Part shown: positions 1 through 64,000 of the stretch, piece after piece
Layout of the letters: every line of letters starts with the position of its first letter
Position numbering within the stretch: the first letter of the stretch is position 1
Source: Martinezella lusitana
Lineage (GTDB): Bacteria; Pseudomonadota; Alphaproteobacteria; Rhizobiales; Rhizobiaceae
Length of the DNA stretch: 64,000 nucleotides
NCBI RefSeq assembly: GCF_010668395.1
Contig: NZ_WUEY01000003.1
Span: 248,001 to 312,000 of the forward strand
Reading direction: 5' to 3'
Made by a program: the position numbers and the translations under genes
Notes under the pieces: model-generated
Told to the model about the DNA's origin: nothing
The model's database searches: none
What the model saw: the letters and a program-made list of their open reading frames with translations, nothing else

Positions 1-326
1 GCAGCGCCGGGCGCTTTGCTGCCGCGGAACCGGAGCCGCGCGAAGGCATGCGCTCCGGCCATATGCCGGGAGCGAGAAGCCTGCCTTCGGGCGTGTTCGC
101 CACGAACGGCAAGTTCAAGTCGCTGCCCGAACTGCGCGAGACGATCGAAAAGGCCGGCATCGATCTCGATAAGCCCGTGGTGACGACCTGCGGATCCGGC
201 ATCACCGCCGCCATCATTACACTCGCGCTCGAATCCCTCGGTCACGGCAGCAACAGGCTCTATGACGGCTCCTGGTCGGAATGGGGCAGCCGGGCGGATA
301 CGCCGATCGTTACCGGTCAAGATTGA
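1..326 (+). CDS. sseA: 3-mercaptopyruvate sulfurtransferase, C-terminal part (5' end outside window)
   Basis: The reading frame is open from the first bases and ends at TGA 324-326, so this is the 3' part of a gene that starts before the window. The translated piece holds the end of a second rhodanese domain, with the active-site loop CGSGITA, close to the CG(S/T)GVTA loop that separates mercaptopyruvate sulfurtransferases from thiosulfate sulfurtransferases. The stretch GHMPGARSLP before it is the usual rhodanese substrate-proximal segment. The enzyme transfers sulfur from 3-mercaptopyruvate to thiols or cyanide in the cytoplasm. The GNAT gene follows almost directly and may be cotranscribed. 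Confidence 0.85.
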   Translation, partial: SAGRFAAAEPEPREGMRSGHMPGARSLPSGVFATNGKFKSLPELRETIEKAGIDLDKPVVTTCGSGITAAIITLALESLGHGSNRLYDGSWSEWGSRADTPIVTGQD

Positions 327-331
327 GCATC

Positions 332-895
332 GTGATCGTGAAAACGCCCTCGTCCATCAAGGTCCATATCACTCGCCTGGAAATGACCGCACCGCCCAAG
401 ACAAGCTTGCCGGTGCCGGTCAATATCCAGACCGCGATCATGCGTTCACCCGATATCCCGCTGCCGTTCTATCGCTATCTCTACCGCCAGGTGGGCTCCC
501 GCTGGCATTGGGTGGATCGCCTTCGCCTCTCCGATGAGAACTTGACGGCCACTCTTCACGATCAGCGCAACAATATCAGCGTGCTCTATGTCAACGGAGC
601 GCCGGCCGGATTCTTCGAATATTTCCGTCAGGACGAAGAGACGATCGAGCTCAGCCATTTCGGCCTCATCGAGCATGCCCTCGGCCTCGGCATCGGCAAA
701 TGGTTCCTGCTGCAGGCGCTTTACGCAATATGGACGCTCAATCCTCAGCGGATCGTGACGACCACGAACAATCTCGATCATCCGCGGGCTCTGCAGCTCT
801 ACCAGATGTTCGGCTTTTCGCCGATTTCGACCGGTGAAGGTATTGTCAGGCCACTGAGTGACAAGGAACTGCTCGAACTCGTCAAGAGAGGCTGA
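332..895 (+). CDS. GNAT family N-acetyltransferase
   Basis: This encodes about 187 residues with a GNAT fold. A typical acetyl-CoA-binding region lies around the segment LGLGIGKWFLLQA, followed by a helix and the LYQMFGF motif near the C-terminus that is common in GNAT enzymes. The acceptor substrate cannot be told from sequence. I place the start at GTG 332, six bases after the sulfurtransferase stop; GTG 338 and ATG 383 are alternatives, and none has a convincing ribosome binding site. The tight spacing suggests cotranscription with the upstream sulfurtransferase gene. Confidence 0.75.
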   Translation: MIVKTPSSIKVHITRLEMTAPPKTSLPVPVNIQTAIMRSPDIPLPFYRYLYRQVGSRWHWVDRLRLSDENLTATLHDQRNNISVLYVNGAPAGFFEYFRQDEETIELSHFGLIEHALGLGIGKWFLLQALYAIWTLNPQRIVTTTNNLDHPRALQLYQMFGFSPISTGEGIVRPLSDKELLELVKRG

Positions 896-1025
896 GGCGC
901 CGCGGCCCGCACAATTGTTCCGCGCCGTGCATAGTGGCTGACCAACGAGGCAAGACCGCAGGAATCGGGTGGTTTCCCACCCCTTGCCGGCGCATGACAT
1001 TGCAGATCTCGAAAGGAGCTTTGCC

Positions 1026-1535
1026 ATGCCTTCCATCGCTTTTGCCGCCATGCCCACGCCCGACGCCGAAGTTCTCTGGAGCGGCGGTGCGGATGCTTAT
1101 GGTCACCAAGCGGAGACCATGATCTCCGATGGCCCCGGCCATCCCTGCCGCCACTGCCTGCGCAATATCGATGCCGGCGAAGAGCTGTTCGTGTTTGCCT
1201 ATCGGCCCTTTCCGGAGTTGCAGCCCTACGCGGAGACCGGTCCGATCTTCCTGCACAAGACGCCGTGCAAGCGTTACGAGGCGGCGGAAATCCTGCCGCC
1301 GGTGCTGGCGACCAGCCGGGATTTCATCGTGCGTGGCTATGGGAAGAACGATCGCATCGTCTATGGAACCGGCGCGGTGACGCCGACCGGCGACATCGCG
1401 GTCTATGCGGCCTCACTGCTCGAACGCCCCGATATCGCCTATGTCCATGTCCGCTCGGCACGCAACAACTGCTATCAATGCCGGATCGACAAGGTAGGAG
1501 CGCCAGCATACGCGGATGCCAGCGCCTTCATCTGA
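1026..1535 (+). CDS. DUF1203 family protein
   Basis: This 169-residue cytoplasmic protein matches the DUF1203 family, whose function is unknown. Characteristic features are the Cys/His-rich segment GHPCRHCLRNI near residues 35-45, followed by GEELFVFAYRPF, and a late NNCYQCRID segment that gives a second Cys-x2-Cys. A metal or redox role is possible but is inference. The start ATG 1026 is preceded by a good AAAGGAG at about 1012-1018. The gene stands alone between the GNAT gene and the convergent alanine dehydrogenase gene. Confidence 0.75.
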   Translation: MPSIAFAAMPTPDAEVLWSGGADAYGHQAETMISDGPGHPCRHCLRNIDAGEELFVFAYRPFPELQPYAETGPIFLHKTPCKRYEAAEILPPVLATSRDFIVRGYGKNDRIVYGTGAVTPTGDIAVYAASLLERPDIAYVHVRSARNNCYQCRIDKVGAPAYADASAFI

Positions 1536-1552
1536 GGTGCGCGCGACAGGCT

Positions 1553-2671
<1,119 letters not shown>

Positions 2672-2822
2672 TTCACTCCTCCTCGAATGCTTGTTCGTCT
2701 GCATTCTCTCCGGCTGAAATCAGACCACCTCCGCCCCGCAATGTCCTTGCAAAGACAATTTGCGCTGCAGTCATTTTTCGTGATTTATTGCGCGGACACG
2801 CGTTTTTTCGAAAGATCTTCGA

Positions 2823-3284
2823 ATGTCCGACCTCGACGCCATCGATCATTCGATTCTGCGGATGCTGCAGCAGAATGCCAGGATCACCAATGCGGAACTG
2901 GCCGAGAAAGTCGGCCTGTCCCCCTCGGCCTGCTCCCGCCGGCTCGATATCCTTGAAAAGAGCGGGGTCATCGACGGCTATCACGCGCATCTGTCGCACA
3001 AGGCGTTGAACTACAAGATGATCGCCATCGTGCACATTTCGCTATCCGGCCAGTTCGCCAAGACGCTGTCGGAATTCGAAACGGCGGTGAAACGCTGTCC
3101 GAACGTGCTCGGCTGCTACCTCATGTCGGGCGAATACGACTACATATTGCGCGTCGCCGCGCGGGATCTCGAGGACTACGAGCGCATCCATCGCGATTGG
3201 CTCTCGGCCCTGCCCCATGTCGTGAAGATCAATTCCAGCTTTGCGCTTCGCGAAATCATCGACCGGCCGAATGTCGGCTTGTGA
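2823..3284 (+). CDS. Lrp/AsnC family transcriptional regulator, probable ald regulator
   Basis: This 153-residue protein has an N-terminal helix-turn-helix (residues 5-50, including ITNAELAEKVGLSPSACSRR) and a C-terminal RAM ligand-binding domain with the GEYDYILRV strand typical of Lrp/AsnC regulators. It is divergent from ald with a 151-bp shared promoter region, the arrangement of AldR/Lrp-like activators that respond to alanine. Control of ald is inferred from position. The shared region is AT-rich at 2760-2820, but I could not assign a clear operator. Confidence 0.88.
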   Translation: MSDLDAIDHSILRMLQQNARITNAELAEKVGLSPSACSRRLDILEKSGVIDGYHAHLSHKALNYKMIAIVHISLSGQFAKTLSEFETAVKRCPNVLGCYLMSGEYDYILRVAARDLEDYERIHRDWLSALPHVVKINSSFALREIIDRPNVGL

Positions 3285-3290
3285 GGATTT

Positions 3291-4103
3291 TCAGCGCAGG
3301 TCCAAAAGCAACGGGCGATGATCCGACACTTCGGGCGCGGCGACGGGATCGAAGCGGACGACTTCGACATTCGGCGTCACCAGCATGTAGTCGGCGAAAC
3401 GGGGCTGCTTTCGGTAGTGAGACGTGCGCGTGTCGTCATGCCCCCGTGAAGTGACAAGATCGATAAGCTCCAGGCTGGCGAGGATTTCGAACGTCTCGCT
3501 GCCGGGCAGCACGTTGAAATCGCCGCAGACGACCAGCCGGTCGCCGTCCTGCTTCACCTGGCGGATAAGTTCCACAAGCGCATTCGCCTGATGGCGGCGC
3601 GCGGGCGTGTCGCCCTTGCCTCCCAGGTCACGCAGGCCATGCATGTGGGCGATGGTGACGGGATAAACGTGCCGATAATCGAACAGGCGGATGCAATGGG
3701 CGTTGCGCGAGCGCGGATGCGGCCCGTAGCCATCGGCGGAGAATTCACCATGAACGAAACCGGCAGCCTGGCCGATGACCGGACAGGTTCTGCGCACGAA
3801 GGTCGCCAGTCCGAATTCCGAGTCGAACCGCCGGTCGCCGTCGAAGAGGTCGCCCCGTGCGACGGGAAGAAAGAAGGCATCGTAAGCCGGCAAAGCAGCC
3901 TTCAGTTCCTCGAAAAGACTGGCGCGCTGCGGAAGCTCGACACCATGATCGCGGTAGACCAGCCATCCGGCATCGGCATCATGCATGCGAACCACCTCCT
4001 GCAGGCACAGAACATCCGCATCGACATCGGCGAGATAGGGGATCAAAGGCTCATGCAGCCGGCCGCCCCATGCATTCAAGGAAACGATACGCAAATTCTG
4101 CAC
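3291..4103 (-). CDS. endonuclease/exonuclease/phosphatase family protein
   Basis: This 270-residue protein has the whole metal-dependent EEP fold: SLNAWGG (metal/phosphate Asn) at residues 8-14, the metal-binding Glu in CLQEVV near 36, a central His-containing THMHGL-like segment (AHMHGLRDLGG), GDFNVLP with catalytic Asp and Asn, and the final SDHRPLLLDL. No signal peptide is seen, so it is probably cytoplasmic. Family members include DNases, sphingomyelinases and phosphodiesterases, so the substrate cannot be named. It is convergent with the Lrp gene, with six bases between the stops. Confidence 0.8.
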   Translation of the reverse strand: MQNLRIVSLNAWGGRLHEPLIPYLADVDADVLCLQEVVRMHDADAGWLVYRDHGVELPQRASLFEELKAALPAYDAFFLPVARGDLFDGDRRFDSEFGLATFVRRTCPVIGQAAGFVHGEFSADGYGPHPRSRNAHCIRLFDYRHVYPVTIAHMHGLRDLGGKGDTPARRHQANALVELIRQVKQDGDRLVVCGDFNVLPGSETFEILASLELIDLVTSRGHDDTRTSHYRKQPRFADYMLVTPNVEVVRFDPVAAPEVSDHRPLLLDLR

Positions 4104-4306
4104 CCTTCAATAGTCACAGAGCCAAGCCACACGTCGCTCGCCGGGACGCACGACACAAGCAAAAACCGGCGATCCTCCGATTGCGTATACCGATCATGGT
4201 GTCGATTCGAGACGCCAGACTACAATTTTAGCGATCATGCTAAGCATCTCTCAATGCACATCTGCTATCCAAAAACGGAAAAAGATGCGCAAGCTGGGAT
4301 ATCACC

Positions 4307-4666
4307 ATGCAACACTTTTCGAAATCTGTGTTCCAAGGCAATCTGAAAATCAAGTCGCGAGGCTCCTCCCGCCATCACGCCCGGCTGATGGGACAGGTCC
4401 GATATTTCACCAAGCTCGTCACGGGTCGCGTGGTCGATATCTCCACGAACGGTATTGCCCTCGACCTTCAGGCGCCGCTCTATGCCGCCGCGGGAAGCAA
4501 GGTTCGCATCGAATGCGACGATATCGGCTTGCTGGATGGGTTCGTGCGCTGGGCCCATAATGGCCGCATCGGCATCGAGTTCGATCGATCCTCCAACGCC
4601 TCGGCAAAGGTCGCGTCCTATTTCCGCTTTTTCCACAAGGACATAAAGCCGGTTCTCAAACGTTGA
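4307..4666 (+). CDS. PilZ domain protein (probable c-di-GMP receptor)
   Basis: This 119-residue single-domain protein carries both c-di-GMP-binding motifs of PilZ: RxxxR in SSRHHAR (around residues 22-26) and DxSxxG in VDISTNGIAL (around 43-50). The retained motifs suggest real c-di-GMP binding, so it may act as a stand-alone adaptor for motility, adhesion or polysaccharide synthesis; the target is unknown. The start codon ATG 4307 fits the beginning of similarity. It is divergent from the EEP gene across about 200 bp. Confidence 0.8.
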   Translation: MQHFSKSVFQGNLKIKSRGSSRHHARLMGQVRYFTKLVTGRVVDISTNGIALDLQAPLYAAAGSKVRIECDDIGLLDGFVRWAHNGRIGIEFDRSSNASAKVASYFRFFHKDIKPVLKR

Positions 4667-4799
4667 TCGAATGCCGGCGCATGTCGGCTCGATCCACAAT
4701 AAGCTTGTCACATAACTGGTGCACACCTTCAAAAATCGTCCTAATCTCCCGCCCGCAAGAGATTGATGAACGACAGCCCCATCGTTGAAGGAGTGTTCC

Positions 4800-6788
<1,989 letters not shown>

Positions 6789-6802
6789 TCGCGACGGCAA
6801 TC

Positions 6803-6834
6803 GTCCTCTCCCCGTTTCGGGGAGAGGACTTTTT
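6803..6834. terminator. rho-independent terminator between cpdB and the lysR gene
   Basis: An 11-bp GC-rich perfect stem (GTCCTCTCCCC, 6803-6813, with GGGGAGAGGAC, 6819-6829) has a five-base loop and is followed by TTTTT. It ends cpdB and sits directly against the stop of the convergent lysR-type gene. Confidence 0.85.
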
Positions 6835-7802
6835 CATTCGGCGGCCAGCCGCTTGTCGCCTGGCAGGAATATCTCGACAGCCGCCTTGAAGTCTTCCTGA
6901 TTCGGGCATCGCGAGAGGCGGGAGCGGAAGGCCTCGATCATCCAGGCCGCGGCCGGACCGGGAGGGTTATCGACCTTGCGGACCGCGTAGATCGGATATT
7001 CGCTCTGATCGTATGCCTCGAGATCCAAAGGCACCAACCGCCCCTTCTGCAAATCCTCCATGATGAACGAGGCCGGCAGGCCGCCCCAGCCAAGCCCGCC
7101 CCGGATCAGCTGATGCTTGGTGGCGATATCGCTGACGCGCCAGGTCTTATAGGAGAGGACGTTGAAATCCTTGCCGTTCGTCAGGCTGGAGGCATCCGTG
7201 ACGACGAGCTGAACCTCCTCGCGCACATCGGCAAGCGTCAACGGCCTTCCCATCTGGGCAAGAGGATGGGTGGGCGTGGCAACCGGCATCATAAAGGAGT
7301 GACCGATGCGCTCGATGACCAAGGCGTCGTCCTGCTTCACCACGGAACCGCCAATGCCGATCGTCGACTTGCCGCTGGAGACAAGCTCCATCATCGTGCC
7401 TAGTTCGCCCGTATCGAGCCGCAGCGAGACATAAGGAAAGCGATCGCGAAATTCGCGCAGCACGTCGACGGTCGCATGCACCGGCACCATGACGCTGATC
7501 GCCACGGCCACCTCGGCCTCGAGCCCGGTCTTCAATCCCTTTACCCTGGCGCGCATGACCTGCAGATCGGAAAGGATGCGGCGCGCATCCTCCAGCATCA
7601 CCCTGCCCGCATCCGTGAGTTTCGGCTGGCGCGAACCCGAACGCTCGAACAGCGGCATTTCGAGCTGGGCTTCCAGATTGGCGATCGTATAGCTGATGAC
7701 CGACTGAGCACGATTGAGCGTGCGCGAAGCGGCGGAAAAACTGCCTGATTCAGCAACGGTCAGAAAAACCTGCAACTGATCGAGGGTGGGATTGGGGAGC
7801 AT
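6834..7802 (-). CDS. LysR family transcriptional regulator
   Basis: This 322-residue protein has a classic LysR N-terminal HTH (LDQLQVFLTVAESGSFSAAS, then ARTLN-like and SVISYTIANLE) and a C-terminal periplasmic-binding-like effector domain from about residue 90. It is divergent from the azoreductase gene at 7939, so it is probably its regulator and senses an electrophile or quinone; that is inference from position. The intergenic region has a CTATCGA/TCGATAG inverted repeat that could be its operator. Confidence 0.88.
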   Translation of the reverse strand: MLPNPTLDQLQVFLTVAESGSFSAASRTLNRAQSVISYTIANLEAQLEMPLFERSGSRQPKLTDAGRVMLEDARRILSDLQVMRARVKGLKTGLEAEVAVAISVMVPVHATVDVLREFRDRFPYVSLRLDTGELGTMMELVSSGKSTIGIGGSVVKQDDALVIERIGHSFMMPVATPTHPLAQMGRPLTLADVREEVQLVVTDASSLTNGKDFNVLSYKTWRVSDIATKHQLIRGGLGWGGLPASFIMEDLQKGRLVPLDLEAYDQSEYPIYAVRKVDNPPGPAAAWMIEAFRSRLSRCPNQEDFKAAVEIFLPGDKRLAAE

Positions 7803-7814
7803 CTTCCATCCATT

Positions 7815-7858
7815 CTATCGATAATTCCAATCCATATTATCACAGTTTTTCTCGATAG
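7815..7858. promoter_or_regulatory. inverted repeat between lysR-type gene and azoreductase gene, candidate operator
   Basis: CTATCGA (7815-7821) and its exact reverse complement TCGATAG (7852-7858) lie 30 bases apart in an AT-rich stretch between the two divergent starts. Paired half-sites near the shared promoter are typical for LysR regulators. The assignment is inference. Confidence 0.4.
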
Positions 7859-7938
7859 CACTGAGGACTTATCTATTGAACCGAACGTGATCGGACTCTC
7901 CCAGCCGATTTCGCAACCCATTGAAAAGGAAAACGGAT

Positions 7939-8553
7939 ATGTCCTCCATTCTGCTTCTGACCTCCAGCCCGCGCGCGGATTCGCTCTCCACCAAGATCGC
8001 CACCGAACTTGCCGAGAAGATCAAGGCCAACAACCCGGGCAAGACGCTCGTTCATCGCGACCTCGCAGCCGATAACCTGCCGCATATTGACGGCCCCTTC
8101 ACCGCCGCCATCCGCACGCCCGCCGACGCCCGCACGCCCGAGCAGCAGGAGCTCGTGAAGGTTTCCGACGCACTCGTCGACGAACTGCTGGCAGCCGACA
8201 CGCTGGTCATCGGCACCGGCCTCATCAACTTCAACATCTATTCCTCGCTGAAGACCTGGATCGACAACATCGCTCGCGCCGGCCGCACCTTCACCTACAC
8301 GGAAACCGGCCCGAAGGGTCTGGCCAGCGGCAAGAAGGCCTATATCGTCCTCGCCTCCGGCGGCGTCTATTCCGAAGGCCCGGCTGCTCCGCTGAACCAT
8401 GCCGTTCCCTACCTCAAGTCGGTTCTCGCCTTCATCGGCATCACCGATGTCGAGACCGTCTACATCGAAGGCGTCGCTTTCGGCCCGGAAGCTGCCGAGA
8501 AGGCAATCGGCGCTGCCCAGGCCCGCGCCTCCGAGCTAGCGCTCGCCGCCTAA
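7939..8553 (+). CDS. azoR: FMN-dependent NADH-azoreductase
   Basis: This 204-residue flavodoxin-fold enzyme reduces azo compounds and quinones with NADH. It shows the N-terminal SSPRADSLSTKI phosphate-binding loop, the NFNIYSSLKTWIDNIARAG segment common to AzoR/AcpD proteins (FMN contacts), and a VLASGGVYSEGPA loop. The start ATG 7939 has AAAAGGA at 7925-7930; a TTG at 7921 is in frame but overlaps this site. It is divergent from a LysR gene and probably regulated by it. A terminator with a 9-bp stem follows. Confidence 0.92.
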   Translation: MSSILLLTSSPRADSLSTKIATELAEKIKANNPGKTLVHRDLAADNLPHIDGPFTAAIRTPADARTPEQQELVKVSDALVDELLAADTLVIGTGLINFNIYSSLKTWIDNIARAGRTFTYTETGPKGLASGKKAYIVLASGGVYSEGPAAPLNHAVPYLKSVLAFIGITDVETVYIEGVAFGPEAAEKAIGAAQARASELALAA

Positions 8554-8578
8554 TCGACTGCAGTCCTCAGACACCGAT

Positions 8579-8610
8579 AGCGGCCGGCTTCAACCGGCCG
8601 CTTTTATTTT
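8579..8610. terminator. rho-independent terminator after azoR, shared with the convergent tetR gene
   Basis: A perfect 9-bp stem AGCGGCCGG/CCGGCCGCT with loop CTTCAA is followed by TTTATTTT. The T-rich part runs into the stop of the convergent TetR-type gene. Confidence 0.85.
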
Positions 8611-9185
8611 GCCTGCGGCATCTCCTTGATGAACAGCTTCACGGTCTCCAGAATCTCATCGGAGAGAGCCTCGTCATTCGCCACGCGCGCGAGGCCGAGC
8701 GCCCCGGTCATCAGGCAGGAGGCGATGATCGCCTTCCGCCTTGCTTCCTCCGTCTCCGGTTGCGGCATGCGCGCCGCCATGGAAGCAAAGTTCCTTCGCA
8801 GCCCTTCCGTCGCGACGGCGCGGACCGCATCGCTGCTGCGCGCCATATCGGCCGTCAACGCCGCATAGGCACAGCCCTCGCCGCAGTGATCGCGGTGGCG
8901 CTCGCTGAGATAGTTATCGATATAGTCATTCAGCGGCACGCTTTCCGGATCGATCCCCCTGTCCTCCTGCTGCTGCCGCCAGGATCCGATCGCGGTTTCC
9001 ATGGCTTCCGCCACGAGTTCGTCGCGGGAGGCGAAATGCTTGTAGAATCCCCCGACGGTCAAACCCGCCTCCTTCATCAGATCGGCGACACCGATCCCCT
9101 CCAATCCCTCCTCGCGCAGACGCTTGGCGGCGAGCGTCACGATGCGTTCGTGCGTCTTCTGCTTCTCGATTTGCGAACGGCCCAT
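8604..9185 (-). CDS. TetR/AcrR family transcriptional regulator
   Basis: This 193-residue repressor has an N-terminal TetR HTH with the signature GLTVGGFYKHFASRDEL at about residues 37-53, and a C-terminal helical ligand domain. I choose ATG 9185 because AAAGGA lies at the right distance and MGRSQIEKQKTHERI is the usual start of this group; a longer frame to 9230 would run into the operator region. It is divergent from a short-chain dehydrogenase gene, and the shared 105-bp region carries two copies of a palindromic motif. Autoregulation and repression of the SDR gene are likely. Confidence 0.9.
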   Translation of the reverse strand: MGRSQIEKQKTHERIVTLAAKRLREEGLEGIGVADLMKEAGLTVGGFYKHFASRDELVAEAMETAIGSWRQQQEDRGIDPESVPLNDYIDNYLSERHRDHCGEGCAYAALTADMARSSDAVRAVATEGLRRNFASMAARMPQPETEEARRKAIIASCLMTGALGLARVANDEALSDEILETVKLFIKEMPQAK

Positions 9186-9217
9186 CGAAAATCCTTTCGT
9201 GCCCGGCTTGACAAAAT

Positions 9218-9257
9218 GGATTACGATCATAATCCTTATAGATAACGATCATAATCC
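9218..9257. promoter_or_regulatory. duplicated palindromic operator between tetR and SDR genes
   Basis: The 18-bp near-palindrome GGATTACGATCATAATCC (9218-9235) is followed by a second copy of its ACGATCATAATCC part at 9245-9257. The direct repeat period is 22 bp, about two helical turns. This is the expected layout of a TetR operator that binds two dimers on the same face. The ligand is unknown. Confidence 0.65.
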
Positions 9258-9290
9258 AGATCGTGACAAAAGCCAACAGGAGCAACGAAC

Positions 9291-10067
9291 ATGCGTCTCA
9301 AGAACAAGGTCGCCCTCATCACCGGCGGAAACAGCGGCATCGGGCTGGCCACGGCCCGGCTCTTCCTCGCCGAAGGTGCGAAGGTCGCCATCACCGGCCG
9401 CAACGCGAAGACGCTGGCTGCGGCAGCCGAGAAGCTCGGCGGCGACGTGCTGGCGCTGCAAGCCGACACGACAGACATTCCAGCCATGGAGAAGGCGTTT
9501 GCCGAAGCTGCGGAAAAGCTTGGGAAATTCGACATCGTCTTCGCCAATGCCGGGATCGGCGGCGAAACCCCGGTCGGCAAAACGACGCTCGAACAGTTCG
9601 AATCCATCGTACGCATCAATTTTACCGGCGTCTTCTTCACGGTGCAGGCCGCCCTGCCATATCTGAACGACGATGGCTCGGTGATCCTGAATGGCTCGGT
9701 TCACGCCGTACTCGGCATTCCCGGTTACTCGGCCTATGCCGGCACGAAGGGCGCCGTTCGCGCCATGACCCGCAACCTGGCGTCCGAGCTTGCGCCGCGC
9801 GGCATACGCGTCAATCAGGTCACGCCTGGCGCCACGAAGACGCCGATCTGGGACTCGCGGGCAGCGACGCCGGAAGCCATGGACGCTCTGGAAGCCCGTT
9901 TCGGCGGATTGAGCCCGCTCGGCCGCATGAGTGAAGCCGAAGAGATCGCCAATGCCGCGCTTTTCTTCGCCTCCGACGATTCCGCCAATGTCACGGCGAT
10001 CGAAATCACCGTCGACGGCGGGGCCGTCAATGCGCCGTCGGGCGCCAAGATATTCCGCACGGCTTAA
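9291..10067 (+). CDS. SDR family oxidoreductase
   Basis: This 258-residue classical short-chain dehydrogenase has the cofactor motif TGGNSGIG (residues 11-18), the FANAG-type NAG motif (DIVFANAGIGG), the catalytic Ser in NGSVHA, and the YxxxK motif YAGTK. R37/N38-type residues after the second strand (TGRNAKT) point to NADP preference. The substrate is unknown. An AGGAG precedes ATG 9291. Divergence from a TetR gene with duplicated operators suggests induction by a small xenobiotic or metabolite. A GCCGCCAG/CTGGCGGC hairpin lies 60 bases after the stop. Confidence 0.9.
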   Translation: MRLKNKVALITGGNSGIGLATARLFLAEGAKVAITGRNAKTLAAAAEKLGGDVLALQADTTDIPAMEKAFAEAAEKLGKFDIVFANAGIGGETPVGKTTLEQFESIVRINFTGVFFTVQAALPYLNDDGSVILNGSVHAVLGIPGYSAYAGTKGAVRAMTRNLASELAPRGIRVNQVTPGATKTPIWDSRAATPEAMDALEARFGGLSPLGRMSEAEEIANAALFFASDDSANVTAIEITVDGGAVNAPSGAKIFRTA

Positions 10068-10121
10068 ACCGATGACGCCGGCAGCCGCATCCTGATGCGG
10101 ACCAGCGTCTCGACCACACGA

Positions 10122-10160
10122 AAAAGCCGCCAGAAGCACGATGCAGCTGGCGGCCTTCCT
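10122..10160 (+). terminator. terminator-like hairpin after the SDR gene
   Basis: The arms AAGCCGCCAG and CTGGCGGCCTT flank a 13-base loop. No clean T-run follows on the plus strand, but a run of A precedes it, so it may also act on the minus strand. It is a moderate candidate. Confidence 0.45.
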
Positions 10161-10389
10161 GTACGGGAACACACCGCCTATCCGCGGGCCTTCCGGCTAT
10201 GAGGATCATGGATGGAGTTCGATGTGCACGCCTATCCGGCATGGCCCTTCATGAAGCGGGCCTTGACGCGACCTGCTGTTCCGGCAGCCCTCGAACGGGA
10301 AAGCATAACGCCCTCGTCTCTTTCACGAAAACACGATCACCCGTGAAAGAAGACAGGACCTCGGGGAAGAATTGAAAATTGGCGCGATA
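10161..10389. other. gene-free stretch with one inverted repeat
   Basis: No coding sequence is supported here. A 9-bp inverted repeat TCTTTCACG (10319-10327) / CGTGAAAGA (10342-10350) with a 14-base loop lies downstream of the minus-strand HlyU-family gene and could be its weak terminator. Nothing else is recognised. Confidence 0.4.
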
Positions 10390-10728
10390 TCAGACCTGGC
10401 GGGTCTTTTCGCCATCGCCGAACAGCGATGCACCATTCTGATCGATGATCTGCTGCGCCTTGCGGAAGGTCGATTCCACGGCATCGTCCGACGAGCTGAA
10501 AACATCGGCGCGAATGAAGTTGCGCACCAGAATCTCGCCGTTCACATCCTTCTCGATCCGGCCCATGAGGCGGAACTGGTTGCCCTCGCGCTGCGGCGTC
10601 GCATGGATCGTGCAGCCGGCATGCACCTGCGGCTCGACGCTTACCGTGGAGCCGCCGGACTTTTCGGTGTTCGCCTGCGATGCGCCGCCGGTGAAGATCG
10701 AGATGATATTTGAGAATAACGAAGCCAT
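10390..10728 (-). CDS. HlyU family protein
   Basis: This 112-residue protein resembles the HlyU family. A short N-terminal segment is followed by a domain with the pattern VHAGCTIHATPQREGNQFRL, a central GRIEKDVNGE turn, NFIRADVFSS and a terminal helix RKAQQIIDQNGASLFGDG. HlyU was named as a regulator of haemolysin in Vibrio, but that protein is an ArsR type; the function of the rhizobial HlyU-family proteins is not established. The gene starts 37 bases after the threonine deaminase stop on the same strand and may be cotranscribed with it. Confidence 0.7.
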   Translation of the reverse strand: MASLFSNIISIFTGGASQANTEKSGGSTVSVEPQVHAGCTIHATPQREGNQFRLMGRIEKDVNGEILVRNFIRADVFSSSDDAVESTFRKAQQIIDQNGASLFGDGEKTRQV

Positions 10729-10765
10729 GGATCGCCTTTAGCATGAAGGTTGCGGGGTCGCAAAG

Positions 10766-12037
10766 TCAAATGATCAGGTTTGCCAGGATGTCGTTTTCGG
10801 TGATGTCCTCATAGCCCATGCCGGAGCTTTCGAAGTTCGCGATAAGCTGCTTGAAATTATCCGGATTCTTCGTCTCGATGCCGATCAGGATGGAACCGAA
10901 ATTGCGAGCGCTCTTCTTCAGATATTCGAAGCGGGCGATATCGTCTTCCGGCCCGAGCATGTTGAGGAAATCACGGAGCGCGCCGGGGCGCTGCGCAAGG
11001 CGCAGGATGAAGTATTTCTTGAGCCCGGCGTAGCGCATGGCACGCTCCTTAACGTCGGGCAGACGCTCGAAGTCGAAATTGCCGCCGGAGACGACGGCAA
11101 TGATGGTCTTGCCGCGAATGCTGTCGCGATCGAGCTTTTCCAGCGCCGTGATCGCCAGCGCGCCGGCCGGCTCGAGCACGACGCCCTCGACATTCAGCAT
11201 ATCGGTGATGGTGACGCAGATGGCGTTTTCCTCGATGAGCTGGACCTGCTCGGCCGCAAAGCCCTTCAGGGCGGCGAAATTGAGGTCGCCGATGCGGCCG
11301 ACGGCGGCGCCATCGACGAAATTGTCGACCTTGGCCAGCGTGACCACCTGCCCCGCCTCGATGCTGCGGCGCAGGCTCGGCGCGCCCGCGGGCTCGGCAA
11401 AGGTGAAGGCGTCACGGGCGAGCGTGTCGGCAAAATAGCCGGCAATGCCGGCCGCAAGGCCGCCACCGCCGACGGGAAGAAGGATGCGGTCGACGACAAC
11501 GCCTTCCGGCAATTGCTCGGCGATTTCCGCCGCGACGGTCGCCTGCCCCTCGATGATATCGGCGTGGTCGAAAGGCGGCACCATGACACCGTCGATGCGT
11601 TCGACATGCTCGCGCGCGGCCTGATAGCACTGGTCGAAGAAATCGCCGAAAAGCTTGATGGTGATGAATTCGCCGCCGAAGATGCGTGTCTTGTCGATTT
11701 TCTGCTGCGGTGTCGTCACGGGCATGTAGACGACGCCCGGCACGCCGAAATGCCGGCAGACGAAGGCAAAGCCCTGCGCGTGATTGCCGGCGGACGCGCA
11801 GACGAAGGTTTTCTCCGTGCCGCCTTCGGCAATCACCTTGCGGAAGAAATTGAAGGCGCCGCGGATCTTGTAGGAGCGGACCGGCGTCAGGTCCTCGCGC
11901 TTCAGCCAGATATCCGCGCCGTAGCGGGCGGAAAGATGCTCGTTCAGCTGCAGCGGCGTTGCGGGAAAAAGGCCACGCATGGCCTCGGTTGCTTCGAGAA
12001 CAGTCTGTTTGTCCACGGCTTGTCCGTCCTTCTTCAA
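10766..12037 (-). CDS. ilvA: threonine ammonia-lyase (threonine deaminase)
   Basis: This 423-residue PLP enzyme converts threonine to 2-oxobutanoate and ammonia, the first step of isoleucine synthesis. The PLP lysine lies in VRSYKIRGAFN (around residue 57), the Asn-containing loop is SAGNHAQG, and the phosphate-binding glycine loop is GGGGLAAG. A single ACT-like regulatory region covers about the last 85 residues, so this is the shorter form with one such region; feedback inhibition by isoleucine is expected. Another pathway gene, ilvD, lies elsewhere in the window at 39.6 kb. Confidence 0.92.
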   Translation of the reverse strand: MKKDGQAVDKQTVLEATEAMRGLFPATPLQLNEHLSARYGADIWLKREDLTPVRSYKIRGAFNFFRKVIAEGGTEKTFVCASAGNHAQGFAFVCRHFGVPGVVYMPVTTPQQKIDKTRIFGGEFITIKLFGDFFDQCYQAAREHVERIDGVMVPPFDHADIIEGQATVAAEIAEQLPEGVVVDRILLPVGGGGLAAGIAGYFADTLARDAFTFAEPAGAPSLRRSIEAGQVVTLAKVDNFVDGAAVGRIGDLNFAALKGFAAEQVQLIEENAICVTITDMLNVEGVVLEPAGALAITALEKLDRDSIRGKTIIAVVSGGNFDFERLPDVKERAMRYAGLKKYFILRLAQRPGALRDFLNMLGPEDDIARFEYLKKSARNFGSILIGIETKNPDNFKQLIANFESSGMGYEDITENDILANLII

Positions 12038-12282
12038 TCCACCCCCGCTATGACACAGGAAACATGACCAAAGAAAGCCTGTTTATCGTCCTTTCGGACC
12101 TGCGATCGAGATATTGCCGCCATTCACCGGCAATTAACTATTTATGTCGCCAACAGCCGAATTCCGCAAATCTGCGAGTTGACAGCAAAGCTCCCCCTGC
12201 GTCCAATATGATACAGCCATCATGACGATGGTTAGAGGCCCGCCCCAACACCGATCCGTCGGCGCAGGCGGGCTTCGCTATC
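12038..12282. other. intergenic stretch upstream of ilvA, bordering the IS remnant
   Basis: No gene is supported. GCCCGCC at about 12240 and GGCGGGC at about 12269 form a loose inverted repeat next to the transposase remnant and might be part of the old element or a terminator. No clear promoter motif for ilvA was identified. Confidence 0.3.
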
Positions 12283-12479
12283 CCTATGGCCTCTCACGAT
12301 TGAACAGCGCCGAGTTTCGTGGACGCCCTTGGGTTAGATTTTCTGCTGTTTTTCGGACTCGACGGGTGACAGCATCCCGTTCCTGACGTGTTTGCGTTTC
12401 GGGTTGTAAGATATCTCGACGTAACCTCCGCAACCGGATAGCCGCGCTCGGTGATCTGACGCAAAATCTCGATTGCCAC
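12283..12479 (-). pseudogene. IS3-family transposase remnant: orfA fragment fused to orfB C-terminus
   Basis: Reading the minus strand from 12479, the first 19 codons give VAIEILRQITERGYPVAEV, the N-terminal part of an IS3-type orfA helix-turn-helix protein. At about 12423 similarity moves to another frame, which reads YVEISYNPKRKHVRNGMLSP and then VE.EKQQKI before a stop at 12334-12336; this is the conserved C-terminus of IS3-type orfB (DDE integrase). After the stop, similarity seems to continue as KGVHETRR. The middle of the element, including the DDE residues, has been deleted, so it is inactive. It abuts the stop codon of the membrane protein gene at 12480. Confidence 0.7.
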
Positions 12480-14003
12480 TCAACTTGCCTTGGAGACGCG
12501 GCCATACACCGTGAACCGCCCGTCCTTCGCGACGAGATGGTAGGCGGAAAGCAGCGCGGCAAAACGCGCCTGCCCAAGTACGTGATTGGTCCAGAGCGGG
12601 TCGTCCTGTTGAACGACGATCAGATCGTAATTGTGGTTGGCGAACTCGGCATATTTACCATCCAGATAGGTGTCCGACTGCTTCTGGTAGCGGGCAGCGT
12701 CCGCCATTTTTCCCTGCGCCGCCGCATCTAAACCCCGCGTGAACGCAAGAGCGCCCAACCAGTCGCTGTTATAGGCAGACAAGAAGCGTCCCCCAACAAT
12801 CCTGACGAGCGGATGGGCAGCGGTAACGTCGCTGCCGATGACGGCGAGCGTCGGTTCCCCCCTCGATGCCGCTCTGACTGCTGCGACGAAAGCCTCGTCT
12901 GGCTTCTGGGTGTCCAGGAAAGGTCGCCAGGCAAACGCGAGGACAATTGCGCAGAGACTGACGCGTCCGAGCGTTTCGCGGTTGCAACGCCAGCCGGAAG
13001 ACGCTGCGATACGGCAAAGGACAGCAACAACGGCCAGCGAAATCGCGGCGAATGCATGGTAGGGCCAGCCCTTGCCTTGGTAGACTAGAGGGATGACAGC
13101 GGCGAGCGAGGCGAGCAGCGCCACCGCGCAGAGCGGGGTCACGGGCGCTTTCGGTGCAACCATCCAGAACAGAAGAAGAAGCATCAGGTAAACGGGCCCG
13201 TAGCTCAGCGCGACCCTGACTGAATCACCGGTTCCCATATAGACATCCGCCACCTGCGGAAGGATGTCCCGCATGAATTCGGGGCAAAGCAAAAAGACGA
13301 GCGCGACATACACGGCGCCGACAATGCCGATAATGCAATTCTCGGGCGCAAGGAGTGAGCGGACGTCTCGTCGGCGCCAGGCCACGTAAAGGGCGGGTGC
13401 AACGTAAGCGACTGCATAATAGGGCTTCACCAGGATAAGAACGCTGCCGCAGAGGCCGACGGCGACAATCAGGGCCAGGCTAGGCCTGACAGGGCGCGTG
13501 GCATCGGCCCGCCAAGCCATGATCGCCAGCAACGGCAGAAACAGCACCGTGCCCAGGTGATCCCTCTCCGTGAAGGCGTTGCCGGGAAAAATCATGAACA
13601 GCGCGACGAACAGCGGCAACAGCCGAAGCAGGACACGATTTTCGGCAAAGCCGGCGCGCTGGACGACCAATGCTGCCAAACCAAGACCCGCGATCACAGC
13701 CAGGCAGGTGTAGAGATAGACGCCGATTTCGGGAGCGATTCCCACCCATCGCGACAGCGCTACTGCCGGCAGGTAAAGCCAGATCGAGAATGGCGGGTTC
13801 GGGTCGATCAGATCGACGTAGAGGCGCTCTCCGGCAAGCAACCGCTCTGCGATCGTAATGATCCCGCTGGTGTCGACGATGGTTCCCCACCGCTGCTGCA
13901 GCAGGGCGGCCACCGCGAAGACTACAGCGCTCTGGATCAACGCCGCTCGCAGCGCGGACGGTTTCGCCGACCAGAACCGGGATACACCCAGCGCGCTACT
14001 CAT
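12480..14003 (-). CDS. polytopic membrane protein, GT-C/ArnT-like architecture
   Basis: This protein of about 507 residues has some ten to twelve hydrophobic helices and a soluble C-terminal part of about 120 residues. The first periplasmic loop reads LLAGERLYVDLIDPNPPFSI; a first-loop acidic residue followed by aromatic and Pro residues is typical of GT-C glycosyltransferases that use lipid-linked sugars. I cannot name donor or acceptor. The start is uncertain: ATG 14003 is chosen, but the frame is open to 14072. The C-terminus ends exactly at the IS remnant, so the original end may have been replaced. The gene lies between the IS remnant and tRNA-Leu, a setting that suggests acquisition. 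Confidence 0.65.
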   Translation of the reverse strand: MSSALGVSRFWSAKPSALRAALIQSAVVFAVAALLQQRWGTIVDTSGIITIAERLLAGERLYVDLIDPNPPFSIWLYLPAVALSRWVGIAPEIGVYLYTCLAVIAGLGLAALVVQRAGFAENRVLLRLLPLFVALFMIFPGNAFTERDHLGTVLFLPLLAIMAWRADATRPVRPSLALIVAVGLCGSVLILVKPYYAVAYVAPALYVAWRRRDVRSLLAPENCIIGIVGAVYVALVFLLCPEFMRDILPQVADVYMGTGDSVRVALSYGPVYLMLLLLFWMVAPKAPVTPLCAVALLASLAAVIPLVYQGKGWPYHAFAAISLAVVAVLCRIAASSGWRCNRETLGRVSLCAIVLAFAWRPFLDTQKPDEAFVAAVRAASRGEPTLAVIGSDVTAAHPLVRIVGGRFLSAYNSDWLGALAFTRGLDAAAQGKMADAARYQKQSDTYLDGKYAEFANHNYDLIVVQQDDPLWTNHVLGQARFAALLSAYHLVAKDGRFTVYGRVSKAS

Positions 14004-14325
14004 AGGCGGCCAAACAGATGATTGCCCGACGAAACGGCGGTGTTGCCGTCGATGCACCGTAACCCATGTCAAAACACACCCATTGCCGACTTGCGACGCG
14101 ACTCTAGCGCGGACTTAATAAACCTGGCGTTAAGACGGGGCATATCGGCCCCGCGTATACCATGTCTGGTACCAACGAGCGCGGCTTCCGCCGACGCGGC
14201 GGGCAGGCTCAAGCTGCCCGCGCTCCCGATGGGCAGGCATCGGTGGGTGACCCGATAAGATCCACCGGTATCAGTGTTCCGCCAGTCTGTGCTCGGGAGA
14301 CCGCCTCCGGCGGGCTTCGCCTGTT
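14004..14325. other. gene-free stretch upstream of the GT-C-like gene
   Basis: Short ORFs on both strands have no ribosome binding site or recognisable product. AT-rich DNA near 14100-14130 may hold the promoter of the minus-strand membrane protein gene. A CCGCCTCCGGCGG hairpin near 14300 could end the small minus-strand ORF that starts at 14532. Confidence 0.3.
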
Positions 14326-14532
14326 TCACTTTGGCGACATGCTGCCTTCACGAACGGCTTCTTGCACAGTCTCGCGAGAATGCCTTGGTTCGAGGGTCAG
14401 CAGCTTTTGCTCTATCGCGACGACCTGAAACTTTGCCTTTGTATCGCTGCGCTTCAAGCCAGCGAGCAATTCCGGGCGCAAACCGTCGCCGCGTCTTGCG
14501 GCGATCTCATGCAGCCGAAGAAAAATCGACAT
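14326..14532 (-). CDS. small hypothetical protein
   Basis: This is a 68-residue, strongly charged, helical protein without membrane segment or Cys motif. It begins MSIFLRLHEIAARRGDGL and ends with the segment EPRHSRETVQEAVREGSM. ATG 14532 has a good GGAGG eight bases upstream, the main reason to accept it; the longer frame to 14586 does not. I do not recognise the family. It lies between tRNA-Leu and the GT-C-like gene, within the possibly acquired segment. Confidence 0.45.
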   Translation of the reverse strand: MSIFLRLHEIAARRGDGLRPELLAGLKRSDTKAKFQVVAIEQKLLTLEPRHSRETVQEAVREGSMSPK

Positions 14533-14609
14533 GGCACCCTCCGATCCGGCTGATGAGATCAGAGTAGGCGTCGACATGGGCGGCAACCACCCGATTCCTG
14601 TGAAGCCGT

Positions 14610-14695
14610 TGGTGCGGACGACGGGGGTCGAACCCGTACAGCCAAAGGCCGAGGGATTTTAAGTCCCTTGCGTCTACCAGTTTCGCCACGTCCGC
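14610..14695 (-). tRNA. tRNA-Leu (anticodon TAA)
   Basis: On the minus strand the acceptor arm GCGGACG (14695-14689) pairs with CGTCCGC near the 3' end, followed by A and an encoded CCA (14612-14610). The T arm holds GGTTCGACCCC, the anticodon stem GGGA/TCCC encloses CTTAAAA with anticodon TAA, and a class II variable arm (CGGCCTTTGGCTG) is present. The D arm begins TGGCGAAACTGGTAGACGC. All features fit tRNA-Leu(UAA), which reads UUA and UUG. Confidence 0.95.
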
Positions 14696-14915
14696 GCTGG
14701 GCGATTTCAATATCTTGCGTCGGGTGATTTGGAAAGCGCTGGGCGGTCGTTTTTTGGCTTGCCGGGCAGGTTTCTGGAATAAGCGTTTTGAGCCTCTCGG
14801 CCCCGTCGATCAGTGTCGACGATGTGGCGCACTTTCGGCGAGCGGATCACCCTCACCTCAATGGAAAAGGCGCAGCTTCCGCCGCGCCTCTCCGACACCA
14901 TGTGTGACTTTCAAA

Positions 14916-15515
14916 TCAAGCGGTGAGCTTGGCTGCGATCTTGGCGACGTGGGCGCCCTGGAATTTGGCTGCTTCCAGCTCGATTTCGGACGGCTGGCGC
15001 GAGCCGTCGCCGTTGGTGATGGTGGAGGCGCCGTAGGGCGAGCCGCCCTTGACTTCTTCCGTGCCCATCTGGCCCTGAAAAGCATAGGGAAGGCCGACGA
15101 CGGCCATGCCGTGGTGCAGAAGCGTCGGGATGAAGCCGAGGATGGTCGATTCCTGGCCGCCATGCTGGGTCGCGGACGAGGTGAAGACCGAGCCGACCTT
15201 GCCGACGAGCTTGCCATTGAACCAGAGGCCGCCGGTCTGATCCCAGAAATTGCGCATCTGCGAGGCGACCGTGCCGAAGCGCGTGCCGGCGCCGACGATG
15301 ATGGCGTCATATTCGGCCAGTTCGTCAGGCGTTGCGACCGGGGCTTCCTGGTCGAGCTTGAAGTAGGAGGCCTTTGCAACCTCTTCCGGAACGAGTTCCG
15401 GGACGCGCTTGACGGTGACTTCGGCACCGGCGGACTTTGCGCCTTCCGCGACGGCATAGGCCATCTTCTCGATGTGACCGTAAGCGGAATAATAGAGAAC
15501 CAGAACCTTAGCCAT
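14916..15515 (-). CDS. wrbA: NAD(P)H:quinone oxidoreductase, WrbA type IV
   Basis: This 199-residue flavodoxin-like protein carries out two-electron reduction of quinones and avoids semiquinone radicals. The FMN phosphate loop [12 protein letters not shown] is at residues 7-18; [20 protein letters not shown] and [14 protein letters not shown] form the isoalloxazine site; the late GGSPYGAST is also typical. Length agrees with E. coli WrbA (198 residues). ATG 15515 follows GGGAGA; a longer frame to 15605 has no support. The gene is monocistronic. Confidence 0.93.
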
Positions 15516-15753
15516 GAACGTCTCCCGTTTGTTGGACGCGTTGATTGTCGAGGCATGTTGTATCAGCGATGCGACAGGGGCGCAGCCCCCAGGCTCAGAA
15601 CGCACTGTTCATCCTGCGTAGACGGAAAATCATTTGCAATACGTGCGAGGGCCGCCGGAGAAACAAAAGGAGCGTTTGCATTCGCCGTAAACAGCGCTAC
15701 CTATTTCGGACCCTTTTGCGAACGCGCCGATGCGCATTTTCCTGGATGTCTTC

Positions 15754-16527
15754 ATGTCAAACGAAACCATTGTCACAGCCGCCATGCTGGCCATCGGCGA
15801 CGAACTGCTGTCCGGCCGCACGAAGGACAAGAATATCGGCCATCTCGCCGACGTGCTGCTGCTTGCCGGCATCGACCTGAAGGAAGTCCGCATCGTCGCC
15901 GACGACGAAGATGCCATCGTGACGGCGCTGAACGCCTTGCGCGGCCAATACGACTATGTCTTCACCTCGGGCGGCATCGGCCCGACCCACGACGACATCA
16001 CCGCCGACGCCATAGCCAAGGCCTTCGGCGTGCCCTGCGAGCATGATGCCGAAGCGATGCGGCTGATGGGTGAAATGTATGCCTGGCGCGAGATGGAGTT
16101 TACCGAGGCTCGCCAGCGCATGGCCCGCATGCCCGTCGGATCGAAGCATATCGCAAATCCGGTCTCGACGGCTCCAGGGTTCAATATCGGCAATGTCTAT
16201 GTCATGGCCGGCGTGCCGCAGGTTTTCCAGGCAATGCTCGACAATGTCATACCGACGCTGCGGACCGGCGCGCACATCTTGTCGACCGCCATTTCCTGCC
16301 CCTATGGCGAGGGAGAAATCGGCACGCCGCTCGGCCTCATCCAGAAGGCGCATCCCGATACCAGCATAGGCTCCTACCCGCGCTACGTCGGTCAGTTCTT
16401 CTCTACCGAAATCGTCGTCAGAGGCCGCTCCGCCGAACTGGTTGAAAATGTCGCAGCGGAAGTGCGCGCCATGATCGAAACGATCCGGCAGTCGAAAGCG
16501 AAGGAAAATCAGTCGGCTGAGGCGTGA
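15754..16527 (+). CDS. CinA-like competence/damage-inducible protein, MoaB/MogA domain
   Basis: This 257-residue protein has the MoCF-binding (MoaB/MogA) fold of CinA N-terminal domains: AMLAIGDELLSG near the start and TSGGIGPTHDDITADAIA around residue 75. It lacks the C-terminal nicotinamide-nucleotide amidase domain of full CinA. Relatives act as ADP-ribose or FAD pyrophosphatases, so a nucleotide-hydrolysis role is possible. The start is set at ATG 15754 (MSNETIVTA); ATG 15730 in the same frame is an alternative. Neither has a strong ribosome binding site. Confidence 0.82.
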   Translation: MSNETIVTAAMLAIGDELLSGRTKDKNIGHLADVLLLAGIDLKEVRIVADDEDAIVTALNALRGQYDYVFTSGGIGPTHDDITADAIAKAFGVPCEHDAEAMRLMGEMYAWREMEFTEARQRMARMPVGSKHIANPVSTAPGFNIGNVYVMAGVPQVFQAMLDNVIPTLRTGAHILSTAISCPYGEGEIGTPLGLIQKAHPDTSIGSYPRYVGQFFSTEIVVRGRSAELVENVAAEVRAMIETIRQSKAKENQSAEA

Positions 16528-16642
16528 CATTCAACGAATAAGTGCATATCGCGACGGAACCGGATGCGCCTGCCACGCATTAATTTATCGCGGAATGCAG
16601 ATATAATGAGCAGATCAACCCCTCCGCATGGGAGATCACGTC

Positions 16643-17488
16643 ATGGCTTACAAGACCATATTGACCGTTCTCGACAACCCCGACAACACGCGCATCGCCG
16701 CTGATTTCGCGGCGGCGCTGGCCAAGGAACACGGCGCTTACATCGTCGGCCTTCATGCGGAAATCGTCTCCACCGTGCCGCTGGTGGCCCCGATGGAAAT
16801 TCCGGATCCCGTCGCGGTGCAGGCGCTTCAGGATGTGGCGCACAATCAGGCCCTCGAAATCGAACGGCTGTTCCGAACCAAGATGGAAGGCGCCGGCCTC
16901 GGCTATGAATGGCATAGCTTCGCCAGCACGATCGGCTACGGGACGGAACCGTTGATCGAAAGCGCCCGCAGCGCCGATCTGCTGGTTGCCGTACAGCCGG
17001 ACCCATCGAAATATGCCGACTCCCAGGTCGATGTCGAAACATTCCTGTTCGACAGCGGACGGCCGGTGCTGCTCATTCCCTATATTCTGAAGGAACCGAA
17101 GCCCGTTCGCCGCGTGCTGATCGCCTGGAACGGCTCCAAGGAAGCGGCCCGCGCCACCTTCGATGCCCTGCCCTTCCTGAAGGCGGCCGATTCCGTCGAG
17201 ATCCTCTCGGTCAGCCCCTCCGAAAAGGACCCTCATCCGTCCAAGGAAACCGGTGTTCAGCTCGCGGCTGCGCTGACGCGTCACGGCGTCCGCGCCACGT
17301 TCGAGACGGCGGCCTGCGCCGGCAAGTCGACGCCCTCGCAGGTCATCGAAAATCGGCTTGCGGACGACAGCATCGACCTTCTGGTCATGGGTGCCTATAC
17401 GCACTCCTGGCTGTGGCAGATGATCTTCGGCGGCACGACGCGCACCTTGCTGCAGTCGATGACCGCGATGACGCTTCTGGCCCGTTGA
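16643..17488 (+). CDS. universal stress protein with two Usp domains
   Basis: This 281-residue protein is built of two tandem Usp domains, at about residues 1-140 and 150-281. The second ends with MGAYTHSWLWQMIFGGTTRT, which holds the G-x2-G-x9-G(S/T)-type ATP-binding signature in diverged form; the first lacks a clear signature. The start ATG 16643 follows GGGAGA; ATG 16628 in the same frame overlaps it. It probably acts in the cytoplasm under stress or starvation; partners are not known. A GC-rich hairpin follows the stop. Confidence 0.85.
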   Translation: MAYKTILTVLDNPDNTRIAADFAAALAKEHGAYIVGLHAEIVSTVPLVAPMEIPDPVAVQALQDVAHNQALEIERLFRTKMEGAGLGYEWHSFASTIGYGTEPLIESARSADLLVAVQPDPSKYADSQVDVETFLFDSGRPVLLIPYILKEPKPVRRVLIAWNGSKEAARATFDALPFLKAADSVEILSVSPSEKDPHPSKETGVQLAAALTRHGVRATFETAACAGKSTPSQVIENRLADDSIDLLVMGAYTHSWLWQMIFGGTTRTLLQSMTAMTLLAR

Positions 17489-17511
17489 GCCGCTCGCACA
17501 AGCCGAATGAG

Positions 17512-17549
17512 GCGGCTCCCGGCATCGATGTGCAACGGGAGCTGCTTTG
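17512..17549 (+). terminator. terminator-like hairpin after the Usp gene
   Basis: The 10-base arms GCGGCTCCCG (17512-17521) and CGGGAGCTGC (17536-17545) pair with one wobble around a 14-base loop, followed by TTTG. It is placed 24 bases after the Usp stop. Confidence 0.55.
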
Positions 17550-17819
17550 CGGCTATTGCCTTTTGCCAGTAAATCCAGCAGAAAGCAGCGACCGATGACA
17601 GAATTCCCGCCAGGGAACCGTTCGCGCGGTCGTAAGGGGCAGATCCCGAAAGGCATATCGCTTTTCCTCGGATGAGATCCTGTTCAAGCAGACAGCCGGC
17701 GAATCGCGTTCCGGACCCGGATCCCCGATCTGGATCAAGGTCTGCGCCCGCTGCGGGGTCCTGCTCAGGGTCGCCGGTGTTGCCGGTGCGTCATTATTCC
17801 ATGCCCCGGAGCTTCTGCC
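17550..17819. other. leader/promoter region of gpt
   Basis: No gene is supported here. A long minus-strand frame across 17553-18377 is the shadow of gpt. I see no known riboswitch motif and no strong promoter hexamers. Confidence 0.3.
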
Positions 17820-18317
17820 ATGTCCCTGCCCGATAAAGCCTTTCCCGTATCCTGGGATCAGTTCCATCGCGATGCGCGCGCGCTTGCCTGGCGGCTTGCC
17901 GGCCTCAACCGCGAATTCAAGGCCATCGTCTGTATTACCCGTGGCGGCCTCGTGCCGGCCGCCATCATCTCGCGCGAACTCAACATCCGCATGATCGATA
18001 CGGTCTGCATCGCCTCCTACCACGACTATGCGAGCCAGGGCGAAATGAACCTGCTCAAGGGCATTGCGCCGGAATTGACGGCCAATGGCGGCGAAGGCGT
18101 CCTTGTCGTCGACGACCTCACGGATACCGGCAAGACGGCTCTCGAAGTGCGCGCCATGCTGCCGAAGGCACATTTCGCCTGCGTCTATGCCAAGCCGACG
18201 GGCGTTCCCACAATCGATACCTTCATCACCGAGGTCAGCCAGGACACCTGGATCTACTTCCCCTGGGACATGGGCTTCACCTATCAGGAGCCGATCGCCA
18301 AGGGTCATCGCGGCTGA
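17820..18317 (+). CDS. gpt: xanthine phosphoribosyltransferase
   Basis: This 165-residue enzyme makes XMP or GMP from xanthine or guanine and PRPP in purine salvage. The PRPP-binding signature is [14 protein letters not shown], with the paired acidic residues and glycine loop, at about residues 94-107. An earlier [17 protein letters not shown] loop (residues 38-54) and a late WIYFPWD segment are shared with E. coli Gpt. ATG 17820 sits after GGAGC. It is a single gene, with a strong hairpin 77 bases downstream. Confidence 0.92.
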
Positions 18318-18394
18318 TCCCGAAGGCCGGCGGCGCGAATCAGTTGCGCTTTTCCACCCGGCACCGAAACAAGACACGACGGACGGTAATAGAG

Positions 18395-18422
18395 GTGGGC
18401 GCTGCGGCGCCCACTACATTTA
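18395..18422 (+). terminator. hairpin after gpt, probable terminator
   Basis: A perfect 8-bp stem GTGGGCGC (18395-18402) / GCGCCCAC (18407-18414) with loop TGCG is followed by TACATTTA. The T-tract is imperfect, so termination may be partial. Confidence 0.55.
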
Positions 18423-18662
18423 GTGGGCCTCATATCCGCGGGAATGCGCGGGATTCAAGGGGTTCCGCGCGAATCATGAGGTGCCACGGCACGATTTCAG
18501 CGCGCTGCCAATGGCATCAAGGTCACGGTCACAATTTTGTCGTTTTCAACTACGGCGATAATGGCTGTTGCTTTGTCTGCGGTCGTCCGAAGGGCGAGCG
18601 CCTCCCCTCAAGCTCTTGATTCTTCTACCCTACTGGCGTTTCCCCAATTTCCACAGGCAAGC
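18423..18662. other. unassigned stretch between gpt and the nrdJ control region
   Basis: An open frame at 18344-18619 could encode 91 residues, with HGHNFVVFNYGDNGCCFVCG near the end, including a Cys-x2-Cys. It has no ribosome binding site, starts before the gpt hairpin, and I do not recognise it. I leave it unassigned rather than call a gene. Confidence 0.3.
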
Positions 18663-18678
18663 CCACAAGATATTGTGG
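18663..18678. promoter_or_regulatory. NrdR-box-like palindrome (distal)
   Basis: CCACAAGATATTGTGG is a palindrome with CCACAA/TTGTGG arms and matches about 13 of 16 positions of the NrdR box (acaCwAtATaTwGtgt). It has no partner at the usual 31-bp spacing. A promoter-like TTGACG at 18704-18709 with GTTAAT at 18727-18732 (17-bp spacer) lies just downstream. Confidence 0.45.
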
Positions 18679-18908
18679 TTAACAATCCACCACAAACCAC
18701 CCCTTGACGGAATCGGGTCTTTCAAAGTTAATGGATGACGTTGCGGCGGCGACTGAACCAGACGAATTTACGAGGGCTGGTTCTCATTTCGAAATCGGAT
18801 TTGGATTCAAGGCGATTCACCTTTGCCGGTGGCCGCCGAGAAGGTTTTTGTGCCGAAATCGATGCTGCCGAAAAAACATATGCGGGGACTGGCGGCAATA
18901 AGCTGTTA

Positions 18909-18955
18909 ATACTATATTTAGTGTTTGCAGCCACCATCACCACAAGATACAGGAT
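18909..18955. promoter_or_regulatory. paired NrdR boxes upstream of nrdJ
   Basis: Box one, ATACTATATTTAGTGT (18909-18924), matches 14 of 16 positions of the NrdR consensus. Box two, CCACAAGATACAGGAT (18940-18955), is weaker (about 11 of 16). The centres are 31 bp apart, the three-turn spacing known for cooperative NrdR binding. NrdR is the ATP/dATP-responsive repressor of ribonucleotide reductase genes, and nrdJ starts 131 bases downstream. Confidence 0.7.
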
Positions 18956-19086
18956 GGCATCTCCGGGTGAAACCTCCTGTTAGAGAACGGATTGAAAGCT
19001 GGCTGCGCGTTGAAATCGCGATGCCGGGATGAGAATTTTTGCGCCCTGTTCTCATGCGGGCGCGCCAACGAATGAGGATCGGGACC

Positions 19087-22000
19087 ATGCGCATCGAACG
19101 TCGTTTTACGAAGGCCGGCCAGTCACCCTATGCGGACATCGAATTCCGCAAGGCGACCAGCGAGATCAAGAATCCTGACGGGTCGATCGTCTTCCGCCTC
19201 GAAAACATCGATGTGCCGGCGCAGTTCTCGCAGGTCGCGGCGGACATCCTGGCGCAGAAGTATTTCCGCAAGGCCGGCGTGCCCGCCAGGCTCAAGAAGG
19301 TGGAGGAAAACGACGTTCCTTCCTTCCTGTGGCGCTCGGTACCTGACGACGCGGCGATCAAGGACCTGCCCAAGGATCAGCAGAGCGGCTCTGAAACCGA
19401 TGCGCGCCAGGTCTTCGACCGCCTTGCCGGCACCTGGACCTACTGGGGCTGGAAGGGCGGCTATTTCTCGTCCGAAGAAGATGCGTCCGCCTTCTGCGAC
19501 GAGCTTGCCTATATGCTTGCGACCCAGCGCGTCGCGCCGAATTCGCCGCAGTGGTTCAACACCGGCATGCACTGGGCCTACGGTATCGACGGCCCCGGCC
19601 AGGGCCACTATTATGTCGACCCCTTCACCGGCAAGCTCACCAAGTCCAAATCGGCCTATGAGCATCCGCAGCCGCATGCCTGCTTCATCCAGTCGGTCGA
19701 GGACGATCTCGTCAACGAAGGCGGCATCATGGACCTGTGGGTTCGCGAAGCCCGCCTGTTCAAATACGGCTCGGGCACCGGCTCGAACTTCTCGATGCTG
19801 CGCGCCGAGGGCGAAAAGCTCTCCGGCGGCGGCCGCTCCTCGGGCCTGATGAGCTTCCTGAAGATCGGCGACCGCGCTGCGGGCGCCATCAAGTCGGGCG
19901 GCACGACGCGCCGCGCCGCCAAGATGGTCGTCGTCGACATCGACCATCCGGATATCGAGGAATACATCAACTGGAAGGTCAAGGAAGAGCAGAAGGTTGC
20001 CGCTCTCGTTACCGGCTCGAAGATCGTCGCCAAGCACTTGAAGGCGATCATGAAGGCGACCGTCAATTGTGAAGGCGACAATGACGATTGCTTCGACCCG
20101 GCCAAGAACCCTGCCCTGAAGCGCGAAATCCGCGCCGCCAAGAAGGACCAGGTTCCGGAAAACTACGTCCAGCGCGTCATCCAGTTCGCCCGCCAGGGCT
20201 ACAAGGATCTTGAATTCAAGACCTACGACACCGACTGGGATTCGGAAGCCTATCTCACCGTATCGGGCCAGAACTCCAACAACTCGGTCTCGATCAAGGA
20301 CGACTTCCTGCGCGCCGTCGAGAACGATGGCGACTGGCACCTGACCGCCCGCAAGGACGGCAAGGTCGTCAAGACGCTGAAGGCCCGCGACCTCTGGGAA
20401 TCCATTTCCTACGCCGCCTGGGCATCGGCCGATCCGGGCCTGCATTTCAACACGACGATGAACGACTGGCACACCAGCCCGGCTGCCGGCCCGATCCGCG
20501 CATCCAATCCGTGCTCGGAATACATGTTCCTCGACGACACGGCCTGCAACCTCGCTTCGCTGAACCTGATGACCTTCAAGGACGCGGCGACGAAGCGCAT
20601 CAACATCGCCGACTACGAGCACGCCGTCCGCCTCTGGACCGTTGTCCTCGAAGTGTCCGTCATGATGGCGCAGTTCCCCTCGCGCCGCATCGCCGAACTT
20701 TCCTACGAATACCGCACGCTCGGCCTCGGCTACGCCAATATCGGCGGCCTGCTGATGTCGTCGGGCATTCCCTATGATAGCGACGAAGCCCGCGCCATCG
20801 CCGGCTCGCTGACCGCGATCATGACCGGCATCGCCTATGCGACCTCGGCCGAAATGGCCTCCGAACTCGGGACTTTCCCGATGTTCAAGCCGAACCGCGA
20901 GAACATGCTGCGCGTCATCCGCAACCATCGCCGCGCCGCCTACGGCGAGACGTCGGGCTATGAAGGCCTGTCGGTCAACCCGGTGGCGCTGATCCACTCC
21001 GAAAATCCGGACCAGGATCTCGTCGCCCATGCCAAGGCTGCCTGGGACAAGGCGCTGGAACTCGGCGAAAAGCACGGCTACCGCAACGCCCAGGCAACCG
21101 TTATCGCGCCGACCGGCACGATCGGCCTCGTCATGGATTGCGACACGACCGGCATCGAACCGGACTTCGCTCTGGTGAAGTTCAAGAAGCTTGCCGGCGG
21201 CGGCTACTTCAAGATCATCAACCGCGCCGTTCCGGAAGCACTGCGTACGCTCGGCTACTCCGAAAGCCAGATCGCCGAGATCGAGGCTTACGCCGTCGGT
21301 CACGGCAACCTGAACCAGGCCCCGGCCATCAACCCCGCTTCGCTGAAGGCCAAGGGCTTCACGGCGGAGAAGGTCGATGCCGTCAACGCCGCCCTGAAGA
21401 GCGCCTTCGACATCAAGTTCGTCTTCAACCAGTGGACCCTCGGCGCCGACTTCCTGAAGGGCACGCTGAAGGTTTCCGACGAACAGATGGCCGACATGAG
21501 CTTCAACCTGCTCGACCATCTCGGCTTCTCCAAGAAGGACATCGAGGCCGCCAACATCCATGTGTGCGGTGCGATGACGCTGGAAGGCGCTCCCTTCCTG
21601 AAGAACGCGCATCTGGCCGTCTTCGATTGCGCCAATCCCTGCGGCAAGATCGGCAAGCGCTACCTCTCGGTCGAAAGCCATATCCGCATGATGGCGGCAG
21701 CCCAGCCCTTCATCTCGGGCGCCATCTCCAAGACGATCAACATGGCGAACGAAGCAACCGTCGAGGATTGCAAGAACGCCTACATGCTCTCCTGGAAGCT
21801 CGGCCTCAAGGCCAACGCGCTTTATCGCGACGGCTCCAAGCTCAGCCAGCCGCTGAACGCCTCGCTGATCGAAGACGACAGCGACGAGGACGCGCTGGAG
21901 GAATTCCTGCAGGCGCCGGCCGCCGCACAGGCCGTCACCATTACGGAAAAGATCGTCGAGCGCGTGATCGAGAAGGTCATCCGCACGCAGGAGAAGCTGC

Positions 22001-22896
22001 CGGGCCGCCGCAAGGGTTACACCCAGAAGGCCAAGATCGGCGGACACACCATCTTCCTGCGCACCGGCGAGTATGACGATGGCCGTCTCGGCGAAATCTT
22101 CCTCGACATGAACAAGGAAGGTTCGGCGCTGCGCGCCTTCATCAATAACTTCGCGATTTCCGTCTCGCTCGGCCTGCAGTATGGCGTGCCGCTCGAGGAA
22201 TATGTCGACGCCTTCACCTTCACCAAGTTCGAGCCGGCCGGCATCGTCACCGGCAACGACGCGATCAAGAACGCGACGTCGATCCTCGACTACGTGTTCC
22301 GTGAACTGGCGATCTCCTATCTCGGCCGTCACGACCTTGCTCATGTCGACACCTCCGACTTCAACAACACGGCGCTCGGCCGCGGCGTTTCGGAAGGCAA
22401 GGCGGATGTCGTCTCCAAGGGTCTGACCCGCGGCTACAAGCCGACGCTGGTTCCGACATCGGGCGAACGTCCCGCAGCCGAGGTCAAGGGCTCCGCAACG
22501 GCCGCCCCGGCCCGCGCCGCCTCGCTCAGCACCGTCACCGCCTTTGCCGGCAACACCGTACGCAAGCTGGAACCGGCCGGTGCCGTCTCCACCTCCGAAG
22601 TCGTCGCCTTCAAGCGCGACTATGAGGAACGCGCGAAGGAACTGGCCGAGGAGATCGCCGAGGAACTGGCAAGCGAAAGCAGCGAATCCTCAACCGGCCT
22701 CTTCACCGACAAGGCGGCAAGCGACGCGGCAACGGCGAAGACGGAAGCCAAGAAACTGGAATCCGAACGCCGCGCCCGCTCCATCATGCAGGGCTATACC
22801 GGCAACATGTGCACGGAATGCCAGAACTTCACGATGGTCCGCAACGGCACCTGCGAGAAGTGCGACACTTGCGGCGCAACGAGCGGTTGCAGCTGA
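19087..22896 (+). CDS. nrdJ: vitamin B12-dependent ribonucleotide reductase (class II)
   Basis: This 1269-residue enzyme reduces ribonucleotides to deoxyribonucleotides with adenosylcobalamin as radical source, independent of oxygen. The segment [20 protein letters not shown] (from about residue 475) holds the catalytic Asn, Cys and Glu region; [20 protein letters not shown] (near 676) is the phosphate-binding turn. The C-terminal region ends with a Cys cluster (CTEC, CEKCDTC and a final GCS) that acts in thiol relay or zinc binding. A Glu/Ala-rich linker around 1180-1220 precedes it. ATG 19087 agrees with the usual MRIERRFTK start; the frame is open to 19039. Paired NrdR boxes lie upstream and a strong terminator follows. 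No cobalamin riboswitch was recognised. Confidence 0.96.
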
Positions 22897-22932
22897 GTGC
22901 CGGCCTGAGCACAGTTGAAAAGCAGACATTGG

Positions 22933-22968
22933 AAAGGCCCGGAAGTTCTCGCTTCCGGGCCTTTCGTT
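22933..22968 (+). terminator. rho-independent terminator after nrdJ
   Basis: A perfect 13-bp stem AAAGGCCCGGAAG (22933-22945) / CTTCCGGGCCTTT (22952-22964) with a six-base loop is followed by CGTTTG. It is symmetric enough to serve both directions. Confidence 0.9.
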
Positions 22969-23012
22969 TGACGGGGTTCGTCTCGCCAGCGGGATGGAGC
23001 GTCGAAGACAGG

Positions 23013-24137
23013 CTACTGCGATGTATCCGCGCTTTGTGCTGTCCCGCTGATCACCGGGCAGGATTGCGGCACCGGTCGATCGAAGAGCACTGCGATGCTG
23101 CAATCCGACGTGAACATCGCTTCGTCGTCATGCCCGACGCCGGGCACCTCGACCACTTTCTGGTTGAGATCGGCCGGATGCCGCTTCTTCATGTAGTCGA
23201 AATAGGTCAGCCCGCGCGCCAGGCGGTAAGGGCCCTGCGCCATGGCGGCGCAGGAGCGATCGATGAAATGGGTGTAGGGGTTGGTGTCCGCCTCCCCCAA
23301 CAGGTAAACGACATTGCGCTGGGCATATCTGGTTTCGAGAAGCTTCGGGTCCTGCGAGGACACGTATGGCGGTGCGGAGGCCAGCCCATATCGCCATTGC
23401 GTTGCGCGCGGACAGGCGGCCACCGATTGATCCGCCGGCAAAGCCGGGCGCTCATTGTCGAAATAGAGATAGCTTGACGGATTGGCGACGAGATAGCGAA
23501 CGGAGATGCCCGTATTGGCCAGATCCTGCGCTTCGCGTCCTACCACGGCGTAACGCTGCACGAGCTGAGCCCCTGCCGAATGGCCCATGACGACGATGGT
23601 CTTCAGTGAAGGATACAGGCGACGATCGGCAAAATGCTGCAGCAGGGCATCGAGCGCGGAAAAGGAGCCGACCGGCGCGGGCTGACGTGCGGCATCGCCG
23701 CCTTTCCAGCCATTCTGCGTCCAGGCCAGCGTCTGCGCGGACAGGGAGAAGGCCCTGACGTCAGGCCTTGTCAGGAACTGCGGCGCGACCACCATCGTCC
23801 CCTTCGCGAGATCGCCTGCCTTGGCCAGCAACTTCTCTCCGGTCGCATAATAGGCGTCGGCATTTCGAAGTGTGCCATGGACGATGACCAGAACCTTCGT
23901 CACATCGGGCGCCACGGCATCGATTGCGTGGTCCGCATAGACGGGCAGTTCGCCCTTTCCATCCGGCGTCTCGATGAGCAGTCGCTGGTCCGCGACCTGC
24001 TTGACCGGCTCACGAAGCCGCTCATGCTCGGAGGCTGCATGCGCGAAGCCGGCTTCACCCGAGAGGCCGGCCGCGACCAATGCCGCTCCCAACAATCGGG
24101 CACAGACCCCATTCCCGATGCTTCGCAAAATCTTCAT
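23013..24137 (-). CDS. secreted alpha/beta hydrolase
   Basis: This protein of about 374 residues has a signal peptide (MKILRSIG, hydrophobic core LLGAALVAAGLS, Ala-x-Ala near GFAHAAS) and an alpha/beta-hydrolase domain. The nucleophile is the Ser in VVMGHSAGAQLVQRY; the oxyanion loop is VIVHGTLRNAD; the probable acid is Asp in LLGEADTNPY; the likely catalytic His is in PGVGHDDEAM. Substrate unknown, possibly an ester. ATG 24137 gives the best signal peptide; ATG 24170 with AGGA upstream is the alternative. It is convergent with nrdJ. Confidence 0.78.
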   Translation of the reverse strand: MKILRSIGNGVCARLLGAALVAAGLSGEAGFAHAASEHERLREPVKQVADQRLLIETPDGKGELPVYADHAIDAVAPDVTKVLVIVHGTLRNADAYYATGEKLLAKAGDLAKGTMVVAPQFLTRPDVRAFSLSAQTLAWTQNGWKGGDAARQPAPVGSFSALDALLQHFADRRLYPSLKTIVVMGHSAGAQLVQRYAVVGREAQDLANTGISVRYLVANPSSYLYFDNERPALPADQSVAACPRATQWRYGLASAPPYVSSQDPKLLETRYAQRNVVYLLGEADTNPYTHFIDRSCAAMAQGPYRLARGLTYFDYMKKRHPADLNQKVVEVPGVGHDDEAMFTSDCSIAVLFDRPVPQSCPVISGTAQSADTSQ

Positions 24138-24470
24138 TCGCAAAACCCGATCCCGGCAGGCGATAATCATTGCATGTCCTGTCTCTTTGCCGACCTGAAG
24201 GATAGTCATCCATTCCCGATCCGGCATCTGGCAGTCTTGAAACTCGTACGGCTTCAACGCGCGAACGAACGAAAATCCGTCGCGCCATCGAAAATTTCCC
24301 GGCCGCTTCGGATGAGGTCGTTCCAATGCGTTAGACAGTCGCGTGATCTTCCATCCGCAACAGCCATGAAAACCGGCCTTTAAAGCCGCATTCTTTGCCC
24401 GAAAAGCTGCGACAGAGCGGATAACTCATGGCATAAGGCGCCAAAACTTTCTTCGGACTTCGCGTTAGAC

Positions 24471-26093
24471 ATGATTCGTATCGAGAATATCAGCAAGCAG
24501 AACAGCCATCGCATCCTCTTCATCGAGGCTTCCGCGGCCCTCAACAGGGGCGAGAGCGTCGGCCTCGTCGGCCCGAACGGCGCGGGCAAGACGACGCTTT
24601 TCCGGATGATCACCGGACAGGAACTGCCCGACGAGGGACAGGTTTCCGTCGATAAGGGCGTAACCATCGGCTATTTCAGCCAGGATGTCGGAGACATGTC
24701 CGGCCGCAGCGCCGTCTCGGAAGTGATGGAGGGCGCCGGCCCGGTCAGCGCGGTTGCCGCCGAGCTGCGCGAGCTGGAAGCCGCCATGAGCGATCCGGAC
24801 CAGGCCGACAAGATGGACGAGATCATCGAGCGCTATGGCGAGGTTCAGGCGCGCTACGAGGAGCTGGACGGCTATGCGCTGGAGGGCCGCGCCCGCGAAG
24901 TGCTGGCGGGCCTGAGCTTCAGCCAGGAAATGATGGACGGCGATGTCGGCGCGCTGTCGGGCGGCTGGAAGATGCGCGTGGCGCTTGCCCGCATCCTCTT
25001 GATGCGCCCCGATGTCATGCTGCTCGACGAACCGAGCAACCATCTCGACCTCGAAAGCCTCATCTGGCTCGAACAGTTCCTGAAGGGCTATGAAGGCGCA
25101 TTGCTGATGACCTCGCACGACCGCGAGTTCATGAACCGCATCGTCGGCAAGATCATCGAAATCGATGCCGGCAACCTGACCAGCTATTCGGGCGACTATG
25201 AGTTCTACGAGCAGCAGCGCGCGCAGAACGAGAAGCAGCAGCAGGCGCAATTCGAGCGCCAGCAGGCCATGCTCGCCAAGGAAATCAAGTTCATCGAGCG
25301 TTTCAAGGCGCGCGCCTCACATGCCTCGCAGGTGCAGAGCCGCGTCAAGAAGCTGGAAAAGATCGATCGCGTCGAGCCGCCGAAGCGCCGCCAGACCGTC
25401 GCCTTCGAATTCCAGCCGGCACCGCGCTCGGGCGAAGACGTGGTCGTCCTGAAGAACGTTCATAAGGGCTATGGCAGCCGCAGCATCTATGAAGGGCTTG
25501 ATTTCATGGTGCGGCGGCGGGAGCGCTGGTGCATCATGGGCATCAACGGCGCCGGCAAATCCACGCTGCTGAAGCTTGTGGCCGGTTCGACGGAGCCTGA
25601 CGAAGGCAGCGTCGCGCTCGGCGCCAGCGTCAAGATGGGATATTTCGCCCAGCACGCCATGGACCTGCTCGACGGAGAGCGCACCATTTTCGAAACGCTG
25701 GAGCATGAATTCCCGCAGGCCGGGCAAGGCTCCCTGCGGGCGCTCGCCGGCTGCTTCGGTTTCTCCGGCGACGACGTGGAGAAGAGATGCCGCGTGCTGT
25801 CGGGCGGCGAGAAGGCGCGGCTTGTCATGGCGATCATGCTCTTCGATCCGCCGAACCTGCTGGTGCTGGACGAGCCGACGAACCATCTCGATCTCGATAC
25901 GAAAGAGATGTTGATCCAGGCGCTGTCGCAATATGAGGGCACGATGCTGTTCGTCTCGCACGACCGGCATTTCCTCGCCGCACTCTCCAACCGCGTGCTG
26001 GAACTGACGGCGGAAGGCATCCACCAATATACCGGCGGCTACACCGAGTATGTCGAGCGCACCGGCTACGAGGCCCCCGGCCTCAGGAGCTGA
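24471..26093 (+). CDS. ABC-F family ATP-binding protein (translation factor type)
   Basis: This 540-residue protein has two ATPase domains and no membrane segments, as in ABC-F proteins that act on ribosomes. Domain one has GPNGAGKTT, LSGGWKMR and LLDEPSNHLD; domain two has GINGAGKST, LSGGEKAR and LVLDEPTNHLD. Between them, at about 240-310, lies the charged P-site-tRNA-interaction linker with many Gln, Glu and Lys. Its size and lack of a C-terminal coiled coil are closest to the YbiT type. It is probably involved in ribosome rescue or translation quality control; antibiotic resistance is not implied. Confidence 0.88.
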   Translation: MIRIENISKQNSHRILFIEASAALNRGESVGLVGPNGAGKTTLFRMITGQELPDEGQVSVDKGVTIGYFSQDVGDMSGRSAVSEVMEGAGPVSAVAAELRELEAAMSDPDQADKMDEIIERYGEVQARYEELDGYALEGRAREVLAGLSFSQEMMDGDVGALSGGWKMRVALARILLMRPDVMLLDEPSNHLDLESLIWLEQFLKGYEGALLMTSHDREFMNRIVGKIIEIDAGNLTSYSGDYEFYEQQRAQNEKQQQAQFERQQAMLAKEIKFIERFKARASHASQVQSRVKKLEKIDRVEPPKRRQTVAFEFQPAPRSGEDVVVLKNVHKGYGSRSIYEGLDFMVRRRERWCIMGINGAGKSTLLKLVAGSTEPDEGSVALGASVKMGYFAQHAMDLLDGERTIFETLEHEFPQAGQGSLRALAGCFGFSGDDVEKRCRVLSGGEKARLVMAIMLFDPPNLLVLDEPTNHLDLDTKEMLIQALSQYEGTMLFVSHDRHFLAALSNRVLELTAEGIHQYTGGYTEYVERTGYEAPGLRS

Positions 26094-26110
26094 CGGTTCG
26101 CCAAGGGGCG

Positions 26111-27124
26111 CTATTGCGGATCGGCAGAAGCTGCGGCACCGGCATTGATCACGGCAACGGGTGCCGTCCTGCCGCGCACGCGGATTTCGATGCGGCGGCG
26201 TGCCTCGACGGCACCGCGCTGGCCGGACGTGATGGTATCGCCGGGCAGGATAAGCTGCGCGGCGGACATCGGCAGAATGGTGGCATCCTTCAGCTTGGGA
26301 TTGGCCTTGAGCACGTTGGCGACGGCAATGGCGCGGGCAAGGCCTAGCCCTGCATTGTCGGCGGGCAGCAGGGCCGATACCGGCAGCTTGCCGTCCATCG
26401 CGTTGATGATCGTGTCGTCGAGATTGGATTTTTCACGCGCCACCGGCTGCTCGTCCGTATGGCCGATCACCTCGACGATATTGGCGCCGTAGAGGCTGAG
26501 GTTGCTGGCGATTTCGTCTGTGATCGTCGTGCTGAGCAACTGGGCGAAGGTGCCGGTGAGCTCGGCGCTTCCCGACTGGAAATAGTTCTTCTTGGCATCG
26601 TCGAGATTGATGATGGGCGGCCAGTCGTGCGTGCCCTTCCCGCTCCCATTTTCGGCCAGCAGCTGGTTGATCTGGTCCGGCGCTGCCGTGAGCGGGATGC
26701 CATGCTCCTTCAGAGTGGCGGCAACCTTGGAAAGCGATTGCAGATCGGCCGCTGTCGCACCCTGATCGATGATGCTGTCGAGCGTCTCCTTCGCCAGCAC
26801 CAGCTCACGCCATTGCTTGTCCACCACGGCCTTGTCGGCTGCGGAAAGATCGCCGGAGACGACCTTCGATTGCAGCAACACGATCTCGACTGCCTGCTCG
26901 GCCCGCTTCTTCTCCAGCAATGCGACCTGCTGTTCGGCTTTCACAAGCTTGCGCTCGACCTCGTAGCGCCGGTTTCTTTCCGCCGAAATCATGGCGGCGG
27001 CCACGAGCAGCAGACAGAAGACCAGAAGCAGCATGGATTCGGCCATGGTCAGGCCAAGGATAAGGCCGCGATTGTAGCCCTTGTGCTCCAGCTTCGGCGC
27101 GCTGTCCGAGCCTCCCGCTACCAT
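26111..27124 (-). CDS. MotB/OmpA-like envelope protein, last gene of a four-gene membrane operon
   Basis: This protein of 337 residues has a single N-terminal transmembrane helix (about residues 19-45), a coiled coil (about 48-85) and a C-terminal OmpA-like domain (about 165-320). The domain motifs are VIGHTDEQP, NAGLGLARAIAVANVL and RRRIEIRV, expected to bind peptidoglycan. The TM begins GLTMAESMLLLVFCLLL, with Glu 29 where MotB and ZorB have the proton-binding Asp. Together with the upstream MotA/ExbB-like gene this suggests a stator pair. I choose ATG 27124; GTG 27133 is in frame. The start overlaps the previous gene. Confidence 0.75.
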   Translation of the reverse strand: MVAGGSDSAPKLEHKGYNRGLILGLTMAESMLLLVFCLLLVAAAMISAERNRRYEVERKLVKAEQQVALLEKKRAEQAVEIVLLQSKVVSGDLSAADKAVVDKQWRELVLAKETLDSIIDQGATAADLQSLSKVAATLKEHGIPLTAAPDQINQLLAENGSGKGTHDWPPIINLDDAKKNYFQSGSAELTGTFAQLLSTTITDEIASNLSLYGANIVEVIGHTDEQPVAREKSNLDDTIINAMDGKLPVSALLPADNAGLGLARAIAVANVLKANPKLKDATILPMSAAQLILPGDTITSGQRGAVEARRRIEIRVRGRTAPVAVINAGAAASADPQ

Positions 27125-28062
27125 AGATGCCACCAGTGTTTTCGCGGCACCGCTTCGTTTTCGGAGGCAGCATCGTCAGGTTCGGCCGCTGCGGATCTTG
27201 GCAAGGGCGCCTGCCCCATCGCTTCGGCCATGCGCCCGATCGCCACTTCGATATTGCGCAACGGCTGCAATTGCGCCTCCGACATCTCCTTGATGGCAGC
27301 GATCGCCGGCGCCAGCTCCGCCCGCACCAGATCCTCCGGCGAGCGGATCTCCTCCAGCTTCTTGCCGACATTTTCGACGGCGGCGCCGAAGGTTCCGATG
27401 ATCTCCGAAAGCTGCGATGTCGTCGCCGTCAGCTGGGCGGCTGCGTCGTTGATCGGGGTCACCGCCTGCCTCGCCAATGTCTCCAGGATCTTGTTGATCT
27501 CCTGGCCGTTGCGCTCGGCCTGATGCGCGATCTCCTCGAACCCCTCCGACAGCATCTGATTGCTGACACGCCGATAGTGAGAGAACTCGCGCGACGAGGA
27601 ATCCAGTTCCGTGCGCACGCGCCGCGTCATCTCGGCAAGTTCGTGGCGCACGCTGCGCTCGATGTCGATCGGGTCGCGCCGCATCTGGTTGAAGAGGATG
27701 CGCAGCGTCACCCCGGCAATGGTCGAGGTGACGGCGATGCCGAAATTGCGGACGATGGTCTCGATCGATGTTTCGCCGGCAAAGAGATAGAGCGATACGC
27801 CAAGGCTCGACAGGGTGAAGAGAAAACCCATGTAGTAGAGATTGTCGCCCGCCTGCTCGTTGTGCAGCCGGAATCCCGCGACCGCAAGCGACACGACGAA
27901 GTAGATCGCCATCAGCGCCAGCGGAACGCCGGTGACGACCGGCAGCGACCAGCCCAGGAGCTTCGACGACCAGATGAAGACCATGCCGCCGATGGTGATG
28001 GAGGCGAAAAGCACCATCGGCCCGTAATCCCGGAAGAGATATCTCGCGTCGGTGCCAGCCAT
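27118..28062 (-). CDS. four-TM membrane protein with helical tail, possible MotA/ExbB-like stator subunit
   Basis: This 314-residue protein has four predicted membrane helices (about 15-35, 43-63, 73-93, 104-124) followed by a long cytoplasmic helical tail (130-300) rich in Glu, Gln and Arg. The last helix, FGIAVTSTIAGVTLRILFN, has small and Ser/Thr residues in a pattern like the pore helix of MotA/ExbB/ZorA proteins; the similarity is weak and is inference. Its ATG overlaps the stop of the vWA-like gene (TGATG), with GGAGGGG upstream, so translation is coupled. The following OmpA-like gene overlaps its 3' end. Confidence 0.7.
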   Translation of the reverse strand: MAGTDARYLFRDYGPMVLFASITIGGMVFIWSSKLLGWSLPVVTGVPLALMAIYFVVSLAVAGFRLHNEQAGDNLYYMGFLFTLSSLGVSLYLFAGETSIETIVRNFGIAVTSTIAGVTLRILFNQMRRDPIDIERSVRHELAEMTRRVRTELDSSSREFSHYRRVSNQMLSEGFEEIAHQAERNGQEINKILETLARQAVTPINDAAAQLTATTSQLSEIIGTFGAAVENVGKKLEEIRSPEDLVRAELAPAIAAIKEMSEAQLQPLRNIEVAIGRMAEAMGQAPLPRSAAAEPDDAASENEAVPRKHWWHLW

Positions 28063-28880
28063 CAGCGTATCCCCTCCAACCGCACGAAGCCGTCGAAATA
28101 ACCGTTGTTGTTCTTGATCCACTGCGCCCAGAAGTTGGCGAGATCCTCCATGCCGAACTTCATGTTCGGCCTTTGGAAGGCGAGGATCCTGACCGTGACA
28201 CCATCCAGCGACGTGCGAAAGCGGTCGTTTGCCGGGCTCTGCTGATATTTCTTGTAGGAGACGCCATCCCGGTAGTTCGAGAAGGCGGCGGTATGCTCGA
28301 TCATATCGGAGGCGATGTAAAGGCGCTTTGGGATGCCGCCAGGCGCGCTGGCAAAGACCTCCAGATTGATCTTCTGGATGGCCGCCATGATCGGTGACAG
28401 CCTGCCGGATTCGCCGGCACTCAGCTTGCCGGCGATATCGGCAAGCGGCTTCTGGAAGCCCTTTTCCCATCGGGCCTGCGCCAGACGCGGATTGCTGGTC
28501 CATTCATCGACGTTGGCACCGCTTCCGGGATTGCAGCCGTGGAAGGTCTGGATCAGCTCGCCCTCCTTTTCGGTGAGCGCATAGATATCGACCGCGCCGC
28601 CGACCGGCACGTCCGCCACGATCTTCTGGAACTGGTTGCGCAGATCGAGCGCCGTCGTATCCGAGATCGGATCGGTGACGTCGAGCAGGATCGCCGTTTC
28701 CGCCTTCGCGCCGTCCACCGGGCAGAGCGATGCTTGGTCGACGGCGACATTGCCGTTCGCCTTGTAGCGCAGCCAGCCATAGGCGCCGACGATGCCAAGG
28801 GAGAGCACGGCGAGACACACCGTTGCGATGATGAGACCGGCGGAACCGCCGCGCCGGCTACGCCGCTTGCGTCGCGCCAA
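28062..28880 (-). CDS. membrane-anchored vWA-like protein
   Basis: This 272-residue protein starts with a very basic segment (MARRKRRSRRGG) and one transmembrane helix (about 13-36), so the rest is probably periplasmic. A strand followed by DVTDPIS (residues 67-73) resembles the MIDAS start of von Willebrand A domains (DxSxS), but the spacing is not canonical, so metal binding is uncertain. Later strands RLYIASDMIEHT and VTVRILAFQRP fit a vWA-type sheet. The start is TTG 28880 with GGAGAG upstream; it overlaps the previous gene by 23 bases. Confidence 0.65.
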   Translation of the reverse strand: MARRKRRSRRGGSAGLIIATVCLAVLSLGIVGAYGWLRYKANGNVAVDQASLCPVDGAKAETAILLDVTDPISDTTALDLRNQFQKIVADVPVGGAVDIYALTEKEGELIQTFHGCNPGSGANVDEWTSNPRLAQARWEKGFQKPLADIAGKLSAGESGRLSPIMAAIQKINLEVFASAPGGIPKRLYIASDMIEHTAAFSNYRDGVSYKKYQQSPANDRFRTSLDGVTVRILAFQRPNMKFGMEDLANFWAQWIKNNNGYFDGFVRLEGIR

Positions 28881-30306
28881 GGATGCTCTCCGGGAAAAGA
28901 TTGTCGAGCTGATGATATTTCTCGATAGCGCGCTCGAATTCGTCGCCGATCCGCTTAATCTGGTCCGACAATTCCGCCTGAGCGCTCTGGATGCGCGAGC
29001 CCAGCACCTTGTCGTCCCATTCCTCTTCGCTGCGAATGACCGGCGTCAGGCGCTCCATCCTGTAGGCGGTGTTGAAGTAGGATGGCGCAGGCTCCGTACG
29101 GGCGGCCCGGTCGGCGTCGCGGTAAGAGGTGAGCAGCACATTGGCCGCGCGCTCAAGATGGTTCTGGTGCTCGGCAAAAAGGCCCGCCGTTCTGGCCCGA
29201 TGAGCGATGATGGCCGCCGTTTCCTGTCGGCGCAGCGAGAGATCGCGGATGATTTCCTCGATCTTGCTGTTGTGCTCGTCGCGAATCTCGCGGAGATCAT
29301 CGATCAGATCGAGCTTGCGATCGATATAATTATCCCTGGCCGCATCGAGGCGCTTCTGCACGCCGGCAAAGCCAGGATAGGGGTCGGTCAGATAGCAGCC
29401 GTCGATGAAGGCGACGAGCGAGAACATCAGGCCGATGGCGAAGAGCATCCACGAATTCAATTCCTGAAGCCCGAGCGGAGCCGTCTTCAGACGCTGGATC
29501 ACCTCGGCGCCGGCCCCGCTCAAAATCGTCGCCGAAACCTCGCGATAATGCGCCAGCACAATGTTGATGCCCAATGCCACGGCGACATAGGCGACGAGCC
29601 CAAGCAGGCCGAGCAGCTTCAGCGTATAGGATCGATGCACCAGGAAGCGGACGCAAAAGAAGGAAAACATCAACGCCGCGCCGATGTTCAGGAAGGCAAA
29701 GGCGGCTGCTTCGGTCACGCCGCCGACGATGCCCTGCTCGCTGCCCTTGGCCAGAAAGCTGCCGTTCATCACCATTTCGACAAGGACGAGGAAGACGATG
29801 AGCGAAACCTTGAAGCCCCATGCCGCCTTGCTGGAGACCTTCGCGGCGCGCTGCAGCCTGTGCGTGGCCTTGAAACCCACCATCTCATCTTCGGCGGTTT
29901 TCAGCTTGCGGCGCAGGCCGTGCAGTTCGTCGACGCCGCTCGCCGCCTCAGCCTTGAAATCCGAGACGCTGGAGGCATTCGCCTGCCGGATCAGCCCGAA
30001 CTGGCCCTCGAAATCGAGGTTGCGCAGACGGCTGTCGAAGGTCTGGAACTGGTCCTCGAGGATCTGGTAGGAGCTTTTCTTTTCCGCCTCGACCCAGGCG
30101 ACGATGCGCTGCTCCGTCTCGTCATGCGACTGCGCATCCGGCGGCGGCCGGTTTTGCCGACCGGCGGCTGCTCCCTTCTCCTTCAGATCGAGGGTCGTGC
30201 CGAGTTTCTCGATATCGACGACAGGAAAAACGTCCGTCGAGGCACGGAAATCATGGCTGGTCTCCCGAACGCTGTTCCAGAGACGGTTGAGGGCTTCGAA
30301 ACGCAA
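28858..30306 (-). CDS. polytopic membrane protein with coiled coils, first gene of the four-gene operon
   Basis: This 482-residue protein has a charged N-terminal cytoplasmic region with predicted coiled coil (about 60-150), four membrane helices (about 163-181, 196-222, 229-252, 283-305) and a C-terminal helical domain (315-480) with repeated Arg/Glu. I do not recognise the family. It begins with TTG 30306 after GGGGAAGA. It is the first gene of a run of four overlapping genes, so it probably forms part of the same envelope complex. No enzyme motif is visible. Confidence 0.7.
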   Translation of the reverse strand: MRFEALNRLWNSVRETSHDFRASTDVFPVVDIEKLGTTLDLKEKGAAAGRQNRPPPDAQSHDETEQRIVAWVEAEKKSSYQILEDQFQTFDSRLRNLDFEGQFGLIRQANASSVSDFKAEAASGVDELHGLRRKLKTAEDEMVGFKATHRLQRAAKVSSKAAWGFKVSLIVFLVLVEMVMNGSFLAKGSEQGIVGGVTEAAAFAFLNIGAALMFSFFCVRFLVHRSYTLKLLGLLGLVAYVAVALGINIVLAHYREVSATILSGAGAEVIQRLKTAPLGLQELNSWMLFAIGLMFSLVAFIDGCYLTDPYPGFAGVQKRLDAARDNYIDRKLDLIDDLREIRDEHNSKIEEIIRDLSLRRQETAAIIAHRARTAGLFAEHQNHLERAANVLLTSYRDADRAARTEPAPSYFNTAYRMERLTPVIRSEEEWDDKVLGSRIQSAQAELSDQIKRIGDEFERAIEKYHQLDNLFPESILGATQAA

Positions 30307-30496
30307 CGATCTTCCCCGGCGAATTCATCAACTTAGAAAGGACAATTGACAAATCGATACCGCACCGGTTGTCCACGGTCCAGAGCGATGTGATGAAGGT
30401 TAGGATGCGATTGTGGTAAAGACTAGCCCGAGCCCGTGGCGATCTAAAAACACTCGCTTCAATGAGGGCGACTGCTGCCATGCCGGGCGATTGCGT
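30307..30496. promoter_or_regulatory. likely promoter region of the four-gene membrane operon
   Basis: This 190-bp gap lies between the regulator gene stop and the TTG start at 30306. It is AT-richer than its surroundings (for example near 30335-30350). I could not assign hexamers or an operator with confidence. Confidence 0.35.
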
Positions 30497-32416
30497 CTAC
30501 ACCCCGACCGTGTTCGGGGTAATTTTCCAGAACCCCGCGCGGCGCAGCCCCTCGCTATAGATATCGCGCTGCCATTGTTCCTTGAACGGCATGACGGAAA
30601 CCCAGCGATCGACATCGAAACCGGGATTGGTTTGATGGATGCGCCGCACGAAGAAGCCGGCCCTTTCCTCTTCTCCGAGCATGGCCCAGCTCGCTGCGGA
30701 AACCCGGTCCGCCAGGCGGGAATCGGCCATCCGGCCGATATAATCCAGAGCGGTCTCGAAGCGGCCGAGCGTGTAGCTGGCCACGGAAGCGGTCCAAAGA
30801 TAGGTGTCGGGGCTGACCGGATTGAGCGCGATCGCACTTTCTATCTTCGTCAGCGCAAGCTCCGGCCGCGATGAATGGAGCAGCGCTTCGGCGTGGTCGG
30901 CAATGATGCCGGCGTGGCCCGGATTGAGCGCTTCGGCCAGTTGCAGCGCCTCGATGCTCTCGTCGTTTTCCCGCTGAAAGGTCCTCGTCATGCCGAACTC
31001 GCGATAGCCGTCGGCGATATCCCGCCGAGCTGCGATGGCCTGCATGGCGTAATTTTCCGCCTCGTCCAGCAGGGCCGCGTCGCTGCCCGAGGTCAGCACC
31101 CACTCCTTGGAATAGGTCCGGGCAATCGAACTCAAGGCAGGAGCGAAATGGCCGCTGCCCCGCAATGCCGCCTCCAGTTCCGACCGCGCTTTTCTCAGGT
31201 TCGGGATCGAGAGGCGATCCAGGTAGCGCCTGCCGGCGAGATAGCGATGATAGGCCGTCGGGTTTTCGGCGAAGTGGGACTTCATCATCTCCCGGCGCTC
31301 GATCTGCCCTGCAAGGGACAATACGATATGACGCGTGACCGTCTGCCTCTGCTCTTCGGACGGCGACTGCCCAAGGCTCGTGCGCTCTGCCCAGACGATT
31401 TCATCGCTGGCCGCCTCGACCAGTTGCAAGAACAGCAGCGGGCCGTCGTCCCGCACGCTGAGGCGCATCTCGAGAATGTAGGAGCGGTCCCATTGGTCGA
31501 ACGTCGCGGCGGCACCCTCGCCAACCTTGCCGATCCGGACCGCCGTGTTGCGGCCCGCAATGTCCAGGCTGTCCAGCGCGCAGAAGCCGATGGTGATATC
31601 GTTCACAAGGGACGAGGCATCATACCCTATATCTTGCCTCTCCGCGGATGGGAGTAGGAGTAGAGGTATCCGGACCCTCGCCCGCCCAGCCGACGCTCTT
31701 TCATGACGGAGATTGGCGCCTTCAGCCTGCGCCACCAAAATGTCCTCTTGCCGCAGCGACCATGAACCGAGCAGCTCGGCACGCTGCTCGAAGGTCTGCC
31801 TGAAATACGCCACCTCGCCCGCCGCATCGAATATCCGCAGCAGGATGTGATGAATATCCCGATCTTCCGGGTCGACACCCAGGACAAGAAGCGCCGCTTC
31901 CTTCACCAGCGCGACATCATCGTTTGCGGTCGCTTCCGCGGCGGCGGCTGTCAACGCTTTCTTCAGCACATCGACATGTCTGCGTCTTTGCGCCTCGCGC
32001 CAATGAACGAAAACCGCGCTTTGGCAATCGATCCCCTGCAGGAACTGCGCCTCGAGCGTTTTCGCCAGCAGTTTCAATCTCGCAAACATCGGCTCGGCCT
32101 GCTCCCCGCGGGCAAACCAAAGATCGGAGGTCGAGGGCGGCGTTTCGAGTTCGACGACGGTTTCGCTGAAACGAAGAAACGACCTGCCAAGCGCTTCCTG
32201 GCGGGCCCTTACGCGCGAAACCAGCTTGCGCAGATTGACTTTTGCGCTGCCATTGTCGTCTCCCCACAACAGCCGGGCGATCGCGCTGCGTGACGCGCGC
32301 GCCGTTGGCTCCAGCATCAGATAGACCAGGATCAACAGGCCCTTTTCCGGAAACGCAACCTCGCGACCGTCGCTGTCCAGAAGTTGCAGGCTGCCAAATG
32401 CATTCAGTGAAAACAT
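30497..32416 (-). CDS. SARP-like transcriptional regulator with C-terminal TPR region
   Basis: This protein of about 639 residues begins with a winged-helix domain of the OmpR/SARP type (about 1-90: FGSLQLLDSDGREVAFPEKG and the recognition region NLRKLVSRVRARQ), followed by a bacterial transcriptional-activation-like helical domain (about 95-230). A middle domain resembles those in adenylate-cyclase-like or SARP regulators, and the C-terminal part (about 410-600) has TPR-like repeats, for instance ALNPGHAGIIADHAEALLH. No membrane helix is seen. ATG 32416 precedes the wHTH; the frame is open to 32608. It is upstream of, and codirectional with, the four-gene membrane operon and may control it. 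Confidence 0.72.
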   Translation of the reverse strand: MFSLNAFGSLQLLDSDGREVAFPEKGLLILVYLMLEPTARASRSAIARLLWGDDNGSAKVNLRKLVSRVRARQEALGRSFLRFSETVVELETPPSTSDLWFARGEQAEPMFARLKLLAKTLEAQFLQGIDCQSAVFVHWREAQRRRHVDVLKKALTAAAAEATANDDVALVKEAALLVLGVDPEDRDIHHILLRIFDAAGEVAYFRQTFEQRAELLGSWSLRQEDILVAQAEGANLRHERASAGRARVRIPLLLLPSAERQDIGYDASSLVNDITIGFCALDSLDIAGRNTAVRIGKVGEGAAATFDQWDRSYILEMRLSVRDDGPLLFLQLVEAASDEIVWAERTSLGQSPSEEQRQTVTRHIVLSLAGQIERREMMKSHFAENPTAYHRYLAGRRYLDRLSIPNLRKARSELEAALRGSGHFAPALSSIARTYSKEWVLTSGSDAALLDEAENYAMQAIAARRDIADGYREFGMTRTFQRENDESIEALQLAEALNPGHAGIIADHAEALLHSSRPELALTKIESAIALNPVSPDTYLWTASVASYTLGRFETALDYIGRMADSRLADRVSAASWAMLGEEERAGFFVRRIHQTNPGFDVDRWVSVMPFKEQWQRDIYSEGLRRAGFWKITPNTVGV

Positions 32417-32648
32417 GATCCTGTTCACAAAATCCACGCGAGACCACGCTGGCGGAAAAACCTCTTCCTTTTTACCGGCGGCTCTCATTCGGGCTCGGAT
32501 GAGCGTGGTGAAATTCCCATAAGCCTGTAGTGTGTAGGAAGGTCCGGCGATTTTCAATTCCAATTGCCTCCAACCCGACAGCCCTTCGCCAAATCGAAAA
32601 CGCGACATATCTTTTCAAAACACGCGATCTCATTCGGAGCATCAAGCC

Positions 32649-33665
32649 ATGACGTCTTCCCCCTTCAAGAACATCTGCATCTACGGCGCCGGCGCGCTGG
32701 GTGGCGCGATCGCCACGAAGCTCGCTTCCGCCAAGGGAGCGCAGACGCAGATTTCCGTCGTCGCGCGTGGTGCTCACCTGGATGCCATCCGCTCGGGCGG
32801 CCTGAGCCTGTGGGAATCCGGTGCGAACAGCCCCCTTGTCGCGCAGATGACGGCAACGGCCGATGCCGGCGAATTGCCGCCGCAGGATCTCGTCATCACC
32901 GGGCTCAAAGGTCATCAGCTTGCCGCCGCCGTTCCCGGAATTGCCAAACTGCTGCATTCGGGGACCCGCGTCGTGATGATCCTCAACGGCGTGCCGTGGT
33001 GGTATTTTCATCGGGACCGGCAGAGCGGCCATGCCGAATACCAGATGGAAGAACTCGATCCGAACGGCGATCTCTGGCGCCTGATCGGGCCCGAGCGCGT
33101 CATCGGCTGCGTTGCCTATCAGGGAGCGGAGGTCATCGCGCCCGGCGAGGTCAAGCTCAGCAACAGCGGCCACTTCATCCTTGGCGAGCCTTCCGGCGAG
33201 ACAACGGCGGATATCGAAGCCATAGCGGCGCTTCTTCGGCAGGCCGGCGTCAACATCTCCATTTCCTCGCGCATTCGCGACGATATCTGGAGCAAGCTGA
33301 TGGGCAACGCCGCCTTCAATCCGATCAGTGCGCTCACCCGCGGCTTGATGTCCGACATCATGGAAGATCCCGCGCTGGCGGCGATGGTCGGCCAGGTGAT
33401 GGGCGAGGTCAAAGCCGTTGCGGAGGCATTGGGATCGCAAGTCGCCATGTCCGTGGAAGAGCGGCTTGATCGCTCGCGCCAGATCGGCCCCGTGCGCACG
33501 TCGATGCTGCAGGATCTGCTTGCCGGCAAGGCACTGGAAATCACGCCGCTCGTCGGTGTCGTCGTGTCGCTCGGCAAGCTCGTGAACGTACCGACACCAA
33601 TTTCCGCGACGATCCTGGCGCTGGTGACGCAACTCGACCGCAAGAACCAGCAGGACGCGGGCTGA
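32649..33665 (+). CDS. 2-dehydropantoate 2-reductase (ketopantoate reductase family)
   Basis: This 338-residue protein has the NADP-binding motif YGAGALGGAIA (residues 12-22), a KGHQL segment and the late SKLMGNAAFNPISALT region with the catalytic Lys and Asn of PanE. Ketopantoate reductase makes pantoate for pantothenate and CoA synthesis. Many rhizobia have several paralogues, so a different 2-oxoacid substrate is possible; I do not give a symbol for that reason. The start ATG 32649 follows CGGAGC. It is divergent from the SARP-like gene. Confidence 0.8.
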   Translation: MTSSPFKNICIYGAGALGGAIATKLASAKGAQTQISVVARGAHLDAIRSGGLSLWESGANSPLVAQMTATADAGELPPQDLVITGLKGHQLAAAVPGIAKLLHSGTRVVMILNGVPWWYFHRDRQSGHAEYQMEELDPNGDLWRLIGPERVIGCVAYQGAEVIAPGEVKLSNSGHFILGEPSGETTADIEAIAALLRQAGVNISISSRIRDDIWSKLMGNAAFNPISALTRGLMSDIMEDPALAAMVGQVMGEVKAVAEALGSQVAMSVEERLDRSRQIGPVRTSMLQDLLAGKALEITPLVGVVVSLGKLVNVPTPISATILALVTQLDRKNQQDAG

Positions 33666-33847
33666 CTGGAGATCGAGGGCGCGCGAAGAGCCCTCCGACT
33701 TTCCGGCAATGGGCCACAGGCCTATTGCCGGATCAATTGCGGGTATGGCGGCTCTTTATATCTCCCTTACTTCTTCACCTTTGGCTGCGAATGGATTTCC
33801 TATGAACGGCGGCGTTACGCTTGCGGCGAAATATGGAGATCGACCCC

Positions 33848-34075
33848 ATGCTCGACACGCACGCACCCAATCTGACGGAATCCATCCGTGTCCTGGTCCA
33901 CAACAGCGATGAGAGACGTCACCGCACCGCGGCAGCGGTGCCGGGCGTAAAAAACCGGTGCAAACGCTCGCCCCACAATCGGCAAGTTCGCGAAAAACGC
34001 ACCTTTCAGGCCATGTTCGCCTTCGGGCTTCTGCTCGGCGGCCTCGAGCTGTTCATCGTGCTGCACTATCTTTGA
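33848..34075 (+). CDS. small membrane protein of unknown function
   Basis: This 75-residue protein has a basic N-terminal half (SDERRHRTAAAVPGVKNRCK) and one C-terminal membrane helix (MFAFGLLLGGLELFIVLHYL). ATG 33848 has GGAG at 33834-33838, nine bases upstream; ATG 33833 and TTG 33821 are in frame. I do not recognise the family. It ends 12 bases before the DapA-like gene, so the two are probably cotranscribed. Confidence 0.5.
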   Translation: MLDTHAPNLTESIRVLVHNSDERRHRTAAAVPGVKNRCKRSPHNRQVREKRTFQAMFAFGLLLGGLELFIVLHYL

Positions 34076-34087
34076 GATTTCGCCGAC

Positions 34088-35029
34088 ATGAGTAGACCGA
34101 CTTTTCAGAGACGCATCGGCGGTGCGATGACCGCCCTTGTCACGCCTTTTCGAGATGGCATTTTCGATGGCGTCGATATGATGGCGCATATCGAATGGCA
34201 GTTGCTGAGCGGGATCGACGGCCTTCTGGTCTGTTCCCTGACGGGCGAGGGTCCGACGCTGACAGAGGCCGAACGCATCCGCGCCATCGAGATCTGCATC
34301 GAACTTTCCGACGACAAGGTGCCCGTCATCGTCGCGACCGGGACCAATGACACGGCCACGACCATAGAGGAAACGATCCAGGCGCAGCGGCTCGGCGCCG
34401 ACGCCGCCTTCGTGACGGTTCCCTATTATTCCAAGCCGACGCAAAACGGTGTCATTCACCATTTCGAACAGCTCGCGGCGCGGACCGAGCTGCCCATCAT
34501 CGTCCACAATCAGCCATCGCATACCGCGATCGACCTCACCCCTGCGACGGTCGCGCGGTTGGCGGAAATTCGAGGGATCGTAGGGATCGCCGATGGCAGC
34601 GGCGATGTCTCGCGCCTCGATCTCTGGCGTTCCTTGCTGCCGGAGCGATTCGGCCTCTACACGTCGAACGACGCCTGCGCGCTCGCCTTTACCGCTGCCG
34701 GCGGCAACGGCTGCTTTTCCGGCGCATCCAATATCGTCCCGCGGCTCTTTCATTCCATGCAGCATTCGGCCATTTGTGGAAACATCAGCGCGTCCCGATC
34801 CATCGACGAGCGGCTGCAACCCTTGCTCGGCGCACTCGCACGCGAAAGCGAGCCGACAACGGTCAAGTACGCCCTGTCACTGGTCAGGGATATCGAGGCG
34901 GATATGCGTTTGCCGTTGGTCGGCGTCGCCGATGAGACGGCAGCGGCCATCCGGGCGGCAATCACACCGTTTCAGCTCGACGGCAGCGGACGGTTCGCGT
35001 CCCGCCATGCCTATCGCCTGGGATTGTGA
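34088..35029 (+). CDS. DapA-fold protein lacking the Schiff-base lysine
   Basis: This 313-residue protein has the length and order of motifs of the dihydrodipicolinate synthase/N-acetylneuraminate lyase family: ALVTPF, LTGEGPTLTEAE, TVPYYSKPTQNG and the GG.GCFSGASN region. The Schiff-base position, Lys in GIKEA(S/T)G of normal members, reads GIADGSGD with Ala 168. The catalytic Tyr of the YNxP motif is His 140 (VHNQPSHT), and the first Thr of the TTGE loop is Leu. Two or three catalytic residues are therefore missing, so normal aldolase chemistry is unlikely. It may be a regulatory or differently working homologue; it is not the housekeeping dapA. Confidence 0.75.
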   Translation: MSRPTFQRRIGGAMTALVTPFRDGIFDGVDMMAHIEWQLLSGIDGLLVCSLTGEGPTLTEAERIRAIEICIELSDDKVPVIVATGTNDTATTIEETIQAQRLGADAAFVTVPYYSKPTQNGVIHHFEQLAARTELPIIVHNQPSHTAIDLTPATVARLAEIRGIVGIADGSGDVSRLDLWRSLLPERFGLYTSNDACALAFTAAGGNGCFSGASNIVPRLFHSMQHSAICGNISASRSIDERLQPLLGALARESEPTTVKYALSLVRDIEADMRLPLVGVADETAAAIRAAITPFQLDGSGRFASRHAYRLGL

Positions 35030-35170
35030 AACCGCTTCATCCCTATGAAATTTTTATATTTTTGCCGTTTCAGGCAAATGGAAATCCTAGCAACTCCCTC
35101 ATAGATTCAAGAGCGTAGCACCGGAAAGGGTCTTGTCGGACCGGCGGTGCTGGTGACACGGAAAGGAACC

Positions 35171-35368
35171 ATGATGTCACGCTACAGGCATGTCGGCCTA
35201 TCAGCCGATCCCCTTCAACGCCCTCGTGCCGCGGGCTTCGCAACGAGCGAGCGGCACATCTCTTCGGATGCACTGCTGGACGGGCTTCGCTCCGTCGCTC
35301 CACGCCTCGGGCTTGTTCTCCTGATCGCCGGCGCCCTGCAAATCGCGCTGCGCCTGACCGGACATTGA
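35171..35368 (+). CDS. small membrane protein of unknown function
   Basis: A 65-residue protein with a polar N-terminal part and one C-terminal membrane helix, LGLVLLIAGALQIALRL. ATG 35171 (with a second ATG directly after it) has AAAGGA at 35162-35167. The following small gene begins 33 bases downstream, so the two may be a unit. Family not recognised. Confidence 0.55.
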   Translation: MMSRYRHVGLSADPLQRPRAAGFATSERHISSDALLDGLRSVAPRLGLVLLIAGALQIALRLTGH

Positions 35369-35401
35369 GTGAAATCGCAGAGATCCAAGAGGAAGAATAC
35401 A

Positions 35402-35671
35402 ATGGCAAACGCACAGCATATTCAGCGTCGCTCGGCTCATAGTCCGCTCTCGCCGGCTCCCGCTCGCTTCATCATCGGCCGGGACCGCCGTGGCGGCTGG
35501 ATCGTTCAGGACAGGATGGGCCTCGTCGGCGGCCTGTTCCGCAACGAAGCGGCCGCCCTGCACTTCGCGGCTGAAGAATGCAACCATAATCCGGCCGACA
35601 TCTGCCTTGCGCCCGAAGGCGCCATCCTCGACCTGGACGGCTTCGCGGTCCACTCCTCCAACCTGCACTAG
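35402..35671 (+). CDS. small conserved-looking protein of unknown function
   Basis: This 89-residue soluble protein has the core RFIIGRDRRGGWIVQDRMG followed by an FRNEAAALHFAAEE helix, a pattern like short beta-hairpin plus helix proteins found in rhizobia. AAGAGGAAG precedes ATG 35402. I cannot assign a function. It follows the 65-residue membrane protein closely. Confidence 0.6.
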   Translation: MANAQHIQRRSAHSPLSPAPARFIIGRDRRGGWIVQDRMGLVGGLFRNEAAALHFAAEECNHNPADICLAPEGAILDLDGFAVHSSNLH

Positions 35672-35776
35672 CCCTGCCCGATCGCGGGCTTCGACAGCTG
35701 CGGCATCCGGCCGAACGCTTCCTTAACCCGCCTTCGGTAGGCTTCCAGGCCGGGTGTCCCAGAAAATAGAAACACG

Positions 35777-36106
35777 ATGTCGAAGCCTGCCTTCCGCTAC
35801 AGCCACTATGATCTCAAGGAACAACGCGCCGGTACGGTGATTGAAATCACGCTATCGGCCGTCGCCAATGTCCGGTTGATGAACAGCTCGAATTTCGAGC
35901 GATTTACCGAGACGCTCAAGCATCAATTCCTGGGCGGCGTCGCCAAGAAATCACCGATTCGACTGAGCATTCCGGAGGCCGGCCATTGGCATCTGGTCGT
36001 CGATATGGAAGGGCACAAGAGCCTGGCGGAATCGAGCGTGAAAATGGTCGACAAGACGGCTGCTCCCCGCATACAGAAAGCACCGCAGGACGTCGCCGAC
36101 AGGTGA
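35777..36106 (+). CDS. DUF1883 domain protein
   Basis: This 109-residue protein matches DUF1883: YSHYDLKEQRAGTVIEITLS, then NVRLMNSSNFERF, GGVAKKSPIRLSIPEAGHWH and a closing strand. Members are small beta-rich proteins, sometimes fused to TIR domains; their function is not known. ATG 35777 is taken because the similarity begins directly after it; the upstream site is weak. It is convergent with rarA, with eight bases between the stops. Confidence 0.8.
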   Translation: MSKPAFRYSHYDLKEQRAGTVIEITLSAVANVRLMNSSNFERFTETLKHQFLGGVAKKSPIRLSIPEAGHWHLVVDMEGHKSLAESSVKMVDKTAAPRIQKAPQDVADR

Positions 36107-36114
36107 TGCGCAGA

Positions 36115-37431
36115 TCAGCGCTCGCCGCGCTCCTTGCGCAGCTTCGCCCACCAGTCCAGCCGCTTGCGGATTTCGCGCTCGAAGCCGCGCTCCGGCGGAT
36201 CGTAAAAGGTCTGGCGACCCATTTTCTCGGGAAAGTAATTCTGGCCTGAAAAGGCATCCGGCTCGTCGTGATCGTAACGATAGCCGTCGCCATATCCTTC
36301 GGTGCGCATCAGCTTGGTGGGTGCATTGAGGATGTGCTTCGGCGGCAGGAGCGAGCCATTCTGCTTGGCGGCCTGCGTCGCTGCCTTGAAGGCCGTGTAG
36401 ACGGCATTGGATTTCGGCGCGGTCGCAAGATAGACGCAGGCCTGCGCCAGCGCCAATTCACCTTCCGGCGACCCCAGATAATCATAGGCATCCTTGGCCG
36501 CGTTGCAGATTACCAGAGCTTGCGGATCGGCAAGGCCGATATCTTCGACCGCCATGCGCACCAGCCGGCGGCCGAGATAGAGCGGATCCTCGCCGGCATC
36601 GAACATGCGCGCGAGGTAGTAAAGTGCTGCGTCGGGGTCTGAGCCGCGAACCGATTTATGCAGCGCCGAGATCAGATTGTAGTGCCCGTCCTGCGCCTTG
36701 TCATAGACCGGTGCGCGGCGCTGGACGATCTTGACCAGCATATCGGGATCGAAAAGCTCGTCCTTGCGCGCCGCGCGCCAGACTTCCTCCGCCAACGTCA
36801 GAACCGAGCGGCCGTCGCCGTCGGCCATGCGGATCAGGCTGGCCCTGGCATCCTCCGTCAGCGGCAGCGGCTTGCCCTCTACCGCTTCGGCGCGGCGCAG
36901 CAGCTCCTCCAGGCTTTCCTCGTCATGCGAGCGGAATGTCAGAACGCGGGCGCGAGAGAGAAGAGCGGCATTGAGCTCGAAGGACGGATTTTCGGTCGTC
37001 GCTCCCACCAGAATGACGGTGCCGTCTTCCATCACGGGCAGGAAGCTATCCTGCTGCGCGCGATTGAAGCGATGGATCTCATCGACGAAAAGCAGGGTCT
37101 GGCGGCCGTCCATGCGGCGCAGACGCGCCGTCTCGAACACCTTCTTCAGATCGGCGACACCGGAAAAGATCGCCGAAATCTGTTCGAAGGCAAGGCCCGC
37201 CTCGCCCGAAAGCAACCGCGCGACCGTCGTCTTGCCGGTGCCGGGAGGCCCCCAGAAGATCATGGAGCCGAGAGAACCCGCCTCGATCATCCGGCGCAGC
37301 ACGCCATCCTCACCCGTCAAATGCGGCTGGCCGGTGACTTCGGCCAATGTTTGCGGCCGCAGACGATCGGCCAGAGGCCGCTTGTTGGCGACCTCCTCCG
37401 GTATCCGCGGTGCAAACAGGTCATCGCTCAT
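36115..37431 (-). CDS. rarA: replication-associated recombination protein A (AAA+ ATPase)
   Basis: This 438-residue AAA+ ATPase belongs to the RarA/MgsA/WRNIP1 family, which acts at stalled replication forks. It has Walker A GPPGTGKTT (about residues 61-69), Walker B LLFVDEIHRFN, sensor 1 GATTENPSF and the C-terminal tetramerisation domain with YLGRRLVRMAVEDIGLADPQ. The start ATG 37431 overlaps the stop of the protease gene (ATGA), so the two are translationally coupled. This pairing of a periplasmic protease with rarA is an arrangement I associate with rhizobia; a functional link is not known. Confidence 0.95.
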   Translation of the reverse strand: MSDDLFAPRIPEEVANKRPLADRLRPQTLAEVTGQPHLTGEDGVLRRMIEAGSLGSMIFWGPPGTGKTTVARLLSGEAGLAFEQISAIFSGVADLKKVFETARLRRMDGRQTLLFVDEIHRFNRAQQDSFLPVMEDGTVILVGATTENPSFELNAALLSRARVLTFRSHDEESLEELLRRAEAVEGKPLPLTEDARASLIRMADGDGRSVLTLAEEVWRAARKDELFDPDMLVKIVQRRAPVYDKAQDGHYNLISALHKSVRGSDPDAALYYLARMFDAGEDPLYLGRRLVRMAVEDIGLADPQALVICNAAKDAYDYLGSPEGELALAQACVYLATAPKSNAVYTAFKAATQAAKQNGSLLPPKHILNAPTKLMRTEGYGDGYRYDHDEPDAFSGQNYFPEKMGRQTFYDPPERGFEREIRKRLDWWAKLRKERGER

Positions 37432-38831
37432 CGGAAGAACTGCCGGATGCGCTGGCCGTCGCGCTCGATTTCGACGCGCCAGAAGCTTGGGTTGGAGGTA
37501 ACGGTCTTCTGAAGGATCTCCGTGGTGTTGATGGTGACGCCATTGATGGAGATGACGATATCGCGCGCGGCAAATCCGAGGCGATCGGCCGGCGAGTTCG
37601 GCTTCAGGCTCTCGATGACGACGCCCGTGGAATCCGGGGGCATGTGCAGATCATCGGCAACGCGCGGCGAGAGATTGGCAACGGTCGCGCCGGAGAACGG
37701 ATTGTTGCCCTCGATCACCCGTTCGTCGCGCGGCGTGGATTCGGGCGCCGCGGCAAGCGTCATCGTGGTCTCGTGTTCCTTGCCATTGTCCAGCACGGTC
37801 AACGACACCGTCGCGCCGAGACCGGCCGTGGTCAGGCGGTAGCCGAGCGCGTCGGGATGCTCGATGGAGATGTTGTTCAGCGCCGTAATGACCTCGCCCG
37901 GCTTGAGCCCGGCCTTGGCCGCCGGGCCGCCATCGACCACCTTGGTCACCAGCGCACCGCGCACCTTGTCCAGGCCAAGCGCTTCGGCGACATCGGATGT
38001 CACGGGCTCGAAGGAGGCGCCGATATAGGGGCGCTCGAAGGATTTGTCGCCACGATCGGCTGCGGCAAGGAAGACCTTGACCAGATTGGCGGGGATGGCG
38101 AAGCCAATGCCGTTGGAGCCGCCGCCCTGGGAAAAGATCGCCGTATTGAGCCCGATCAGCTCGCCGGTCATGTTGACGAGCGCGCCGCCCGAATTGCCGG
38201 GGTTGATCGAGGCATCGGTCTGGATGAAGAAGCCAACCTCGTTCTTCACCTGATTGCGGGCGAGCGCCGAAACGATGCCGCTCGTCACCGTCTGCCCGAC
38301 ACCGAAGGGATTGCCGATCGCCAGCACGAGATCGCCGACCTCGATGCCATCGGAGTTGCCGAGGGGCAGGATGGGGAAGGTCTCGTTCTTCGACTCGATC
38401 TTCAGCACCGCGAGATCGACCCGATCGTCCTTCAGAATGACCTTGCACGGAAACTCGCGGCCATCCGAAAGCGCGATCTTGATATCGTCGGCACCATCAA
38501 CGACGTGGTTGTTGGTGATGACCGTGCCGTTTGCCTCCACGATGACGCCCGAACCCAGCGACGATTGCTTCTCGGTGCGATTCGGCATGCGCTGGCCGAA
38601 GAACTGCTCGAAGAAGGGATCGCCGGCAAAGGGAGACTGACGCTGCACCACGCGCTCGGCATAGACGTTCACCACGGCACCGGACGTCTGCTTGACGAGC
38701 GGGGCGAAGGAAAGCTGCATCTGCGTCTGGCTTTGTGGCAACGTCTTCGCCGTCTGGGCCTGAACGGAAAGCGGCATCGCCATGACGAGGGCAATCATCG
38801 AAACGGCAGCGCGCTTCAGGAGGACATGCAT
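37428..38831 (-). CDS. DegP/DegQ-type periplasmic serine protease
   Basis: This 467-residue protein has a signal peptide (ending near SVQAQ), a trypsin-like domain and two PDZ domains. The catalytic triad is visible: His in ITNNHVVDGAD, Asp in DRVDLAVLKI and Ser in INPGNSGGAL. The PDZ domains cover about 270-360 and 385-465. It probably degrades or refolds damaged envelope proteins. DegP and DegQ cannot be told apart from sequence alone. It is the first gene of a two-gene unit with rarA. Confidence 0.93.
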   Translation of the reverse strand: MHVLLKRAAVSMIALVMAMPLSVQAQTAKTLPQSQTQMQLSFAPLVKQTSGAVVNVYAERVVQRQSPFAGDPFFEQFFGQRMPNRTEKQSSLGSGVIVEANGTVITNNHVVDGADDIKIALSDGREFPCKVILKDDRVDLAVLKIESKNETFPILPLGNSDGIEVGDLVLAIGNPFGVGQTVTSGIVSALARNQVKNEVGFFIQTDASINPGNSGGALVNMTGELIGLNTAIFSQGGGSNGIGFAIPANLVKVFLAAADRGDKSFERPYIGASFEPVTSDVAEALGLDKVRGALVTKVVDGGPAAKAGLKPGEVITALNNISIEHPDALGYRLTTAGLGATVSLTVLDNGKEHETTMTLAAAPESTPRDERVIEGNNPFSGATVANLSPRVADDLHMPPDSTGVVIESLKPNSPADRLGFAARDIVISINGVTINTTEILQKTVTSNPSFWRVEIERDGQRIRQFFR

Positions 38832-39006
38832 GGAGGTTTCCCTTTTTAATTCTCTTTAAACAACGTTGTAGCGCCCGACGCTAGAAAGAAAAGAGGGCGG
38901 AAGCATGAAGCATAAATGGACGTTTGCGGCGATAAAAAATAGGCTCGTTGAACAAAAACATGCTGTCATGCATTTCGCGTTGGGAATCGTGAAAAGGGAA
39001 CCAGAC

Positions 39007-39351
39007 ATGCGATCGAACCATCTTGCCGCCATCTTCGTCTTCACCTTCGTCATGGCCGGCACCTCCCATGCCGCAAGCTTCGATTGCGAGGCGCAGACCC
39101 TGAAGCCGGACGAGAAGACGATATGCGATGTCCGGGCACTCAACGATGCCGATGTGAAGATGGTGACGACCTTCGATCTGCTCTCCGGCCTGCTCGCCAT
39201 GGGCGCGCGCGGCACGATGCAGGATCAGCAGACGGAATGGCTGAAGAAACGGCAAGCCTGTGGCGCCGATGTCGCCTGCCTCACTTCGTCCTACGAGGAG
39301 CGCCTGAAGGTGCTGAACGACACCTACAAGCAGATCAATCGGCCGCTGTAA
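39007..39351 (+). CDS. secreted LprI-like (DUF1311-type) protein
   Basis: This 114-residue protein has a signal peptide (core AAIFVFTFVMAG, cleavage near SHAASF) and a mature part with four Cys: SFDCEAQ, KTICDVRAL, KRQACGAD and ACLTSSYEERL. This is the pattern of LprI/DUF1311 proteins, of which some inhibit lysozyme. Two disulfides in the periplasm are likely. ATG 39007 follows AGGGA at a proper distance; the frame is open from 38905 but would lose the signal peptide. The lysozyme-inhibitor role is inference. Confidence 0.68.
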   Translation: MRSNHLAAIFVFTFVMAGTSHAASFDCEAQTLKPDEKTICDVRALNDADVKMVTTFDLLSGLLAMGARGTMQDQQTEWLKKRQACGADVACLTSSYEERLKVLNDTYKQINRPL

Positions 39352-39390
39352 GGGCTTGGTTTGCAATGGCTTAAGGGCTTACGCCGAAAA

Positions 39391-39563
39391 TGTCCCCTCT
39401 CCCCGCCTGCGGGGGAGAGGGCTAGGGTGAGGGGCAAGCGCGCATCAGGCAGACTATGCTTTCGCGGCAAATCTCCTGAAAGCCCCTCATCCGTCCTCTC
39501 GCGGCCGAGCTCCGCTCGACCGTTCGAGTCCACCTTCTCCCCGCTCTGCGGGGCGAAGGGGCT
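39391..39563. repeat. compound intergenic palindromic repeat (REP-like)
   Basis: Several nested inverted repeats fill the gap between the LprI-like gene and ilvD: CCCTCTCCCC (39395-39404) with GGGGAGAGGG (39412-39421), GGGTGAGGGGC with GCCCCTCATCC further right, and CCTTCTCCCCGC with GCGGGGCGAAGG at the right end. C/G-rich palindromes of this kind recur between convergent genes in rhizobia. It probably also serves as a terminator for both flanking genes. Confidence 0.65.
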
Positions 39564-39566
39564 TGG

Positions 39567-41405
39567 TTATTTCCCACCGAGATCTCTGACCGCGCCGCGG
39601 TCAGCGCTCGTGGCAAACGCAGCATAGGCTTTCAGCGCTGTGGTGACGTTGCGCTTGCGTGCTTCGGCCGGATGCCAGCCCTTGACGTTCTGGGCTTCGC
39701 GGCGAGCGGCAAGCTCCTTGTCGTCGATGCGCAGGCTGATGGTGCGGTTCGGAATATCGATGTCGATCATGTCGCCTTCGCGCACCAGGCCGATCGCGCC
39801 GCCGTTTGCCGCTTCCGGCGAAGCGTGGCCGATGGAGAGGCCGGACGTGCCGCCGGAGAAACGGCCATCGGTGATGAGCGCGCAAGCCTTGCCGAGACCC
39901 TTCGACTTCAGATAGCTCGTCGGATAGAGCATTTCCTGCATGCCGGGGCCGCCCTTGGGGCCTTCGTAGCGGATGACGACGACGTCGCCGGCCTTGACCT
40001 CGTTGCTGAGGATGCCCTTGACGGCCGAATCCTGGCTTTCGAAGACCTTTGCCGGGCCGGAGAACTTCAGGATCGATTCATCGACGCCGGCCGTCTTCAC
40101 GATGCAGCCGTCGAGCGCCAGATTGCCCTTGAGGACGGCGAGACCGCCGTCCTTGGAGAAGGGATGCTCGACGGAGCGGATGACGCCAGTCTCGCGGTCG
40201 GTGTCGAGTTCGTCCCAGCGGGAGCTCTGGCTGAACGCGACCTGCGTCGGAACGCCGCCGGGAGCCGCGCGGAAGAATTCGCGGACGCTCTCGCTGTTGG
40301 TGCGGGTGATATCCCAGCGATCGATGGCGTCACCGAGCGTTTCGGCATGGACCGTCGGGCAATCGCGGTTGATGAGGCCGCCCTTGTCGAGTTCGCCGAG
40401 GATCGACATGATGCCGCCGGCGCGGTGCACGTCTTCCATGTGGACGTCGCTCTTTGCCGGCGCGACCTTCGACAGGCATGGCACGCGCCGCGACAGGGCA
40501 TCGATATCGGCCAGGGTGAAATCGATTTCGCCTTCATGCGCGGCGGCAAGAATGTGCAGAACCGTATTGGTCGAGCCGCCCATGGCGATGTCGAGCGCCA
40601 TGGCGTTTTCGAAAGCCTGCTTCGAAGCGATGGTGCGCGGCAGGGCGTTGCTGTCATCCTGCTCGTAATAGCGGCGGGCGAGATCGACGATCAGATGGCC
40701 GGCCTCGACAAAAAGGCGCTTGCGATCGGCATGGGTGGCGAGCGTCGAGCCGTTGCCGGGCAGCGACAGGCCGAGCGCCTCCGTCAAGCAGTTCATCGAA
40801 TTGGCGGTAAACATGCCGGAACAGGAACCGCAGGTCGGACAGGCGGAGCGCTCGATGACCTGAACGTCCTCGTCGCTGATCTTGTCGTCGGCAGCGGCAA
40901 CCATGGCGTCCACGAGGTCGAGAGCGACCTTCTTGCCGTGCAACACGACCTTGCCGGCTTCCATCGGGCCGCCGGAAACGAAGACCGTCGGGATGTTCAG
41001 GCGCAGCGAGGCCATGAGCATGCCGGGGGTGATCTTGTCGCAGTTGGAGATGCAGACCATGGCGTCGGCGCAATGGGCGTTGACCATGTATTCGACGCTG
41101 TCGGCAATGAGTTCGCGCGAGGGCAGCGAATAGAGCATGCCGTCGTGCCCCATGGCGATACCGTCATCGACGGCGATGGTGTTGAACTCCTTGGCAACGC
41201 CGCCGGCCGCCTCGATCTCGCGCGCGACAAGCTGGCCGAGATCCTTCAAGTGAACGTGGCCGGGCACGAACTGGGTGAAGGAGTTGACCACCGCGATAAT
41301 GGGCTTGCCGAAATCGCTGTCCTTCATACCCGTTGCGCGCCAAAGGCCGCGTGCGCCGGCCATGTTGCGGCCGTGGGTGGTGGTTCTGGAACGATAAGCT
41401 GGCAT
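39567..41405 (-). CDS. ilvD: dihydroxy-acid dehydratase
   Basis: This 612-residue iron-sulfur enzyme makes 2-oxo acids from 2,3-dihydroxy acids in valine, leucine and isoleucine synthesis. The start [18 protein letters not shown] is the usual N-terminus. Cluster ligands are in [12 protein letters not shown] and [20 protein letters not shown]; the C-terminal part has [19 protein letters not shown] 41405 has GAGGAAG upstream, and the longer frame to 41534 is not supported. It is transcribed alone and ends at the palindromic repeat. Confidence 0.97.
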
Positions 41406-41744
41406 GGTGTCTTCCTCGTCATCCTGGAATTCGTGCGGCGTCGGCAAGGCCCAAGCTTTCTGGCCGAAGAGGACGCCGACAACTCCGCTTTTTGGAATTG
41501 TCCTAATCCAATCGTGCAATACTGTCACTATCAACTCAAGCGAATCCGGTACGCCGCAGGGGCAACGGCCGCATCCGCGCCATCAGGGCGCAAGTCTAGA
41601 ATTGGGAATGCAGCGACCCGATCACAAGCGCACACAAAAAGTTGGTTTCACTTCCAAAGAGATACCGGCCTAGGAGTGTAACAAAATCTGCGCCCACCGC
41701 GTATTGCTCATATCGAAACCGCAATCGCATAGAGGAATTGTTTC

Positions 41745-42695
41745 ATGGCTGCTTTCCGTCCGCCGAAAATTGCGCCATCCGAGATCACGCCGCGCTCGGC
41801 CTATCTCAGGCGCCGCGAATTCCTGACGGCCGCAGCGACCGGCATCGGCATGGCTGCCATCGGTGGCAAGGCGGCGCTGGCCGAGGCGCTGACGGCGACC
41901 AAGAGCAATTACACGGTCGATGAAAAGCTGACGCCGATCAAGGATGTCACCACCTACAACAATTTTTACGAATTCGGCCTCGACAAGGCCGATCCGGCCA
42001 ATCTTTCCGGGAAATTCAAGCCACGGCCCTGGACTATCACGGTTGACGGCATGGTCAACAAGCCGGGCACTTTCGATGTCGATGCCCTCATCAAGGAGTT
42101 TCCGCCGGAAGAACGCGTCTATCGCATGCGCTGCGTCGAGGCATGGTCGATGGTCATCCCATGGGACGGCTTTCCGCTCTCGGCCCTGCTCGACAAGGTA
42201 GAGCCGCAGGGGAGCGCAAAATTCGTCGCCTTCGAGACGGTTGTCAGGCCGGAGGAAATGCCGGGGCAGTCCGGCCTCCTGCAATCGCTGGACTGGCCCT
42301 ATGTCGAAGGCCTGCGACTGGACGAGGCGCGCAATCCCCTCACGCTGCTCGCCGTCGGCCTCTACGGCGAAACGCTGCCGAACCAGAACGGTGCGCCGAT
42401 CCGCCTTGTCGTGCCGTGGAAATACGGCTTCAAGGGCATCAAGTCGATCGTGCGCATCACGCTCACCGACAAGCAGCCGCTGAACACCTGGCAGGCGACC
42501 AACAGCCAGGAATACGGCTTCTACGCCAACGTCAATCCGGCCGTCGACCATCCGCGCTGGAGCCAGGCGACCGAGCGGCGCATCGGCGAAGGCGGGTTCT
42601 TCGGCTCCAACCGCCATCCCACCCTGCCCTTCAACGGTTATGCCGACCAGGTCGCCAGTCTCTATAGCGGCATGGACCTCAGGGTGAATTTCTGA
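41745..42695 (+). CDS. msrP: protein-methionine-sulfoxide reductase catalytic subunit
   Basis: This 316-residue periplasmic molybdoenzyme repairs oxidised methionines in envelope proteins. It has a Tat signal ([14 protein letters not shown], residues 20-33) and the Mo-ligating Cys 130 in [11 protein letters not shown], as in YedY/MsrP. It gets electrons from the heme membrane partner MsrQ, encoded next with a one-base overlap. It is oriented away from ilvD across about 340 bp. Confidence 0.95.
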
Positions 42696-43348
42696 TGGCT
42701 TTCTCCTTCGCCCTGCCCAAGCGCTGGCAACCTGCTTCCGTCTGGGCGCTTTATGTCGTCGGGCTGCTGCCGGCCGCCTGGGAATTCTATCTCGGCGCGA
42801 CCGACCAGCTCGGCGCCGACGCGGTCAAGACCTTCGAGCTTTTCCTGGGACTGTGGGCGATCCGCTTTCTGCTGCTGACGCTGGCGGTGACGCCGCTTCG
42901 GGATCTCTTCGGCTGGAATTATCTGCGCTATCGCCGCGCGCTCGGCCTGCTCTGTTTCTACTACGCCCTGATGCATCTGACCGTCTATATGGTCCTCGAT
43001 CAGGCGCTGGACGTGCAGGCCGTCATCGACGACGTGCTGAAGCGGCCCTTCATCATGTTCGGTATGGCGGGCCTCGTCATGCTGCTGGCGCTTGCCGTGA
43101 CCTCGAACAACGTCTCGATCAAGCGCCTCGGCAAGAAGTGGATCTGGCTGCATCGCCTGGTCTACATCGTCGCCGCCTGCGGCGCGCTGCACTTCGCGCT
43201 GTCGACCAAGATCCTGTCGCTGGAGCAGTTTATCTATATCGGCCTGCTGATCGCGATGATCCTCTATAGATCCTACAGGCCGATCATGATGGAAAAACGC
43301 CGGGCTGCGCGCAGGCCGGCCGCGGCTTCCAATTCCCGAGCGGCCTGA
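42695..43348 (+). CDS. msrQ: heme-binding membrane subunit of the MsrPQ methionine sulfoxide reductase
   Basis: This 217-residue inner-membrane protein of the ferric-reductase-like family has about six helices. Conserved His residues that can bind heme are seen in YYALMHLTVY and in WLHRLVYIVAACGALHFALS. It passes electrons from the quinone pool or flavin reductase to MsrP. Its ATG overlaps the msrP stop (TGATG), which indicates translational coupling. Confidence 0.93.
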   Translation: MAFSFALPKRWQPASVWALYVVGLLPAAWEFYLGATDQLGADAVKTFELFLGLWAIRFLLLTLAVTPLRDLFGWNYLRYRRALGLLCFYYALMHLTVYMVLDQALDVQAVIDDVLKRPFIMFGMAGLVMLLALAVTSNNVSIKRLGKKWIWLHRLVYIVAACGALHFALSTKILSLEQFIYIGLLIAMILYRSYRPIMMEKRRAARRPAAASNSRAA

Positions 43349-43379
43349 ACGCGGCCGCTCTCTCCTTTTCAGGCAATGG

Positions 43380-44270
43380 TCATTCCGCAGCGCTGGCGAT
43401 CTTGGCCTGGCCGTGCTCCTGCACCTCGACGGTTGCCGTCAGGCCGGCAATCAGCTTCGTGCCGTCAGGCACCTTGTCGAGCGCGATGCGCACCGGCACA
43501 CGCTGCGCCAGGCGCACCCAGCTGAAGGTCGGCGTAATGTTGGCAAGCAGGCTGCCGGAGGTCCGTTCACGGTCCTCGATGCCGTAGGCGATGCTTTCGA
43601 CATGGCCGGTCAGCTTTTCGGCCTGCCCCATCAAGTGGATGGCAACCTCGTCGCCGACATGGATGCGCGGCAGCTTGGTTTCCTCGAAATAGCCTTCGAC
43701 ACGCAGGGAATCGGTATCGATCAATGCCACCTTGGCTGTTCCGGCCGAAACGTAGTCGCCCGGGCGCAGGCTGAGGTTCGAAATCGTGCCGTTGACGGTA
43801 GCGTGAACTTCGGAACGGTCGAGGTTCAGCTGAGCGAGCTCGCGATTGGCGGTCGCCTGACGGAGAGCGGCCTCCGCCTGCTGCTCGGTCGTCTGCGCCT
43901 GTTCCTTCTGCTGAAGCGACGCGGCATCGCCGAGGCGCCCCTGCCGCTCGCTTTCGCGGCGAGCCTGATCGAGAGCGGCATTGCTGCTCGCAAGCGCTGC
44001 ATCCGCCTGTTCGAGAGCGATGGCAAAGCGATCGCGATCGACACGGAAGAGAACATCGCCCTTCTTGACGGTCTGGTTGTCCTTGACGAGGACTTCGCTC
44101 ACGAGACCGGAGACATCAGGCGCGATGCCGACGACATCGGCCCGCAGGCGCGCGTCGCGCGTCCAGGGCTCATCCATGTAATGACCCCAAAGCTGGCGGC
44201 CGACATAGACGGCGGCAACGACGAAGATGAGAGTGACGGCCACACGGCCGATGAGTTTTAACGCGTTCAT
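43380..44270 (-). CDS. HlyD-family periplasmic adaptor of an Aae-like efflux system
   Basis: This 296-residue protein has one N-terminal membrane helix (about 8-27), a lipoyl/barrel-sandwich half (DVSGLVSEVLVKDNQTVKKG), a coiled-coil hairpin (about 80-150) and a second half (VNGTISNLSLRPGDYV). It belongs to the EmrA/AaeA type adaptor proteins. The start ATG 44270 overlaps the stop of the DUF1656 gene. Together with the FUSC and DUF1656 proteins it should form an exporter of aromatic acids or similar compounds. Confidence 0.88.
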   Translation of the reverse strand: MNALKLIGRVAVTLIFVVAAVYVGRQLWGHYMDEPWTRDARLRADVVGIAPDVSGLVSEVLVKDNQTVKKGDVLFRVDRDRFAIALEQADAALASSNAALDQARRESERQGRLGDAASLQQKEQAQTTEQQAEAALRQATANRELAQLNLDRSEVHATVNGTISNLSLRPGDYVSAGTAKVALIDTDSLRVEGYFEETKLPRIHVGDEVAIHLMGQAEKLTGHVESIAYGIEDRERTSGSLLANITPTFSWVRLAQRVPVRIALDKVPDGTKLIAGLTATVEVQEHGQAKIASAAE

Positions 44271-44476
44271 GTGAAGTACCAACGGGAGACAGAGGAGACG
44301 GCGCCGAGCAGCAGGACGTAAAGCGCGAGATCGAAGAGACCGCGATGCCAGACCAGAGTGTAGGCTCCGGCCCATGCGAGCAGGCGTCGAAGGATGATGA
44401 CGACAAACAGCGTCATGAGCATGAGTACGAGAAGGCGTGGAACGTAGACGCCATAAAGATCGAATTCTGCGGGCAT
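44267..44476 (-). CDS. DUF1656 small inner-membrane protein (AaeX-like)
   Basis: This 69-residue protein has two membrane helices (about 12-32 and 44-62) and the start MPAEFDLYGVYVPRLLVLML, common to DUF1656/AaeX proteins. It is encoded between the FUSC permease and the HlyD-type adaptor, with a five-base gap to the first and a four-base overlap with the second. Its exact role in the efflux system is not known. Confidence 0.88.
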   Translation of the reverse strand: MPAEFDLYGVYVPRLLVLMLMTLFVVIILRRLLAWAGAYTLVWHRGLFDLALYVLLLGAVSSVSRWYFT

Positions 44477-44480
44477 GATA

Positions 44481-46553
44481 TTACTCGGCGGCAATGGAAA
44501 GAGGTTGAGTTGTATCCGATACGGGCGGTCGCCAGCTTGCAGGCGGCTCGGCATGGGGGAAAAGCGCGCGGCGAAGGCCCACGAGCGCATCGAGGCTCGC
44601 TCGGCTCGATTGCCGTTTTTCCCGTGCGACTGCCTCGAGGCTATGGTCGATCGAGATGCGCAATTCGTCGGAGGGGTCGACGGCGCTCTTGGCTTTCAGC
44701 CGTGAGCGATAGAAATCCGAGACGCCGATCAGGACTTCGCTGACGGATGCGGCGGCGGCGGATTTCAATTGGCCGCGCTCCTTTTGCAGCATCAGCACGT
44801 TGAAGCCGAGACGGACATCCGCATAGCCATCGACCTTTTTCAGCTCGCGATCTTCGACAATTGCAAGACGCGGTACAAGCTGACCGAGACGATCCAGAAT
44901 GCGGCCGGAGAGGCGCTCATGGTCGGCGCGGCGGATGCCGGCTGCGGTTTCGGCAAGATCGGTCCAGCCGGCCTTAACGAGCCGCCAGGCGGCGAGCTCC
45001 GAACCAAACGGACGGGTAAGCAGGGTCCAGACCAGGGCGAAACCCATGCCTGCCAGGCTCGAGATCGAGCTGTTGGCGAAGCTTGCGAAATCGGCCGTAT
45101 AGCGATCCTGCAGTGCAATGAAAGACGCGCTGTTCACCGCCAGCAGCATGGCCAGCATGTTCATCTGCGGTCGCGGTATCAGCAAGCCCATCACCAGGAA
45201 AGGAGGCGCAAAGACCAGCGCCAGCATCTCGAAGCCGGATATGGACGGCAATATGGCGAAGATATAGGCACAGGCGATGACCACGCTCACCGCGCTCCAG
45301 ACAAACATCGACGTGATGAAGGGAGCGGGCCGATCGAACGAGGCGAAGAACGAGCATGCAACGGCTGCCATGGTGACGAAGCCAGCCCCGTCCTCCCATC
45401 CGGAATAGATCCAGAAGAAGCAGGCGACCGCAATCCCGACGACGACGGTGCCGGCCGAGAAGGCAAGCAGCGCGTAGTCATAGTGCCTGATATGGCCGAC
45501 GACGTTGCGATGGCGGAAGGCAGGACGCCAGGTGCCGACCTGCTGTCCGGAGGCGATCTGATCGCGCAGCGTCAGACAATCCTGCCAGAGATCGACGATT
45601 TCCTTCAGGCGAGCCAGAGCGCTCGACCGGACGAGATCGTCCCAGCCGAGATCCAGGTCATTCTCCTGCAATTCCTCGATCTTCTTCGACAGGATATCGG
45701 CGGTCTCGTCAGCCTTGCCGCGTCCGCCCTGCCCGAGCCAGTCGGCGATATCGTTCAGCACGGCGACCAGCTCCTGCGATAGCGGCTTTCCACCAGCTTT
45801 CAGGGCATGCAGCCGGTCGGCAAGCGAGGAAAACAGCGGCAGCAGCATCAACAGGCGGCCGCGCAGCTCGCGGGAATGCCGGACGATATCGCGGCTGCCC
45901 GCATCATATTTGAGCTGGCTGATGACGAGATCGAGACCGGTGACGTCTGACGCAAGCTTCTGCCGCTTCAGCGGGGTTGCCGGCGAAGCGCCCTCGCCGC
46001 GCAGGATCTCGTCCGCCCAGGTGCCGGCATCATCCAGCCAGGAGCCGATGCGCTGGCCGAGCACCGAACCGACGCTGCTTGGAAAGATAATGGCGCTGAC
46101 GACGCTCGCGCAGACGATGCCGATGATGATCTCTTCCGAGCGGGCCAACGCCACATCGAAAACGGTTTCGGGTGCTCCGACGGTCGGCAGCGCGATCAGC
46201 GGCAGGGAATAACCGGCAAGCATGAAGACATAGCTGCGCGAGGTGCGATCGAGCATCGAGATGAACAGCAGCGTGCCGGTCCACAGCGCGACGACAATGG
46301 AAAGCAACTCCGGCGCATTCACGAAGAGCGGGATCAGGATCACCGACGCGCTGGCGCCGATGAGTGTGCCGAGAGCGCGATAAAGTCCCTTGGAACTCGT
46401 CGCTCCGGCAAGAGGATTGGCAACCACATAGACGGCGGCCATCGCCCAATAGGGGCGCGGCAGGTCCAGCGACAGCGCGATGAACAGCGCCATGATAGCC
46501 GCAATGAAGGCTTTGACCGAAAACAGCCAGTCGCGCCAGGATGGAATGTTCAT
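44481..46553 (-). CDS. FUSC family inner-membrane efflux protein (AaeB-like)
   Basis: This 690-residue protein has two blocks of membrane helices (about 10-165 and 370-530) separated by a soluble domain, and a cytoplasmic C-terminal part: the FUSC/AaeB/YccS layout. WALTRPFGSE-like WTLLTRPFGSELAAWR follows the last helix. It probably pumps out hydroxylated aromatic acids, as AaeB does in E. coli; the substrate here is inference. ATG 46553 overlaps the stop of the marR gene (ATGA). It is the second gene in the marR-FUSC-DUF1656-hlyD operon. Confidence 0.87.
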   Translation of the reverse strand: MNIPSWRDWLFSVKAFIAAIMALFIALSLDLPRPYWAMAAVYVVANPLAGATSSKGLYRALGTLIGASASVILIPLFVNAPELLSIVVALWTGTLLFISMLDRTSRSYVFMLAGYSLPLIALPTVGAPETVFDVALARSEEIIIGIVCASVVSAIIFPSSVGSVLGQRIGSWLDDAGTWADEILRGEGASPATPLKRQKLASDVTGLDLVISQLKYDAGSRDIVRHSRELRGRLLMLLPLFSSLADRLHALKAGGKPLSQELVAVLNDIADWLGQGGRGKADETADILSKKIEELQENDLDLGWDDLVRSSALARLKEIVDLWQDCLTLRDQIASGQQVGTWRPAFRHRNVVGHIRHYDYALLAFSAGTVVVGIAVACFFWIYSGWEDGAGFVTMAAVACSFFASFDRPAPFITSMFVWSAVSVVIACAYIFAILPSISGFEMLALVFAPPFLVMGLLIPRPQMNMLAMLLAVNSASFIALQDRYTADFASFANSSISSLAGMGFALVWTLLTRPFGSELAAWRLVKAGWTDLAETAAGIRRADHERLSGRILDRLGQLVPRLAIVEDRELKKVDGYADVRLGFNVLMLQKERGQLKSAAAASVSEVLIGVSDFYRSRLKAKSAVDPSDELRISIDHSLEAVAREKRQSSRASLDALVGLRRALFPHAEPPASWRPPVSDTTQPLSIAAE

Positions 46554-47026
46554 AGGACCTTCTCCCGCTCCTGCTCGGCCCCGCCAATCTTCGGCGATTC
46601 GAATTCCTCGAAAGCCTTCAGGACTCGAACGGCGGCTTCGATATCGGCAGGATCGACATTGGCGAGGATCTTGCCGCGCAACTCGTCGAGGGCGTCCTCC
46701 ATGCGGGAAGCGAGCACCTCGCCTTCGGCGGTCAGCCACAGGCCCTTCGCGCGCCGATCCGTCGGGTCGTCCCTGCGGATGACGAGATCCATGCTTTCGA
46801 GCTGATCGAGCAGCCGGACCAGCGACGGGCCTTCGATACCGACATAGGTGGCGAGAACCACCTGCCGCACGCCTCCCCCCAGACGGCCGATCCAAAGCAG
46901 CGGCGCAGCCGCGGCTTCCGATATGCCATAGGAGCTCAGCGCGAGATCGACGACGCGCCGCCATTGGCGACCGGTCGTTAGCAGATTGGCGGTGAAGAGG
47001 CGTTGTAGGGCGTTTGACGATTTCAT
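46550..47026 (-). CDS. MarR family transcriptional regulator, first gene of the efflux operon
   Basis: This 158-residue protein has the MarR winged helix with recognition helix region GIEGPSLVRLLDQLESMDLV and the wing RRDDPTDRRAKGLWLT, around residues 62-100. Because it is the first gene of the operon and an inverted repeat lies directly upstream of its start, autoregulation of the whole efflux operon with release by the exported substrate is likely. Confidence 0.88.
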   Translation of the reverse strand: MKSSNALQRLFTANLLTTGRQWRRVVDLALSSYGISEAAAAPLLWIGRLGGGVRQVVLATYVGIEGPSLVRLLDQLESMDLVIRRDDPTDRRAKGLWLTAEGEVLASRMEDALDELRGKILANVDPADIEAAVRVLKAFEEFESPKIGGAEQEREKVL

Positions 47027-47034
47027 GGAAACTT

Positions 47035-47055
47035 ATTAGCACTAAACTAATTAGG
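47035..47055. promoter_or_regulatory. inverted repeat upstream of marR, candidate operator
   Basis: ATTAG (47035-47039) and CTAAT (47047-47051) form an inverted repeat with seven bases between, within a very AT-rich stretch that starts nine bases before the marR start codon. This fits a MarR-type operator over the promoter. Inference only. Confidence 0.45.
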
Positions 47056-47112
47056 ATTCAAATTATTATGACCCGAAGTGCTATCGGAAATGCGAAATGC
47101 AGCCATGCATCC

Positions 47113-47195
47113 AGAGCAATTCCCGGAAGAATATATAGCGGTTTTCCGTCTGGAATTGCGTGAAAACAAAAGGATAGAGCGTTTTCGCGATTCGA
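47113..47195. repeat. rhizobial intergenic repeat element
   Basis: The segment from AGAGCAATTCC to AGAGCGTTTTCGCGATTCG, with the inner part GCGGTTTTCCGTCTGGAATT, looks like the abundant intergenic repeat I know from Rhizobium and relatives. It contains an inverted repeat GCAATTCC (47116-47123) / GGAATTGC (47152-47159). The rest of the gap 47056-47376 holds nothing I can name. Confidence 0.65.
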
Positions 47196-47376
47196 GGAAA
47201 AGCGGGAGGCTTTCGCGGTGAGCGCCAACCAAGGGCGGTCGGGAGTGCGCCGGATCGGTCACAGGGTGCGTCGCTCGACCGCTCGTTATTGACCGATGTG
47301 CCTACAATTGCCGGCTTTTCGTGACGGCGCCCCTCTCGCCGGCAGCTTGTGGCTACGACATGAAGCGCTCCCGCAT

Positions 47377-47787
47377 TCACATGGAAGATTTCGGCCTCGA
47401 CAGCGCGCAATCGACCGCCAGCGCGGCCGCTATGCCGGCGGCATAGGCCAGGATGTTCCAGGGTGAGAACACTCGCCCCAGCAAAAGGGCTCCGGCCGTC
47501 GTCAGGCGAAATGCATCCAGCGACGGCGTATGCCAAAGCCTGAAAAGCTCGACGAAGATCGCGATAGTCAGCGCCACCGAAACAACCTTGATACGCCGCG
47601 TTGAAACGAAGATCGTCGCAAGGAGCCAGTAGACCATCGCTCCCCACAGTAAGGAGCCACCATATTTGACGACCACGAAGGGCAGATGCAGCGCATAGCC
47701 GTGCCGCCGGAGTGCAAGGCCGCTCGCTATGGTCAGCAGTAGCGCGAGGAACAGGAGCAGTCTCCCGCGTGTCAATGTTCGCTGCAT
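47377..47787 (-). CDS. DUF2809 membrane protein
   Basis: This 136-residue protein has four or five membrane helices. The patterns ASGLALRRHGYALHLPFVV, KYGGSLLWGAMVYWLL and ELFRLWHTPSLDAFRLTTAG are those of DUF2809 proteins, small VanZ-like membrane proteins without known function. ATG 47787 is chosen as the first Met before the first helix; the frame is open to 47925 but would cross the rplQ terminator. Confidence 0.78.
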   Translation of the reverse strand: MQRTLTRGRLLLFLALLLTIASGLALRRHGYALHLPFVVVKYGGSLLWGAMVYWLLATIFVSTRRIKVVSVALTIAIFVELFRLWHTPSLDAFRLTTAGALLLGRVFSPWNILAYAAGIAAALAVDCALSRPKSSM

Positions 47788-47901
47788 GTCCAACGGCGCT
47801 CCCCTCTTATCGATGCATATGAGCCGAGCACGACTCGACAAGGCAGCCACGATATTCCTCGACGAGGACGGTGAATAAAAGGTGGCAAGCGCCCAAAACG
47901 A

Positions 47902-47940
47902 CACAAGGGCCGGATGATCGCTCATCCGGCCCTCGATCTT
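47902..47940 (-). terminator. terminator at the end of the ribosomal protein cluster (after rplQ)
   Basis: A perfect 12-bp stem AGGGCCGGATGA (47906-47917) / TCATCCGGCCCT (47922-47933) with a four-base loop lies 24 bases after the rplQ stop. On the minus strand it is followed by TGTCGTTTT; on the plus strand by CGATCTTTT, so it can act in both directions. Confidence 0.85.
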
Positions 47941-47956
47941 TTACCCGAAGCTGGCC

Positions 47957-48379
47957 TTAAGCGGCTGCGGCTTCTTCCTCGGCAGCAACGCGAGCCTTGT
48001 CGGCTGCACCCTTGGCAGAGGTGTCGCGATCAACGAATTCGACGACTGCGAGAGCGGCGTTGTCGCCCTGGCGGAAGCCTGCCTTCATGATACGCAGGTA
48101 GCCGCCGTTGCGGGTGGCGTAACGCGTTGCGATCGCATCGAACAGCTTGGCGACGACAACGGCGTCGCGGATCTGCGAGATGGCCTGACGACGAGCGTGC
48201 AGGTCGCCGCGCTTGCCGAGGGTTACCAGCTTCTCGACGATCGGACGGATTTCCTTCGCCTTCGGGAGCGTGGTGACGATCTGCTCATGGGTGATGAGCG
48301 AAGCCGCCATGTTGGCGAACATCGCCTTACGATGGCTAGCGGTTCTATTCAGCTTGCGGCCGGCTTTACCGTGGCGCAT
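47957..48379 (-). CDS. rplQ: 50S ribosomal protein L17
   Basis: This 140-residue protein has the standard L17 start [20 protein letters not shown] and the core [17 protein letters not shown]; it lies near the exit tunnel of the large subunit. An Ala/Glu-rich tail after residue 120 is usual in alphaproteobacteria. AAGGAGAA precedes ATG 48379. It is the last gene of the alpha-operon part, directly followed by a terminator. Confidence 0.98.
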
Positions 48380-48424
48380 GGCTATTCTCCTTCACTTGCA
48401 GGCATTCGCCTGCCGTTTGAACTG

Positions 48425-49435
48425 TTAATATTGGTCTTCGTAGCGCTTGGCGAGATCTTCGATGTTCTCAGGCGGCCATGCCGGCACTTCCATGCCGAGG
48501 TGCAGGCCCATGGAAGCGAGAACTTCCTTGATTTCGTTCAGCGACTTGCGACCAAAATTCGGCGTGCGGAGCATTTCTGCTTCGGTCTTCTGAATGAGGT
48601 CGCCGATGTAGACGATGTTGTCGTTCTTCAGGCAATTTGCCGAGCGAACGGACAGTTCCAGTTCGTCTACCTTCTTGAGGAGCGCCGGGTTGAAAGCGAG
48701 TTCGGTAACTGCTTCCTCTTCGGTTTCCTTCTGCGGCTCGTCGAAGTTGACGAACACGCCAAGCTGATCCTGCAGGATGCGAGCAGCAAAAGCGACGGCA
48801 TCTTCGCCGCTGATCGAACCATCGGTTTCGATCGACATGCTCAGCTTGTCGTAGTCGAGAACCTGTCCTTCACGGGTGTTTTCAACCTTGTAGGACACCT
48901 TCTTGACCGGCGAATAGAGGCTGTCGACCGGGATGAGGCCGATCGGAGCGTCTTCCGCACGATTGCGCTCGGCCGGAACATAGCCCTTGCCGTTGTTGAC
49001 GGTGAATTCCATGCGGATTTCGGCACCCTCGTCGAGCGTGCAGATAACATGCTCGGGGTTGAGGATTTCGATATCGCCGACCGTCTGAATGTCGCCAGCC
49101 GTTACGACGCCTGGGCCCTGCTTGCGGACGACCATGCGCTTGCTGTCATCGCCGTCCATCTTGATGGCGATTTCCTTGATGTTCAGCACGATGTCCGTCA
49201 CGTCTTCCCGGACGCCCGGGATAGAGGAGAACTCATGCAGCACGCCGTCGATCTGCACGGCCGTCACAGCGGCACCGCGCAGAGACGACAGCAGAACGCG
49301 ACGCAGCGCGTTGCCGAGCGTAAGACCGAAACCACGCTCCAGCGGCTCGGCTACAAGCGTAGCCTTCGTGCGACCGCTCGAGGTGAACTCGACCTTGTTC
49401 GGCTTGATCAGTTCCTGCCAATTCTTCTGAATCAT
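48425..49435 (-). CDS. rpoA: DNA-directed RNA polymerase subunit alpha
   Basis: This 336-residue protein has the N-terminal assembly domain (including [20 protein letters not shown]) and the C-terminal domain that binds UP elements and activators ([20 protein letters not shown] and [18 protein letters not shown]). The start [12 protein letters not shown] is typical for alphaproteobacteria. The frame continues upstream to 49507, but ATG 49435 fits the family. It lies between rpsK and rplQ as in most bacteria. Confidence 0.98.
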
Positions 49436-49538
49436 GTTTTTGCCTTCCGTTCGTTGCCACCATCCAATCGTGGCAACCGAGCTTGAGTAACACCAAGCCG
49501 GGCGCATCTACCCCGGCCGATGTCGTGAGTGGCGATGA

Positions 49539-49928
49539 TCAGACGCGGCGCTTCTTGCGCGGGCGGCAACCATTGTGCGGGATCGGCGTCACGTCGCGGA
49601 TGGACGTGATCATGAAACCAGCAGCCTGGAGCGCGCGCAGAGCGGATTCACGACCGGAGCCCGGACCGCAAACTTCAACTTCCAGCGACTTCATGCCATG
49701 TTCCTGAGCCTTCTTGGCGCAGTCTTCGGCAGCGATCTGGGCGGCGAACGGGGTCGACTTGCGCGAACCCTTGAAGCCCTTGGCACCAGCGGACGACCAG
49801 GCAATCGCATTGCCCTGTGCGTCGGTGATGGTGATCATCGTGTTGTTGAAGGTCGAGTTGACGTGTGCGACGCCCGACGTGATATTTTTACGTTCGCGAC
49901 GACGAACGCGTACGGCTTCCTTGGCCAT
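49539..49928 (-). CDS. rpsK: 30S ribosomal protein S11
   Basis: This 129-residue protein has the S11 core [32 protein letters not shown] and the C-terminal [19 protein letters not shown]. It sits on the small-subunit platform at the mRNA exit. AAGGAC-type sequence precedes ATG 49928. It is between rpsM and rpoA. Confidence 0.98.
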
Positions 49929-50059
49929 TTTAGTCCTTTCTTGGATCTCTGCACCGCCGTAATCCCAGCGGCTACACCGAAGCGACACCCAGAGGACGCC
50001 GCTCCAAACTCAAAAGAGGCCGGCGGATCGCCAGCCCCTTCCATCCGGTTTCCCGGAGA

Positions 50060-50428
50060 TTACTTCTTCTTACCAGCAATCGCCTTTGCCGGACCCTTGC
50101 GGGTACGAGCATTGGTGTGGGTGCGCTGGCCGCGAACCGGCAGACCGCGACGATGACGCAGGCCGCGATAGCTGCCCAGATCCATCAGACGCTTGATGTT
50201 CATCGCGGTATCGCGACGCAGGTCACCTTCAACCTGATAGTCACGGTCGATGGTTTCGCGGATCTGCAGAACTTCAGCGTCCGTCAACTGATTGACACGA
50301 CGCTCGGCCGGAATACCGACCTTCTCGCAGATTTCCTGAGCAAACTTAGGTCCGATCCCGTGAATGTAGCGAAGCGCAATAACTACGCGCTTTGCAGTCG
50401 GGATGTTGACGCCAGCGATACGAGCCAC
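50060..50428 (-). CDS. rpsM: 30S ribosomal protein S13
   Basis: This 122-residue protein of the small-subunit head contacts the P-site tRNA and bridges to L5. The motifs [20 protein letters not shown] and [20 protein letters not shown] are standard. It starts with GTG 50428 after a clear AAGGAGA; the frame is open further but the family length of 122 residues supports GTG. The 217-bp gap between adk and this gene is where an alpha-operon promoter is expected. Confidence 0.97.
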
Positions 50429-50645
50429 GCCTGTTCTCCTTGCATTCCTTTTGCCTAAGCAAAGGGCTTTGTTATGCAGCCCGGGAGCTGCTTGTTCGAT
50501 TTGAGTCCGCAACATGTCAAAACGACCGTACCCGGACTTCCCGTTGGAAATCCGCGCCGATCGCATGGCATATCGCGAGTTGGCGCGGTGTTTAGCGGAA
50601 TCAGTGCAAAAAAGCAACCGTTCCGGCAAGTTTATTTTAGGCTAT
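50429..50645. other. gap between adk and rpsM, probable end of one unit and start of the next
   Basis: On the minus strand, soon after the adk stop, a short GC-rich hairpin (near 50617-50632, CCGTTCCGG on plus) is followed by TTTTTT, a weak terminator candidate. The remaining bases probably hold the promoter of rpsM-rpsK-rpoA-rplQ; hexamers are not clear. Confidence 0.35.
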
Positions 50646-51296
50646 CTAAACCTTAGCCAGGATAGCCTCTATGCTGTCGGTCACATGCTCGATATCGGCC
50701 ATGCCGTCGATGCTCTGCAGCTTGCCCTTCGCATAATAGTAACCGATCAGCGGCGACGTCTCCTTGTAGTAGACCTGGAGGCGGGTCGCCATGGTTTCGG
50801 CATTGTCATCCGGACGACGCTTGAAGTGCGTCGAGCCGCATTTGTCGCAAACGCCAGCCGTTGCCGGAACCTTGTCGGTGTCGTGATAGACGCTGCCACA
50901 GTTCGAGCAGGAATAACGTCCGGAGACGCGGCGAATCAGTTCGGCGTCGTCGACCTTCAACTCTATGACGACGGAGAGCTCCAGGCCCTTCGCGTTGAGC
51001 ATACGTTCGGTTGCGTCCGCCTGCACCAGGGTGCGCGGGAAACCATCGAGGATGAACCCTCTGGCGCAATCCGGCTGGTCGATGCGTTCGGAAACGATGG
51101 CGTTGACGATCTCATCGGAAACAAGCTTGCCCGCGTCCATAACGGCCTTGGCACGCTTGCCAACTTCAGTTCCGGCAGCTACCGCAGCCCTCAGCATATC
51201 GCCTGTGGAAAGCTGCGGGATGCCGTGCTTTTCCACGATACGCTGGGCCTGGGTCCCCTTACCTGCTCCCGGCGGCCCTAAAAGTATGAGTCTCAT
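50646..51296 (-). CDS. adk: adenylate kinase with Cys4 LID motif
   Basis: This 216-residue enzyme interconverts ATP + AMP and 2 ADP. It has the P-loop [11 protein letters not shown] (residues 7-17), the AMP-binding STGDMLR and the DGFPRT motif. The LID has Cys 130, 133, 150 and 153 (YSCSNCG and VCDKCG), the zinc-binding form known from Gram-positive adenylate kinases. It overlaps the secY stop by four bases, so the two are coupled. Confidence 0.97.
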
Positions 51297-52633
51297 CGCC
51301 CCCTCTTTCCTCCACGCAACTTCGATTTCTTGATCAGGCCTTCATATTGCTGTGCGATCAGGTGACCCTGAATCTGCGCCACCGTATCCAGCGTTACGCT
51401 AACCACGATCAGAAGCGAAGTGCCACCCAGAGACAAGGGAATACCTGTCTGGGATACGAGAATTTCGGGCAGGATGCAGACGAAGACAAGATAGATCGCG
51501 CCGATGACCGTGATGCGGGTCAGCACGTAATCGATGTACTCGGCGGTGCGCTCACCCGGACGGATGCCCGGAATGAAGCCGCCATGCTTCTTCAGATTGT
51601 CGGCCGTGTCCTTCGGATTGAAGACCAGCGCGGTATAGAAGAAGGCGAAGAAGGCGATCAGGGCGCCGTACAGCACCATGTAGACGGGCTGTCCGTGGCC
51701 GAGAGCGGCGACGATCGACGTCACCCAGCCCGGGAGCGCCGTGTTGTTGCCGAGGCCCGCGACCGTTGCCGGCAGCAGGAGCAGCGAGGATGCGAAGATC
51801 GCCGGAATGACGCCCGAAGTGTTGAGCTTCAGCGGCAGGTGCGACGTGTCGCCCTGGAACATGCGCGTGCCGACCTGACGCTTCGGATACTGGATCAGCA
51901 GGCGGCGCTGAGCGCGCTCGACGAACACGATGAGCGCGATGACGAGAACAGCGACGACGAGCACGGCAAGAATCAGGCCCGTCGACAGCGCGCCGGTGCG
52001 GCCGAGTTCGAGCGTGCCGGCCAGAGCAGTCGGAAGACCGGCGGCAATACCGGCGAAGATAATCAGCGAAATACCGTTGCCGATACCACGCGACGTCACC
52101 TGTTCACCGAGCCACATCAGGAACATTGTGCCGCCGAGCAGCGTTATGACGGTGGAAATGCGGAAGAACCAGCCTGGATCCACCACGACGCCATTGCCAT
52201 GCTCCAGGCCGATCGCAATGCCATAGGCCTGCAATGCGCCGAGCAGCACCGTGCCGTAGCGGGTGTACTGGTTGATGATCTTGCGCCCCTGCTCGCCTTC
52301 CTTCTTCAGGTTCTCGAGCGACGGCACGACCGACGTCATGAGCTGAACGATGATCGAAGCGGAAATATAGGGCATGATGCCGAGCGCGAAAATCGCCATG
52401 CGCTGCACGGCTCCGCCCGAAAACATGTTGAAGAGGCCAAGAATCCCGCCCGACTGATTCTGGAAAGCCTGAGCGTAAGCGGCAGGATTGAGGCCAGGAA
52501 GCGGGATGTGAGTACCGAGCCGGTAAACGAGGAGAGCGCCGAGCGTAAACCACAGGCGCTTCTTGAGATCCTCGGCCTTGGCGAAGGTCGAAAAATTGAG
52601 ATTGGACGCCAATTGTTCCGCTGCAGAAGCCAT
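51293..52633 (-). CDS. secY: Sec translocon subunit SecY
   Basis: This 446-residue protein has ten membrane helices and forms the protein-conducting channel with SecE and Sec[12 protein letters not shown] near the start, [20 protein letters not shown] (plug region) and the cytoplasmic loops near [11 protein letters not shown] and [12 protein letters not shown] are conserved; the latter two contact SecA and ribosome. The gap of 224 bp to rplO contains a terminator-like hairpin, so secY-adk may have its own promoter. Confidence 0.98.
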
Positions 52634-52811
52634 GCAAATCTCCGCATCACTAATTCCGGCATAATCGGCCGAGCCCGGAATCAGTATGTAAATTGTTCAA
52701 AAGCCGGGCTTCGGACAGATTGCACAGCAATCGGGCGCCTCACCCTTGGTTCCCGTTATTGACCGGAAAGACACTAGCGCATCAATCAGGTTCGTGAGGC
52801 TCACATATGGG

Positions 52812-52850
52812 AGCAAAATCGCCCGAAGTGAAGCACCTCGGGCGATTATT
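52812..52850 (-). terminator. terminator-like hairpin between rplO and secY
   Basis: A 10-bp stem AATCGCCCGA (52817-52826) / TCGGGCGATT (52838-52847) with an 11-base loop lies 11 bases after the rplO stop; on the minus strand the right arm ends in TTTT. It may attenuate or end transcription of the spc part before secY. Confidence 0.65.
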
Positions 52851-52857
52851 GATAATA

Positions 52858-53328
52858 TTATTCTGCGGCAGAAGCGAGCAGCTTGATGGAACCGCCAGCC
52901 TTTTCGATCTTTTCGACCGCCGACTTGGAAGCACCTGCAACTTCAAGGGCAAGCTTCGCCTTCAGTTCGCCATCCGAGAGCACCCGGACGCCGTCCTTGA
53001 CGCGGCGAATCACGCCTGCTGCCTTGAGAGCAGCTGCATCAACGGTGTTCTTGGCATCGAGCTTGCCGGCATCGACGGCAGCCTGGATGCGAGCCAGCGA
53101 TACGACAACGTAGTCGGAAGCGAAGATGTTGTTGAAGCCGCGCTTCGGCAGGCGACGATAGATGGGCATCTGACCACCTTCGAAGCCGTTGATCGCAACA
53201 CCCGAACGGGACTTCTGACCCTTCACACCACGGCCACCGGTCTTACCGGAGCCGGAGCCGATGCCGCGGCCGAGGCGCTTGCGGCTATGGGTCGAGCCTT
53301 CGTTATCCTTAATCTCATTCAGTTTCAT
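52858..53328 (-). CDS. rplO: 50S ribosomal protein L15
   Basis: This 156-residue protein has the Gly-rich N-terminal extension [19 protein letters not shown] and [20 protein letters not shown] that threads into 23S rRNA, and the C-terminal globular domain. ATG 53328 follows AGGTAAT-like sequence and fits [12 protein letters not shown]. It lies 16 bases after rpmD. Confidence 0.98.
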
Positions 53329-53344
53329 AGCGATTACCTCCGGC

Positions 53345-53557
53345 TCACTTCTCGTCGACAACGCGAACGAGATGCTGGACAGCACGGATCATGCCACGAA
53401 CAGCCGGGGTATCTTCCAGCGTGCGGCGACGGTGCATCTTATTCAGTCCGAGACCGATCAGCGTCTTCTGCTGAACATCCGGACGGCGGATCGGGCTGCC
53501 AATCTGCTCGACCGTAACGGTCGCCTTGGCTTCAGCCTTCTTGGTCGTCTTGGCCAT
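53345..53557 (-). CDS. rpmD: 50S ribosomal protein L30
   Basis: This 70-residue protein has the L30 core [20 protein letters not shown] and [21 protein letters not shown] basic N-terminal extension ([10 protein letters not shown]) is normal for the group. It is placed between rpsE and rplO. Confidence 0.97.
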
Positions 53558-53570
53558 AGGTCAAACTCCC

Positions 53571-54140
53571 TTATTCTTCAGCGGCATTGCCCGAAGCGGA
53601 ACGACGAGCCTGCAGAGTGGCATACTTGATGCCGCGCTGAGCTGCGATGTCCTTCGGGTGAACCTGGTGCTTCAGGGCGTCGAACGTAGCGCGAACCATG
53701 TTGTACGGGTTCGACGAACCGGTCGACTTCGCAACGACGTCATGAACGCCGAGCGTTTCGAAAACGGCGCGCATCGGGCCACCGGCGATGATACCGGTAC
53801 CGACCTTGGCCGAACGCAGGAGAACCTTACCTGCGCCGTGACGGCCATGGACGTCGTGATGCAGCGTACGGCCGTCGCGCAGCGGTACGAAGATCATGTC
53901 GCGCTTGGCGCTTTCGGTTGCCTTGCGGATGGCTTCCGGCACTTCGCGTGCCTTGCCATGACCGAAGCCTACGCGGCCCTTCTGGTCGCCGACGACGACG
54001 AGAGCGGCAAAACCGAAACGGCGGCCACCCTTGACAACCTTGGCGACGCGGTTGATCGCGACCAGCTTGTCGACGAATTCGCTATCGCGCTCTTCACGGC
54101 TCTGACGGTCTTCCCGCGGAGCCCTCTTTTCCTGTGCCAT
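53571..54140 (-). CDS. rpsE: 30S ribosomal protein S5
   Basis: This 189-residue protein has the dsRBD-like N-terminal domain ([20 protein letters not shown]) and the conserved [18 protein letters not shown]; residues in this domain affect decoding accuracy. ATG 54140 ([11 protein letters not shown]) is the usual start. Downstream of rplR by about 130 bp. Confidence 0.98.
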
Positions 54141-54270
54141 TGTCCTCTTCCTTTTTCTTTTCCGGGTGCAATCGGCAAACAAAACGAAGACCGCATGCCC
54201 TCCCTTGCGGGAAACCTGCGGTCCGGTGAACATCCGGCCGGCATCCTGAGATTACCGGCCGGAAATCTGA

Positions 54271-54633
54271 TTAGAAGGACAGGCCGCCTTCGCGGGCTGC
54301 TTCAGCCAGAGCCTTGATGCGGCCGTGGTAGATGAAAGCGCCGCGATCGAACACGACTTCCTTCACGCCGGCCTTGGAGGCGCGCTCGGCGACGAGCTTG
54401 CCAACCAGGGCTGCGGCTGCGGTATCGGCACCGGTCTTCAGAGAACCGCGCAGATCCTTGTCGAGGGTGGAGGCAGCCGCAACGGTCTTGCCAGCCACGT
54501 CATCGATGACCTGGGCGTAGATGTTCTTCGACGAGCGATGAACCGACAGGCGCGGACGGCCATTGGCCACCGCCTTAAGTTGACGGCGCACGCGGTTGGC
54601 GCGACGCGCAAGTGCTTCTTTCCTGCTAGCCAT
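54271..54633 (-). CDS. rplR: 50S ribosomal protein L18
   Basis: This 120-residue 5S rRNA-binding protein has [20 protein letters not shown] and [13 protein letters not shown], then the C-terminal [20 protein letters not shown]. It forms the central protuberance with L5 and 5S rRNA. It follows rplF by 12 bases. Confidence 0.98.
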
Positions 54634-54645
54634 TTCGCGTGATCC

Positions 54646-55179
54646 TTACTTCTTCTTGCCTTCTTTGCGAACGATCCGCTCGCCGGCATACTTAACACCC
54701 TTGCCCTTGTAGGGCTCAGGACCGCGATATTCGCGGATTTCAGCCGCAACCTGGCCGACCTGCTGCTTGTTGATGCCGGTGACGACGATTTCCGTCGGCT
54801 TCGGCACAGCGATCGTGATGCCTTCCGGCGGCACGTAGATCACGTCGTGGCTGAAGCCGAGCGCGAGCTGCAGGTTCTTGCCCTGCAGGGCGGCACGGTA
54901 GCCGACGCCGTTGATTTCGAGCTTGCGCTCGTAACCTTCCTTAACACCCTTCAGGATGTTCTCGACCATCGTGCGGGACATGCCCCACTTTGCGCGAGCG
55001 TCCTTGGAGTCGTTAAGCGGCGTTACGACGATTGCATTGTTTTCCAGCTTGAGACCGATTTCGTCATTGGCGACGAAAAACAGCTCGCCCTTAGGGCCCT
55101 TGGCAGTCACTTTTTGGCCATCAACCGTGGCCGTGATCCCTGCAGGCACCTGAACGGGCTTCTTACCGATACGAGACAT
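54646..55179 (-). CDS. rplF: 50S ribosomal protein L6
   Basis: This 177-residue protein has two repeated L6 domains; [20 protein letters not shown] opens the first, and the second ends with the signature [20 protein letters not shown]. It binds near the GTPase centre of the large subunit. Confidence 0.98.
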
Positions 55180-55220
55180 TTTTCAAACCTGTCTGTTTCG
55201 AAGGAGATCCCTGTCCGATC

Positions 55221-55619
55221 TTAGAAGACCGAGCAGAGAACCTCGCCACCAACATTCTGTTCACGAGCCTGGTGATCGGCCATCACACCCTTCGGAGTCG
55301 AAAGGATGGTGATGCCGAGACCGTTCGCGACCTGCGGAATGGACTTAACCGAGACATAAACTCGGCGGCCCGGCTTGGACACGCGGCCGATCTCACGGAT
55401 CACCGACGAGCCTTCGTAGTACTTCAGCTCGATGCTGAGTTCAGACTTGCCGTTGCCGAAATCGACGACGGAGTAGCCACGGATGTAGCCTTCAGCCTGC
55501 AGAACATCGAGGACGCGTGCACGGAGCTTGGAAGCAGGCGTCGAAACCGACGACTTGCGACGCGAAGCGCCGTTGCGGATGCGGGTGAGCATATCGCCCA
55601 AAGGATCAGTCATAGTCAT
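55221..55619 (-). CDS. rpsH: 30S ribosomal protein S8
   Basis: This 132-residue protein binds 16S rRNA early in assembly and, in E. coli, represses the spc operon mRNA at the rplE start. Motifs are [15 protein letters not shown] and the C-terminal [14 protein letters not shown]. Two ATG codons (55619 and 55613) are possible; the first is given. Confidence 0.97.
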
Positions 55620-55631
55620 CTAATCTGCTCC

Positions 55632-55937
55632 TTACCAGCTCGACTTGACAATGCCCGGCACCTTGCCGAGGTTGCCAAGTTCACGCAGCGCGATACGCGA
55701 CATGCGCAGTTTGCGGTAGTATGCGCGCGGACGGCCCGAGACTTCGCAACGGTTGCGAATACGGGTCTTCGATCCATCGCGCGGGAGCGATGCCAGCTTC
55801 AGGGTGGCCTTGAACCGGTCTTCGATCGAAAGAGACTGGTTCATGATGATTGCCTTGAGAGCAGCCCGCTTCGCGGACTGGTTGGCAACCGTATTGCGGC
55901 GGCGCTTGTTCTTTTCAACTGCGCTTGTCTTCGCCAT
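55632..55937 (-). CDS. rpsN: 30S ribosomal protein S14 (zinc-free type)
   Basis: This 101-residue protein is the longer C-minus form without the CxxC pairs of zinc-binding S14. The conserved end is [20 protein letters not shown], followed by [15 protein letters not shown]. It is a small-subunit head protein, between rplE and rpsH. Confidence 0.98.
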
Positions 55938-55970
55938 ATCAGGGTTCCTTTTCTACGCTCGTCGTTACGG

Positions 55971-56528
55971 TTATTGACGGAACGGGAAGTTGAACTCTTT
56001 CAGAAGAGCCCGTGCTTCGTCGTCGGTCGTCGCCGTCGTGCAAACGATGATGTCCATGCCCCACATCTGATCAACCTTGTCGTAGTTGATCTCAGGGAAC
56101 ACAATGTGCTCCTTGATGCCCATGGCGAAATTGCCACGACCGTCAAAGCTCTTCGGGTTCAGGCCGCGGAAGTCGCGAACGCGCGGAAGCGCGATGTTGA
56201 CCAGACGATCCAGGAACTCATACATGCGGGCGCCGCGAAGGGTTACCTTGGCGCCGATCGGCATATTCTCGCGGACCTTGAAGCCAGCGATGGAATTGCG
56301 CGCGCGGGTGATGACCGGCTTCTGACCAGCAATGGCCGCCAGGTCGGCTGCAGCAACGGTCGGCTTCTTCGAATCAGCCGTCGCTTCGCCCACGCCCATG
56401 TTGATCACGATCTTGTCCAGCTTCGGGATCTGCATCTCGTTGGCGTAGGAGAACTTCTCCTGCATAGCCGCGCGGATGCGGGCGCCGTATTCCGTCTTGA
56501 GCCGCGGCTCGTACTTTACCTCAGCCAT
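55971..56528 (-). CDS. rplE: 50S ribosomal protein L5
   Basis: This 185-residue protein binds 5S rRNA and touches the P-site tRNA. It has the motif [15 protein letters not shown] and the region [20 protein letters not shown]. Its start overlaps the end of rplX by eight bases, which couples translation. Confidence 0.98.
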
Positions 56529-56829
56529 CGATCACTTCTCCCGATGTCTTGGCCACGCGGACCTTCTTGCCATCTACAACCTTGAAACCGACGCGGGTCG
56601 GCTTGCCGTCCCGGTCGACGATTGCCAGGTTGGACAGGTGAAGCGAGGCTTCCTTGCTGATGATGCCGGCTTCCTGGGTCTGCGTCTGGCGCTGATGGCG
56701 CTTGATGACGTTAACGCCACGGACGACCGCACGGTCTTCCTTCGGCATCACTTGAATGACTTCGCCGGTGCGGCCCTTGTCCTTACCGGTCAATACGACG
56801 ACCTTGTCGCCTTTACGGATCTTCTGCAT
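56521..56829 (-). CDS. rplX: 50S ribosomal protein L24
   Basis: This 102-residue assembly-initiator protein has an N-terminal KOW motif ([20 protein letters not shown]) and the [18 protein letters not shown] segment. It overlaps rplE and follows rplN by 11 bases. Confidence 0.98.
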
Positions 56830-56840
56830 CGCTCCGCTCC

Positions 56841-57209
56841 TTACAGTACTTCTGGAGCCAGCGAGATGATCTTCATGTGGTTCTTGGCGCGAAGTTCGCG
56901 CGGAACCGGTCCGAAGATACGGGTGCCGATCGGCTCTTTCTTGTTGTCGATGAGGACTGCTGCGTTGGTATCGAAGCGGATGACGCTGCCATCCGGACGA
57001 CGGATGTCCTTGGCGGTGCGAACGACAACCGCCTTCATCACGTCACCCTTCTTCACACGGCCGCGCGGGATAGCTTCCTTGATCGAAACGACGATGACGT
57101 CGCCGATCGAGGCATACTTGCGCTTCGAGCCGCCCAGCACCTTGATGCACATGACACGACGTGCGCCGGAATTATCCGCCACGTCGAGGTTTGTTTGCAT
57201 CTGAATCAT
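56841..57209 (-). CDS. rplN: 50S ribosomal protein L14
   Basis: This 122-residue protein forms a subunit bridge with 16S rRNA. The start [20 protein letters not shown] and the region [20 protein letters not shown] are standard. It is the first gene after the 226-bp gap that separates the S10-like and spc-like parts. Confidence 0.98.
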
Positions 57210-57339
57210 GTCAGGTCGCCTTCTTGTTGTTACCGGAATGGTTGGGCCAAAAGACCCCCTACCCCGGCTTATGGACTAGTCTCTTGTCTGATTTCGCCGG
57301 TTTCCGAGACCGCTTGCGGTCACCATTGCCAGCCATCAA

Positions 57340-57369
57340 TAAAGCAAAAGAACGCTCGTTATCGAGCGT
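57340..57369 (-). terminator. terminator-like hairpin between rpsQ and rplN
   Basis: ACGCTCG (57352-57358) and CGAGCGT (57363-57369) form a 7-bp stem with a four-base loop. On the minus strand it is followed by TCTTTTGCTTTA. It lies at the place where the E. coli S10 operon ends and spc begins, so it may end or attenuate the first unit; the rest of the 226-bp gap may hold an spc promoter. Confidence 0.65.
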
Positions 57370-57435
57370 CCTGCTTCCAAGCTCGTGCTTCATACAGATA
57401 TTTCGCCCAAGCGCAAGGGCCTGAGCGAAATTCTG

Positions 57436-57675
57436 TTACTTGGTCTGGGCGGAAACGACCGTCCAGGTCTTGTCCTTGGAGATCGGTGCGCATTCCTCGA
57501 TGGAAACGACGTCGCCGATTTTGTACTGATTGTTCTCGTCGTGAGCCTTGTACTTCTTGGAACGACGAACAGTCTTCTGGAGCAGCGGGTGAGCGAAACG
57601 ACGCTCTACGCGGACTACTACCGTCTTCTCGTTCTTGTCGCTGACCACGACGCCCTGCAGAATGCGCTTCGGCAT
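57436..57675 (-). CDS. rpsQ: 30S ribosomal protein S17
   Basis: This 79-residue OB-fold protein has [20 protein letters not shown] and the core [20 protein letters not shown]. It is a primary 16S rRNA binder. It is the last gene of the S10-like part, followed by a hairpin. Confidence 0.98.
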
Positions 57676-57687
57676 GTTATTTTTCCT

Positions 57688-57888
57688 TTAGGCCTTTGCT
57701 TCTGCCGCCTTCTGGCGGGCAATGGTTTTTACGCGAGCGATGTCCTTGCGGACTTCGTTGATGCGCGAGGACTTCTCAAGCTGGCCGGTCGCCTTCTGAA
57801 AGCGCAGGTTGAACTGCTCCTTCTTCAGCTTGGCAAGCTCGTCCTTGAGTTGGTCGGCGCTCAGGGCGCGAACATCTGCGGCTTTCAT
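57688..57888 (-). CDS. rpmC: 50S ribosomal protein L29
   Basis: This 66-residue two-helix protein beside the exit tunnel has the conserved [18 protein letters not shown] and a [14 protein letters not shown] helix. ATG 57888 is the family start; the open frame to 58032 lies inside rplP and is not used. Confidence 0.97.
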
Positions 57889-57899
57889 GAGCTTCTTCC

Positions 57900-58313
57900 T
57901 TACTCTGCAATGCGCTGTACGAAGCGCGTCTTGACCGAGAGCTTGGCGGAGCCGAGGCGCAGAGCCTCGCGAGCGATTTCTTCGCTCACACCGTCGATCT
58001 CGAACATCATGCGGCCGGGCTTGACCTTGCATGCCCAGTATTCGACGGAACCCTTACCTTTACCCATACGGACTTCGGTCGGCTTTGCCGTCACCGGAAC
58101 ATCCGGGAAAACACGGATCCATACACGGCCGGCGCGCTTCATGTAGCGCGTGATCGCGCGGCGGGCCGCCTCGATCTCGCGAGCGTTGACGCGGTTAGGT
58201 TCCTGCGCCTTCAGACCGAATTCGCCGAAAGCCAGATCAGAACCACCCTTGGCGACGCCCTTGATGCGACCCTTGAACTGCTTACGGTACTTCGTACGCT
58301 TTGGTTGCAACAT
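57900..58313 (-). CDS. rplP: 50S ribosomal protein L16
   Basis: This 137-residue protein next to the A-site tRNA elbow starts [20 protein letters not shown] and holds the segment [20 protein letters not shown] followed by [10 protein letters not shown]. It lies between rpsC and rpmC. Confidence 0.98.
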
Positions 58314-58349
58314 TTTCTTATTCTCCGAACTTATCTGCCACGTACGCTA

Positions 58350-59075
58350 TCAAGCGTTGTCGCGGCGGCGGTCTCTATCGCGATCGCGGCTAGCCGGACC
58401 CTGGGCGTCGCCCTCGAGCGCGCGGCGTTCGGAGGCCATCGGATCGTGCTCAAGGATTTCGCCCTTGAAGATCCAGACCTTGATGCCGCAGATGCCGAAA
58501 GCGGTTTCTGCTTCAGCCGTACCGTAATCGATGTCGGCGCGCAGCGTATGCAGCGGCACGCGACCTTCGCGGTACCATTCCGTACGAGCGATTTCTGCAC
58601 CGCCGAGACGGCCTGCGCAGGTGATCTTGATGCCTTCGGCGCCAAGACGCATCGCGGACTGAACGGCGCGCTTCATGGCGCGACGGAAAGCAACACGGCG
58701 CTCAAGCTGCTGAGCGATCGACTGGGCAACCAGCGTCGCATCGATTTCCGGCTTGCGAACTTCAACGATGTTGAGGTGCGTTTCGGAATTCGTCATGTCC
58801 GACAGCTTCTTGCGGAGCTTGTCGATGTCAGCGCCCTTCTTGCCGATGATCAGGCCCGGACGAGCCGAGTGGATCGTGACGCGGCACTTCTTGTGCGGAC
58901 GTTCGATGACCACCTTCGAGATACCAGCTTGCTTCAGTTCGTTCATGACGAACTTGCGCATCTTCAGGTCTTCGTGGAGGAGCTGGCCGTACTCGGCATT
59001 GTCCGCAAACCAGCGGCTATCCCAGGTACGGTTGATGCCGAGACGAAAACCGATCGGATTGATTTTCTGACCCAT
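58350..59075 (-). CDS. rpsC: 30S ribosomal protein S3
   Basis: This 241-residue protein has an N-terminal KH domain ([20 protein letters not shown]) and the S3 C-terminal domain ([20 protein letters not shown]). It forms part of the mRNA entry helicase. The C-terminal tail is charged ([10 protein letters not shown]). The start overlaps the rplV stop by one base. Confidence 0.98.
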
Positions 59076-59464
59076 TATGCGGCCTCCCCTTGAGCTTCCA
59101 CTTCGCGAACGACGATCGTCAGATGTGCGAACGGACGCTCGATGCGAGATGCGCGGCCACGGCCACGAGCGTGGAAACGCTTCATGACGATCGACTTGCC
59201 GACGTAGGCTTCTGCGACGACCAGCGAGTCAACGTCGAGATCGTGATTGTTCTCAGCGTTTGCGATCGCAGATTCGAGCGTCTTCTTGACGGCACCTGCG
59301 ATGCGCTTGCGAGAGAATTCCAGCTCTGCGAGTGCGCGATCAACCTTCTTGCCGCGGATAGAAGCCGCGACCAGGTTGAGCTTCTGCGGGCTGACGCGGA
59401 GAGTGCGCGCAACTGCCTGCGCCTCATTATCCTTCAGCCGGCGTTCGGTTTTTGCCTTGCCCAT
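59075..59464 (-). CDS. rplV: 50S ribosomal protein L22
   Basis: This 129-residue protein has [20 protein letters not shown] and the tunnel-lining hairpin region around [20 protein letters not shown]. It reaches from the outside of the large subunit into the exit tunnel. It follows rpsS by two bases. Confidence 0.98.
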
Positions 59465-59466
59465 TG

Positions 59467-59745
59467 TTACTTCCTCTTCGCCTTCTTGTCCGCACCGTGA
59501 CCATAATAGGTACGGGTCGGGGCGAACTCGCCGAACTTGTGTCCGACCATGTCTTCATTGACGCTGACCGGAATATGCTTGCTGCCGTTGTAAACACCAA
59601 AGGTGAGACCAACGAACTGCGGCATGATGGTGGAGCGACGGCTCCACATCTTGATTACTTCGCTGCGTCCGCCTTCGCGCACCTTCTCAGCTTTCTTGAG
59701 AAGATAGCCGTCAACAAACGGACCTTTCCATACTGAACGAGCCAC
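59467..59745 (-). CDS. rpsS: 30S ribosomal protein S19
   Basis: This 92-residue head protein starts [20 protein letters not shown] and has the conserved [20 protein letters not shown] followed by TRTYYGH. It pairs with S13. It lies 15 bases after rplB. Confidence 0.98.
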
Positions 59746-59760
59746 TTGAGACTTCCTCTC

Positions 59761-60597
59761 TTACTTCTTGCGCTGATGGCGCGAGCGCATGATCATCTTG
59801 TCGGTCGACTTGTTCGACCGCGTACGCTTGCCCTTGGTCGGCTTGCCCCACGGAGTCACCGGATGGCGACCACCAGAGGTGCGGCCTTCACCACCGCCGT
59901 GCGGATGGTCGACCGGGTTCATGACAACACCGCGGTTATGCGGCTTCTTGCCACGCCAACGCGAACGACCGGCCTTGCCGTCATTGATGTTGCCGTGATC
60001 CGGGTTGGAAACGGCACCGATCGTTGCAAGGCAGGTGCCGTGCACGAGGCGCTGTTCACCGGAGTTCAGGCGAAGGATCGCCATGCCCTGGTCACGACCG
60101 ACGAGCTGGGCGTAGGAACCGGCGGAGCGAGCGATCTGACCGCCCTTGCCCGGCTTCATTTCCACGTTGTGGATGATGGAGCCGACCGGAATGAACTGAA
60201 GCGGCATGGTGTTGCCCGGCTTCACGTCCACTGCCTTGTCAGAAGCGATGACCTTGTCGCCGGCAGCGAGGCGCTGCGGAGCGAGGATGTAGGCCAGCTC
60301 GCCGTCCGTGTACTTCACCAGAGCGATGTAAGCGGTACGGTTCGGATCGTATTCGATGCGCTCGACGGCTGCTTCAACGTCGAACTTGCGACGCTTGAAG
60401 TCCACCAGACGATAGGTGCGCTTGTGACCGCCACCCTGGAAACGCACGGTGATGCGGCCGGTGTTGTTGCGGCCACCCTTGGAGGTCAGGCCTTCCGTCA
60501 GCGTCTTGACCGGCTTGCCCTTGTAGAGCGAGGAGCGATCGACGATGACCAGCTGACGCTGGCTCGGGGTCGTCGGATTGAATGTTTTCAATGCCAT
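59761..60597 (-). CDS. rplB: 50S ribosomal protein L2
   Basis: This 278-residue protein is needed for subunit joining and peptidyl transfer. The conserved [20 protein letters not shown] holds the important His; [20 protein letters not shown] and the terminal basic region are also typical. Confidence 0.99.
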
Positions 60598-60608
60598 TTT
60601 CTTATTCC

Positions 60609-60902
60609 TCAGAGACCGGTGGAGACGTCGATCGACTGGCCTTCGGCGAGCGTCACAACAGCCTTCTTCACGTCCTTCTGCTTGCCGACGAGACCCTTGA
60701 ACCGCTTGGTCTTGCCGAGGCGCAGCAGAGTGTTGACGGCCGTAACCTTGACGCCGAAGAGCGCTTCGACGGCAGCCTTGATTTCAGGCTTCGTCGCGTT
60801 CTTGGCAACGTTGAAAACAACCTGGTTATTGTCCGAAAGCAGCGTGGACTTTTCGGTGATCGCAGGAGAAACGATCACATCATAATGGCGAAGATCCGTC
60901 AC
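60609..60902 (-). CDS. rplW: 50S ribosomal protein L23
   Basis: This 97-residue protein at the tunnel exit is the docking site for trigger factor and SRP. It has [20 protein letters not shown] and [11 protein letters not shown]. It overlaps the rplD stop by four bases. Confidence 0.98.
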
Positions 60903-61519
60903 TTGAATCGCTCCTCTAGAGCTTCAACTGCAGCCTTGGACAGCACGAGCTTGCCGCGGCGCAGGATGTCGTAAACGTTGATGCCCTGAACCGGCAGAAC
61001 ATCGATATTCGGGATGTTCTTGGCTGCGAGCTTGAAGTTGCTGTCGAGTTCAGCGCCGCCGATGAACAGAGCGTTCGTCAGGCCGAGCGTTTCGAAAGCG
61101 CCAGCGAGTGCCTTGGTCTTGGCTTCGGTTGCGACGAGATTGTCGATGACGATCACGTCTTCAGCCTTGAACTTGGCCGACAGAGCATGACGCAGGCCGA
61201 GGGCGCGAACCTTCTTCGGCAGATCATGTTCATGGCTGCGGGCGACAGGGCCGTGAGCCTTACCACCGCCGCGGAACTGCGGAGCGCGAGCCGAATGGTG
61301 ACGAGCGCGGCCCGTACCCTTCTGCTTGTACATCTTGGCACCGGTGCGCGCCACGTCGGCGCGGCCCTTGGCCTGATGCGTGCCCTGCTGCTTCTTGGCA
61401 AGCTGCCAGCGAATGACGCGGGCAAGAATGTCTTCGCGCGGCTCGAGGCCGAAAATCGCGTCAGAAAGGGAAACCTTCCCAGCGTCTTTGCCCTCAAGGG
61501 TCTTGACGTTCAATTCCAT
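60899..61519 (-). CDS. rplD: 50S ribosomal protein L4
   Basis: This 206-residue protein has the tunnel loop around [20 protein letters not shown] and starts [20 protein letters not shown]. In E. coli L4 represses the S10 operon; whether this holds here is not known. ATG 61519 is used rather than the open frame to 61579, which lies in rplC. Confidence 0.98.
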
Positions 61520-61532
61520 TGGTTTGGCTCCC

Positions 61533-62174
61533 TTACTTCGCTGCCGACTTGACGGCGTCGCGCACGATGATCCAGGCACCCTTGGAGCCAGGAACCGCGC
61601 CCTTGACGAGGATCAGACCGCGATCTTCATCGGTCGATACCACTTCGAGGTTCTGCGTCGTCACGCGCGTCTGGCCCATGTGACCAGCCATCTTCTTGTT
61701 CTTGAACACCTTGCCCGGGTCCTGACGCGAGCCGGTCGAACCGTGCGAGCGGTGCGAAACCGACACACCGTGCGTGGCGCGCAGACCGCCGAAGCCGTGA
61801 CGCTTGATAGCGCCGGCAAAGCCCTTACCGATCGTCGTGCCGGTCACGTCGACGAGCTGGCCCGCCGTGAAGTGAGCGGCCTTGAGCTCGGTGCCGACTT
61901 CAAGCAGGTTGTCGTCCGTGACGCGGAATTCAACGAGCTTGGCCTTCGGCTCAACGCTTGCGACGGCGAAATGACCGCGCAGGGCCTTCGTCGTGTTCTT
62001 AACTTTTGCCTGGCCGGCACCGAGCTGTACTGCGGTGTAGCCATTCTTTTCAACTGTGCGCTGGGCTACGACCTGGCAGCCATCCAAACGCAATACGGTT
62101 ACCGGGACGTGCTCGCCGGCGTCGTTATAGACGCGGGTCATTCCCACCTTCTGTGCAATCACACCTGAACGCAT
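61533..62174 (-). CDS. rplC: 50S ribosomal protein L3
   Basis: This 213-residue protein near the peptidyl transferase centre starts [20 protein letters not shown] and has the methylatable-Gln region [17 protein letters not shown], followed by MAGHMG. ATG 62174 is chosen by family; the ATG at 62192 is in frame. Confidence 0.98.
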
Positions 62175-62212
62175 CGGTTCAATCCTTCTCACTCAGCTCG
62201 AGAACCTAAGTC

Positions 62213-62521
62213 TCAGAGCTTGATCTCAACATCGACACCGGCGGCGAGATCGAGCTTCATCAGCGCGTCTACCGTCTGCGGGGTCGGGTCAACGATGTCG
62301 AGGAGGCGCTTGTGCGTGCGCATCTCGAACTGCTCGCGGCTCTTCTTGTCGATGTGCGGGGACCGGTTAACCGTGAACTTCTCGATACGGGTCGGAAGCG
62401 GAACGGGGCCCCGGACGCTAGCACCGGTGCGCTTCGCCGTCGACACGATCTCGCGCGTGGAAGCATCGAGAATCCGGTGATCGAACGCCTTCAGGCGAAT
62501 GCGGATATTTTGGCCGTTCAT
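62213..62521 (-). CDS. rpsJ: 30S ribosomal protein S10 (NusE)
   Basis: This 102-residue protein also acts as NusE in transcription antitermination and coupling with NusG. It starts [20 protein letters not shown] and has the loop [20 protein letters not shown]. It is the first gene of the S10-like group, after a 312-bp region downstream of tuf. Confidence 0.98.
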
Positions 62522-62833
62522 TCGACGTTATCCTTGTGTTTTGTTATCTCGCGTGCCGCTTAAAAAAGGGCACGGAATGTTCTTTTTCCTAAGGCGGACC
62601 ACCGGTTTCAAAGATCGAGAGGGACGCCGGCTGCGGCATCCCCATCCACTCTTTAGACCTTTCGGCCCACCTTATTGTTAATTTCATCGGCTGCTTCGTT
62701 ATCCGAAGCAGAGTGCAAATCGCGCTCGCGCGCCATTTGCAACATTTCCATGTCATAAGCAAGCGGCTACAGCCGCTTGCTTCATATTATTGTCATCGAA
62801 TCGGTAAAGCCGGCGGCGTGGCCGCCTGCTTTA
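62522..62833. promoter_or_regulatory. tuf-rpsJ intergenic region with several hairpins, S10 leader/promoter
   Basis: Seen from the minus strand, the tuf stop is followed by a GGCGGC/GCCGCC hairpin (62812-62826 on plus), a perfect 10-base palindromic stem GCAAGCGGCT/AGCCGCTTGC (62759-62780), and an inverted repeat TGCAAAT (62714-62720) / ATTTGCA (62735-62741). Nearer to rpsJ, GTGCC and GGCAC flank a run of T (about 62555-62575). These may end tuf transcription and form an S10 leader; promoter hexamers are not assigned. Confidence 0.5.

Positions 62834-64000
<1,167 letters not shown>

What the first reader, a model, noticed from the sequence alone, without database searches (positions are those of the whole stretch)
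26111..30306. Four-gene overlapping operon for a possible ion-driven, stator-like envelope complex
Four minus-strand genes overlap or touch: a polytopic coiled-coil protein, a TM-anchored vWA-like protein, a four-TM protein with a long helical tail, and a single-TM OmpA-domain protein. The last two resemble in layout the MotA/MotB, ExbB/ExbD and ZorA/ZorB pairs (multi-TM subunit with cytoplasmic tail plus single-TM peptidoglycan-binding subunit). The first two have no counterpart that I know in those systems. No nuclease or helicase gene (ZorC, ZorD or ZorE type) is near. The overlaps are direct observation; the motor idea is inference. It could be a chromosomal defence, envelope-sensing or peptidoglycan-related machine.
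Basis: partly seen in the sequence, partly recalled or inferred. Interest (0 to 1): 0.78.

Follow-up and report, generated by a model that had tools for sequence, protein, structure and literature searches.

The report
Zorya-like motor with periplasmic nuclease partners
Four overlapping genes in a Rhizobium chromosome encode a membrane machine that looks like a relative of the ion-driven Zorya anti-phage motor with two extra parts of its own; many relatives carry a secreted DNA-cutting enzyme beside it or fused to it, which suggests an immune machine that attacks incoming DNA outside the cytoplasm.

Summary
In detail: four overlapping minus-strand genes A-B-C-D (30306 to 26111), same order in relatives, under purifying selection. 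C is predicted as four TM helices plus a long helical tail; its top Foldseek hit is type II ZorA (prob 0.99, but E 0.24), with moderate profile similarity to ZorA. D has one TM with an invariant Glu and an OmpA/ZorB-like domain. B is a periplasmic vWA fold. A (four TM, coiled coils) matched nothing of note. New here: outside the window's clade the system is recurrently linked to a secreted nuclease. Of 37 clusters of ABCD loci, 23 have one within 6 kb or fused (two on weak hits), on either side and strand; 0 of 9 A-B-only loci do. In three divergent loci the nuclease is D's own C-terminal domain: SNase twice, HNH (GmrSD_C) once; in two of these D's periplasmic domain is ZorB-like at E about 1e-27. 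Best reading: a Zorya-related motor whose nuclease acts in the periplasm, probably against incoming phage or plasmid DNA. Defence is inferred, not shown. The window's copy has no adjacent nuclease (0 of 31 in its cluster) and sits among housekeeping genes.

The parts
28858..30306 (-). Gene A: 482 aa, coiled coil - four TM helices - coiled coil (topology inferred); no known family found
   Evidence: no Pfam/PADLOC/NCBIfam/PHROGs match of note; no PDB sequence match at E<=1. Its fold was not predicted
28062..28880 (-). Gene B: 272 aa, one N-terminal TM then a von Willebrand A (vWA) fold, taken as periplasmic; invariant Cys53 and Cys116, Asp67, Asp70, Ser191-Asp192
   Evidence: model pLDDT 81.9; Foldseek best E 5.4e-6, top rows mostly vWA-type; VIA best Z 13.3; conserved residues in 33 sequences
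27118..28062 (-). Gene C: 314 aa, four TM helices then a 108-residue tail helix; ZorA/ExbB/TolQ-like core; invariant Thr83, Ser86, Ser113, Thr114
   Evidence: (35 sequences)
26111..27133 (-). Gene D: 340 aa, one TM with invariant Glu32, coiled coil, OmpA/ZorB-like domain with invariant Asp227 and Arg267
   Evidence: Pfam OmpA 27.2 bits at cut-off 27.2; alignment of 34 sequences; profile match to ZorB P 2e-6

Best explanation
A-B-C-D is an inner-membrane, ion-driven machine related to the Zorya motor. C (probably a pentamer) and D (probably a dimer) form the channel and rotor-stator core: ions pass between the TM acid of D (Glu32) and a polar ring in C, D holds on to peptidoglycan through its OmpA/ZorB-like domain, and C turns or shifts with its long cytoplasmic tail. 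A and B are an add-on module, which also exists alone in other bacteria: A a four-helix membrane protein with coiled coils, B a vWA domain in the periplasm with two invariant Cys. In most clusters outside the window's own (23 of 36) the output arm is a secreted SNase-type nuclease, next to the operon or fused to the C-terminus of D, and once an HNH nuclease fused to D, so cutting would happen in the periplasm at the wall layer. The likeliest job is defence against DNA that crosses the envelope (phage or conjugative plasmid). Shown here: gene order, predicted folds of B and C, motifs, nuclease linkage, fusions, selection. Inferred: topology, stoichiometry, ion flow, sensing, defence. The window's copy keeps all four genes under selection but has no adjacent nuclease; its effector is elsewhere, different or lost.
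For: C: model of four TM helices plus a 108-residue tail helix; Foldseek top hit type II ZorA 8vvi_C, prob 0.99, target TM-score 0.72; VIA 95 residues at 2.4 A, Z 10.5. Profile of C's membrane part against five ZorA sequences: score 28.0, 60 column-shuffled controls at most 19.5. D: Glu32, Asp227 and Arg267 invariant in 34 of 34; profile match to ZorB P 2e-6. B: vWA. Nuclease link: 23 of 37 ABCD clusters, 0 of 9 A-B-only loci; by distinct A+D DNA, 39 of 96. Only 30 SNase matches in 11 whole genomes of about 69 Mb, so about 0.005 expected per 12 kb of flank (my arithmetic). Fusions: D+SNase in L199 and L209, D+GmrSD_C HNH in L208 (Pfam); the periplasmic domains of L208 and L209 hit PADLOC ZorB2 at 1.4e-27 and 3.9e-27. 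Catalytic Arg, Glu, Arg kept in 40 of 40 SNases; 35 of 36 stand-alone ones scored have a signal-like segment over my threshold, and the two fused ones scored do not. Some loci lie beside PADLOC-matching genes, integrases and resolvases (hand-picked, see Tried and rejected).
Against: No phage, plasmid or ion-flux data. The window's copy has no adjacent nuclease: 0 of 31 ABCD loci in its cluster, and 0 of 13 in the L133 cluster; 14 of 37 clusters have none. In 30 of 32 loci of its cluster (the other two are 4-5 kb contigs) the operon shares its locus with the same panE-like and ABC-F genes, so it is a fixed chromosomal feature there, not in a defence island. Foldseek's E-value for C is not significant (0.24) and designed helical bundles tie in Z. 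HHalign's probability for C against ZorA is only 29%; with a wider C alignment 41%, but the score margin shrinks to 29.8 against 26.9 for the best of 60 shuffles. TolQ, meant as a positive control, gave no meaningful match to C and only 1.6% to ZorA, so the method is insensitive here. The TM acid is Glu where the five ZorB sequences fetched have Asp. A nuclease also lies beside a lone shortened A without B-C-D (L042 and L128, one genome). Four of the nine A-B-only loci come from one genus. The PADLOC census of neighbours was hand-picked and its control weak.
Confidence: 0.6

Rival explanations
1. An envelope or peptidoglycan maintenance machine (Tol- or Ton-like) without an immune role; the nuclease scavenges or clears extracellular DNA.
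For: OmpA domain and ZorA/ExbB-like core; the window's cluster keeps ABCD at a fixed site, under purifying selection, without an adjacent nuclease; a PBP1A-family gene lies beside the operon in R. johnstonii 3841.
Against: Patchy: A in 24 of 397 order genomes, 10 of 337 class genomes and 43 of 100 genus genomes, own genome and A-B-only relatives included; also on plasmids, 11 of 20 records typed conjugative. The nuclease is fused to the OmpA subunit and exchanged between SNase and HNH, which suits an effector better than scavenging.
Confidence: 0.2
2. A plasmid-competition or entry-exclusion device that destroys incoming conjugative DNA, without effect on phages.
For: 11 of 20 plasmid records with a match are typed conjugative and 4 mobilizable; traA lies within about 12 kb in two of the seven records read; a periplasmic nuclease could reach DNA in transit.
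Against: The window's cluster carries it on large contigs among housekeeping genes. Zorya relatives act on phages (PMC11890865, abstract and passages). Not separable from phage defence with sequence alone.
Confidence: 0.15
3. Ordinary Zorya, only divergent.
For: ZorA-like model; ZorB-like D, strongest in L208 and L209.
Against: A and B have no counterpart in Zorya as I know it; no ZorC, ZorD or ZorE among the 10 window neighbours scanned at E<=1e-10; the partner nuclease is secreted; no significant PADLOC ZorA or ZorB match for the window's proteins (best ZorA E 0.02, in the tail).
Confidence: 0.05

Closest known systems
Zorya type I and II (ZorA/ZorB with ZorC-ZorD or ZorE)
   Same: ZorA-like membrane core with long helical tail; ZorB-like TM acid plus PG-binding-type domain; nuclease partner in many relatives; near other defence-gene matches in some loci
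   Different: two extra subunits (A; B with vWA); C has one more N-terminal TM helix than the 99-residue 8vvi_C chain it aligns to; Glu instead of Asp in the TM; nuclease secreted or fused to D on the periplasmic side, whereas PMC11890865 (passages) proposes recruitment of nucleases by the cytoplasmic part of ZorA
ExbB/ExbD, TolQ/TolR and MotA/MotB (PomA/PomB) ion-driven motors
   Same: multi-TM subunit beside a single-TM subunit with a periplasmic end; OmpA domain as in PomB (best PDB sequence match PomB, E 2e-4)
   Different: no PF01618 match for C; no TonB, TolA or flagellar partner noticed beside it; nuclease link
Secreted staphylococcal-nuclease family (PF00565) and GmrSD_C HNH (PF07510)
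   Same: domains present, with the catalytic Arg-Glu-Arg kept in the SNases
   Different: tied to a membrane motor operon and three times fused to its OmpA subunit

Membership tests
Zorya | ZorA-type subunit: MotA/ExbB core plus long cytoplasmic tail | tested here: inconclusive
   Foldseek prob 0.99 but E 0.24; VIA Z 10.5, tied with helical designs; profile score 28.0 (probability 29%) against shuffles of at most 19.5, 29.8 against 26.9 with a wider alignment
Zorya | ZorB-type subunit: one TM with an acidic residue plus PG-binding domain | tested here: met
   Glu32 invariant in 34 of 34 (Asp in the five ZorB sequences); OmpA 27.2 bits; profile against ZorB P 2e-6; relatives L208 and L209 PADLOC ZorB2 about 1e-27 in the periplasmic domain. 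Binding itself not tested
Zorya | effector ZorC-ZorD or ZorE in the locus | tested here: not met
   10 neighbouring window proteins: no Zor match at E<=1e-10. Relatives carry secreted SNase or fused SNase/HNH instead. An effector in trans was not tested
Zorya | 5:2 assembly, ion flow, anti-phage activity | not testable with these tools
   needs complex prediction, biochemistry and phage assays
vWA domain (gene B) | vWA fold | tested here: met
   Foldseek best E 5.4e-6, 78 chains at E<=0.001, top rows mostly vWA-type; VIA best Z 13.3
vWA domain (gene B) | canonical DxSxS metal site | tested here: not met
   Asp67-x-Thr/Ser-Asp70 in its place in most rows, with conserved Ser191-Asp192; the canonical motif is recalled
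MotA/TolQ/ExbB family PF01618 (gene C) | Pfam match | tested here: not met
   PF01618 not among the families listed for C at E<=1

The most novel reading that the evidence does not exclude
A separate class of motor-driven immunity in Alphaproteobacteria: a Zorya-related ion motor with two new subunits (A and periplasmic vWA protein B) that triggers or positions a nuclease in the periplasm (SNase, or HNH in one lineage), cutting phage or plasmid DNA before it reaches the cytoplasm. The tropici-clade copy in the window would be a version whose effector is unlinked or new.
Probability: 0.5. Interest if true: 0.88.

Novelty: new variant of a known kind. Interest (0 to 1): 0.78.

Why it matters
Zorya motors are proposed to sense an envelope event and to act through nucleases recruited on the cytoplasmic side (PMC11890865, passages). 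Here the nuclease is part of, or encoded beside, the OmpA/ZorB-like subunit and should act outside the inner membrane. That would be a different place of action for motor-driven immunity. The fused versions offer a single-chain system in which the coupling of motor and nuclease can be tested by point mutations. It would also give a function to a four-gene set whose marker gene A is in 43 of 100 sampled genomes of this genus.

Tried and rejected
Viral contigs: no relative of a 156-aa piece of C. Literature: searches on ZorA/ZorB/MotA/ExbB/OmpA/thermonuclease, thermonuclease + OmpA family protein + defense + Rhizobium (none), Zorya, SNase/periplasmic nuclease + phage + defence, vWA + ZorA + OmpA + anti-phage, thermonuclease + anti-phage + defense systems (none) and periplasmic/ZorB/nuclease domain listed no paper that, by title and start of abstract, describes this operon. 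Only two papers were opened, for passages (PMC11890865, PMC12505986). The library lacks most subscription papers, and PADLOC is of 2023, so a later description could be missed.

A as ZorA-like: profile scores at control level. TolQ as bridge to C: no match. PDB sequence matches of C (best 60 of 301 shown): mostly in the coiled-coil tail (apolipoprotein, spike), taken as compositional; ZorA 8qyd is among them at E 0.001, also in the tail. Two weak hits of C in the order search (E 6e-4 and 8e-4) are in the tail too and were not counted as relatives. Empty-site comparison: the ABC-F gene next to the operon is in 99 of 100 genus genomes, but in four ABC-F neighbourhoods without the operon (two of these genomes carry A elsewhere) the other neighbours differ, so no empty site could be defined. 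The upstream 703-aa regulator is not part of the system: it is found in 18 of 32 loci of the window's cluster and is absent between A and the panE-like gene in L255. A S. fredii gene pair with an OmpA domain near L130 did not match the profiles.

Weak points of my counts. The clusters come mostly from A-based searches, so loci without A are hardly sampled. The 108 ABCD loci hold repeats of the same DNA: 96 are distinct by A and D, 39 of them with a nuclease; cluster counts are not affected. Two of the 23 nuclease clusters rest on weak hits (L127 35 bits, L202 27 bits), and L043 and L077 (the same locus) hold only a remnant (24 bits). The neighbour census used 114 proteins: 112 picked by hand from the 295 (220 of which were printed), leaning to plasmid-like loci, plus the two Gabija genes of L132, which lay outside my flank rule and were added after I had seen the annotation. 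So the Gabija match in the census is not an independent finding. Of ten proteins then scanned one by one, five had no match. The control used 46 of 53, leaving out four ABC-F genes, two ABC-ATPase-like genes and one at an edge; ABC-F matches PADLOC by itself. 'Defence neighbourhood' is therefore suggestive only.
Full report
Check of the finding. I call them A (28858-30306), B (28062-28880), C (27118-28062) and D (26111-27133). The set is accessory. A is in 43 of 100 genomes of the genus, 24 of 397 of the order and 10 of 337 of the class; B is in 9 of 349 of the phylum, all nine within the class. Each tally includes the window's own genome, and the last three include A-B-only relatives. Of 20 plasmid records with a DNA match, 11 are typed conjugative. 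Within the window's clade the genes are under purifying selection (dN/dS 0.05-0.27). In 30 of 32 loci of the window's cluster the same panE-like and ABC-F genes are in the locus; the other two are 4-5 kb contigs (order checked in two).

What the proteins are. Pfam's one match at its cut-off is OmpA in D. PADLOC has no good match for any of the four (best E 8e-4, for C), and NCBIfam nothing above its cut-offs. C, modelled with 30 sequences (mean pLDDT 73.8, pTM 0.42), has helices 4-36, 40-61, 69-94 and 100-128 and a tail helix 131-238. Foldseek's first hit is type II ZorA (8vvi_C, prob 0.99, target TM-score 0.72, E 0.24). VIA gives ZorA Z 10.5 over 95 residues at 2.4 A, with ExbB 9.6 and TolQ 9.4, but designed helical proteins score as high. 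Profile alignment puts C's MGFLFTL...AVTSTIAG onto ZorA's LGILGTF...AFLTSLAG, score 28.0 (probability 29%) against at most 19.5 in 60 shuffles of C and 18.1 in 60 shuffles of ZorA; TolQ against ZorA, meant as a positive control, reached only 1.6%. With a wider C alignment the score is 29.8 and the best of 60 shuffles 26.9. In ZorAB a polar Ser/Thr ring of ZorA faces the ZorB Asp (PMC11890865, passages). In C, Thr83, Ser86, Ser113 and Thr114 are invariant in 35 of 35 sequences. In D, Glu32 in the TM is invariant in 34 of 34, as are Asp227 and Arg267 of the OmpA domain; that the latter two are the peptidoglycan-binding pair is recalled from work on OmpA. B is a vWA fold with two invariant Cys. 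A has no relative of note in the libraries searched.

Modules. A and B also occur without C and D: in nine loci fetched (L178, L179, L206, L207, L210, L247-L250) only A and B matched the profiles; four of the nine come from one genus. So A-B and C-D look like separable pieces that were put together.

The nuclease. In relatives outside the window's clade a secreted SNase-family gene recurs beside the operon. I clustered the A proteins of the fetched loci at 80% identity: of 37 clusters with at least one ABCD locus, 23 have a nuclease within 6 kb or fused to D in at least one member. By loci it is 46 of 108, or 39 of 96 when identical A and D DNA is counted once. It lies upstream or downstream, on the same or the opposite strand, so it is not one inherited neighbourhood. 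Eleven whole genomes of about 69 Mb hold only 30 SNase matches, which gives about 0.005 per 12 kb by chance (my arithmetic). In three divergent loci the nuclease is part of D: L199 and L209 (SNase, 50.4 and 51.0 bits) and L208 (GmrSD_C HNH, 44.2 bits). The periplasmic domain of D in L208 and L209 is ZorB-like by PADLOC (1.4e-27, 3.9e-27) and, for L209, by PDB sequence (8vvi_A, 9.4e-11); L199's is weaker (8e-5). Of 40 SNase sequences over 100 bits, all keep the Arg, Glu and Arg that correspond to the catalytic ones (assignment to Arg35, Glu43 and Arg87 of staphylococcal nuclease is recalled). Of 36 stand-alone SNases scored, 35 have a hydrophobic segment above my threshold before the domain and the other is just below; the two fused ones scored have none, as D's own TM would carry them out. 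A shortened A without B-C-D also has the SNase beside it (L042 and L128, one genome).

Context. Some loci are beside genes that match PADLOC models: both Gabija genes in L132, a GmrSD/HEC-06-like gene in L041, a DpdF-like helicase in L131, a MkoA-like helicase in L115; five of the ten proteins scanned in that call had no match. Matches to HerA, PD-Lambda-1 and CBASS parts were not mapped to loci. Integrases (4) and resolvases (3) occur among the 114 neighbours. This census was hand-picked, the Gabija genes were added after seeing their annotation, and the control was weak (see Tried and rejected).

The window itself. No nuclease is adjacent in its cluster (0 of 31 ABCD loci). The genome's one SNase match is on another contig and scores 135.6 bits with the S profile; I could not tell whether it belongs to the system. 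The 10 neighbours scanned in PADLOC gave only matches of the ABC-F protein and a protease-like protein to models that share those domains.

Conclusion. What it works like: an ion-driven motor of the Zorya type, likely for the C-D pair. Whether it is Zorya: not as tested, since the expected effectors were not found in the locus and A and B are extra. What it does: probably periplasmic restriction of incoming DNA in lineages that carry the nuclease (inferred); in the window's lineage the machine is kept and its output is unknown.

Noticed in passing
L130:1186-3307: In S. fredii pSfreNXT3b, an exported protein with a vWA-like look (my reading of the sequence) is followed by an exported OmpA-domain protein, about 9 kb from the ABCD operon; it did not match the ABCD profiles.
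   Followed up: partly
L041:13458-14207, L044:12115-12879, L131:16402-17157, L119:8938-9687, L091:9204-9800, L121:10205-10837: A small membrane-anchored protein with a Cys-rich C-terminus recurs beside ABCD in several lineages, on either side; in L041 it has an SH3 domain and its tail matches phrog_27544. Possibly a further component.
   Followed up: partly
L202:12532-13569, L203:12485-13396, L204:12454-13611: In these D homologues the TM with its Glu is kept but the OmpA region looks replaced by another periplasmic domain with a PSCW or PPCW-type motif (L203 has no OmpA match).
   Followed up: no
L206:5960-7699: An A-B-only locus lies beside a caspase plus FGE-sulfatase fusion protein (Pfam).
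   Followed up: no
window 30497-32608: Regulator-like 703-aa protein next to A, with a weak Trans_reg_C match; the search counts stop codons inside many matched stretches in other genomes, which I did not check; it is missing at this place in L255.
   Followed up: partly
L093:14599-15813 and L095, L096, L105, L109: DUF4236-type proteins (Pfam match shown for L093) recur beside ABCD in four Mesorhizobium loci and one Sinorhizobium locus.
   Followed up: no
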